Positions 1 to 38,526 of a DNA stretch of 38,526 bases are shown in pieces; within the stretch, counting starts at the first letter, position 1, and the number at the start of each line of letters is the position of its first letter. Below the pieces are notes generated by a model, which worked only from the letters and a program-made list of their open reading frames with translations, ran no database searches and had not been told where the DNA came from. Source of the stretch: Xanthomonas sp. Its GTDB lineage: Bacteria > Pseudomonadota > Gammaproteobacteria > Xanthomonadales > SZUA-5. The translations under genes and the position numbers were made by a program. Where the stretch lies: contig JAIMJQ010000008.1 of assembly GCA_020693165.1 (NCBI GenBank), forward strand, positions 1 through 38,526. The letters run 5' to 3'.

Positions 1-57
1 TTCCCCGTTCCCCGTTCCCCGTTCCCCGCTTCCCCGTTCCCCGTTCCCCGTTCCCCG
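1..57. repeat. Heptamer tandem repeat (TTCCCCG)n
   Basis: Eight copies of the 7-mer TTCCCCG run from the window edge to position 57. A single extra C at 29 separates the first four from the last four. The array probably continues left of the window. It lies exactly where the minus-strand fabI gene should end, so it may form or alter the 3' end of that gene. A related heptamer (CGTGCCC) forms another array at 35121-35148. Confidence 0.9.
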
Positions 58-848
58 CCTCTGCCGATCAACTCGCCCATGCTGACATGGCTGAAGCCGC
101 CGTCGACGTAGACCACCTCGCCGGTGATTCCCGCCGCGAGGTCGGAGCACAGGAATGCTGCGGCATTGCCGACATCCTCGATGCTGACGGCGCGCCTGAG
201 CGGCGCGGTGCGCTCGAAATGGTCGAGCATCTTGCGGAAGTTGCCGATGCCGGCTGCGGCGAGGGTCTTGATCGGACCTGCCGAGATGGCGTTGACACGG
301 GTCCCTTCCGGACCGAGGTCTTGCGCCAGATAGCGCACGCAAGCTTCCAGCGATGCTTTCGCCAGGCCCATGACGTTGTAGTTGGGCAGTGCCCGCACTG
401 CGCCGAGATAGCTCAGCGTCAGCAGCGAACCGCGACGGCCGTGCATCAGCGCGCGTCCGCCTTTGGCCAGCGCCGCCAGACTGTAGCTGCTGATCTCGTG
501 GGCCGTATTGAAGCCTTCGCGGGTCACTGCGTCGATGAATCGACCCTGGATCTGGTCGCGCGGCGCGTAGGCGATCGAGTGCACCAGAATGTCGAGCCCG
601 TCCCAGGTCTGCGCCAGTTCGGCGTACATGCGATCGACGTCGCCATCCACGGCGACATCGCAGGCCAGCACCGGGCCGCCGCCGAACTCCGCAGCAGCGG
701 CGTCGACGCGCTCCTTCAGGCGTTCGTTCTGATAGGTGAACGCCAGCTCAGCGCCTTCGCGATGCATCGCCTGGGCGATGCCCCAGGCGATCGATCGGTG
801 CGAGGCGATGCCGGTGATCAGTGCGCGCTTGCCGTTGAGAAAACCCAT
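1..848 (-). CDS. fabI: Enoyl-[acyl-carrier-protein] reductase (NADH) FabI, 3' end outside window
   Basis: FabI catalyses the last, NADH-dependent reduction in each cycle of type II fatty acid elongation in the cytoplasm. The protein starts [20 protein letters not shown], the FabI-type nucleotide-binding glycine motif with its characteristic S-x-S/R-I region. HSIAYAPR follows near residue 95. The catalytic Tyr-x6-Lys appears as YNVMGLAK near residues 156-163, and the C-terminal YVDGGF is present. The E. coli protein has 262 residues. Here codon 262 falls at about position 63 and no stop follows; the frame stays open through the heptamer array to the edge, adding Gly/Arg/Glu/Asn residues. ATG at 848 is the only sensible start. 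The gene reads away from mltD, with a 131-bp gap in which I see no other gene. Confidence 0.93.
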
Positions 849-979
849 GCTGTTGATGCTCCCGAGTCTGGCTTCAGTCGTGGGCGTGGAGAATGCCGCG
901 ATCGGATCGCGGCGGACAGTCCGTTGTTGTCGATTCGATGAGAGCGGGAACGCCATAGCCTGGCAGCGGCGCTCACGCG

Positions 980-2191
980 TCAGGAATTGTCCTCGACCAC
1001 CAACGTCTGCCCGATGCGCAGCACGCTGCGCTGGTTGAGGCCATTCCAGCGCATCAGATCGGCGATCTGGACGCGATAGCGCTTGCTGATCGTCCACAAC
1101 GAATCACCGGAACTGACCCGGTGGACACGCCCACCGGTCGCGGCTACCCGGCTTGCTGGGGCTGCGCGCGGCGCGACCTTCGGCATATCCCCGGCCGCGA
1201 CCGCGGCGTCGACGATGTCGAGCGCGCCCGCCGGCAGCAGCATCGGCGCGCTGGCGTCGGTTGCCCGACGCGCAAATGCACGCTGGTTCCAGGTCTTGAG
1301 ACTTGCTGCTGGCAAACCGGCCCGCGCTGCAAGCGCATGCGGGTCGATCGGGTAGGGGGGGCTGAACACGACCAGGCGGGCCTCGTTTGCCAGCATCGGC
1401 AGTTGCATCCCAAAGCGCTCGGGTTCGCCGATCAGGCAGCCGAGCGCCTTCAGCTTGTCGATGTAGTCGTGGGTGGTACGCGGCAAACCGAGTCCCTCGA
1501 GCGACTTCAGGCTGGCGTGTTCATGCCCCGCCAACGCCTTGCGCAACCGGTAGGCGCCGGCGTTGTAGGCGGCGAACATCAGTTTCGGGTTGTTCGAGAA
1601 CGCATCCGCGTTGAGCTTGAGCAACCGCAGCGCAGCCTCGGTGGAGGCGAGGACGTCGAGCCGATCGTCGCTGCCGCCGCGGACTCCGAGGCCGAAGCGC
1701 CGCCCGGTATCCGGCATCAATTGCCACATTCCCAAGGCGCCGGCAGGGCCGCGCGCGTCGGAGCGGTAATAGCTTTCGATGATCGGCACCAGCATGACTT
1801 CGCTTGGCAGACCACGCGCCTCGGCCTGGGTCAGCACGTAGTCCATCAATGGCGCCACCGGCGCCAGGGTTGCGGCGAAGCGCTCGGGCTTGCCAGCGTA
1901 TCGACTGACCCAGCGCTGGGCGCCGGGACCTAGATCGCAGGATTTCCAGTGGCGGCCGCGATCGAAACGCTCCCAGAGGTCTGGTGCAACGCTCAAGGTC
2001 GCCGGCTCCGGCATCACCGGCAGCGCCGGTTGCGGTGGCTGAACTTGCGCGGGCGGCGGCAAGCTGCTGCTGTCGCCCGCCGCTTGCGACCGGATCGGCA
2101 AGCTGCTGCAGGCGCTCAGCGCCCAGGTGGCCAGCGCCACCAGCAGCAGTCGGATGCGGGTCGTGCGGGAAACCTCGATACGCGCGTTCAA
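980..2191 (-). CDS. mltD: Membrane-bound lytic murein transglycosylase D-like lipoprotein with LysM
   Basis: This enzyme cleaves glycan strands of peptidoglycan at the outer membrane, forming 1,6-anhydro-muramyl ends. The N-terminus is a lipoprotein signal: a hydrophobic stretch, then LSAC with the lipidated Cys at residue 28. The SLT domain covers roughly residues 105-260. The catalytic Glu is in [10 protein letters not shown] (about residue 139), followed by [10 protein letters not shown] and [10 protein letters not shown], the usual family motifs. One LysM domain ([16 protein letters not shown] to IGQTLVV) ends the protein; E. coli MltD has two. The start is a TTG at 2191 that overlaps the gloB stop by 4 bp (TTGA). 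No ATG precedes the signal sequence, so translational coupling to gloB is likely. Total 403 aa. Confidence 0.9.
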
Positions 2192-2949
2192 CTGGCGTTC
2201 TTCCAGGCCCGCAGCGTGGCAAAAACATCGACCCGGTCAGCGAGTCGAGTGCCGGCGTGCGCCGCGGCGGCGGCGCGTACTGCGGCGTCGTCGCAGCGCA
2301 GGAAGGGGTTGCAGCGGCGCTCACTGCCGATCGTGGTCGGGATGCTCGGCAGTTCGCGCTCGCGCAGGTCACGAATCTCGGCGACGCGCTGCGCCAGATC
2401 GTCATTGGCCGGATCCACGGTCCGCGCGAAGCGCGCATTCGCCTGCGTGTATTCATGCGCACAGTAGACGCGCGTCGCATCGGGCAATGCCGCCAGTCGG
2501 TCCAGCGACTCCAGCATCTGCGCCGGATCGCCCTCGAACACGCGACCGCAGCCGAGACTGAACAGTACGTCGCCGCAGAAAAGCTTGTCGCGGTCGCGGT
2601 AGCAGATGTGCGAGCGCGTGTGCCCGGGCGTGGCGACGACCTCGAAGGCGCAGTCGTCGTCGAGGACGACGTGGTCGCCACCGGCGACGATCTCGGTCAG
2701 TCCGGGAATTCGCTGATCGGCGGGTCCGATGCGCCGGGCTTCCGGCCATTGCTGCGCCAGCCGGACGATGCCGCCGATGTGGTCGGGGTGATGGTGCGTC
2801 ACCAGGATCGCGCGCAGCGGCTGATCGCAGGCAGCGAGGTAGCGCTCGACCACCGCAGCATCGCCCGGGTCGACCACGGCGACGCCGCTGGCGCAGCGCA
2901 GCGCGAAGATGTAGTTGTCGGAGAACGCGGGGAGCAGGATGACTTGCAT
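2188..2949 (-). CDS. gloB: Hydroxyacylglutathione hydrolase (glyoxalase II)
   Basis: GloB hydrolyses S-lactoylglutathione to lactate and glutathione, the second step of methylglyoxal detoxification. The 253-aa protein begins MQVILLPAFSDNYIF, the usual GloB N-terminus. It carries the metal-binding THHHPDHIGG at about residues 52-61, ATPGHTRSHICY, LFCGDVLFSLGCGRVFEG and the C-terminal CAHEYTQANARFA. An upstream in-frame extension is open but unlike the family, so I take ATG at 2949. It overlaps the downstream mltD start by 4 bp and diverges from the YafS-like gene. The gloB-yafS-rnhA-dnaQ neighbourhood is also known in E. coli, though with other orientations. Confidence 0.95.
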   Translation of the reverse strand: MQVILLPAFSDNYIFALRCASGVAVVDPGDAAVVERYLAACDQPLRAILVTHHHPDHIGGIVRLAQQWPEARRIGPADQRIPGLTEIVAGGDHVVLDDDCAFEVVATPGHTRSHICYRDRDKLFCGDVLFSLGCGRVFEGDPAQMLESLDRLAALPDATRVYCAHEYTQANARFARTVDPANDDLAQRVAEIRDLRERELPSIPTTIGSERRCNPFLRCDDAAVRAAAAAHAGTRLADRVDVFATLRAWKNAS

Positions 2950-3335
2950 CGATTTGAACGGCGGCGGGAACGGAAGCGTGTGAACAACGAAGTGCGGCCC
3001 TGGGCCGACAATCCGCGCGACGCTGCGATTGCGGCGGCGACCGGGCGCGGAATGGTCGCAGAGAGGCGGAATTCGGTCAAATTCCGGGCAGCCGGTAGTC
3101 AGGATCGGCAAACATCGCGTCAGATCGGCAAGGCAGGCGCCGCTGCCAGCCCCGATTTTGCCCGCGTCGCCGTCGATCAGGCTGTCCGTCGCGCCCGCCA
3201 TCTGCACCCACCGGTGTCTCCGGCAGCCCGCATTTCTCACACCGGAGTGAGAAATGCGGACGAGCGCTGAAAAATGCAGGTCGGCGAGGAGCGGGCTATG
3301 CTGATGGCAATCAGTGACTGGATGCCCTGAAGCCG
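2950..3335. other. Divergent intergenic region between gloB and the YafS-like gene
   Basis: No gene is seen in these 386 bases. The region must hold the promoters of both divergent transcripts. A plausible -10 box TATGCT lies at 3297-3302 on the plus strand without a clear -35. The one obvious structure is the hairpin at 3228-3259, listed separately. Confidence 0.6.
3228..3259. repeat. Hairpin, GCATTTCTCAC / GTGAGAAATGC
   Basis: A perfect 13-bp stem (3228-3240 with 3247-3259) and a 6-base loop ACCGGA. There is no T-tract, so it is not a standard terminator. It is probably a dispersed palindromic element of this genome; only one copy lies in the window. Confidence 0.7.
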
Positions 3336-4022
3336 ATGTCGAGCCTGGAACACGACCCGCGGTTGCCGGCGCGCTGCGAGCGCGCCTGCGCGGCGTTGAT
3401 CGAGGAGCGCTGGCGGCGTTCGCCGGGATTGGCGCTGCGGCTCGCGCGCAGCACGCCGGGCGTGGTCGAAAGGCCAGGGCGCACACGCTTCGACCTCGTC
3501 TGGGTCGAATCCGACCACAGCATCGGCGGGCCGCTGCGCGGTCGCTGGCCGTGCTTGCCGCTGGCCGATGCTTCTTTCTCCCTGGTGATCCTCGATTGCC
3601 TGGCGATCAAGGATGATGCTGCGCTGCTGCCGATCCTCGACGAGGCTGTGCGCGTGCTCGCCGATGATGGCCGCCTGCTGGTCCTGGATGCCGACCCCTG
3701 GGGCTGGCTCGGGCTGCGCAGCCGGATCGCCGGCGAGCGTGTCGCGATGTCGCAACGGCGCCTGCGCGGACTGCTGCGGCGGACCGGGCTCGAGGACATC
3801 GAGGTCGACCGCGCGCTATGTTGGCCGCCCTTGCCGACGGCGCTGATCGAGCGCCATGGCGATACGCTGGATCGCTTCGGCCGGCGCTGGTGGCCGCTGC
3901 CCGGCAGTGTCTACAGCGTCTGCGGGCGCAAGCGCAGCAGCAACGTGATCGCAATCCCGGTAGCACGCGATCGGCGGCATGGGCTGGTCGCGGCGCCGGA
4001 GGGCATGCGCCGTGCAGGCTGA
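3336..4022 (+). CDS. yafS: YafS-like SAM methyltransferase family protein
   Basis: A 228-aa protein resembling the second half of a class I methyltransferase fold. The segment [18 protein letters not shown] (about residues 73-90), then a helix and [24 protein letters not shown], matches the Methyltransf_11 pattern of E. coli YafS. YafS also lies between gloB and rnhA. A clear GxGxG SAM-binding motif I is missing from the N-terminal half, so activity is uncertain. Family members are sometimes annotated as methyltransferases without known substrate. The start ATG at 3336 has only a weak Shine-Dalgarno. The 3' end overlaps rnhA by 11 bp, suggesting one transcript yafS-rnhA-dnaQ. The symbol rests on gene context as well as sequence. 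Confidence 0.7.
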
Positions 4023-4494
4023 ACCCGAGCAGGTGGTTGCGTGGACCGACGGCGCCTGTTCCGGAAACCCGGGTCCGGGCGCTTGGGGCGCGCTGCTGAT
4101 CTTTCGCGGCAACGAGCGCGAGCTGTGTGGTTTCGAAGCGGCCACCACCAACAACCGGATGGAGCTGATGGGCGCGATTGCGGCGCTGGAAGCGTTGAAG
4201 CGGGATTGCGTGGTGCATTTGCACAGCGACTCCCAATACGTCTGCAAGGGTATCCAGGAATGGCTGCCGGGGTGGATCCGTCGTGGCTGGAAAACTGCCG
4301 CCGGCAAGCCGGTGCTGAATCAGGATTTGTGGGAGCGCCTCGCGCTGCAGGCGCGCCGCCATCGGGTCCACTGGCATTGGGTCAAGGGCCATAGCGGCGT
4401 GGCGCTCAACGAGCGCGTCGACCAGATCGCCCGCAACTGCCTGGAACGCGAACGTCCGCTGCTGCGACCGCGCGAAGCGGAGGGCGGCGCATGA
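4012..4494 (+). CDS. rnhA: Ribonuclease HI
   Basis: RNase HI degrades the RNA strand of RNA-DNA hybrids, such as R-loops and primer remnants. All four carboxylate residues are visible: Asp in [13 protein letters not shown], Glu in [10 protein letters not shown], Asp in HLHSDSQYV and Asp in NERVDQIAR. The WVKGHSG substrate-handling loop is also present. I choose GTG at 4012 because GGAGGG lies at 3998-4003, eight bases upstream, and it gives a normal 160-aa protein. A longer reading from ATG 3979 would add unrelated residues. It overlaps the yafS-like gene at its start, and dnaQ by ATGA at its end, which suggests coupled expression. Confidence 0.96.
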
Positions 4495-5189
4495 GGCAGA
4501 TCGCGCTCGATACCGAGACCACCGGAATGGATATCGATGCCGGCAATCGCATCGTCGAGATCGGCTGCATCGAAGTAGCGCAACGGGTGATCACCGGTCG
4601 TCGTTTCCATGCTTATCTCAATCCGGATCGCGACAGCGAACCGGGAGCACTGGCGGTGCATGGATTGACTACGGATTTTCTGCAGGACAAGCCGCGCTTT
4701 GCCGATGTCGTCGACCAGTTCCTCGCCTTCATCGACGGCGCCGAACTGTTGATCCACAACGCCAGCTTCGATCTCGGCTTCCTTAACGCGGAACTGCGGC
4801 GGGCCCGGTTCGATCTGCGCATCGAAGATCGCCATCCGGTGATCGACACGCTGCGCCTGGCGCGCGAACGCCATCCGGGCCAGCGCAACTCGCTGGATGC
4901 GCTGTGCAAGCGTTACCAGGTCGACAACTCCGCGCGCAGCTACCACGGTGCGTTGCTCGACGCGCGCTTGCTCGCCGACGTCTACCTCGGCATGACCGCG
5001 GGCCAGGGCAGCCTCAGCCTGGATGTTGCCGGTGGTGCGTTGAACGCTCCGCAGGTCGAAAATACGGGGGCGCTGCGGATTCCCCGGCGCCCGGTCAGCG
5101 TCGACGAGGCCGCCCGGCACGAGCAGCGCGTGGCCGCCCTGGAGCAGAAATCCGGCACGACCTCGCTGTGGAGGCAATGGTCAGCCTGA
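4491..5189 (+). CDS. dnaQ: DNA polymerase III epsilon subunit (3'-5' proofreading exonuclease)
   Basis: DnaQ proofreads replication errors within the Pol III core. The exonuclease motifs of the DEDDh class are clear: LDTETTG (ExoI, residues 6-12), [14 protein letters not shown] (ExoII, about 89-102) and [15 protein letters not shown] (ExoIIIepsilon). The C-terminal part (about residues 175-232) is the less conserved region that binds the polymerase subunit. Length 232 aa is close to E. coli (243). The start ATG overlaps the rnhA stop as ATGA. In E. coli rnhA and dnaQ are divergent neighbours; here they run in the same direction. The 200 bp after it, up to the cytochrome gene, show no clear terminator or gene. 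Confidence 0.96.
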
Positions 5190-5392
5190 GCTGCCGAGCC
5201 GCTCACCCGTAGCACCGTCGCAGGCCCACGGCGTGGCTTCGGCGCAGTTCGCATGCGCAGCGTCGCCACTGAGCTTCTGAACGCGTCGTGCGACAGACAG
5301 AATGCGTTCGGAAGGTCCCAAGAGGGGTGACGCAGTGTGAACTCCAATGGCAGAATGCGGTTTGCCTCATCGTCGGCCGGGGAGTTCGTCAG

Positions 5393-6754
5393 ATGCTGTG
5401 CACGGGAAACATCGGATTGCGACAGGTCCTGAGTCGGCGAGCGCGGACGCGCTGGCTGCTGCTGGCGGTTTTGGCGATGCAGGTGCTGCCCGTGTGGGCC
5501 GCCGGCGCGGTCGACGAGATCTTCGCCCACAAGCACATGGGCGCGGCGACCTGCGCCAGCTCGGCCTGCCACGGCGCCAACCAGCGCGCGGCCGACGCGC
5601 GCATCCTGCTGAATGAATTCAGCGTCTGGCAGCAGACCGATCCGCACGCGAAATCGTGGGCCACGCTCGGCAATGCCGATTCCCAGCGCATCGCGGCCAA
5701 GCTCGGTCTCGGCAATCCGCAGGAGGCGCCGGTGTGCCTGGCCTGCCACGTCGACACGCCGCCGGGCGAGAAACGCGGCGAGAAATTCCTGTTGACCGAT
5801 GGCATCGGCTGCGAGGCCTGCCACGGCGGTGCCGAAAAGTGGCTGTCGTCGCACACCGACAGCAAGCGCGACCGCGCCGCGTCGTTGGCCGAAGGGTTGT
5901 ATCCGACCGAACAGCCGGTGGCGCGCGCGAAGCTGTGCCTGAGCTGCCACATGGGCACGCGCGACCGCATGATCACGCACAAGATCATGGGAGCGGGGCA
6001 TCCGCGCCTGTCGTTCGAACTGGATACCTTCACCTGGCTCAATCCGCACTACGAAATCGACCAGGATTACATCGAGCGCAAGGGCGAGTTCAACGGTGCC
6101 CGCGACTGGGCCATCGGCCAGGGCGTTTCGGCGATCAACCTGCTCGACATCCTGACCGACGAGAGCAAGGGCTGGACCGGCATCTTCCCGGAACTGGTGC
6201 TGTTCGATTGCCACGCCTGCCATCGGCCGATGAGCGGTCGCCAGTGGGGCCCGCGTCCGGGCACTGGCCTTGGCCCCGGGGTGGTGCGCCTCAACGACGC
6301 CAATCTGGTGATGTTCCGCCATGTGCTCGGGGTGGTCGATCCGGCCGCTGCCGAGGGCTTGCTCAAGGCCACGCGCGAATTGCACCAGGCCACGCTGGTC
6401 AGCCGCGAGCGCACCTTCGCGGCCGCCAATGGGCTGAGGGCCAAGGTCGAGGGGCAACTCGACAAAGTTGCCGCCCATGACTTCGGTCCCGACACACTGG
6501 GTCAGGTGATCGGTAGCCTGTTGCGCGACGCCGAGCGTGGCGAGTTCCGCGATTTCGCTGCCGCAGAGCAAGCGGCGTTGGCCGCGCAATCGGTGGTGGT
6601 GGCCTTCGAAACGGCCAAGCAGTTGGGCGATGCCGACGCGGCCGGCCTGCGCGCCGGTGTCGATCGCGTCTACGCCGCCGTGGAAAAGGAGGACGCCTAC
6701 AGCATGGCGAAGTTTGTCGACGCGCTGAAGGCGTTGCGGGCTGCCGCCAACTGA
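5393..6754 (+). CDS. Pentaheme c-type cytochrome (cytochrome c554-like family)
   Basis: A secreted electron-transfer protein of 453 aa. A basic N-terminus and hydrophobic stretch (residues 21-36, ending VWAAGA) form a signal peptide. Five heme-binding motifs follow: an unusual CASSACH (CX4CH, residues 54-60), CLACH (115-119), CEACH (140-144), CLSCH (182-186) and CHACH (273-277). The layout resembles the cytochrome_C554 domain family of periplasmic multiheme cytochromes; the redox partner is unknown. The last 170 residues are helical and heme-free. I choose ATG at 5393 because GGGGAG lies 8 bases upstream and it places the signal peptide at the N-terminus; an earlier in-frame start at 5288 is less likely. 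It is a single-gene unit with a terminator right after it. Confidence 0.85.
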   Translation: MLCTGNIGLRQVLSRRARTRWLLLAVLAMQVLPVWAAGAVDEIFAHKHMGAATCASSACHGANQRAADARILLNEFSVWQQTDPHAKSWATLGNADSQRIAAKLGLGNPQEAPVCLACHVDTPPGEKRGEKFLLTDGIGCEACHGGAEKWLSSHTDSKRDRAASLAEGLYPTEQPVARAKLCLSCHMGTRDRMITHKIMGAGHPRLSFELDTFTWLNPHYEIDQDYIERKGEFNGARDWAIGQGVSAINLLDILTDESKGWTGIFPELVLFDCHACHRPMSGRQWGPRPGTGLGPGVVRLNDANLVMFRHVLGVVDPAAAEGLLKATRELHQATLVSRERTFAAANGLRAKVEGQLDKVAAHDFGPDTLGQVIGSLLRDAERGEFRDFAAAEQAALAAQSVVVAFETAKQLGDADAAGLRAGVDRVYAAVEKEDAYSMAKFVDALKALRAAAN

Positions 6755-6760
6755 GCGAAA

Positions 6761-6790
6761 GGGGATTGCGCGACCGCGCAATCCCCGTTT
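6761..6790 (+). terminator. Hairpin terminator after the multiheme cytochrome gene
   Basis: GGGGATTGCGC (6761-6771), loop GACC, then GCGCAATCCCC (6776-6786), followed by GTTTC. A perfect 11-bp stem begins 6 bp after the stop codon. The T-run is short, so termination may be partial. About 35 bp further on, AGGAGCGACGCAAGCTCGCGA (6820-6840) recalls dispersed xanthomonad repeats; it is a single copy here. Confidence 0.7.
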
Positions 6791-6965
6791 CAGGCTTCTG
6801 GCCGCGAGACTTTGTTGGCAGGAGCGACGCAAGCTCGCGACTCGCATCAGCGACCTCTGCGCGCCCCCGCGATCGGCCGCCACACCGATCCCGACTCAAC
6901 ATGATCCTTGCGGGCAGGTGTCGCGCGCAGGTCTAATCAGCCTGGGTAACCTGGCGTAGAGTCTC

Positions 6966-8429
6966 ATGGGTGAATTGCCGCAAATTCCGGGTTACAAGCT
7001 GCTCAAGGTCCTGAAGCAGAGCAAGCGCTCGCGTACGTTCCTGGCCGAGCAGCAGTCGCTTGCCCGGCAAGTCGCCCTGAAAGTCCTCAGTGAGGAGTTC
7101 TTCGACGACCCGGCATTGCGCCAGCGCTTCATCGACGAGGGCAAGAGCGCAGCGCGCCTCAATCATCCGCACGTCCTCGCCGTGTTCGACATCGGTTCGG
7201 CCGGAGGATTCCCGTTCATCGCCACCGAATTCGTTCCGGGCGGCACGCTGCGCGACCGCATGCAGCAACCGATGGCGCCGGTGGAGGCACTGCGGATCGC
7301 GCGCGACCTCGCCAGCGCACTCGAATATGCGCATTCCCAGGGCGTGATCCACCGCGACATCAAGCCTTCGAACATCATGTTCCGAGGCGATGGCGCCGCC
7401 GTGCTCGGCGATCTCGGTATCCTCAAGGGGCAGTCGTCCAGCAATTCGATGCAGATCGGCAGTCCACATTACATGAGCCCCGAACAGATCGAGGGTCATA
7501 CCGGTGATGGACGCGCCGACCTTTACAGTCTCGGCATCGTGCTTTTCGAGATGCTGACCGGGCGTCCGGCGTTCGACTCCGATGATCCCTTTGCAGTGAT
7601 CTCCAAGCACCTCACTGAACCGGTGCCGAAATTGCCCGAAGCGCTCAGCCTGTACCAACCTCTGATCGACCGTACGCTGGCGAAGCAGGCAGAAGACCGC
7701 TACGCCTCCGCGCGCGAAATGGTGGTCGCGATCGACGGCTACATCGAGCCGAAGACCGTTCGTGAGCCCCGGAGCGAAGTCGTGCGTGCCGCGGCGACGC
7801 GCCCCGCCGGGCCGGTAGCGGTTGCGGCAACGTCGGTGATGCCGATGCCGGCGGCCAGCGCAGCGACAATCATGCAGCCGGCCGTTACCGATCCGCCGTC
7901 CGCCCACGCAACCGCGCCGGTGGCAGTCGCGACGCCGGCACCGGCAGCGGCGCCCGCACGCCGGAAACCGGTGGCCGCCGCAAACCCGAACAATCTCAGC
8001 CGCGCACTGCTGCGCATCGGTACCTTGCTGTTGCTGGTCGCCGCCATCGTCTGGGGCCTGCTGCGCATGCTGGCCACGCCCGAACCCGTGCCGACCGCGC
8101 CGGCAACAGCATCGCCACAGCTTGGCGGGACGCAGGGTATCGCTGAAGGCGACCTGGCCAAGGCTGAGCGCCTGATCGCGCAGAAGGACTGGTTTGAGCC
8201 GGCCGGAGACAACGCGTTCGACAGCCTCGTCAATGCCGGGCAGGTGCCGGCGTCGCGCGAACGCGCGCAGCAACTGACAGCACGCCTGGTCGAGGCCGTT
8301 GCCGCAGAGGTTGTGGCGAAGCGCAAGAGCGGCGACATTGCCGGGGCCAATCGGCTATTGGCCCAGGCTCGGCAGAAGTTGCCGAATCAGGCCGCGCTGG
8401 AAACACTGCAACAGGCGACGCCGAACTGA
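6966..8429 (+). CDS. Membrane-anchored Ser/Thr protein kinase (PknB/Hanks type), altered ATP loop
   Basis: A 487-aa protein with an N-terminal kinase domain (about 10-260), an Ala/Pro-rich linker, one membrane helix near residues 348-370 (RIGTLLLLVAAIVWGLL) and a helical C-terminal part of about 110 aa. Seen motifs: VALK (Lys39), the paired Glu58, HRDIKPSN (129-136), DLG in place of DFG (149-151), GSPHYMSPEQ activation-loop end, and DLYSLGIVLFEMLTG. The glycine-rich loop is unlike the family: KLLKVLKQSKRSRTFLAEQ has no GxGxxG. ATP may still bind, since the Lys, HRD and DLG motifs are intact. It faces a PP2C phosphatase gene 84 bp away, a common kinase/phosphatase pairing. Substrates are unknown. 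Confidence 0.88.
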   Translation: MGELPQIPGYKLLKVLKQSKRSRTFLAEQQSLARQVALKVLSEEFFDDPALRQRFIDEGKSAARLNHPHVLAVFDIGSAGGFPFIATEFVPGGTLRDRMQQPMAPVEALRIARDLASALEYAHSQGVIHRDIKPSNIMFRGDGAAVLGDLGILKGQSSSNSMQIGSPHYMSPEQIEGHTGDGRADLYSLGIVLFEMLTGRPAFDSDDPFAVISKHLTEPVPKLPEALSLYQPLIDRTLAKQAEDRYASAREMVVAIDGYIEPKTVREPRSEVVRAAATRPAGPVAVAATSVMPMPAASAATIMQPAVTDPPSAHATAPVAVATPAPAAAPARRKPVAAANPNNLSRALLRIGTLLLLVAAIVWGLLRMLATPEPVPTAPATASPQLGGTQGIAEGDLAKAERLIAQKDWFEPAGDNAFDSLVNAGQVPASRERAQQLTARLVEAVAAEVVAKRKSGDIAGANRLLAQARQKLPNQAALETLQQATPN

Positions 8430-8513
8430 TCGGCGTTATTGGTGCTCGAAGTTGTCAGGGCAGACAACCGCAATCGATCTTCCACGGTGGGCTGTGCAGA
8501 TGCAGGTCAGCCC

Positions 8514-9212
8514 CTAGACGCACTTCACCAGCAGCACCGTGATGTTGTCCGAGCCGCCGTGATCGAGCGCCGCCAGGATCAGGTGATCGACGGTCTCCTG
8601 CGCGCTGAGCCCGCGACCGATGATGTCGTTGATCAGCGTGTCTTCGACTTCTTCGGTGAGGCCATCGCTGCATAGCAGCAGTGCCTGGCCCGGTTGCAGC
8701 GTACCGCGCAGTGTCTCGATCTTGAGTTGATCGGGCATGGTCACGCCGAGCGCCTGCGTCACCACGTTCCGATGCGGGTGCGTGCGCGCCTGCGCTGCGC
8801 TGATGGCGCCCTGGTCGATCAGTTCCTGCACATAGGAGTGGTCTTGCGAAATCTGCCGCAAGGCGCCGTTCCACAGGTACACACGGCTGTCGCCAACCCA
8901 TGCCACTTCGTAGTCGTTGTCGCGAACACGCACAGCAACCACCGTCGTGCCCATCGGGCGTTCGCTGCGCTTTTCGTTCGAGTGCCGGATGATCTCCTCA
9001 TCCGCCGACTGGATCGCAATCGCGAGTGCCTGGCCCTTCTGCACTTCGCGGATGACGACATCCCGCGCCAGGGCGCTGGCGACTTCTCCGTGCTCGTGGC
9101 CGCCCATACCGTCTGCCACCAGCCAAAGACCCATATCCGGGTCCGCGCAATAGGTGTCTTCGTTATGCTCGCGCCGAAGCCCGGTATGCGTCCCGTGTCC
9201 GAATTCGATCAT
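8514..9212 (-). CDS. PP2C-family Ser/Thr protein phosphatase
   Basis: A cytoplasmic metal-dependent phosphatase of 232 aa. It shows the PP2C/Stp motifs in order: REHNEDTY (about residues 14-21), DGMGGHEHGE (34-43), MGTTVVAV, WVGDSRVYL, LLLCSDGLTE and GGSDNITVLL. Together these supply the acidic residues that bind the two metal ions. The longer frame upstream (to 9368) has no family similarity, so I take ATG at 9212, giving MIEFGHGTHTGLRREHNED, typical for the family. It converges with the Ser/Thr kinase gene and probably reverses its phosphorylation. The 84-bp gap holds only a short hairpin (8451-8468). Confidence 0.92.
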   Translation of the reverse strand: MIEFGHGTHTGLRREHNEDTYCADPDMGLWLVADGMGGHEHGEVASALARDVVIREVQKGQALAIAIQSADEEIIRHSNEKRSERPMGTTVVAVRVRDNDYEVAWVGDSRVYLWNGALRQISQDHSYVQELIDQGAISAAQARTHPHRNVVTQALGVTMPDQLKIETLRGTLQPGQALLLCSDGLTEEVEDTLINDIIGRGLSAQETVDHLILAALDHGGSDNITVLLVKCV

Positions 9213-9529
9213 GATGCTCGGTCGCGCAAGAACGGCGGTCAATCGGCGCCACTGCCAAAGGCCAATGGCCCGGCAACTGACGGCATGGGTAACCCGAAAG
9301 CTCTGATCTGAGTATGCAAGCAAGGCCTCCCTGTTCGATAGGATGCCGTGCGCATACACGGCTTGCAACTCACCTGTGACACCAACTTCATGGCAAACGC
9401 ATCAGAGCGGTTACAAGTGCCATCGCGTACCCGTCCTTCCAGTACACCCTTGTCGAGCAGCGCTCCGATCCGTATGCTCCGCGACCTTCGCCGCGCTGAC
9501 TGCACCGCAGTCAGCAACGCTGCCGAAAT
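9213..9529. other. Intergenic region before tRNA-Ser(CGA)
   Basis: Short open frames here show no recognisable protein, so I call no gene. It contains the putative tRNA promoter (9450-9478) and presumably the divergent promoter of the PP2C gene. Confidence 0.6.
9450..9478 (+). promoter_or_regulatory. Putative sigma70 promoter of tRNA-Ser(CGA)
   Basis: TTGTCG (9450-9455), a 17-bp spacer and TATGCT (9473-9478). A GC-rich discriminator (CCGCGACC) follows, as expected for stable-RNA promoters under stringent control. The predicted start is about 45 bases before the mature tRNA. Confidence 0.5.
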
Positions 9530-9619
<90 letters not shown>

Positions 9620-9625
9620 ACAACG

Positions 9626-9657
9626 AAGCCCAAGCCATTGAATGCTTGGGCTTTTTT
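9626..9657 (+). terminator. Rho-independent terminator downstream of tRNA-Ser(CGA)
   Basis: AAGCCCAAGC (9626-9635), loop CATTGAAT, GCTTGGGCTT (9644-9653), then a run of T. It starts 7 bases after the tRNA. It lies on the element side of the junction, so it appears to have been brought in with the insertion and now ends the tRNA transcript. Confidence 0.85.
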
Positions 9658-9672
9658 GTTTCTGGCGCTGGC

Positions 9673-9699
9673 GCTTACCATAGTGCCTCCCATAATCGC
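9673..9699. promoter_or_regulatory. Possible integrase arm-type sites, left end
   Basis: GCTTACCATA (9673-9682) is identical to 18783-18792 near the other end. A second CCCATA follows at 9690-9695. Short motifs shared by both element ends next to the att cores are typical of integrase or excisionase arm binding; the assignment is an inference. Confidence 0.4.
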
Positions 9700-9821
9700 G
9701 GCGCCCCTTGGCGTTCGGCTGCGGATGCCCACCAGAAACGGCGAAGCCAGCGCGCGTGGGCTAGGTCAATCCGGGTGTGTGCTAGGTTGAACAGCCAACA
9801 ACACCAGGCGCCCTGCAATGA

Positions 9822-10109
9822 AAGCGCAACAACTGGCGCCTGTTCTGCCTTCGGCAGCTCCGCAACCTGCGCGGCGAGGCTGACGCTTATTGCACCAACC
9901 TCGACAGCCCGAACCAGCTCCGGAACGCCTTCGGCTTCCACCTTGGCCGCACTGGCGACACTGCGCGTGCTGACGTTCACCAGCTCTGCGGCAGCAGCCT
10001 GACTGACTTGGGCGAAACTCTGCAAATTTGCAGAGTTTTCAGACGGACGCCCTTCGCCAAGATTCGCCAACTTGGCCCCAACCATTGCCCGCTGGCTCTC
10101 GCTCAGGTG
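9822..10109 (-). pseudogene. ParB-like protein remnant, N-terminal domain missing
   Basis: Residues from HLSESQRAMVGAKLANL through VNVSTRSVASAAKV to AAQVAELPKAEQAPVVAL match the C-terminal half of ParB-like proteins of phages and plasmids, which follows an N-terminal ParB nuclease-like domain. That domain is absent. Just upstream lies a terminator (10116-10140) belonging to the preceding operon, and the only start codon in frame is a TTG inside it. After residue 104 the similarity stops and the frame continues to 9675 with unusual Trp/Cys-rich sequence. It therefore seems truncated at both ends and not translated. It may have taken part in partition or replication of the element. Confidence 0.6.
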
Positions 10110-10115
10110 GGGGGC

Positions 10116-10140
10116 ACAAAAAGGCCCGCACAAGGCGGGC
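10116..10140 (-). terminator. Rho-independent terminator of the element's main operon
   Basis: Read on the minus strand: GCCCGC, loop CTTGT, GCGGGC, then CTTTTTGT. It begins 25 bp after the stop of the last small gene (10165). It would end the long minus-strand transcript. Confidence 0.85.
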
Positions 10141-10164
10141 CCGGTCAGCGGTCACGGCGACGGC

Positions 10165-10350
10165 TCAGTCGGTCAGCGACATTCTTTCGAGTAGCTCATC
10201 AAACGTCGGCACGCGCCGGCCTTTGGTGATGCCCAGCATCTTGCCCAGGCCGCGCAGCGCCAGCGGTTCGCCGTCCTTTGCCAACTGCACCAGCGTCCGC
10301 AACACTTCTACGTCGCGTTCGTGCTCCGTCATGTCGTCATAGTCTTTCAT
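10165..10350 (-). CDS. Small unknown protein, 61 aa
   Basis: I do not recognise a family. The sequence begins MKDYDDMTEHERDVEVLRTL, is acidic at the N-terminus and helical overall, and ends ELLERMSLTD. The start overlaps the upstream gene's stop by ATGA. It is the last gene before the operon terminator. Codon use is like its neighbours, which supports it being real. Confidence 0.6.
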   Translation of the reverse strand: MKDYDDMTEHERDVEVLRTLVQLAKDGEPLALRGLGKMLGITKGRRVPTFDELLERMSLTD

Positions 10351-10547
10351 CGGCTGGCCGCCTCACGTAGCGCCATCATCGCGGCTGCGATTTCCTCGGG
10401 TGTCGCTGGCGGGGTTTCGCCCGTCTGGCCAAGGTACAGGCGCCCCAACATGATCTGCATCGGAACGGAGCCCTTGATCGCGGAGCGCCACTGCGCTTGC
10501 CGCAGCGCGACCAGCATCGCCGGTGTCGGCTTGAATGCGTCGGTCAT
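10347..10547 (-). CDS. Small unknown protein, 66 aa
   Basis: A small protein beginning MTDAFKPTPAMLVALRQAQW. The middle, IKGSVPMQIMLGRLYLGQTG, vaguely recalls a segment seen in phage DNA-packaging-associated proteins (a helix ending in LG-x-x-x-L-G-Q), but this is too short to assign. It overlaps both neighbours by 4 bp (ATGA), so it is part of a translationally coupled series. Confidence 0.6.
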   Translation of the reverse strand: MTDAFKPTPAMLVALRQAQWRSAIKGSVPMQIMLGRLYLGQTGETPPATPEEIAAAMMALREAASR

Positions 10548-10747
10548 GGTGCCGGCCTCGGTGTGGATGCGTCGATTGTGCGAACCACGATGCAGGGCCG
10601 CCCAGGATCGACGCCAGTGCGCTTGCAGGCATCCGCGGCAGTCTCGCCCAAGGCAGCGAGCACAATCGCGACTGGCGCCATGGGGCGCGCGTTCGCCGCA
10701 CGCTGGCGCAGCACTTCCAGCCGTTTGCGGAAAGTCTCAGGTCGCAT
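10544..10747 (-). CDS. Small unknown protein, 67 aa
   Basis: I choose ATG at 10747 (MRPETFRKRLEVLRQRAAN) because it overlaps the preceding gene's stop, as elsewhere in this operon; the frame itself is open further upstream. The protein has a basic, helical N-terminal half and then GETAADACKRTGVDPGRP. No family recognised. It overlaps the next gene by ATGA. Confidence 0.5.
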   Translation of the reverse strand: MRPETFRKRLEVLRQRAANARPMAPVAIVLAALGETAADACKRTGVDPGRPCIVVRTIDASTPRPAP

Positions 10748-10931
10748 TGATCTTCTCCAGTTCGCCGGCAGCATTTCGCCGCATGCCGCCCAGGCGAATA
10801 GCCAAGCTCGGGCCTTTGCCCTTGCGCACGGGGAAGGGCTCATCCTCGGCGAGCAACAGCAGCGGTTCGGGGTTGTCGAATGCGGAGCGACGCTCTACAG
10901 CGTCCAGCCGCTTATGGGCTTCACGTTTCAT
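10737..10931 (-). CDS. Small unknown protein, 64 aa
   Basis: Starts MKREAHKRLDAVERR at ATG 10931, with AGGAG 8 bases upstream, which decides this start over the longer frame to 11015. It contains PLLLLAEDEPFP and ends GELEKINAT. I recognise no domain. It overlaps the end of the DUF5681 gene by 11 bp and the next gene by 11 bp. Confidence 0.6.
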   Translation of the reverse strand: MKREAHKRLDAVERRSAFDNPEPLLLLAEDEPFPVRKGKGPSLAIRLGGMRRNAAGELEKINAT

Positions 10932-11343
10932 CGTCGGGTTCTCCTGATTCCAGTGCGGTGAGCCGCCGCTCGATTTCGTCCAGTTCAACGACGCGACCGA
11001 CTGCGGCCACGGCATCTACCAACGCGCGGCCCGTGTGCGGGTCGATCCGGCCATCGGCGATTGCGGCCAGGATCGACCGCGCTTGATCGGCGAGACTGGC
11101 GCCGGGTGCCATGTCGAAAGAGATCGGATCCGATGCCGGCCGCAGCGGTGCCACGCAGCGCGCCAGCAACAGCGACAGCGCGGCCGGGTCGCCGGCCTTC
11201 GCCAGCTTGACCGCCATCGCGATCAGCTCGGGCGCCTCGGCTTGGATCAACGCCCGCAACTGCGAGCGCCGATCCTTGGAACCGGGCTTGCGCCCGGTCG
11301 GGTTGCCGGATTCGCCCTTCTGCCATCTACCTTTGCGCGGCAT
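10921..11343 (-). CDS. DUF5681 domain protein
   Basis: A 140-aa protein with the DUF5681 signature near its N-terminus: WQKGESGNPTGRKPGSKDRR (residues 7-26). This domain is common in phage and prophage genes, often near terminase genes, but its function is not established. The rest is helical and Ala-rich (VKLAKAGDPAALSLLLARCV; RIDPHTGRALVDAVAAVG). No large terminase is present in this element. It is followed by a run of overlapping small genes. Confidence 0.75.
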   Translation of the reverse strand: MPRKGRWQKGESGNPTGRKPGSKDRRSQLRALIQAEAPELIAMAVKLAKAGDPAALSLLLARCVAPLRPASDPISFDMAPGASLADQARSILAAIADGRIDPHTGRALVDAVAAVGRVVELDEIERRLTALESGEPDDET

Positions 11344-11369
11344 GGTGGGTTGCTCCTATGTTGCAAACA

Positions 11370-12119
11370 TCAGGCCGCAGCCGGCAGCGTGAGTGCCAAC
11401 GGCTTGGCATCGCTCAGCGGTTCGACTGGCGCCCCACCGGAGCGGCCCGCCGACAACTGCGACAAGCACGCGAGGCACTGCCCGACCACTCCGCGCGCCT
11501 CGCGCCAGCTCGCGGCCTGCTGCGCGGCTGCGGTCGCCGTGGGTGCGTTCGGGTTGAACGTCGCCCATGCCTTCTTGGCGAGGTCGATCACGGCGGCTTC
11601 GAACCCGAGCGGTTGGCGAAGGACTGCGCGGCACACGCCGAGGTTGTCGCGCACCAACTTCATCTGCTCATGGGGCGGCTGCTGGCGTGCGTACTGGCGC
11701 ATCTCGGCATCCAGCACGGCATCTGCTGCGGCGGCGGGTTCGATGGGCAGCGGCACGGTATCGCGCGCCTCGGCTGCGAGCGCGGCATCAAGCGCGGTTC
11801 CCACTTCGGCCATGATCCCTTCGATCTTCGCCCGATACGTCTTGGCTGCGGTGAAGATGTCGGCGGACTTCGCCGATGCCGTCAGCCGCTCAGACTGCGC
11901 GATCTTGTTCGCTTCCATCGCGAAGTCGGCCAGGGCGATGACGGCGGCGCCGGCACGCTGCGCCGGGAACGTCAGCACCAGCGCGTCGAAGTCGGGCGGG
12001 GAAATGTAGGCGTTGAATCCGCCCACACTGAGCCCGAGCACGCCTCGGGGAAACACTTGCGCGCCACGCTCGCGGCAGCGGTCGTTGACGGCTTCGAACA
12101 CTTCTTTGGGGGTCTGCAT
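11370..12119 (-). CDS. Unknown protein, 249 aa
   Basis: I do not recognise a family. The N-terminus, MQTPKEVFEAVNDRCRERG, is followed by a mixed region GVLGLSVGGFNAYISPPDFD and then long Ala-rich helices to the C-terminus, with possible coiled coil at about residues 80-140. There is no signal peptide or membrane helix. Two Cys in GVVGQCLACLSQL near the end are not a recognised motif. It sits between a 92-aa helical protein and the DUF5681 gene on the same strand. Confidence 0.65.
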   Translation of the reverse strand: MQTPKEVFEAVNDRCRERGAQVFPRGVLGLSVGGFNAYISPPDFDALVLTFPAQRAGAAVIALADFAMEANKIAQSERLTASAKSADIFTAAKTYRAKIEGIMAEVGTALDAALAAEARDTVPLPIEPAAAADAVLDAEMRQYARQQPPHEQMKLVRDNLGVCRAVLRQPLGFEAAVIDLAKKAWATFNPNAPTATAAAQQAASWREARGVVGQCLACLSQLSAGRSGGAPVEPLSDAKPLALTLPAAA

Positions 12120-12134
12120 GGTCGTTTCTCCGGG

Positions 12135-12413
12135 TTAGGCGAAGGCCGCATCGAATGCGGTTTGCATGGTGGTCATCGCATCCACACGGGCCTGCGCGAT
12201 GCGCTCACGTTCCGCCAGGGTCGCGATAGCGACAGCAGCGGCGTAAAGGTCAGCGGTGAACTGCTGGACGGCCTGCGCGGTCTTGGGCTCACGCCCGAGC
12301 GCATCCGCCAGCAAGGCGGCTTCTGCGGTCGTGGTGTCGGTCTGGATCGCCGTCAGTTCGGCGCTCGCTTGCGCGAGTGCGGCGGCTACTTGTGCCTTGT
12401 TCACTTGGTACAC
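12135..12413 (-). CDS. Unknown helical protein, 92 aa
   Basis: The whole protein, from MYQVNKAQVAAALAQASAE to DAMTTMQTAFDAAFA, is predicted helical and Ala/Thr-rich with heptad-like spacing. A coiled coil or a small dimer is likely. No family recognised. It lies 15 bp upstream of the 249-aa gene on the same transcript. The repeat array 12461-12544 lies just upstream of its start. Confidence 0.6.
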   Translation of the reverse strand: MYQVNKAQVAAALAQASAELTAIQTDTTTAEAALLADALGREPKTAQAVQQFTADLYAAAVAIATLAERERIAQARVDAMTTMQTAFDAAFA

Positions 12414-12460
12414 GTGAGTCTCCTATCGGGTTGCCGTGGATCCGCCACGGCGGCGGGTGT

Positions 12461-12544
12461 TATGGGAGCGGTTATGGGAGCGGTTATGGGAAGGGTTATG
12501 GCAGCAGTTATGGGAAGGGCTATGGGAAGGGCTATGGAAACGGG
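12461..12544. repeat. 12-bp minisatellite, seven copies (TATGGGARSGGY-like)
   Basis: Seven 12-bp units: two of TATGGGAGCGGT, one TATGGGAAGGGT, one TATGGCAGCAGT, two TATGGGAAGGGC and a last divergent TATGGAAACGGG. Because 12 is a multiple of 3, every frame stays open. One plus-strand frame would read YGSGYGSGYGKG and a minus-strand frame PITAPITAPITLP. I do not call a gene; it lies in the 218-bp gap 12414-12631. Confidence 0.9.
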
Positions 12545-12631
12545 GCAGGGCATCGGCACCGAGCGCCATGCAGAACAGTCGCTTAGACCATCCTGACGGC
12601 GGAGGCATGCTCCGCCCACACGCTCGCGCGC

Positions 12632-12892
12632 TCATTGCGACACCTCGCGTTGCTTGAGTAGCCAGGTCGTGGCGACGCTCGCCGCCTCGCTGCCGCCGTG
12701 CCGGTCGGGGTGGCATAGCTGGATCAGGCGCCGCAACATGACCGGATCAATCGGCATCGGCGCCGCGGGTGCTGGCGTCGGCTTGTCTGCCGCGTCCTTG
12801 CCTGCCTTCCAGCATGGGAAGCAAAGACGCTTCCACGTCTCGCTGGCCTCGCGCTCGAAGGTGCGGCCGCACTTTGCGCAGGCGCAGTTCAT
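12632..12892 (-). CDS. Zinc-ribbon phage-type protein, 86 aa
   Basis: The N-terminus has two Cys pairs, CAKC (residues 5-8) and CFPC (24-27), forming a probable zinc ribbon. The C-terminal half, LRRLIQLCHPDRHGGSEAA then ATTWLLKQR, is a pattern I recall from small prophage proteins downstream of replication genes; its HPD resembles a J-domain. Function is unknown. It is read 139 bp after the primase gene on the same strand. Confidence 0.7.
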   Translation of the reverse strand: MNCACAKCGRTFEREASETWKRLCFPCWKAGKDAADKPTPAPAAPMPIDPVMLRRLIQLCHPDRHGGSEAASVATTWLLKQREVSQ

Positions 12893-12911
12893 CGCCCACC
12901 CCCGGCCGGAA

Positions 12912-13018
12912 GTGGTTTGAGTGGTTTCGGTGGATTCATCCCACCGTACTTTTCAGATATGTACCTGCCACTTTTCAAAACTTGCGCAGGCACACTCCAC
13001 CCAAACCACCCAAACCAC
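12912..13018. other. Inverted 9-mer iteron pair, possible replication origin
   Basis: GTGGTTTGAGTGGTTTCGG (continuing TGG, 12912-12933) is nearly the reverse complement of 12997-13018; 20 of 22 positions match. Each arm is two tandem GTGGTTTxG 9-mers plus GTGG. The 63-bp spacer is rich in A/T for this genome (for example CACTTTTCAAAACTT). It lies right after the primase/helicase gene, where satellite elements may keep an origin. Origin function is an inference. Confidence 0.45.
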
Positions 13019-13031
13019 TTGTTTTGGCCGT

Positions 13032-15821
13032 TCATGCGACGGCCTCCACCTTCCAGGTGGCACGGTTGCCGCGGTCTGGCCCTCGCACAAAGCGCTTGCC
13101 GTCGACTAGCCGCCCCTGTCTGCCTTCTATCCAGCGCCCCAGGCGCCGCGGGTTGATGACGCCACGCTCGCCCGCGATCTCGTCACACGCATCGTGCAAG
13201 GCGCCTGCGGCGTCATCCAATCCACCCGGCACGTTCGCCGCCTTCTGCACAATCATGGGCGTGTCGCCGTACACCTCGAACCAAGCCGAGATCAGCGCGC
13301 GCAGTTTCATCATCTCGGGGTTCGCGGCCTGGTTGCGCGCGACGGCCTTCGCTGGATCGTCGACGGTGAACCGCGCGAGATCCTGGTCGCGGACCCAGAC
13401 GACGCATTGCCGGATAAGGCGGTCCCATTGCTCGAAGCTCCCCGTGGAGCCCGTGCCGTTCGCCGGCATACCTGCGACGACGAAACCGCGTAGGACGGTG
13501 AGCGCTGCGGCCCGGTAGTAGAGCCAGCGCTCCCGCATGCGCGCGACGGGGCAGAACGGAAACTCCAGCTTGTCGGGCGCCTCGACGCCGTGGTCGAGTC
13601 GGATCGGCAGCACGCGGCGTGCAAGGTCGCCAACGATGGTGATGTTGTTGCCGGTGGCGAGGACCAGCACGCGCGTCGGCACGGTGACTTGCTCGCTAAC
13701 GCCGAGCTTGCGGTCGCTGATTTGCGAGCCCGTCAGCATCGCGCACAAGGTATCGCTGGCAAGCTGGCCGTTGATGTTGTCCAGCAGAATCCCCGGCACT
13801 CCGCCCAGCAGCGACGCCATCAGACTCTTGCGCTGTTCCTCCGGCTCGGTAGCCCACGGCGACACTGGCACCTCGACGCCTGCCAGCCAGCCGACTGCCT
13901 GCGCTGCCTTTGTCTTGCCGCTGGCGGGTGTCGGTGCGTCCCATGCGAAACCCGGCGCCGTGTTGAGGGTCAAGCGCTGAACCGCGGTCAGGCATGCGGC
14001 CAGGTGAACCCCGCGATCTAGCGCACTCGCGAACGGGAAGTGCTCGAACGGTTCCCAAAGGGTAGCGAGTGCCTCGCGCACCGCGTCAGCGCTCGGTCGC
14101 TCAGGGATCGCCGGCCAGTTATCGGGATGGTCTGCCAGCAACAGCAAGCCCGTGTGCTCGTCGAAACCCGGTGAACTGAGCAATGAACCGTCAGGTCGGA
14201 GGATCGGCGCCCGAATGACGCCGGTCAGCTCCGGCACGCTCCATGCGCCGCGGTTGTGCAGCAAGCGCGTGTGCAGCTCGCCGGGACAGTCGATGGAGTG
14301 CCATGCGCCGGATCGTTTGTCGAACTTCTGGAACGTGGCAATCGTTTCAAGGTGATTGCGGAGGTAAGGTCCGGTGACGGCATGAATGCCGCCGTCTGCC
14401 ACGCGGACCAACTGCCCGCCTCGCTGGTAGACCTCGCAATGCAGCCGCAGCAGTTCGTCGGCTTGCTGGACAATGCGCGGCCCTTCGGCCTGCGCTACCT
14501 GAATCGTGGCGCTCGGGCGTTCGAGCGTGAAGCGCTGGCCGCCGTGCGCGTGGGAGTGGATATAGGGACGGCCGCCGCTGCGTAGGTTCGCCCATGCGAT
14601 GCGACTGTCACGGCCGTAGCCGGGTTCCAGCGGATCCGCGAACCGCTCGTTGTGCCAGCGCCTGGGATCGTCCAGGATTTCCCCGACCGTCACCTTCCGA
14701 CCGCTGGAATGGATCAACTCGAAGTCGCCGAAAAGTCGGCGGTCGACTACTGCGCGCTCGAACTGTGCGCGGATGCTCTCGCGCAGTGTCGCCGCCGCAT
14801 CGTCAGGCATGCCGGCCAGCGTGCTTGCCGCGGACTTCGACCAGTCAGCGACGCGCGCGTCGACCCACGCGGAGCGCATCTGCGCTTGCTCCGGCGCCGC
14901 TGCTGCCTTCGCCGCGGCCTGTATGTCGGCGAGTTGAATGCGCTCGTCTGCATCGAGATCGCGGAGTGTCGCCGTGTCGATAGGACTCGCCGCCGCATTC
15001 AGCACACGTAGTGCCGGCCTGCGCTGTTCGAGCCCGTCGCCGCAACTGGCGCCAGCAGCGAAGTCGAGTCGCTCAGGCTGGAACACTGCCGCGTCGATCA
15101 GCGAGCGGGCTAGCAGCGTGCCGGCCTTGCTCACCTGATAGTAGCCGTGCCCTGCCAGCCAAAGACGCTCGAACAGTGCCTTCCCGGCCCTCGGGATGTC
15201 GCGCGCATCGGCGACCGGAACCCATCCGCGGAGCCCGCCTGCGCCCTTCAGCTCGGCGCCCGTGCTCGCGTCGTAGATGTAGGTCGAACCGCTGGTGCCC
15301 TGAACTGCCGGTGCGTGCGCCAGCGCCGGCCACGCGCTCACCAGCGCGGACAACAGCGCATCGGCGGTGAGCGGTTCAACGTCCTTCGGCGGGTCGTAGT
15401 CAAGGAACATGACGCCGGGACCGGCCGGCCAATCGAAGTGGTCGCGCGTCCTGGTGATGTCGCCGGCCTGCGCCCTCGCGGTCGACGAGATCGGCGCCGC
15501 CTTGACCTTGGCAACGCCGAAGGTCAACGCTTGATTGCGCGCGAGCCCTGCGACCAGTGCCGCCAGTCCTTCGGCGCCCTCGACCTCCACACGCTGATAG
15601 GCGCCGCGGACCAACTCGCCGCCCGCATGCTTGACTAAGGCGCCGTCGACCAACTCGAAGTGCTTCGACAGTCGCGCCGGGTTGCTGGCGGTTATGACGC
15701 TCAGTGATAGCGCGCTATTACGCGATGCGCTACCATTGGGGTGCAGCCCGTCGCCAATGGTCTGTGCTTCCTCGAAACCCCGCCAGCCCGCGGGGTTTCG
15801 TTCGTCTGGACTAGGCTGCAT
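13032..15821 (-). CDS. Primase/helicase-like replication protein of the element
   Basis: A 929-aa protein. Residues from about 45 (ITASNPARLSKHFELVDGAL) lead into a region like the primase-polymerase domain of phage replication proteins (FLDYDPP near 140, then QGTSGSTYIYD). The C-terminal part is an ATPase: Walker A PASGKTKA (Lys about 636), then PGILLDNIN as Walker B, and LVLATGNNI as sensor-like. This order, primase-like then helicase-like, suits a protein that starts replication of the element. The start is uncertain: ATG 15821 is the only ATG in frame before residue 140, but the first 45 codons overlap strong hairpins and look more like a leader. It overlaps the upstream gene by 11 bp. 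Confidence 0.75.
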   Translation of the reverse strand: MQPSPDERNPAGWRGFEEAQTIGDGLHPNGSASRNSALSLSVITASNPARLSKHFELVDGALVKHAGGELVRGAYQRVEVEGAEGLAALVAGLARNQALTFGVAKVKAAPISSTARAQAGDITRTRDHFDWPAGPGVMFLDYDPPKDVEPLTADALLSALVSAWPALAHAPAVQGTSGSTYIYDASTGAELKGAGGLRGWVPVADARDIPRAGKALFERLWLAGHGYYQVSKAGTLLARSLIDAAVFQPERLDFAAGASCGDGLEQRRPALRVLNAAASPIDTATLRDLDADERIQLADIQAAAKAAAAPEQAQMRSAWVDARVADWSKSAASTLAGMPDDAAATLRESIRAQFERAVVDRRLFGDFELIHSSGRKVTVGEILDDPRRWHNERFADPLEPGYGRDSRIAWANLRSGGRPYIHSHAHGGQRFTLERPSATIQVAQAEGPRIVQQADELLRLHCEVYQRGGQLVRVADGGIHAVTGPYLRNHLETIATFQKFDKRSGAWHSIDCPGELHTRLLHNRGAWSVPELTGVIRAPILRPDGSLLSSPGFDEHTGLLLLADHPDNWPAIPERPSADAVREALATLWEPFEHFPFASALDRGVHLAACLTAVQRLTLNTAPGFAWDAPTPASGKTKAAQAVGWLAGVEVPVSPWATEPEEQRKSLMASLLGGVPGILLDNINGQLASDTLCAMLTGSQISDRKLGVSEQVTVPTRVLVLATGNNITIVGDLARRVLPIRLDHGVEAPDKLEFPFCPVARMRERWLYYRAAALTVLRGFVVAGMPANGTGSTGSFEQWDRLIRQCVVWVRDQDLARFTVDDPAKAVARNQAANPEMMKLRALISAWFEVYGDTPMIVQKAANVPGGLDDAAGALHDACDEIAGERGVINPRRLGRWIEGRQGRLVDGKRFVRGPDRGNRATWKVEAVA
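15707..15800 (-). promoter_or_regulatory. Structured leader at the primase gene start, possible antisense or attenuator control
   Basis: Three palindromes lie in the first 40 codons of the primase frame: CGAAACCCCGC/GCGGGGTTTCG (15773-15783 with 15790-15800), ACCATTGG/CCAATGGT (15732-15739 with 15754-15761) and ATAGCGCGCTAT (15707-15718). P4-like elements control their replication genes by structured RNA (C4-type) at such a position. I can show the hairpins but not the RNA class. Confidence 0.4.
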
Positions 15822-16095
15822 CGGCCAGCCCTCCCTTCTGAACCACTTTCAGCGCCGATTGAACGTGCGCGCGGTCGAGTGCGGACAGAAGCTCCAATCC
15901 GGGAGCGTCCAGCGTGCTGACAACCAGTGTCGAGACTTCGCCGCCGTCGTTGATCGCGATCAGCAGGCGGTCGCCGGACTGGCGCATGTGGATCAGGCGG
16001 ACTGGCTCGCGGATCTCGACCACTGCGGGCGGATGGGTGCCGCTATAAAGGTCGCGCATCGCGACCATGTGGTGATGGCGCTCGGCGGCGGTCAT
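15811..16095 (-). CDS. Unknown protein, 94 aa
   Basis: Start ATG at 16095 (MTAAERHHHMVAMRDLYSG) overlaps the preceding stop by ATGA, so I prefer it to the longer frame. The middle is beta-rich (DRLLIAINDGGEVSTLVVST), ending in a helix (ALDRAHVQSALKVVQKGG). No family recognised. It precedes the primase gene and overlaps it by 11 bp. A regulatory or accessory replication role is possible but not shown. Confidence 0.6.
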   Translation of the reverse strand: MTAAERHHHMVAMRDLYSGTHPPAVVEIREPVRLIHMRQSGDRLLIAINDGGEVSTLVVSTLDAPGLELLSALDRAHVQSALKVVQKGGLADAA

Positions 16096-16310
16096 GCTGC
16101 GGCCTCCAGTTCCTGCAAGACGCGCAGCACTTGGCCGGCCAGAAAGCACGTCATGTCGGCATCGCGGTTGCGGTATTCGATCAGCAGCGAGCCGGGGAGA
16201 TCCTGGGCGAACTTCGCCGGCCACAAGGTTTCCGACTTGTCGTGGATCAGCTCCGCGAACCTGCGGATCTCGCCCAATGCGATTTCAAGGTCGATTGCGT
16301 CGGCGGTCAT
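16092..16310 (-). CDS. Unknown acidic protein, 72 aa
   Basis: MTADAIDLEIALGEIRRFAE begins a helical N-terminal half; a beta segment SLLIEYRNRDADM and a helical end LRVLQELEAAA follow. No recognised domain. ATGA overlaps at both ends couple it to the AlpA-like gene before and the 94-aa gene after. Confidence 0.6.
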   Translation of the reverse strand: MTADAIDLEIALGEIRRFAELIHDKSETLWPAKFAQDLPGSLLIEYRNRDADMTCFLAGQVLRVLQELEAAA

Positions 16311-16558
16311 GCTGCGAACCTCGCCGGCTCGCTGGAGTGCGGCGCGCGCTTCGCGGCGGCTTCCGCTCTCGCGTTCGCGATCAGCGAATCGGCCAGCCTA
16401 TGCACTTCGGCGAGGTCATAGCGGGTCATGCGCCGGCCAAGGCGGATCGGCGTCAGCTTGCCGGCCTTGGTCAGTTCCCAAAGGTGCGTGGTCTTGCACT
16501 TGAGGATGGCGCAAACGTCGTGCCGGTCCCCAAGTCGTGCGTTCACTAGCGTATTCAT
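16307..16558 (-). CDS. AlpA/excisionase-like HTH regulator
   Basis: An 83-aa protein with a MerR-type winged helix-turn-helix: LGDRHDVCAILKCKTTHLWE, then AGKLTPIRLGRRMTRYD, the usual wing of AlpA and excisionase proteins. Such proteins regulate integrase expression or direct excision. I choose ATG at 16558 because AAGGTGAG lies just upstream. The 70 bp before it hold direct repeats and a hairpin (16606-16626), so it probably has its own promoter and may regulate itself. It starts a run of ATGA-overlapping genes leading to the primase. Confidence 0.8.
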   Translation of the reverse strand: MNTLVNARLGDRHDVCAILKCKTTHLWELTKAGKLTPIRLGRRMTRYDLAEVHRLADSLIANARAEAAAKRAPHSSEPARFAA

Positions 16559-16562
16559 GCGG

Positions 16563-16626
16563 CTCACCTTGTTGACGGTGAGCGACATATTGTTGACTCG
16601 GTGATGCGTCGTCTAAACGACGACGC
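16563..16626 (-). promoter_or_regulatory. Operator-like repeats and hairpin upstream of the AlpA-like gene
   Basis: On the minus strand TCACCGAGTCAACAA is followed by TCACCGTCAACAA about 22 bp later, an imperfect direct repeat. Upstream of it is the hairpin GCGTCGTC/GACGACGC (16606-16613 with 16619-16626). Binding of the AlpA-like protein here is a reasonable guess. Confidence 0.4.
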
Positions 16627-16630
16627 GCGA

Positions 16631-17164
16631 TCAAACCGCCTTTGTTCGCGCGTCGCTCGGCTGGACTAGATCGTCAAGCGTGCGCTTGCTGATTCCGTAA
16701 CGCGCGGCCAGTGCCGTGACAGCCTTGTCGTACTGGTCGTTGATCCAGTCTCGAACCCTCGCGGGGTCAAGGTCCTGATTCGGCTTGTAGCCGCGTCCAG
16801 CTACTTGGCGTCGAATGCTCTCGGTGTTTTCATGGGTGTGATCGGCGATGTACTCGGCATCAGCCAGCCATGCCTTTTTCTTCTCGCGAAGGTGTTCCAC
16901 CTCGCGGACCGCTACGCGTGCTTGCTCGGGCGTGCACTTCTCGCGGGTGAATCGCTTCAGGTTGATCTTTCGCCGGCCGGCCAGAATATCCGCGACGATG
17001 ACGCGGACCTCCGGTGTCATCTCGAAACCGCACGCCACCAGCTCCGCCAGCTTGGCCGGGCGCCCTCGGTCGTACTCGCGCACTGCCCAATCCCAAGCCT
17101 GCGGGAAGCCCCGAAACTGTGCCCAGCCCGGAACGCCTGCCCAGTCGGTGCGTGTGGTTGCCAT
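16631..17164 (-). CDS. Unknown protein with C-terminal helix-turn-helix-like segment, 177 aa
   Basis: Begins MATTRTDWAGVPGWAQFRGF. The middle is highly charged (VREVEHLREKKKAWLADAEY) and probably helical. The C-terminus, YDKAVTALAARYGISKRTLD, has the spacing of a helix-turn-helix, so DNA binding is possible. I do not recognise a family. It lies between the integrase operon and the AlpA-like gene. Its upstream region carries the CTAACTATCTGAT motif also found before the integrase. Confidence 0.65.
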   Translation of the reverse strand: MATTRTDWAGVPGWAQFRGFPQAWDWAVREYDRGRPAKLAELVACGFEMTPEVRVIVADILAGRRKINLKRFTREKCTPEQARVAVREVEHLREKKKAWLADAEYIADHTHENTESIRRQVAGRGYKPNQDLDPARVRDWINDQYDKAVTALAARYGISKRTLDDLVQPSDARTKAV

Positions 17165-17181
17165 CCATCCTCCGATCCGTT

Positions 17182-17200
17182 GGCGGAGACTTTCTCCGCC
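17182..17200. repeat. Short hairpin with att-core-like arms
   Basis: GGCGGAG, ACTTT, CTCCGCC. With its flanking bases, TGGCGGAGA (17181-17189) equals part of the att core in reverse orientation, and TCTCCGCC (17193-17200) matches the core forwards. Confidence 0.5.
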
Positions 17201-17235
17201 GCATCCATTGCCTAACTATCTGATTTCGTGAGTCT

Positions 17236-17286
17236 GGCGCCGCGCATGGGACCGGCTTTCCATCGGCCTTCCCATAGCGCGGCGCC
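17236..17286. repeat. Long hairpin between the 66-aa and 177-aa genes
   Basis: GGCGCCGCGCATGGGA (17236-17251) pairs with TCCCATAGCGCGGCGCC (17270-17286), with one bulged base; the loop is 18 bases. It starts 8 bp after the stop of the 66-aa gene. No T-run follows, so it is either a weak terminator or a protein site. A related half, TCCCATAATCGCGGCGCC, occurs at the element's left end (9689-9706). Confidence 0.7.
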
Positions 17287-17294
17287 GTTCTTGC

Positions 17295-17495
17295 TCATCG
17301 CGGAATGCTGTAGCGCGTGCCGGCCTCGCTCATCACGATGGCGCCGGCATTGGCAAGCGCCAGGAAGGCCGCATGGACCGTGCCTTGCGGTAGGCGCCGC
17401 GTCGTCTGAAAGTGCGTGTAGACCTCGCCGTCGGTTGTCGTGCCGTTCGGGCGATCAGCGATGAACCTGCGCACCTTGGCCTGTAGCGGAGTCAT
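17295..17495 (-). CDS. Small winged-helix-like protein, 66 aa
   Basis: MTPLQAKVRRFIADRPNG starts a likely helix. DGEVYTHFQTTRRLPQGTVH and AAFLALANAGAIVMSEAGTRY then follow the helix-turn-helix-wing pattern of small replication or transcription regulators. The start overlaps the integrase stop by ATGA, so it is co-translated with the integrase. It might be a directionality factor or a regulator; this is a guess from size and position. Confidence 0.6.
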   Translation of the reverse strand: MTPLQAKVRRFIADRPNGTTTDGEVYTHFQTTRRLPQGTVHAAFLALANAGAIVMSEAGTRYSIPR

Positions 17496-18748
17496 GCCTG
17501 CGCGGCCTTCAAGCCAAAGTCGATATGCAGCACAAGCCCGTCGGTGTCCTTGCGGTCGAGATACTTCTCCCACGCCTCCATGAGCTTCTGCCGCTTCGCG
17601 AACAGGTCGCCGCGACGATAGGCAGCCTCGACCTTGTTCTTCACGGTATGCGCGAGCGCCATTTCGATCACTTCGGCCGGAAACTGCGTCGTTTCGGCTG
17701 CCCAGTCGCGGAACGCGGACCGGAAACCGTGGACGGTGATGCTGGCCTTCTTCATGTCGACCTGTAGGAACTTGCGCATGCTCTCGGGGTTCATGTGCGC
17801 CCCTTTCTTGATGCCGGGAAGCACGTATTCACCCGCGGTCGGCAGTGCCTTCAGTGCCTTCAGGATCGCCACGGCACGCGGACAAAGCGCGACGCGATGC
17901 TCTGCGGATGCCTTCATGCGGTCGGCTGGCACCGTCCACACTGCGCCCTCTAGGTCGAACTCCGACCACTGCGCGCCGGCCAGCTCGCCGACGCGGCATG
18001 CCGTCAAAATGACCAACTCCAGCGCCTTGGCGCTCAGGCTCTCTTTCTTGCGCAGCTCGGTCATGAATCCGGCCAGCTCCGACCACGGCATCGCTGCATG
18101 GTGCTGGACCTTGGCGATCTTGCCGGGAGCCGCTAGCAGCTCCTCCAGATGCCCCTTCCAGCGCGCGGGGTTGTCGCCCTTGCGGTAGTAGCGAACCGTC
18201 GCCCAATCCAACACCGCTTCGATGCGCTGGCGCACACGGCTCGCGGTCTCGGTCTTGGTTCGCCAGATCTTGTCAAGGCAGCGATGCACAACATCGGTGC
18301 CGATTTCCGACACTGGCAGCGGGTTCAGCAACTTGGCGTAGGTGTCCAGCGTGTTTGCCCACTGCTGCCGGTGCTTGGCATTGCGCCAGCCGGCGCCGTG
18401 CGCCTCGATGTAGGCGGCTGCGCACTGCTCGAACGTCATGCGGCGGGCGTTTTCGAGCGCCTGCGCCTGCGCGGCCTTCTCACGCTCGACCAACGGGTCT
18501 TTCTTCTCGGTCAACTGCGTGCGCAGGACGGCGGCGCGATCCCGCGCGGCCTTCAGCGTCATGGAGGTGACGCTCCCCATGCCCATATCGCGGAGCTTCT
18601 TTGTAGCCGGGTCGGTGTAGCGGAACACCCAGGAACGGGCGTTGCCGCCGTTGCTGACGCGAAGGTAAAGGCAGCCGCCGTCGGCATACATGCCGTCACC
18701 CGATTTCCGCACTGCCAGATCGGTGAGCTTGTTCGTAAACCGTGCCAT
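17492..18748 (-). CDS. int: P4-type tyrosine integrase
   Basis: A 418-aa site-specific recombinase. The N-terminal arm-binding DUF4102 domain (about residues 1-90: LTDLAVRKSGDGMYADGGCL) is followed by a core-binding SAM-like domain (about 105-190) and the catalytic domain. The catalytic set is complete: Arg252 in TACRVGELAGAQW, Lys279, His340 and Arg343 in HGFRSAFRDWA, His367 and Tyr377 in AAYRRGDLF. Such enzymes typically integrate into tRNA 3' ends, fitting the tRNA-Ser repeat. The gene lies 178 bp from attR and reads toward the element's interior. A 66-aa gene overlaps its stop. It looks intact. Confidence 0.96.
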   Translation of the reverse strand: MARFTNKLTDLAVRKSGDGMYADGGCLYLRVSNGGNARSWVFRYTDPATKKLRDMGMGSVTSMTLKAARDRAAVLRTQLTEKKDPLVEREKAAQAQALENARRMTFEQCAAAYIEAHGAGWRNAKHRQQWANTLDTYAKLLNPLPVSEIGTDVVHRCLDKIWRTKTETASRVRQRIEAVLDWATVRYYRKGDNPARWKGHLEELLAAPGKIAKVQHHAAMPWSELAGFMTELRKKESLSAKALELVILTACRVGELAGAQWSEFDLEGAVWTVPADRMKASAEHRVALCPRAVAILKALKALPTAGEYVLPGIKKGAHMNPESMRKFLQVDMKKASITVHGFRSAFRDWAAETTQFPAEVIEMALAHTVKNKVEAAYRRGDLFAKRQKLMEAWEKYLDRKDTDGLVLHIDFGLKAAQA

Positions 18749-18774
18749 TTTCGCCCCCTTGCCTTCACGCGATT

Positions 18775-18925
18775 TCCATAGTGCTTACCATACTCGCGAG
18801 AGCGTTAGCGCACAACACCATGCGAAGGCATGCGAAGGCATAACAGGCTAACTATATGATCGGGATGGGTTATTGCGGCAAAGTCGCGAAGCTATGCGAA
18901 ACCATGCGCGGCAGGGTTAGGCGGA
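18775..18925. promoter_or_regulatory. Integrase promoter and arm-site region, right end
   Basis: It contains CCATAGTGCTTACCATA (18776-18792), sharing GCTTACCATA with the left end; two adjacent ATGCGAAGGC units (about 18820-18840) and further ATGCGAAACCATGCG (about 18894-18908); and CTAACTATATGAT (18848-18860), matching 17212-17224. On the minus strand TTGCCG and CATATA with 17-bp spacing could be the integrase promoter. Confidence 0.45.
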
Positions 18926-18939
18926 CACCCTCTCCGCCA
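18926..18939 (+). other. attR core
   Basis: CACCCTCTCCGCCA, identical to the last 14 bases of tRNA-Ser(CGA) at 9606-9619. It is also the outer end of the left arm of the palindrome 18926-18994. Confidence 0.75.
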
Positions 18940-18994
18940 GTAACGCAAAAGGCCGCCCGCAAGGCGGCCTTTTGCGTTACTGGCGGAGAGGGTG
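18926..18994. terminator. Perfect palindrome with 32-bp arms at the right junction, bidirectional terminator-like
   Basis: Left arm 18926-18957, loop CGCAA (18958-18962), right arm 18963-18994; every base pairs. The inner part GCAAAAGGCCGCC/GGCGGCCTTTTGC is a standard terminator shape with A- and T-runs on both sides. It may be the original terminator of tRNA-Ser. The outer part repeats the tRNA 3' end in inverted orientation; TGGCGGAGAGGGTGGG (18981-18996) matches 16 tRNA bases (9604-9619) in reverse complement. Confidence 0.85.
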
Positions 18995-19126
18995 GGCGAG
19001 AGGCTCCACGCGGGTTCGACGCGGAGACCAAGGCCCTCGACAATCCTCATGCTGTTCGCCCTGTTAGCCTCCCGCGGAGCACTGGGAATCCGCCATTTGG
19101 TGCGAGCCGCGGGACAAGGGGCGTCG

Positions 19127-20284
19127 ATGGATGCTTTGACAGCGTTGTTGACCGTCACGCTGATGATCCTGCTCAACGGCGGCGTGCTCGGGTTGATGCA
19201 CCGCGACCTGCCCCTGGCGGTTCAGCCGAGCGCTCGTAGTTGGCGGGTCGGCACCCTGCTGAACGCCGGCGGCTTCGTGCTGCTGGCGGCACAGGCACTG
19301 GACCGATCCAATGCATGGGTGTTGCCGCTGGCCAATGCCTTGCTGATGCTCGGATTGACCGGGTACTGGCGCGCGCTGCGCCAATTTGACGGGCTTGCCG
19401 ATACCGGGTGGCTGCTGTTGCCGGCCGCAGTCGGGACGTTCGCCGTGGCTTGGTTCGAGATCGTCCACCCCGACCTGACGATGCGCGTGGTTGCAGCATC
19501 GCTGGCGTGGGCGTGGATGCTGACGGGCTGCATCCACACTTTGCGCCGCAGCAGCGGTACGGCGGATTTCAGTCGGCGGGTATTGGCCGGCGTGTTCGCT
19601 GCCATCGCCGGATTCATGGTGCTGCGGATGCTCTATCACGCGCTTGGACTGGCAACGGCATCCAGTGCGCTGGACAATACCGACTGGATCAATATCGTTA
19701 CGCCGATGGTTGGCGCGGTCCTGCCGGTGATCGGTACCACCGGATTTCTGCTGCTGTGCTCGCAGCGCATTACCCGACAATGGGAACTGGCGGCTTCTAC
19801 CGACTATCTGACCGGACTGGCCAATCGACGCACGTTCGCGGCTGCAGGCGCGGCGCGGATTGCTGCGGCAAGGCGACACGGGGCCAGCGTCGGCATCCTG
19901 GTGATCGACATCGATCACTTCAAGCAGATCAACGACCGCTACGGGCACGACGTCGGTGATGCTGCGCTCAAGCATGTGGCACAACGAATCGAAGCGATGT
20001 GCGCGTCGCCGGAAAGGCCGGGGCGGCTGGGTGGCGAGGAGTTCGTGGCGATGCTCGACACCGGCGACAAACTTCACGCCCATGCGGTCGCCGAAGGCCT
20101 GCGTCGCGCGATCGAGGAGCAACCTTTTGTAGCGGCCGGATCGGCAGAGACGATCACGGTGTCGATCGGCGTCGCCACACTGCTGGACGGCGACTGCAAC
20201 CTGGACGATCTGCTGCGGCGCGCCGATCAGGCCTTGTATGTCGCCAAATCAGGCGGCCGCAACCGCACGGTGCTCGCACCCTGA
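19127..20284 (+). CDS. Membrane diguanylate cyclase (GGDEF)
   Basis: It makes cyclic di-GMP from two GTP at the inner membrane. About seven hydrophobic segments occupy residues 4-210. The GGDEF domain follows: DYLTGLANRRTF (226-237), VIDIDHFKQINDRYGHDVGD (259-278) and the active-site loop GGEEF (302-306). The usual inhibitory RxxD site five residues before the loop is absent (ASPE there). Residues toward the end (VSIGVATL, ADQALYVAKSGGRN) are standard. I prefer ATG at 19127, with AAGGGG upstream, to the longer frame from 18992, which begins in the junction palindrome. It is the first chromosomal gene right of the element, on its own. Input signal unknown. Confidence 0.9.
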   Translation: MDALTALLTVTLMILLNGGVLGLMHRDLPLAVQPSARSWRVGTLLNAGGFVLLAAQALDRSNAWVLPLANALLMLGLTGYWRALRQFDGLADTGWLLLPAAVGTFAVAWFEIVHPDLTMRVVAASLAWAWMLTGCIHTLRRSSGTADFSRRVLAGVFAAIAGFMVLRMLYHALGLATASSALDNTDWINIVTPMVGAVLPVIGTTGFLLLCSQRITRQWELAASTDYLTGLANRRTFAAAGAARIAAARRHGASVGILVIDIDHFKQINDRYGHDVGDAALKHVAQRIEAMCASPERPGRLGGEEFVAMLDTGDKLHAHAVAEGLRRAIEEQPFVAAGSAETITVSIGVATLLDGDCNLDDLLRRADQALYVAKSGGRNRTVLAP

Positions 20285-20296
20285 GGGACGCGAGCA

Positions 20297-23215
20297 CTAC
20301 GGCGCCTCGAATCCGTTGCGGAACACGATTTCGGGCGCTCCGGCGACGCTGGTCGTCTGGCTGGCATTGCGCATCTCATTGCCGCTGTCGCTGATCGTGG
20401 CGGACGCCGAAAGTGTGGTCTGGCTGTCGGCGGTGACCCGGAACCACGCGCTGCCCTGGGCCTGCGGGCGCTGGTTGCCGAGCGGCCAGGTGAGCACGCC
20501 GGCGACCGGGACGATGCCACCGGAGGCGTCGACGAACGTCGCGTTGGCGGGAATCGTGGCGCTCAGGCTGGCCTGCGGCGATCCGCCGAAACCGACCAGG
20601 TTCCAGTCGAGCCGATAGGTCACGTTGTCGCCAACGGCGACCGGATCGGTGTTGTCGGCGAGCGTCAGTGAAAACGCGTGGTCGCAGCCCCAGTTCACGC
20701 CGGTGCCGCTGGCCGGGGTGAATTGCACGGCGCGTCCGCCGACCAGGCCGGCCGAGTTGCGGTAGGAATACAGCTGGCCCACGCTGCCGCTGCCGTTCTC
20801 GACGCCCACGGTGGTGAAATCCGGCCAGCTCAGCGTGTGGTACTGGTAGGTGATCTGGTCGCTGGCGGTATCCAGGATGATCTGGAAGGTCTCCGGGAAG
20901 CCGCTCGCCCAGTGCTGCACCTGGTGGTACTGCACCACCAGCCGGTTGCCCACGGTCTGCGCGTAGATGTTGCCCTGGGTACCGGTTTCCGGATTCAGGT
21001 CCTCGCCGTAGGCCATGACGTCGTTGTTGGGACGGCCCTCGAACGGCAGCGCCATGTGCGCCGTGGTGAAGTTGGTGGCGCCGAAGAACAGGAAACCGTT
21101 GGAGTTGATGCGCACCATGGTGAAGTCGGTGCCGAAGTAGGTGAAGGTGCCGGGCAGCGTGATCGCAGCGGAACTGGCGTCATCGCCGAGCGGGAACGCA
21201 GTGCCGCCGGTGGCATCGGTCCAGTTGTAGACGGGGCCACCGGCCTCGGTGTTGTCGCGGCACAGATAATTCGATCGCGGCGTCATCTGCAGGTTGGCGC
21301 TGCCAGCCCCGCTGACGCTCTGGGTGAGCGTCTGGTAGCCCGGGTGGATGGCGACCAGGTCGAAGGTGCCGGTCGGCACATCGATGCTGTAGGCGCCGCC
21401 GGCGCTGGCCCACACCGGGCGCAGCGTGTCGTGGCCGGCAATCATCAGCATCGCCGGGATCGGCGTGCCGCTGCCGGCTTCGGTGACCGTGCCGGTGACC
21501 GTGAACGGGGTAATCGCGCCGATGGCGAAATCCTGCTGCGTGGTCGCGTTCTGCACCACCGCGACCGCCGCCGCATTGACCGTCTGGCCCTGGTAGCTGG
21601 CGCTCATCGCATAGCTGCCGGCACCGGCGACGACGCGATAGTCGCCGTTGGCATCGGTGACCGTGGTCAGGGTATCGCCAAGGCGCGTGAAGCTGACGAC
21701 GACCCCCGCAGTGGGCACGCCGCCGAGCGTTACCGAGCCCTGCAGGTAGCCGGCCTGGAACATGAAGTCGGCCGCTGCCTTGACGTCGATGCGGCCCCAG
21801 CCGTAGACGTTGTTCGGGATCTCGCTGCCGGGCACGCCACCGCAGGTCTGCGCACTGGTGCGTCCGACGGCGGTCTTGCGCAGCAACTCCTCGATCTGCT
21901 CGATCTGCCCGGTCAGCTTGGGCTCGACATCGATCAGCAGCGCGACCGCGCCGGCCACGTGGGGCGATGCCATCGAGGTGCCGTTGAACGTCGCGTAGCT
22001 GTTGGTCGGTACGCTGGAACGCACGCTGACACCGGGCGCCGAGACTTCCGGGCCGATGCGTCCGGTGAACGGATTGGGCCCACGCGAGGACGAGCCGGAG
22101 ATGTTGTCGTTGACGTCGGTGGAGCCGACATTGAACGCCGACGGGTTGTCGCCCGGCGATCCGAGGCGCCCGCAGCCATCGGCCGCGCTGCCGCCATTGT
22201 TGCCGGCCGAGAACGCCGGGAAGATGCCGCTGGCGCGCAGCGCGGCGATCACGTCCTCAAAGATCTCGCTGCCGCCGGGGCCGCCCCACGACTGGTTCAG
22301 CACATGCGGGCGTCGGCTCGGATCCGGGTTATTGCCGGCCAGGTCGGTGGGTGCCAGCATGAACTGCTGCGCTTCGAGCAGCGCTTCGTTGGACGGGCAA
22401 CAGCCGAACGCGGCGATCCAGCGTGCGCCCGGCGCGACGCCGATTTCGTTGGCGCCGCCATCGTCGCCGACCTCGGTACCCATGGTGTGCGTGCCATGTC
22501 CGTTGCCGTCGACGGGTACAGCACTGGCGCCGGTCGGGTCGTACCAGTTGTAGTTGTGGTCGAAATTGCCGCCGCCGAGGTTGCCGCGGTACTGGCCGAT
22601 CAGCGCCGGATGGTTGAATTGCACGCCGGTATCGACATTGGCGACGATCACGCCGCTGCCCTGGGCGCCATAGGTGGACCACACCTCGGGCGCGCGGATC
22701 TTGCTGATGCCCCATTCGACCGCGTCGGGCACCACCACGCGCTCAGCCGGCTGCAGGATCGGCGCTTCCAGCTTCAGTGCCGGCAGGATCGCCGAAACGC
22801 CGGGTGTCGCCGCCAGCGCGTCGATGGTGACGCGACTGGCTTCCACCGAGATCACGTTGACGATCCAGAACGAGCGGATCTTGCTGGCTTCGCCGGCCGA
22901 CTCGGCACCGCGCAACTGGTTCAGCAGCGGCTGTTGCGTCGAATTTGCGCTGGCGGACAGTGCCCGGTAAACCGCCCAGCCGCGCTCGTCCCAGTCCTCG
23001 ATCTTCGCCGCGGCCGACAGGTCCGCCTGCTCACCCAGTTTGACCAGAACCGTGGCGCGGCCGTTGGCCGAGGCCTTGAGCGCGTCCAGCACCGCGGCGT
23101 CGACGCGTGCGCCGACAATCTCGGCGGGCTTTTCCGCGCCGGTCGCGGCCAGTGCCGCGGCAGACCACAGCAAACCCGCTGCGACCAGCAGCGGGAGGGC
23201 GTTTCGATGGATCAT
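20297..23215 (-). CDS. Secreted subtilisin-like serine protease (S8) with repeat C-terminus
   Basis: A 972-aa exported protease. Signal peptide residues 1-24 (LLVAAGLLWSAAALAA). A propeptide (about 30-160) is followed by the S8 domain with Asp195 (VANVDTGVQFNHP), His240 (GNGHGTHTMGT), the oxyanion Asn (FSAGNN) and Ser414 (NGTSMASPHVAG). Next come carboxypeptidase-regulatory-like beta domains (GSVTLGGVPTAGVVVSFTR; TVTGTVTEAGSGTPIPA), a jelly-roll-like region and a DUF11-like end. The last residues, EIVFRNGFEAP, match a C-terminal tail I recall from many secreted proteins of Rhodanobacteraceae and relatives. It probably acts on extracellular protein. It converges with the GGDEF gene (12 bp gap). 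Confidence 0.92.
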   Translation of the reverse strand: MIHRNALPLLVAAGLLWSAAALAATGAEKPAEIVGARVDAAVLDALKASANGRATVLVKLGEQADLSAAAKIEDWDERGWAVYRALSASANSTQQPLLNQLRGAESAGEASKIRSFWIVNVISVEASRVTIDALAATPGVSAILPALKLEAPILQPAERVVVPDAVEWGISKIRAPEVWSTYGAQGSGVIVANVDTGVQFNHPALIGQYRGNLGGGNFDHNYNWYDPTGASAVPVDGNGHGTHTMGTEVGDDGGANEIGVAPGARWIAAFGCCPSNEALLEAQQFMLAPTDLAGNNPDPSRRPHVLNQSWGGPGGSEIFEDVIAALRASGIFPAFSAGNNGGSAADGCGRLGSPGDNPSAFNVGSTDVNDNISGSSSRGPNPFTGRIGPEVSAPGVSVRSSVPTNSYATFNGTSMASPHVAGAVALLIDVEPKLTGQIEQIEELLRKTAVGRTSAQTCGGVPGSEIPNNVYGWGRIDVKAAADFMFQAGYLQGSVTLGGVPTAGVVVSFTRLGDTLTTVTDANGDYRVVAGAGSYAMSASYQGQTVNAAAVAVVQNATTQQDFAIGAITPFTVTGTVTEAGSGTPIPAMLMIAGHDTLRPVWASAGGAYSIDVPTGTFDLVAIHPGYQTLTQSVSGAGSANLQMTPRSNYLCRDNTEAGGPVYNWTDATGGTAFPLGDDASSAAITLPGTFTYFGTDFTMVRINSNGFLFFGATNFTTAHMALPFEGRPNNDVMAYGEDLNPETGTQGNIYAQTVGNRLVVQYHQVQHWASGFPETFQIILDTASDQITYQYHTLSWPDFTTVGVENGSGSVGQLYSYRNSAGLVGGRAVQFTPASGTGVNWGCDHAFSLTLADNTDPVAVGDNVTYRLDWNLVGFGGSPQASLSATIPANATFVDASGGIVPVAGVLTWPLGNQRPQAQGSAWFRVTADSQTTLSASATISDSGNEMRNASQTTSVAGAPEIVFRNGFEAP

Positions 23216-23307
23216 GGGCTGGGCTCCAGTGCGGTGGTGCGGCCGCTCGGGCCGACGCGGGCAGTCTATAGCCTTATCATGCGCAGCGACTTTTCTGGAG
23301 CGCGCCC

Positions 23308-23730
23308 ATGTCGCAGTTGCTGGTACCGGTGTCCTATGGCGAACTGATCGACAAGATCAGCATTCTCGAAATCAAGGCCGAGCGCATCGGCGATGGCGCC
23401 AAGCGCGCCAACGTGATCAAGGAGTTGCAGGCACTGATGGCGACCTGGCAGGCGCATCCGGCGTCGCGCGCGCAATCGATCGATGACCTGTGGGCCGAGT
23501 TGCGTCGCGTCAACGGCGAGCTTTGGGATATCGAGGACCGCATTCGCGACAAGGAAGCGGCCGGCCTGTTCGATGGCGAGTTCATCGAGCTGGCGCGTGC
23601 GGTGTATTTCACCAACGACGTGCGTGCCAAGCTCAAGCGCGAGCTGAATGCGCGGCTGGGTTCGGATCTGGTCGAGGAGAAGTCGTACGCGAGTTACCAG
23701 CGCGAGGGCATCGAGGCGCCGAAGCTGTAG
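23308..23730 (+). CDS. DUF6165 family protein
   Basis: A soluble 140-aa protein, MSQLLVPVSYGELIDKISIL to YQREGIEAPKL, mainly helical and charged (LWDIEDRIRDKEAAGLFD). It matches the DUF6165 family as I recall it, which often lies beside lipopolysaccharide core glycosyltransferase genes. That fits here: a GT9 transferase and Kdo kinase follow. Biochemical role is unknown. GGAG is visible before ATG 23308. Confidence 0.75.
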   Translation: MSQLLVPVSYGELIDKISILEIKAERIGDGAKRANVIKELQALMATWQAHPASRAQSIDDLWAELRRVNGELWDIEDRIRDKEAAGLFDGEFIELARAVYFTNDVRAKLKRELNARLGSDLVEEKSYASYQREGIEAPKL

Positions 23731-23783
23731 ACGCGCAGGGGCATGGGTGTAGCCGAGGCATGAACGCCTCTATCGCGGCTTTT

Positions 23784-23851
23784 GTGGGTCCAGACTTGTC
23801 TGGACGCTGTTGGCATCAAGATCAGCAGCTTCCAGACAAGTCTGCACCCAC
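23784..23851. repeat. REP-like paired palindrome, copy 1
   Basis: GTGGGTCCAGACTTGTCTGG then a 25-base centre and its near inverse TCCAGACAAGTCTGCACCCAC. Each arm is itself a small palindrome (CCAGACTTGTCTGG). Copies 2 and 3 are at 28370 and 35023. It lies between DUF6165 and the convergent GT9 gene. Confidence 0.9.
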
Positions 23852-23862
23852 CGAAGCCACCC

Positions 23863-24975
23863 TCACTGCGTCGCATCATGCTCTTGCGGCGTGCACCGCA
23901 ACAATGCCGGCGCCAGCCGCTGCTCGACCGGCGTCGCCAGCAGCCGATCCAGCGTCGCCAGCACCTCGTCGATCTCGATGATGTCCATGACCCCCGGAAA
24001 CTCGATGCGCGTGCTCCAGCGCACCTGATCGAGTTCGATGCCGCGCTGTTTGCGGACGACGTCGGGGAAGCGGTTCACGCACCAGTGCAGGCTGCGGTAG
24101 GGCCCGCTGCGACGCGGGTCGGTGGCTGCGTGCAGGCCGATCACCGGCACACCGAGCGCGCTGGCGAGGTGCGCCGGGCCGGCGTCGGGCGACACCAGCA
24201 CGGTCATGCGCTGCAGCAGCGCCAGCAGTTGCTTGAGGGTGTCCTTGCCGACCAGATCGAGGCAGTTGGCGTCGGGCGCCAGTTGCTGGATCGAACTGGC
24301 CATTTCCTGCTCGTACTCGCTGCGCCCGCCAAGCAGCACCACCTGCATGCCGTGGCGCTTGTGGGCATGGCGAGCCAGTTCCGCATAGCCCGCGGCCGAC
24401 CACGACCGTTGCGCATGGCTGGAGCACGGACTGATGGCGAGCAACGGCGCGTCGAGCGGCAGCATGCGTCGGGCGAAATCATGCGCTTCTTCGGGAATGA
24501 CGAACGGCCAGACCAGCTCATCGACGCGCACGCCGAGCGGTTCGCCGAAGCGGCACAGCGTTTCCAGTACGTGGCTGTAGCCGTGCTCGGCGATGCGCTC
24601 GCGGATGAACAGCCCGTGGCCCTCGCGCGAGCGCGGGCGGTCGTAACCGATGCGGCGCCGCGCGCGCACGCCGAGGCTGAGCAGGTTGGCGCGCAGCGCC
24701 AGTTGCATCATCAGCAGCGCGTCGAAATGGCGCCCACCGAGCCGCCGCCACAACGCGCGCATGCCGGCGAGGCCATCGCGCTTGCGGAAGGGCAATAGTT
24801 CCACCCCTTCGAGCCCCGCCAGCAATTGTGCTTCCCCGGCGCCGAGAATCCAGCTGAGGCGGGTGTCCGGCTGCTGCTGGCGCCAGGCGTGCACCAGCGG
24901 CAACAGGTGACTGACATCACCGAGCGCGGAAAGGCGCAACAGGCAGACGGATTGGAAGTCGACGGCAGGGTTCAC
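23863..24975 (-). CDS. Glycosyltransferase family 9 (heptosyltransferase-like)
   Basis: A 370-aa protein of the WaaF/WaaC type, which adds sugars to the LPS core at the cytoplasmic face. Motifs: LLRLSALGDVSHLLPLVHAW (residues 12-31), the central AISPCSSHAQRSWSAAGYAE (sugar-nucleotide binding region), VVLLGGRSEYE and SPDAGPAHLASALGVPVIGL near 265-284. These are the family's usual signatures. Which heptose or Kdo linkage it makes cannot be read. It diverges from the Kdo kinase gene, 66 bp from the kinase's preferred start. Its frame is in line with the surrounding envelope genes. Confidence 0.9.
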   Translation of the reverse strand: MNPAVDFQSVCLLRLSALGDVSHLLPLVHAWRQQQPDTRLSWILGAGEAQLLAGLEGVELLPFRKRDGLAGMRALWRRLGGRHFDALLMMQLALRANLLSLGVRARRRIGYDRPRSREGHGLFIRERIAEHGYSHVLETLCRFGEPLGVRVDELVWPFVIPEEAHDFARRMLPLDAPLLAISPCSSHAQRSWSAAGYAELARHAHKRHGMQVVLLGGRSEYEQEMASSIQQLAPDANCLDLVGKDTLKQLLALLQRMTVLVSPDAGPAHLASALGVPVIGLHAATDPRRSGPYRSLHWCVNRFPDVVRKQRGIELDQVRWSTRIEFPGVMDIIEIDEVLATLDRLLATPVEQRLAPALLRCTPQEHDATQ

Positions 24976-25041
24976 GGCTATGCTGTAGGACTAGGAAGGA
25001 GCAATCCCGGAAACGTGATCGAACAACCGATCCAGGCACAA

Positions 25042-25758
25042 ATGCTGACTGATGGCGATCGTATCGTCATCTACGATGCTGCGCGCCTGCCGGCACCGGC
25101 GCCAGCCTGGTTCACGCCGGAGCACTGGCCGCAGCGCAGCGTGCTCGACCGCGGCCGCGGCGCAACCTTCGCATTGCGGGCGAGTTTCGGCGATGCCGTG
25201 CTCAGGCGCTACCGGCGTGGCGGAGCGGTAGCGCGGGTGCTCAAGGACAGCTACGTGTGGACCGGGGTCGCGCAGACCCGCCCGCTGCGCGAGTTTCGTC
25301 TGCTGGCGGCGGCGGTCACGGCGGGACTTCCGGTTCCACGCCCGCTGGCCGCCGAGGTTCGCCGCCACGGGGCGTTCTATTCGGGCGATCTGCTGATGGC
25401 GCGCATCGATGCCGCGCAAACGCTGTCGGCCCTGCTGGCGACGGTGACCGACTGGGGCGTGATCGACTGGCGCGCAATTGGCGCCACCCTGGGGCGCATC
25501 CACGCGCGCGGCTTCGAGCATGCGGACCTGAATGCGCACAATCTGCTGCTCGATGGCGCCCAACGCGTCTGGGTGATCGACTGGGACCGCGGCCGCCAGC
25601 GTTCGCGCGGCGACTGGACCGATCGGGTGCTGACGCGCCTGCAGCGTTCGTTGCGCAAGCTGCATGGCGCTCGCGCCGATGCCGACGACGCGCGCACTTC
25701 GTGGCGCAGCCTGCTCGACGCGCATGCGGCGGCGCTGGCGGAGATTGTCGATGGATGA
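25042..25758 (+). CDS. kdkA: 3-deoxy-D-manno-octulosonic acid (Kdo) kinase
   Basis: KdkA phosphorylates Kdo on lipid A in organisms that keep a single Kdo. The 238-aa protein shows the small LPS-kinase pattern: DRGRGATFAL, RRYRRGGAVARVLKDSYVW, REFRLLAAAVTAGLPVPRPL, the catalytic HADLNAHNLLLD and the metal-binding VIDWDRGRQR. Start is not certain: ATG 25042 has AGG 7 bases upstream; GTG 25015 has GGAAGGAG but at 13 bases and would add 9 residues. The gene overlaps the MBL gene by 8 bp. Neighbours (GT9, DUF6165) support an LPS role. Confidence 0.88.
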   Translation: MLTDGDRIVIYDAARLPAPAPAWFTPEHWPQRSVLDRGRGATFALRASFGDAVLRRYRRGGAVARVLKDSYVWTGVAQTRPLREFRLLAAAVTAGLPVPRPLAAEVRRHGAFYSGDLLMARIDAAQTLSALLATVTDWGVIDWRAIGATLGRIHARGFEHADLNAHNLLLDGAQRVWVIDWDRGRQRSRGDWTDRVLTRLQRSLRKLHGARADADDARTSWRSLLDAHAAALAEIVDG

Positions 25759-26554
25759 GTCGCCGCTGGTGGATACGGCGTTGTCGTTGCGTTTCCTCGG
25801 CGTTGGCAGCGCCCAGGCCAGCGCGCTAGGCAGTTCCAGCGCGGTGTTGCAGCGCGGCGGCGAGCCGCTGTTGCTGATCGACGTTGGCATCGGCGTGCTC
25901 GATCGCTTTCGCGATGTCTACGCGGCTGGCCCGTCGGCTGCGTTCATCACCCACACGCATCTCGACCACGTCGGCGACCTCGAATCCTGGTTCTATCGGC
26001 TCGCATTCCCGGAGCGACCGATGCCGATGCCGCGCTTGTTCGTGCCGGCGACGGTGGTGCCGTTGCTGCAGCGACGGATCGCCGACTTCCCCAACTGGGT
26101 GGCAGAAGGTGGGCGCAATTTCTGGGACGTGTTCCAGTTGATTCCGGTCAGCGAGTATTTCTGGCACGCAGGCCTGCGCTTCGCAGTGTTCCCGGTCCGC
26201 CATCACGCGCCGGAAAGCGCCTATGGCGTAGCCTTGCCCGGCAGCTTTCTTTACACCGGCGACACCCGGCCGATTCCGGAGTGGCTGCAGCAGCATGGTC
26301 GCCACGGCGAGGTCATCTTTCACGACTGCGCGCCGGTGGCCAATCCCTCGCACACCGGCATCGACGACCTCGAACGCGAATACAGTTCGGCGATCCGATC
26401 GCGCCTGGTGCTCTATCACTACCCCAACCAGCCGGCGGCCGAGGCCATGCGCGAACAGGGTTACCGGGTGGGAACGCCCGGCGAGGTGTTCCCGTTGCCC
26501 GAGCCGAACGATGACGCTCGTTACGAGCATTGGTCGACCTGGAGTCGTATGTGA
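25751..26554 (+). CDS. MBL-fold metallohydrolase (RNase Z-like)
   Basis: A 267-aa cytoplasmic metallo-beta-lactamase-fold enzyme. LRFLGVGSAQASALGSSSA starts the fold, with metal motif THTHLDHVGD (about residues 66-75), FPVRHHAPES, LYTGDTRP, FHDCAP and the late LYHYPN His. It resembles RNase Z/phosphodiesterase-like proteins, but no tRNase Z exosite is seen; substrate unknown. ATG 25751 overlaps the kdkA end. Its stop overlaps the moaA start (GTGA), so kdkA-MBL-moaA may be one transcript. Confidence 0.85.
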   Translation: MDESPLVDTALSLRFLGVGSAQASALGSSSAVLQRGGEPLLLIDVGIGVLDRFRDVYAAGPSAAFITHTHLDHVGDLESWFYRLAFPERPMPMPRLFVPATVVPLLQRRIADFPNWVAEGGRNFWDVFQLIPVSEYFWHAGLRFAVFPVRHHAPESAYGVALPGSFLYTGDTRPIPEWLQQHGRHGEVIFHDCAPVANPSHTGIDDLEREYSSAIRSRLVLYHYPNQPAAEAMREQGYRVGTPGEVFPLPEPNDDARYEHWSTWSRM

Positions 26555-27594
26555 GCGCCATCGAACTGCCGCAGGTCGCCGCCGCTGCGGTTCACGATCG
26601 CCGGTCGCGACCCTTGATGGATTTGCGCATTTCGGTGATCGACCGCTGCAACTTCCGCTGCCCCTACTGCATGCCGGAAGATCGCTATCCGCGCGATCAC
26701 GCGTTTCTGGCCGCGGCCGAGCGATTGAGCCCGTCCGAGATCGTCCGCCTGGGGACGATCTTCGTCGATCTGGGCGTGCGCAAGTTGCGCATCACCGGCG
26801 GTGAGCCGCTGCTCAGGCGCGACCTGCCGGAAATCATCGGTGCTTTGGCGGCACTGCCGGAGGCGCCGGACCTGGCGCTGACCAGCAATGGCGTGCTGCT
26901 CAAGCGCGATGCGGCTGCGTTGGCGGCGGCTGGCCTCAAGCGCATCACCGTGAGCCTCGATGCGCTCGATCCCGAAATCTTTGCCGCGCTGAGCGGTGGC
27001 CGCGGCCGTGTCGAGGATGTCCTCGACGGCATCGCCGATGCCGCCATGGCCGGGCTGGCGCCGATCAAGATCAACTGCGTGGTGCAGCGCGGCGTCAACG
27101 AAAGCGAAGTGCTGCCACTGGTCGAGCATTTCCGCGGCAGCTGCCACATCCTGCGCTTCATCGAGTACATGGATGTCGGTACCTGTAACCGCTGGCAGGC
27201 AGGCGCAGTGGTGCCCTCGCGCGAACTGTTGGCGCGCATCGACGCGGTGTATCCGCTGGAAGCCGTGCGCTCGGCCTATCGCGGCGAGGTTGCGGAGCGC
27301 TATCGCTTTACCGATGGCGGCGGCGAGATCGGCTTCATCTCGTCGGTCAGCCAGCCCTTCTGCGGCGACTGCACGCGCGCGCGACTGTCGGCCGACGGCC
27401 GCCTCTACACTTGCCTGTTCGGTCGCCACGGACACGATCTGAAGGCGCTGCTGCGCGGCGGTGCCGACGACGACGCCCTGCGCGGTGCCATTGCCTCGGT
27501 CTGGCGGCGACGCGCCGACCGCTACAGCGAAGAACGCCAGGCTGAGGCCGGCGCCCGCGACGGACGCGTCGAAATGTACCGGATTGGGGGATGA
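26551..27594 (+). CDS. moaA: GTP 3',8-cyclase MoaA
   Basis: A radical-SAM enzyme that, with MoaC, converts GTP to cyclic pyranopterin monophosphate for molybdenum cofactor. The N-terminal cluster motif CNFRCPYC (Cys33, 37, 40) binds the SAM iron-sulfur cluster. C-terminal Cys in CGDCTRARL and LYTC bind the second cluster. RITGGEPLLRRDL and the terminal Gly-Gly (RIGG) are also standard. GTG 26551 is chosen because GGAG lies six bases upstream and it overlaps the MBL stop; an earlier TTG exists. 347 aa. Confidence 0.96.
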   Translation: MSAIELPQVAAAAVHDRRSRPLMDLRISVIDRCNFRCPYCMPEDRYPRDHAFLAAAERLSPSEIVRLGTIFVDLGVRKLRITGGEPLLRRDLPEIIGALAALPEAPDLALTSNGVLLKRDAAALAAAGLKRITVSLDALDPEIFAALSGGRGRVEDVLDGIADAAMAGLAPIKINCVVQRGVNESEVLPLVEHFRGSCHILRFIEYMDVGTCNRWQAGAVVPSRELLARIDAVYPLEAVRSAYRGEVAERYRFTDGGGEIGFISSVSQPFCGDCTRARLSADGRLYTCLFGRHGHDLKALLRGGADDDALRGAIASVWRRRADRYSEERQAEAGARDGRVEMYRIGG

Positions 27595-27598
27595 GCCC

Positions 27599-28120
27599 AT
27601 GAGCGACGACCAGCGGTCAACTGCGGTTTCCGGGTTGAGCCTGACCCACGTCGACGAGCGCGGCCAACCGCGCATGGTCGATGTCGGCGGCAAGCCGGAG
27701 ACCGCGCGCTTTGCGCGTGCCGAGGCCGATATCGTATTTCCGCCCGAGATCGACCAGGTGCTGCGCGAGCAGGGATTCCACGTCGGCAAGGGCCCGGTAC
27801 TGGCGACCGCGATCATCGCCGGCGTCATGGGCGCCAAGAAGACCGCCGAGCTGATCCCGTTCTGCCATCCGTTGGCGCTCGACGATTGCCAGGTGCAGAT
27901 CGAGCCGCAGGAGGCCGGACGCTGGCATATCAGCTGCGCGGTGCGCCTGAGTGCGCGCACCGGCGCCGAAATGGAGGCGCTGACTGGCGCTGCAGTGGCG
28001 GCGCTGGCGGTCTACGACATGTGCAAGGCGCTGTCGCCACGGATCGAGATTCACAACCTGCGTCTCGCCGAGAAGCGTGGCGGCAAGCGCGACTATCGAC
28101 GCGATCGGGACGACGTCTGA
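27599..28120 (+). CDS. moaC: Cyclic pyranopterin monophosphate synthase MoaC
   Basis: MoaC completes cPMP formation from the MoaA product. The 173-aa protein contains LTHVDERGQPRMVDVGGKPE, KTAELIPFCHPLALDDCQV (about residues 81-99), TGAEMEALTG and MCKALSPRIEI, the known active-site segments. It starts 4 bases after moaA. The C-terminus RLAEKRGGKRDYRRDRDDV is basic. It overlaps moaD by TGATG-type coupling. Confidence 0.96.
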   Translation: MSDDQRSTAVSGLSLTHVDERGQPRMVDVGGKPETARFARAEADIVFPPEIDQVLREQGFHVGKGPVLATAIIAGVMGAKKTAELIPFCHPLALDDCQVQIEPQEAGRWHISCAVRLSARTGAEMEALTGAAVAALAVYDMCKALSPRIEIHNLRLAEKRGGKRDYRRDRDDV

Positions 28121-28356
28121 TGGCGCTGACCGTGCGTTACTTCGCCGCGATGCGTGCGGCCGCCGGCATCGACCAGGAGTCGGTCGAGCTAGTCGGCGAT
28201 CCGCTGGCGCTGTATCGGCAGTTGCAGGACCGCTACGGCTGGCGCTTCGATCCCGGCGTCGTCAGGATTGCTGTCAACGGTGCGCTGGTGGATTGGTCGC
28301 GCGAACTGGCGGATGGCGACGAGGTGGTGTTCCTGCCGCCGTTTTCGGGGGGGTAG
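28120..28356 (+). CDS. moaD: Molybdopterin synthase small subunit MoaD
   Basis: A 78-aa ubiquitin-like sulfur carrier. The C-terminal Gly-Gly (VFLPPFSGG) is adenylated and thiocarboxylated, then donates sulfur to cPMP within molybdopterin synthase. ALTVRYFAAMRAAAGIDQES is the usual start. The ATG overlaps the moaC stop by one base. A REP element follows directly and separates it from moaE. Confidence 0.95.
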   Translation: MALTVRYFAAMRAAAGIDQESVELVGDPLALYRQLQDRYGWRFDPGVVRIAVNGALVDWSRELADGDEVVFLPPFSGG

Positions 28357-28369
28357 CTGCGAGCCTTTC

Positions 28370-28439
28370 GTGGGTCCAGACTTGTCTGGAAGCTTCTGGT
28401 GGCTGCAGATCAAAGGCGTCCAGACAAGTCTGGACCCAC
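28370..28439. repeat. REP-like paired palindrome, copy 2
   Basis: GTGGGTCCAGACTTGTCTGG at 28370-28389, then a 30-base centre, then TCCAGACAAGTCTGGACCCA to 28438 with a final C. Same element as at 23784 and 35023. It lies between moaD and moaE. Confidence 0.92.
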
Positions 28440-28504
28440 AGGAACGGCAACCGGCCCGGCGTCACGCGGGCTATTCTTCGCGCACGTTCTCAAGCGTCTG
28501 CCCC

Positions 28505-28927
28505 ATGCCCGCGATCTTCGAACTCACCACCGACGCCATCGACCCCGACGCGTTGCGCCTGCGGATCGACCAGTCCGGCTGCGGCGCGGTGGTGATCTTC
28601 GAGGGTCGTGTGCGCGATAGCAACCGCGAGCGCCCGGTCGACCGCCTCGTCTACGAGGCTTATGAGCCGGTTGCAATGGCCCAGGGCAGGGCGGTCGCCG
28701 AGGAGACCGCCGTCGCACATGGCCTGGCCGAGGTCCTGGTCGTTCACCGCACCGGCATTGTCGCCATTGGCGAACTTGCGGTCTGGGTGGGTGTCTGCTC
28801 GACCCATCGCGACGCCGCATTCGCGGGCTGCGCTTGGGCGATCGCTGCGATCAAGGCACGAGTACCGATCTGGAAGCATGAGCACTATCGCGATGGCGGA
28901 CCGGAATGGCTGCACCCGCTGCCCTAG
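28505..28927 (+). CDS. moaE: Molybdopterin synthase catalytic subunit MoaE
   Basis: With MoaD it inserts two sulfurs into cPMP to make molybdopterin. The 140-aa protein has VVIFEGRVRDSNRERPVDRL (about residues 30-49), LVYEAYEPVA, VLVVHRTGIVAIGE, STHRDAAFAGC and ARVPIWKHEHY with the active-site Lys residues. The TAG stop lies inside the left arm of an inverted repeat. The gap to moaD holds a REP element. Confidence 0.96.
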   Translation: MPAIFELTTDAIDPDALRLRIDQSGCGAVVIFEGRVRDSNRERPVDRLVYEAYEPVAMAQGRAVAEETAVAHGLAEVLVVHRTGIVAIGELAVWVGVCSTHRDAAFAGCAWAIAAIKARVPIWKHEHYRDGGPEWLHPLP

Positions 28928-28978
28928 GGACCCTCTGAGCAAGTTATGCGGCCGCAGAACTTGTTCAGAGGGTCCCTA
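28925..28978. terminator. 21-bp inverted repeat containing the moaE stop codon, terminator-like
   Basis: Arms TAGGGACCCTCTGAGCAAGT(T) (28925-28945) and its inverse (28958-28978) differ at one position; loop ATGCGGCCGCAG. No T-run follows, so intrinsic termination would be weak. Possibly a dispersed repeat. Confidence 0.75.
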
Positions 28979-28987
28979 GCCCAGCCA

Positions 28988-29017
28988 TTGAGCGGATCGC
29001 TCCGGATCGGCTATGAT
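28988..29017 (+). promoter_or_regulatory. Putative sigma70 promoter of tRNA-Ser(GGA)
   Basis: TTGAGC (28988-28993), 18-bp spacer, TATGAT (29012-29017), then a GC-rich stretch. It lies 56 bases before the tRNA. Confidence 0.6.
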
Positions 29018-29073
29018 AGCGGGCTCGCTGACGCTTGGTTGATTCTGGATCAAGCGCCGTGAGCTGCGGATGT

Positions 29074-29166
29074 GGAGAGATGTCCGAGCGGTTGAAGGAG
29101 CACGCCTGGAAAGTGTGTAAGCGGCTAAACCCCGCTTCGAGGGTTCGAATCCCTCTCTCTCCGCCA
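29074..29166 (+). tRNA. serW: tRNA-Ser(GGA)
   Basis: A 93-base class II tRNA: acceptor GGAGAGA/TCTCTCC, anticodon loop CTGGAAA giving anticodon GGA (UCC/UCU codons), long variable arm, GGTTCGAATCC T-loop and encoded CCA. It precedes the SRP RNA gene by 48 bp. Symbol follows the E. coli GGA isoacceptor. Confidence 0.95.
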
Positions 29167-29214
29167 GTTCCGAGTTTGGTTTCATCGGCTGTTTCCGGCC
29201 GAGTCAGCTTCTGC

Positions 29215-29326
29215 GGCGGTCCTTGTCGGTCCCCCCGCGTCGCAAGGCCGTCAACCCCGCCAGGCCCGGAAGGGAGCAACGGTCGCGGTTCGAGCGGGCG
29301 CCGGGGTGTGGCTGGCAAGGGCCGCC
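29215..29326 (+). ncRNA. ffs: Signal recognition particle RNA (4.5S)
   Basis: About 112 bases. The domain IV core CAGGCCCGGAAGGGAGCA with its GGAA tetraloop binds Ffh. The 5' end GGCGGTCC pairs with GGGCCGCC at the 3' end. The distal part CCGGGGTGTGGCTGGCAAGG closely follows the E. coli 4.5S sequence. No protein should be read here. It lies just before dnaX. Confidence 0.93.
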
Positions 29327-29390
29327 ACCCTTACCAGTTGCCGAAAAGCACGCGATCATCCACGGTTCCACCTATGGTATCGCTGGCCCC

Positions 29391-31091
29391 ATGAGCTATC
29401 TCGTCCTCGCGCGCAAATGGCGCCCACGCCGGTTCGCGGAACTGGTCGGCCAACAGCACGTCGTCCGCGCACTGGTCAACGGCATCGAATCCGGTCGCTT
29501 GCACCACGCCTTCCTGTTCACCGGCACCCGCGGCGTCGGCAAGACCACCATCGCGCGCATCCTGGCCAAGGCGCTCAACTGCGAGACCGGCGTGAGCGCC
29601 GAGCCCTGCGGCGTGTGCTCGGCCTGCAAGGACATCGACGACGGTCGCTTCGTCGACCTGCTGGAGATCGATGCGGCCTCGCGCACCGGGGTCGACGACA
29701 CCCGCGACCTGCTCGACAACGTCATCTATGCGCCGAGCCGGGGCCGTTTCAAGGTCTATCTGATCGACGAAGTGCATATGCTGTCCAAAGCCAGCTTCAA
29801 TGCGCTGCTGAAGACGCTGGAAGAACCGCCGCCGCATGTGAAGTTCCTGCTGGCCACCACTGATCCGCAGAAGCTTCCGGCCACGGTGTTGTCGCGCTGC
29901 CTGCAGTTCAGCCTGAAGCGTCTGGAGCGCGTCGAGATCGACACCCAGATGCGCCATATCCTGGATGCCGAACAGGTCGGTTACGAGTTGCCGGCGCTGG
30001 CGGCATTGGCGCGCGCCGCCGACGGCAGCTTGCGCGATGCACTGAGTCTGCTCGACCAGGCGCTGGCTTTCGGCAGCGGCACGGTGCGCACCGAGGACGT
30101 GCTGTCGATGCTCGGCACCATCGACCGGCGCGCGCTGGCGACGTTGGCCGAGGCGCTGATGAGCGGCGATCGCGCCGCGCTCAGGGTCGAGATGAAGCGC
30201 ATTGCCGAACTTTCGGTCGACTATTCCGGGCTGCTGTCGGAACTGTTGGTGCTGTGGCACGACATTGCCGCACGCCAGGTGCTGGGCGACGGCATCGAGT
30301 CGGAACTGGTCGACGATGACGTGCTGTTGCGCCTCGCCGAGGGCCTTTCGCCCGAGGATGTCCAGTTGTACTACCAACTGACACTGCTGGCGCGGCGTGA
30401 CCTCGACCTGGCTCCGGATCATCGCACCGGATTCGAGATGGCGATCCTGCGCCTGATTGCGTTCAAGCCGGCGACGGGCGAAGGTAACAGGCTGGCGTCG
30501 CCAGTCGGCGGTGTGGCCAAGGCGGTCTCGTCGCCCGTGGCGCAGGGAGCGTCGGGATTGCCGAAGGGCGGTCCCGTCGTACACGCTGCTGCTGCAGCGC
30601 AGCCGACCAGCGGTCGCGACGTACACGCCGCTGCTGCAGCGAGGCCGACCACAGCTGCCGAACTACGCGCCGCACCTGCAACAGTCGCTGCTGCAGGACC
30701 GCCAGAATCGGCGCTGGCGACAGACTGGTTCGACCTGATCGGGCGCGCTGAGCTGCGCGGGCCGTCGCGGGAGTTGGCCGGACAGCTGAAGCCGATCGAA
30801 GGGTCGGGTGCGCGCTGGAAGCTGGCGCTGGCACCGACGCTCGACAGCCTGAACTCACCGTTTGCGCGGCGCGGGCTGGAAGATGCGCTGAAGGCGCTGT
30901 TGGGTACGGAATGCCAGCTGGAAATCGTGATGCGGTCGCTGGACGGCGAGACGCTGGCCGAGCGCAGTGCGCGCGCGCGCGCGACCCGGATGGTGAGCGC
31001 CGAACGAGAATTGCTGGCGGACGCGGGACTGCAGGCGCTGACGCAGGAGTTCGGCGCACGTGTGGTGCCAGGTTCGTTGCAGGTGGATTGA
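29391..31091 (+). CDS. dnaX: DNA polymerase III subunits gamma/tau
   Basis: The clamp-loader ATPase of the replicase. MSYLVLARKWRPRRFAELVG begins the 566-aa protein. Walker A is GTRGVGKTTI (about residue 45), the zinc module CGVCSACKDID, Walker B LIDEVHML and sensor ATTDPQKLP. Domain III ends near residue 370. A Pro/Ala-rich linker with a duplicated VHAAAAAxPT segment precedes the C-terminal tau domain. I see no A-rich slippage site like the one that makes gamma in E. coli. ATG 29391 follows the SRP RNA by 64 bp. Confidence 0.96.
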   Translation: MSYLVLARKWRPRRFAELVGQQHVVRALVNGIESGRLHHAFLFTGTRGVGKTTIARILAKALNCETGVSAEPCGVCSACKDIDDGRFVDLLEIDAASRTGVDDTRDLLDNVIYAPSRGRFKVYLIDEVHMLSKASFNALLKTLEEPPPHVKFLLATTDPQKLPATVLSRCLQFSLKRLERVEIDTQMRHILDAEQVGYELPALAALARAADGSLRDALSLLDQALAFGSGTVRTEDVLSMLGTIDRRALATLAEALMSGDRAALRVEMKRIAELSVDYSGLLSELLVLWHDIAARQVLGDGIESELVDDDVLLRLAEGLSPEDVQLYYQLTLLARRDLDLAPDHRTGFEMAILRLIAFKPATGEGNRLASPVGGVAKAVSSPVAQGASGLPKGGPVVHAAAAAQPTSGRDVHAAAAARPTTAAELRAAPATVAAAGPPESALATDWFDLIGRAELRGPSRELAGQLKPIEGSGARWKLALAPTLDSLNSPFARRGLEDALKALLGTECQLEIVMRSLDGETLAERSARARATRMVSAERELLADAGLQALTQEFGARVVPGSLQVD

Positions 31092-31118
31092 GCCTCAAGG
31101 ACTAGCGGAGAACTGGAA

Positions 31119-31454
31119 ATGCGTGGTGGATTGGGCAACATCCTGCAACAGGCGCAACGCATGCAGGAGGAACTGCAGAAGCAGATGGCGCAGGCGCAGA
31201 AGGAGTTGGAGACGGCAGAGGTCGTTGGTTCTTCCGGTGGCGGCATGGTCAGTGTCACCATGAGCGGTCGCCACGAGGCGCGCCGTATCCGCATCGATCC
31301 GCAGTTGCTGAAGGACGACCCGGAGATGGTCGAGGATCTGATCGCGGCAGCGATCAACGATGCCGTCAACAAGGTGGCCGAGCTTTCGCAATCGCGAATG
31401 GCGAAAGTTACTGGAGGCATGAATCTGCCGCCGGGTTTCAAGCTGCCGTTTTAA
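31119..31454 (+). CDS. ybaB: YbaB/EbfC family nucleoid-associated protein
   Basis: A 111-aa DNA-binding protein. MRGGLGNILQQAQRMQEELQ starts the N-terminal helix, VVGSSGGGMVSVTMSGRHEA the beta sheet, and LIAAAINDAVNKVAELSQSR the last helix; all are family features. It lies between dnaX and recR, the conserved order. ATG 31119 is 27 bp after dnaX. Confidence 0.95.
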   Translation: MRGGLGNILQQAQRMQEELQKQMAQAQKELETAEVVGSSGGGMVSVTMSGRHEARRIRIDPQLLKDDPEMVEDLIAAAINDAVNKVAELSQSRMAKVTGGMNLPPGFKLPF

Positions 31455-31515
31455 CGGAGCATACGTCTCCATGGCTCCATGGTGTCAGTCGTTGAGTCCA
31501 TCTGGCACCGTTCGC

Positions 31516-31668
31516 CCTGGGCAGAGCGTTCCAAAGCTCCACCGGCATGCCGGCCCGATTGCCCTGAGCCTGTCGAAGGGCGAAGGGCGTGATCGGTTTC
31601 CTTCGCCGTTTGACAGGCTCAGGGCAATCGGATGGCGTCCTGACAAAGCGTCGGACGCTTTGCCCAGG
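31516..31668. repeat. Nested inverted repeat between ybaB and recR
   Basis: Inner arms of 20 bp, CCGATTGCCCTGAGCCTGTC (31555-31574) and its exact inverse (31612-31631). Outer arms CCTGGGCAGAGCGTTC (31516-31531) and GGACGCTTTGCCCAGG (31653-31668) match at 14 of 16. The inner GCCCTGAGCCTGTCGAAGGG resembles a dispersed repeat of many proteobacteria. Confidence 0.85.
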
Positions 31669-31721
31669 ATGAACGGGTTCATCGACAGTGGGCACTTTCG
31701 GGACGGAAGCGAGAACGCGCA

Positions 31722-32312
31722 ATGAGCCCATTGCTCGATGAACTGGTGCAGGCGCTGCGTTGTCTGCCCGGCGTGGGCGCCAAGAGTGCCCAGCGCATGG
31801 CTTTCCACCTGCTCGAGCGCGATCGGCACGGTGCCCGTCGGCTGGCCGAGAAGCTGATCGCTGCGGCCGATCGAATTGGCTTGTGCAGTCGTTGCCGTAC
31901 CTTCAGCGAGGAGCCAGTGTGCGCGCTGTGTCGCGGTCCCGGCCGCGACGATGCGCTGCTGTGCGTGGTCGAGTCGCCGGCCGACCTGTATGCCGTCGAA
32001 CAGGCCACCGGTTACCGTGGCCGCTACTTCGTCCTGCACGGAAGATTGTCGCCGCTCGACGGTCGCGGCCCAAAGGAACTCGGCCTTGATCAACTCGCCG
32101 ATCGCCTCGCGGAAGGTAATGTGCGCGAACTGATCGTAGCCACCAATCCCACCGTGGAAGGCGAGGCCACTGCGCATTACCTCGCCGAAATCGCCCGCGC
32201 CGCCGACGTCTCGCCCACCCGCATCGCCCACGGCGTCCCGGTCGGCGGCGAACTCGAGTACATCGACCGCAGCACCTTGGCCCATGCGTTTACCGGGCGC
32301 CTCAAGGTGTGA
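31722..32312 (+). CDS. recR: Recombination mediator RecR
   Basis: RecR, with RecO, loads RecA at single-strand gaps. The 196-aa protein has an HhH motif ([20 protein letters not shown]), a zinc finger of four Cys ([16 protein letters not shown], about 56-71) and a Toprim domain ([15 protein letters not shown] to [11 protein letters not shown]-type residues). Order dnaX-ybaB-recR is conserved, but the 267-bp gap here carries a nested repeat. Confidence 0.96.
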
Positions 32313-32326
32313 TCGGAGCAGGTGGC

Positions 32327-32493
32327 AAGCAATGTGAAACGTGAAACGTCAATCAGAAGCCGGCGTGTGCGCTGGCGAAATTGACGTTTCACGTCTGACG
32401 TTTCACTGCTCCGGCAAAGCGTGCAACTTCAATGGAAGCCGCACGCTTCGCGCTGGCACAATTGACCTTTCACCTTTGACGTTTCAATGCTCC
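32327..32493. repeat. Imperfect tandem duplication of about 82 bp with internal inverted repeats
   Basis: Unit 1 (about 32327-32411) and unit 2 (about 32412-32493) share the order GGCAA..GC, TCAAT..GAAGCC, CGCTGGC, AATTGACSTTTCAC, TGACGTTTCA and TGCTCC. In unit 1 GTGAAACGTCAAT (32341-32353) and ATTGACGTTTCAC (32380-32392) are exact inverses. It fills the gap between recR and the HIT gene. Confidence 0.75.
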
Positions 32494-32496
32494 CCC

Positions 32497-32835
32497 ATGA
32501 CCATCTTCACCAAGATCATCAATCGCGAAATCCCGGCCCAGATCGTCTTTGAGGACGAGCATCTGCTGGGGTTCAAGGACATCAACGCGCAGGCGCCGGT
32601 GCATGTGCTGTTCATTCCCAAGGAGCCGGTCGCCAGCGCTGACGCGCTGCAAGAGCGACACGCCGAGCTGGTTGGTCGACTGGTGCTGGCCGCCGCCCGC
32701 TATGCGCGCGAGGTCGGAATTGCGCAGTCCGGCTACCGACTGGTGATGAACACCAACGACGACGGCGGACAGACGGTATTCCATCTGCACCTGCACCTGC
32801 TCGGCGGCCGCCAGATGCGCTGGCCGCCGGGTTGA
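32497..32835 (+). CDS. hinT: HIT family nucleotide hydrolase (HinT)
   Basis: A 112-aa purine nucleoside phosphoramidase of the histidine-triad family. MTIFTKIINREIPAQIVFED is the family start; LGFKDINAQAPVHVLFIPKE and the triad HLHLHLLGGRQM (about residues 95-106) follow. The triad histidines carry out nucleotidyl transfer. It lies just after the tandem duplication. ATG 32497 has no strong Shine-Dalgarno. Confidence 0.93.
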   Translation: MTIFTKIINREIPAQIVFEDEHLLGFKDINAQAPVHVLFIPKEPVASADALQERHAELVGRLVLAAARYAREVGIAQSGYRLVMNTNDDGGQTVFHLHLHLLGGRQMRWPPG

Positions 32836-32867
32836 GCGGCGGTTCGCACAGCGCATGCGAGGCACTT

Positions 32868-32897
32868 TGCAGGAGCGAGTTGCACCTGGCTCCTGCA
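32868..32897. terminator. Hairpin between hinT and the convergent cytochrome gene
   Basis: TGCAGGAGC (32868-32876) and GCTCCTGCA (32889-32897), perfect 9-bp stem, 12-base loop. It sits between convergent genes and could end both transcripts; no T-run. Confidence 0.5.
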
Positions 32898-32905
32898 TCA
32901 ACGCC

Positions 32906-33238
32906 TCAACGCTGGCTCAAATCACCCAGCTTGGACTTCTGGCTGGCGAAATAAGCGGCCAGGTCGGCGATGTCCTGGTCGGACAGCGTTCCGGCGAAGC
33001 CCTGCATGATCACGTTCACGCGTGCGCCGGAGCGGTAGCCCTTCAACGCCTGCGCCAGGTAATCGGGGTACTGGCCCGCCAGGATCGGATACTGTGGATC
33101 GCCGACGCCGTTGCCGTCGGCGCCGTGGCAGGCCTGACAAGGCTTGGACAGCTCGACGCCTCGGCCAGGATTGCCGGCTGCGTTCACCGTCGACGCCAGC
33201 AGCAGGCCCAGTGCAACAAGAATGGTGCGGTTGGTCAT
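32906..33238 (-). CDS. Small class I cytochrome c, monoheme
   Basis: 110 aa with a signal peptide (ILVALGLLLASTVNAAG). The heme motif CQACH is near residue 34, with the later Met-bearing segment NVIMQGFAGTLSDQDIADLAAYFASQ giving the axial Met. It resembles one half of the diheme cytochrome c4. It is the second of two adjacent genes and lies 12 bp after the first; they may work together in electron transfer. Confidence 0.88.
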   Translation of the reverse strand: MTNRTILVALGLLLASTVNAAGNPGRGVELSKPCQACHGADGNGVGDPQYPILAGQYPDYLAQALKGYRSGARVNVIMQGFAGTLSDQDIADLAAYFASQKSKLGDLSQR

Positions 33239-33250
33239 GTGCGCGGGCCT

Positions 33251-33583
33251 TCAGGGAGTCGTCGGGTTGGTCGCCAGGTAGCTGGCGATGTCGGCGATGT
33301 CTTGCTCGGTCAGACTCTGCGCCTGAGCGTTCATGGTCGGGTGTTTGCGTTGCCCCGTCTTGTACGCGTTCAGGGCCGCTACCAGATATTGCTGGTTCTG
33401 ACCAGAAATTCGCGGAACGTGGTACTGCGGGTACGCGTTGCGATAGCCCGTGACCCCGTGGCAACCGGTACAGGTGTATGCCTTCAGCTTTCCAGCTGCG
33501 ACGTCGCCGGTGGCTTGTGCGCTGGCCACGGCGGGAGCCGCGGATGCCAGTACCAGCAGCGTTGCGAGTGTGATTGACCTCAT
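33251..33583 (-). CDS. Small class I cytochrome c, monoheme
   Basis: 110 aa. I choose ATG 33583, which puts the signal peptide (ITLATLLVLASAAPAVASAQ) at the N-terminus; the open frame upstream has no similarity. Heme motif CTGCH near residue 38, then HPTMNAQAQSLTEQDIADIA with the probable axial Met. Its layout parallels the following cytochrome; the pair resembles a cytochrome c4 split in two genes. The 226-bp region upstream is shared with the divergent RND adaptor. Confidence 0.87.
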   Translation of the reverse strand: MRSITLATLLVLASAAPAVASAQATGDVAAGKLKAYTCTGCHGVTGYRNAYPQYHVPRISGQNQQYLVAALNAYKTGQRKHPTMNAQAQSLTEQDIADIASYLATNPTTP

Positions 33584-33809
33584 CCATCCATCCCCGGGAA
33601 CGAGCCCGCGCCACGGTCGGCGCAAGCAATGACAAAGGCTGCGGATTATGCCGAGCGACGTTGGCCTGGTCCATGCCTGTGACTTGTGGCCGGCGTCTGC
33701 TGCAACGGTTCTGCGGATACTTGCATCAATCGTCGCCATGACTTCCGGTACTGATGCCGGACCGACGTAGTGTCATAGCGTACCAACACACCTGAGTAGA
33801 GCCCATCCG

Positions 33810-34961
33810 ATGAACATTGAAGTAAAGCGACGCCCCCTCCTGGTTGCCCTGGCGCTGGCACTCGGCCTGTCGCTGGCCGCTTGCAGCGGCTCGCAGGACA
33901 GTGCGACGACGACCGAAGGCGACAGCAGCGCCGAAGCGAAGGACAAGGTCGAGCCGAAGCTGGACAAGGACGGCAAGCCGGTCGAGGCGGTCAAAGTGCC
34001 CGTCGAGGTGGCGGCCGCAACGCGCTCGGCGGTGGTGGCTGCATTCCAGGGCACCTCGAACCTGGTCGCCGAGGCCGAAGCGGATGTGGTGACCAAGACC
34101 AGCGGCGTAGTCCTCGAGATCATGGTGGAAGAGGGCGACAAGGTGGTCGCCGGCCAGGTGCTGGCGCGGCTCGATTCCGATCGCCAGCGCCTTAACATGA
34201 AGCAGAGCGAGGCCAACCTGCGCAAGCTCGAGAATGATTTCAAGCGCCAGCAGGAGATGATCGAGCGCAAGCTGATCAGTCAGGATGTCTATGACCGCTC
34301 ACGCTACGACCTCGATACCCAGCGGGCCTCCTATGATATTGCCAAGCTGGAGCTGTCCTACACCGAGATCCGCGCCCCGATCGGGGGTGTGGTCAGCAAG
34401 CGTAACGTCAAGGTGGGCAACCTGATCCAGCTGAACCAGCCGCTGTTCAAGATCGACGATTTCGATCCGCTGGAAGCGATGATCGACGTGCCCGAGCGCG
34501 AGATGCGCCTGATCAAGGCCGGCCAGCCGGTGCAGATGCTGGTCGACGCGCTGCCGGACGCCGTATTTGCCGGCAACGTGGCGCGCGTCAGTCCGGTGGT
34601 CGATGCCAGCACCGGCACCTTTCGCGTCGTCGCCCAGTTCAAGGACGACAGCGGGCGACTGCGCTCGGGCATGTTCGGACGCGTGCGCGTGGTCTATGAC
34701 CAGCGCGCCGATGTCCTCGTGGTGCCACGCGCGGCGCTGGTTGGCGACGACAAGGACGCGGCGGTATTCGTGGTCGAGAACGATGTCGCCAAGCGCCGCA
34801 AGGTGCAGCTCGGTTACACCGACGGCGGCAAGGTCGAGATCACCGATGGCCTCGCCGATGGCGACAAGGTAGTGACCCTCGGCCAGGCCGCGCTGCGCGA
34901 TGGCGCCAAGGTACAGGTGATCACGACCGACGCGCCGGTGGCGGTCGCCAGCGGCAACTGA
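33810..34961 (+). CDS. RND efflux periplasmic adaptor lipoprotein (MFP)
   Basis: 383 aa. The signal sequence ends LSLAAC, with lipid Cys25. A charged linker rich in Lys/Asp/Glu follows, then the lipoyl-like half (VVLEIMVEEGDKVVAGQVLA), an alpha-helical hairpin (about 130-180), the second lipoyl half (YTEIRAPIGGVVSKRNVKVG) and the beta-barrel and membrane-proximal domains. It links an inner-membrane RND pump to an outer-membrane channel. The pump gene lies 237 bp downstream on the same strand, separated by a repeat cluster. Substrate unknown. Confidence 0.93.
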   Translation: MNIEVKRRPLLVALALALGLSLAACSGSQDSATTTEGDSSAEAKDKVEPKLDKDGKPVEAVKVPVEVAAATRSAVVAAFQGTSNLVAEAEADVVTKTSGVVLEIMVEEGDKVVAGQVLARLDSDRQRLNMKQSEANLRKLENDFKRQQEMIERKLISQDVYDRSRYDLDTQRASYDIAKLELSYTEIRAPIGGVVSKRNVKVGNLIQLNQPLFKIDDFDPLEAMIDVPEREMRLIKAGQPVQMLVDALPDAVFAGNVARVSPVVDASTGTFRVVAQFKDDSGRLRSGMFGRVRVVYDQRADVLVVPRAALVGDDKDAAVFVVENDVAKRRKVQLGYTDGGKVEITDGLADGDKVVTLGQAALRDGAKVQVITTDAPVAVASGN

Positions 34962-34974
34962 GCTGAGAAGCGGA

Positions 34975-35148
34975 GGCACGGGGCACGGGAAAAGCGGCCA
35001 CGGCGCCTGCATCCGGCTCTTGGTGGGTCCGGACTTGTCCGGACGCTTTCATCGGATTGCCGATCAACAGCGTCCAGACAAGTCTGGACCCACAGGAGCA
35101 CCCCGAGTGTGAGCCTTTCCCGTGCCTCGTGCCCCGTGCCCCGTGCCC
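34975..35148. repeat. Repeat cluster: inverted heptamers flanking REP copy 3
   Basis: GGCACGGGGCACGGGAAA (34975-34992) is the inverse, with one mismatch, of TTTCCCGTGCCTCGTGCC (35116-35133). Four CGTGCCY heptamers run 35121-35148. Between them is REP copy 3 (35023-35093). The cluster separates the adaptor and pump genes. Confidence 0.85.
35023..35093. repeat. REP-like paired palindrome, copy 3
   Basis: GTGGGTCCGGACTTGTCCGG at 35023-35042, about 30 bases, then TCCAGACAAGTCTGGACCCA with a final C. In the left arm A-T pairs of the inner palindrome are changed to G-C on both sides (CCGGACTTGTCCGG), a compensatory pattern. Confidence 0.92.
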
Positions 35149-35198
35149 ACCGATAGCGCAGTGCTCGGCTGCCCTCACACTCCAGTAACGGATCCCGC

Positions 35199-38100
35199 AT
35201 GAACATCATCCGCCTCGCCACCGAACGCCGCGTCACCATTGCGATGATCACCATCGCGCTGGTGCTGTTTGGCGCGATCGGCCTCAGTCGATTGAAGGTC
35301 AATCTGCTTCCCGACCTGTCCTATCCGACGCTGACCGTGCGCACCGAGTACATCGGCGCCGCGCCGGCGGAGATCGAGAACCTGATCAGCGAGCCGCTGG
35401 AAGAGGCGCTCGGCGTGGTCAAGAATCTGAAGCGCATCCGCTCGGTGTCGCGCACCGGGCAGTCGGACGTGATCCTGGAGTTCGCCTGGGGCACGGACAT
35501 GGATACGGCCGGCATGGACGTGCGCGAGAAGCTCGAATTGCTGCAACTGCCGCTGGAAGTGAAGAAGCCGCTGCTGCTGCGTTTCGATCCGTCGACTGAG
35601 CCGGTGCTGCGCCTGGCGCTGGCGACCGGCGACGAAGATGGATCCAGCGCGGCGGCGCTCACCGAGCTGCGGCGCTACGCCGAAGAGGACCTGAAGAAGC
35701 GCCTTGAGCCGATCGAGGGCGTGGCCGCGGTCAAGGTCTCGGGTGGTCTGGAGGACGAGATCCAGGTCGACATCGACCAGAATCGCCTGAAGCAGCTCAA
35801 TCTCGACGTCAACACCATCATCGAACGCCTGCGCTCGGAGAACATCAATATTTCCAGCGGTCGCCTCGACGAAGCCAGTCAGCGCTACCTGGTGCGCACG
35901 ATCAACCAGTTCGCGACGCTCGAAGAGATGGGCGAGATGGCGGTGTCGAGCGGCATGGGTACGGCGGTGAAGCTCAAGGACGTGGCCACGGTGAAGCAGG
36001 GCCACAAGGAGCGCCAGGCGATCATTCGCAGCGACGGCAAGGAAGCAGTCGAGATTGCGATCTACAAGGAGGGCGATGCCAATACGGTGGCCGTGGCCGA
36101 GGCCGTGGTGAAGGCGCTCGACCGGCTCAAGGACGATGTTCCCGAGGGCGCCAGCCTGACTACCATCGACGACCAGTCGACCTTCATCAAGAGCTCCATC
36201 CGTGAAGTTGTCGATGCCGCGGTGATCGGCGGCCTGCTGTCGATCCTGGTGATCTTCCTGTTCCTCGGCGAGGCCTGGGCGACGCTGGTGATCGCGCTGT
36301 CGCTGCCGGTCTCGATCATCGCCACCTTCTTCTTCATGCAACAGTTCGGCATCGGCCTCAACGTGATGTCGCTCGGCGGTATCGCGCTGGCCACCGGCAT
36401 GGTGGTCGACAATGCGATCGTCGTGCTCGAAAACGTGCGCCGGCTGCGCGACCAGGGCATGGGCATCATCGAAGCCGCGGTTCAGGGCACCAGCGAGGTC
36501 GGCATGGCGATCACCGCCTCGACCTTCACCCATATCGCCGTGTTCCTGCCACTGGTGTTCGTCGAGGGCATTGCCGGACAGCTGTTCGCGGATCAGGCGC
36601 TGACCGTGACTTTCGCGATGATCATCTCTTTGTTCGTGGCGGTGACGCTGATCCCGATGCTGGCCTCGCTCGGCGAAAAGCGCACCACGATGAGCTACGA
36701 GCATCCGCAACTGGAAGCCCATGCTCCGCACTGGCTGAACAGCAATCGCCCGCGCCTCGATCGCGGTCGCTTTCTGCTGTTGCCGGTCTGGGTGCTGCTG
36801 GCGGTCTGGCGCGGACTGATGTTCGTGTTGCGCTGGATGCTTTACCTGCTCGCGGTCGCCGCGCGACGCCTCTTCAGCCTGCTCGGGCGCGTGTTCGGCG
36901 TCGCCCTCAACCCGCTGGCGCGTTTCACGATGGCGTTCTTCGACGCCACCTTGCGCGCCTACGATCGCCTCCTGCCATGGTCATTGAGCCATCCGGGCGT
37001 GGTGCTCGGCATCGCCGCGCTGTCGCTGGCCGGCGCGCTCGCATTGGTGCCGCGCCTCGGCGTCGAACTGATCCCGGAGTTTGCCCAGGGTCGGTTGCAG
37101 GTCGATCTGAAGCTGCCGGTCGGCACGCCGCTGGCGCGCACCGACCTGCTGGTCGCAGGCTTGCAGGAACATGGCAACGGCGTCGACGGGATCGAGCACA
37201 TCTTCGCAACCGCCGGCACTGGCGCGCGCCTCGATGCCAACCCGACCGAGTCCGGCGAGAACATCGGCAAGCTGCTGGTGACGCTGGCGCCGCATACCGA
37301 GCGTGCCGACGAGCCGCGGATCGTCGATGCGCTGCGCAGCTACACCGACGTCTTGCCGGGCACCGAGGCCAAGTACTCGCGACCACAATTGTTCAGCTTC
37401 GATACGCCGCTGGAGATCGAGATCACCGGTTATGACCTCGATCAACTGAAGCAGGCCAGCGAACGCATCACCACGGCGATGCGCCAGAAATCGATCTTCG
37501 CCGACGTCAAGAACTCGCAGGAGCAGGGTGCGCCGGAAGTGCGCATCTACTTCGACCAGGACCGGATCTCCGCGCTCGGACTTAACACACGCCAGGTCGC
37601 CGACCAGGTGGTGCGCAAGGTGCGCGGCGAAGTGGCGACCCGCTACAGCTTCCGCGACCGCAAGATCGACGTGCTGGTGCGTGCCAGCGAGACGGATCGC
37701 GACTCGGTCGAGGCGGTGCGCCGCTTGATCGTAAATCCCGGCAGCCCGAGCCCGGTGCCGCTGGATTCGGTGGCGCGTGTGGAAATCACCGAGGGCCCAT
37801 CGGAGATCCGCCGCATCGACCAGGAACGCGTCGCGGTGATCTCGGCGAGCCTGCGTGGCGACCTCGGTTCGGCGGTCAAGATCGCCCAGGCGATCGTGGA
37901 CCAGGGCCTGCTGCCGCCCGGCACCACGGCGCGCGTCGCCGGCCAGAGCGAGGATCTCGATTCCTCGTTCCGATCGCTGCTGATGGCGCTGGCGCTGGCC
38001 GTGTTCATGGTTTATCTGGTGATGGCATCGCAGTTCGAGTCGCTGCTGCACCCGTTCCTGATTCTGTTCACCATCCCGTTGGCGCTGGTCGGCGCGGTCT

Positions 38101-38504
38101 TCAGCCTGTGGGTCACCGGGACCACGCTCAGCATCATCGTGTTCATCGGACTGATCATGCTGGTCGGCATTGTCGTCAGCAATGCCATCGTACTGATCGA
38201 CCGCGTCAACCAGTTGCGCGGGCACGGCATGGAAAAGCGCGCGGCGTTGATCGAGGGCGCGCGCACCCGACTGCGCCCGATCATCATGACCACCATCACC
38301 ACCTTGTTCGGCTTCCTGCCGATGGCGCTCGGCCTCGGTGATGGCGCCGAACTGCGCCAGCCGCTGGCGATCACCGTGATCGGCGGCCTGATCTTCTCGA
38401 CGCTGTTGACCCTGGTGTTGATCCCGGTGCTCTACAACGTCGTCGACCGCCGCGCTACCTTCCGCCAACCGCGTGCGCTGGAAAGCGCGGAGGTGGGGGC
38501 GTGA
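35199..38504 (+). CDS. RND family efflux pump permease (AcrB/HAE type)
   Basis: A proton-driven inner-membrane exporter of 1101 aa. The N-terminal helix, MNIIRLATERRVTIAMITIA, is followed by a large periplasmic loop (about 35-335), helices 2-6 with GMVVDNAIVVLENV (the proton-relay Asp region), a second loop and the last helix group with VGIVVSNAIVLIDRVNQLR. Compared with typical 1030-1050 aa pumps, it has an extra arginine-rich hydrophobic stretch near residues 510-595 between the two halves. The adaptor lies upstream; no outer-membrane channel gene is in the window. Drug versus metal specificity cannot be assigned. Confidence 0.94.
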   Translation: MNIIRLATERRVTIAMITIALVLFGAIGLSRLKVNLLPDLSYPTLTVRTEYIGAAPAEIENLISEPLEEALGVVKNLKRIRSVSRTGQSDVILEFAWGTDMDTAGMDVREKLELLQLPLEVKKPLLLRFDPSTEPVLRLALATGDEDGSSAAALTELRRYAEEDLKKRLEPIEGVAAVKVSGGLEDEIQVDIDQNRLKQLNLDVNTIIERLRSENINISSGRLDEASQRYLVRTINQFATLEEMGEMAVSSGMGTAVKLKDVATVKQGHKERQAIIRSDGKEAVEIAIYKEGDANTVAVAEAVVKALDRLKDDVPEGASLTTIDDQSTFIKSSIREVVDAAVIGGLLSILVIFLFLGEAWATLVIALSLPVSIIATFFFMQQFGIGLNVMSLGGIALATGMVVDNAIVVLENVRRLRDQGMGIIEAAVQGTSEVGMAITASTFTHIAVFLPLVFVEGIAGQLFADQALTVTFAMIISLFVAVTLIPMLASLGEKRTTMSYEHPQLEAHAPHWLNSNRPRLDRGRFLLLPVWVLLAVWRGLMFVLRWMLYLLAVAARRLFSLLGRVFGVALNPLARFTMAFFDATLRAYDRLLPWSLSHPGVVLGIAALSLAGALALVPRLGVELIPEFAQGRLQVDLKLPVGTPLARTDLLVAGLQEHGNGVDGIEHIFATAGTGARLDANPTESGENIGKLLVTLAPHTERADEPRIVDALRSYTDVLPGTEAKYSRPQLFSFDTPLEIEITGYDLDQLKQASERITTAMRQKSIFADVKNSQEQGAPEVRIYFDQDRISALGLNTRQVADQVVRKVRGEVATRYSFRDRKIDVLVRASETDRDSVEAVRRLIVNPGSPSPVPLDSVARVEITEGPSEIRRIDQERVAVISASLRGDLGSAVKIAQAIVDQGLLPPGTTARVAGQSEDLDSSFRSLLMALALAVFMVYLVMASQFESLLHPFLILFTIPLALVGAVFSLWVTGTTLSIIVFIGLIMLVGIVVSNAIVLIDRVNQLRGHGMEKRAALIEGARTRLRPIIMTTITTLFGFLPMALGLGDGAELRQPLAITVIGGLIFSTLLTLVLIPVLYNVVDRRATFRQPRALESAEVGA

Positions 38505-38526
38505 GGACGGGAGCCATGAAAGCGGG

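Follow-up and report, generated by a model that had tools for sequence, protein, structure and literature searches.

We suggest that the perfect palindrome at the right end of the integrated island in the window (the whole stretch of 38,526 nucleotides analysed here) is the original 3' flank of tRNA-Ser(CGA), which was later split from its tRNA by an integrase-bearing island, and we put the probability of this reading at roughly 0.85. In kind, we regard the feature as a variant form of the RtT repeats that flank tRNA genes, here split by an ordinary tRNA island.

The left arm (18926-18957) and the right arm (18963-18994) of the palindrome, both read on the plus strand, are exact reverse complements over 32 bp with zero mismatches, and enclose a 5-nt loop, CGCAA (18958-18962). 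The runner-up among perfect inverted repeats in the 38.5-kb window has arms of only 13 bp. Folded as single-stranded DNA, the palindrome strand has a predicted energy of -46.4 kcal/mol (z = -15.6), and none of 200 dinucleotide shuffles is equally stable. The outer portion of the left arm is the attR core CACCCTCTCCGCCA (18926-18939, plus strand), which is identical over 14 nt to the last 14 bases of the tRNA (9606-9619). The end of the right arm, together with two bases beyond it, forms A' (18981-18996, minus strand), a 16-nt reverse complement of tRNA positions 9604-9619. The first-pass annotation, made from the window alone, had reported the perfect 32-bp arms and the 14-base and 16-base matches, and all of these values are correct. 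Joining the island flanks in silico gives palindrome arms of 34 bp that reach 16 nt into tRNA-Ser(CGA); thus, the two extra bases were part of the tRNA side before integration and, judging from the sequence, the outermost two positions of the left arm now come from the island. The centre of the palindrome (18947-18973) is symmetric on both strands and consists of A4, GC stem, loop, GC stem and T4, with the GC-rich stem-loop at 18951-18969. A terminator scan with a threshold of 5 T makes no call there and, because the T tract falls below this threshold, we refer to the centre as terminator-like. Rfam at its gathering threshold names nothing at the palindrome.

The tRNA-Ser(CGA) gene lies at 9530-9619 on the plus strand, and its last 14 bases are the att core at attL. 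The island between attL and attR (9620-18925) is 9.3 kb long, is bounded at both ends by the direct repeat of the tRNA end (9606-9619 and 18926-18939), and contains an integrase gene, which adjoins attR (17492-18748, minus strand) and encodes a tyrosine recombinase with the Pfam domains Arm-DNA-bind_3, Phage_int_M and Phage_integrase. A GGDEF gene lies to the right of the palindrome and the island. Behind the tRNA, a terminator supplied by the island and followed by a T tract (9625-9654, plus strand) now takes the place of the original flank; a terminator of this type is also present in G007, a genome of the same family with a homologous island layout, and in the related genome G004, where it follows a direct copy of the tRNA end. 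The 10-mer GCTTACCATA is found just inside both island ends (9673-9682 and 18783-18792), after attL in G007 and within the G004 flank, and is possibly an arm-binding site of the integrase. The island also encodes a 929-aa protein (13032-15821, minus strand) with zero matches in Pfam, NCBIfam or PADLOC, whose PHROG matches are annotated as DNA primase and DNA polymerase/primase; from these matches, the island may be a replicating element resembling a phage satellite. A search of the island for defence genes found none.

The same flank is present in relatives at tRNA-Ser genes that no island interrupts. Searching 299 genomes of the order with a layout pattern (tRNA end, 25-55 nt, inverted tRNA end), we found the arrangement of tRNA end (A), hairpin and inverted copy (A') directly after an uninterrupted tRNA-Ser in 24 genomes, and the backward-read control pattern in none of the 299. 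In a scan with one genome per species (84,980 genomes), at least 118 stretches have this layout; most of those listed have their first base right where a tRNA-Ser gene ends at its 3' side, and the matches listed include named isolates of Dyella, Luteimonas, Pseudoxanthomonas, Rhodanobacter, Massilia and Marinobacter; one of the isolate genomes, that of Dyella jiangningensis, is complete. The layout thus found at uninterrupted tRNA-Ser genes extends across phyla. Hairpin and spacer sequences vary among species yet remain self-complementary: among the 108 distinct palindromes in the matches listed, 86% of the inner pairs are Watson-Crick and 90 palindromes have a T run of at least 4. At the variable T-stem position, which lies outside the search pattern, A' has the base of its own tRNA in 81 of these 108, and at tRNA-Ser(UGA) genes with other acceptor stems A' matches the respective stem (L191, L192, L206, L209). 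When 85 tRNA-Ser genes were sampled without regard to the presence of a palindrome, it was clear in 11, and the remaining sample includes genes with a weaker A' or with later parts only. Based on these sequence comparisons, the palindrome would be the normal, native flank of this serine-tRNA gene and not an integrase product.

Two observations were made alongside these searches. Outside Proteobacteria, a minimal version at L057 (Aminicenantes; the same pattern also matches L128) consists of tRNA-Ser followed by A', one short hairpin and A'', with a further partial unit next to it and without a terminator-like stem. In addition, the Rfam sRNA sX4 (RF02223) matches tRNA-Ser(CGA) plus the palindromic terminator region in three loci (L042, 1406-1573; L045, 1492-1656; L040, 1492-1655), and sX4 in these genomes may simply be the tRNA-Ser(CGA) transcript.

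Judging from its sequence context, A' opens an RtT-like unit made up of A', the GGTTCGAC motif, hairpins and a second stretch of tRNA end in direct orientation (A''). The order behind A' in relatives is GAGAACCC...GGTTCGAC, two to four hairpins and CAATCCC, which in many of them continues into A''. At tyrT of E. coli, the RtT repeat, annotated as the small RNA rttR, is present three times, and each repeat runs from an inverted piece of 10 nt through GAGAAG...GGTTCGAC and hairpins to a direct copy of 19 nt. The Rfam RtT model (RF00391) gives weak matches behind A' in relatives; matches that pass its gathering cut-off occur in 5 of the 81 order genomes covered, and the window and its genome have none at that level. 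R1, a covariance model that we built from RtT-like units leaving E. coli out, recovers all three E. coli tyrT repeats (E 2.5e-6 to 8.5e-5). In the window, R1 identifies a truncated copy at 18981-19046 (plus strand) that comprises A', the CGGGTTCGAC motif and the tail GACAATCC; this is the sole match in its genome (22.1 bits, E 9e-4), with most of the score coming from A', as the tRNA alone scores 14.4 of the 22.1 bits. The window form of the GGTTCGAC motif is GGGTTCGAC, and the window motif CGGGTTCGACGCGGAG matches the G007 and G004 units in 15 of 16 positions at the expected place, a match that 4 of 500 shuffles equalled. Like RtT, the truncated copy lies directly 3' of the tRNA once the flanks are rejoined, as it does without rejoining in G004, and has a 16-nt inverted T-stem/acceptor segment as well as the GGTTCGAC motif. 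The hairpin array has been deleted in the window, is altered towards its end in G007 and is present in G004; likewise, the closing direct copy is present in G004 and absent from the window, where the sequence diverges after CAATCC. Because A' alone scores about 14 bits and the hairpins and A'' are lost, we refer to the window copy as a remnant rather than a member. Sequence similarity makes the palindrome flank part of a repeat that is widespread beside tRNA genes and related to E. coli RtT.

The history of the site can be read from G007 and G004. In G007, the tRNA is followed by the island-type terminator, approximately 24 kb, and then CACCCTCTCCGCCA with its own palindrome and RtT-like unit, with a second A' further along; its integrase adjoins attR as in the window and is 64% identical to the window integrase. 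The two sites also share att flanks, i.e. GGCGGA before the attR core and bases after attL. In G004, the order is tRNA, hairpin, A', intact unit and A'', with an island-type flank only after A'' and a partial integrase match further on. From these arrangements, the unit predates the island. All three islands (in the window, G007 and G004) lie at direct copies, twice at A and once at A'', and in this small sample none is inserted at the inverted A'. The G004 arrangement suggests that islands can use the direct copy of the tRNA end in an RtT-like unit as a second landing site.

In the model that we suggest, the original flank would have run from the tRNA end (A) through a hairpin, terminator-like and symmetric on both strands, to A' as the opening of an RtT-type repeat. 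At the empty site, the hairpin would have stopped the tRNA transcript ahead of A'; A and A' would then have been unpaired in the normal transcript, so that the palindrome would have been harmless to the tRNA. The island would have entered the tRNA end by recombination within the usual 14-bp core, thereby shifting the palindrome by 9.3 kb and turning its left arm into attR. After integration, the island's own terminator would serve the tRNA, and the inverted core would have no role in integration. In the RtT-like unit behind the palindrome, the hairpins and the direct copy of the tRNA end would since have disappeared. Because the T tract in the window is short, termination, like the order of events, is a step that we infer. 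The first-pass annotation had proposed, as one of two alternatives, that a hairpin extending into the acceptor served as the original terminator of the tRNA, and the layout at uninterrupted tRNA-Ser genes in relatives supports this. Its further suggestion that the hairpin competes with tRNA folding holds in part: in predicted folds, a transcript that reads through past A' has its tRNA end captured in a long hairpin (-95.9 kcal/mol), whereas a transcript ending at the hairpin retains the acceptor stem. Three points count against the native-flank reading, i.e. the T tract of only T4, the R1 score dominated by A', and the outcome of our search for an island-free relative with the window's right-hand neighbours, which found none; the peptidase has an ortholog in G002, away from the tRNA.

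At attR, the core is present twice in opposed orientations, 41 bp apart, and A' read on the minus strand runs on into the same bases as A. An alternative, raised in the first-pass annotation, is that the integrase made the inverted second core, by an aberrant or second, reverse integration, and that the opposed cores allow the island to invert or reinsert. We consider this very improbable because the inverted copy occurs without any island at tRNA-Ser genes across phyla, where it follows the sequence of each tRNA, and because the three related insertions, albeit a small sample, sit at direct copies. Even less credible is an assembly artefact in the form of a foldback chimera. The genome, a metagenome-type assembly, is 77% complete in 149 contigs; however, the symmetry ends 16 nt into the tRNA copy, the flanks are unrelated and each has independent homologs, and named isolates, including the complete D. 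jiangningensis genome, carry the structure. A convergent second tRNA on the minus strand was also considered and rejected: the match to the tRNA stops after 16 nt, and ARAGORN finds no such gene.

The symmetry of A and A' might instead be unselected, if template switching during replication at a terminator hairpin copies one arm onto the other and so lengthens the palindrome into the tRNA. The near-complete Watson-Crick pairing along the arm, spacer included, despite differing sequences between species, and the exact copying of the local tRNA are in favor of such a process. By contrast, the conserved and strongly covarying unit behind A' (GGTTCGAC, hairpins, A'') is more than an extended hairpin, and a mild excess of G-T over A-C in the arms (67:42) hints at some constraint at the RNA level. 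As a full explanation we regard template switching as possible but rather unlikely; alongside a native flank, it may be the means that keeps A' perfect. It is also conceivable that the unit functions as an RNA, acting in trans or in processing, in which A' pairs with A'', with the A:A' palindrome as a by-product or a switch for tRNA 3' processing. The small-RNA annotation of RtT in E. coli and the A'/A'' pairing in predicted folds fit this explanation. However, the window has lost A'' while A' remains perfect against the tRNA, the helices are nearly without G-U, and in most cases the unit is preceded by a terminator-like hairpin; we therefore find it improbable. The native flank of tRNA-Ser remains the reading that we prefer.

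A separate question concerns the nature of the repeat itself. In the unit helices, 302 cells are changed on both sides, a count reached in 0 of 500 shuffles, and departures of the G-T and A-C type are about equally rare (11 versus 14 of approximately 895). In the faster-changing tRNA-Ser stems at the same loci, about 10% of the pairs are G-U, a comparison limited by the fact that ARAGORN draws only standard pairs. Because the covariation is Watson-Crick only, it points to inverted repeats conserved in double-stranded form, rather than to a conserved RNA, i.e. to an element at the DNA level; the sequences compared are related and not independent. R2, a model of the core of the hairpin array only, matches in 37 of 61 genomes of the order and, across a sample of 143 gammaproteobacterial genera, in 57. 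The tRNAs beside which it matches are those for Ser, Gln, Arg, Glu and Pro, among others; at the Gln, Arg, Glu and Pro tRNAs, copies of the respective tRNA end are present.

Similar units closed by the 3' end of their own tRNA were observed at Gln (L276 in G007, L267, L296, L302, L307), Arg (L298, L299, L304, L309), Glu (L295, L303), Pro (L309) and Tyr (L172, L175, L181) tRNAs, and tRNA-Gln(CTG) of G007 has four core copies in one array. Core copies also occur elsewhere: G419 has near-identical dispersed copies away from tRNAs (L311-L315), in G422 the array is likewise dispersed away from any tRNA (L329, L330), and in G433 copies lie within ORFs that read through the element (L319, L320, L321, L322, L325), among them one for a helicase-like protein with the insert SGPSLDPTPSGPAWRLSKIAPGDFVE (L321). 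We tentatively speculate that the RtT "RNA family" is a dispersed, hairpin-built gammaproteobacterial element acting at the DNA level, which spreads beside tRNA genes by adopting the 3' end of each tRNA in inverted and direct form and also lands in frame in protein genes, with terminator-centred palindromes that extend into tRNA genes, such as the one in the window, as its signature and the direct copies as spare attachment sites for islands. The palindrome in the window does not need this idea, which is unproven.

Beyond the Rfam description of RtT, the new aspects are perfect palindromes centred on terminator-like hairpins, the occurrence of the same core at other tRNAs and within protein genes, and the pattern of covariation that suggests a DNA-level element. 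A review mentions palindromic elements in prokaryotes (PMC10969869); in the open literature, we found no paper on this palindrome or on RtT beyond enterobacteria, and older tyrT papers probably lie outside this search. Perfect palindromes at tRNA 3' ends can thus be explained without recombinase activity, and an inverted att core need not be a product of integration. Moreover, RtT, annotated in E. coli at tyrT, is extended to a large family, raising the question of whether it represents an RNA or, instead, a DNA element with the ability to copy the ends of tRNAs.

The design of the flank has features of several known systems. It resembles a bidirectional intrinsic terminator in having a GC stem with an A tract before it and a T tract after it, symmetric on both strands; however, the T tract in the window is limited to T4, and the symmetric stretch continues into the tRNA gene, 18 bp past what a terminator needs. 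The island is similar to those that use a tRNA 3' end as attB for a tyrosine recombinase, with a 14-bp direct repeat, the integrase at one end and a restored tRNA end, and differs only in that RtT-like units, through their direct copies of the tRNA end, offer extra landing sites, as in G004. The palindromic elements of Rickettsia are small elements inserted in frame in protein genes, and the RtT-like core array, which is also found within ORFs that read through it, is likened to them by its behaviour only. The closest likeness in structure is to RtT/rttR at E. coli tyrT (RF00391), which shares the position directly 3' of a tRNA, the inverted piece of the tRNA end, GAGAA...GGTTCGAC, the hairpins, the direct tRNA-end copy (19 nt in E. 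coli) and the tandem copies. The E. coli unit has an inverted piece of 10 nt and follows its tRNA without an intervening terminator hairpin. By contrast, the copy in the window is truncated, the host is a tRNA-Ser, and the inverted copy, 16 nt in length, makes up a perfect palindrome together with the tRNA end, with a terminator-like hairpin between the two.
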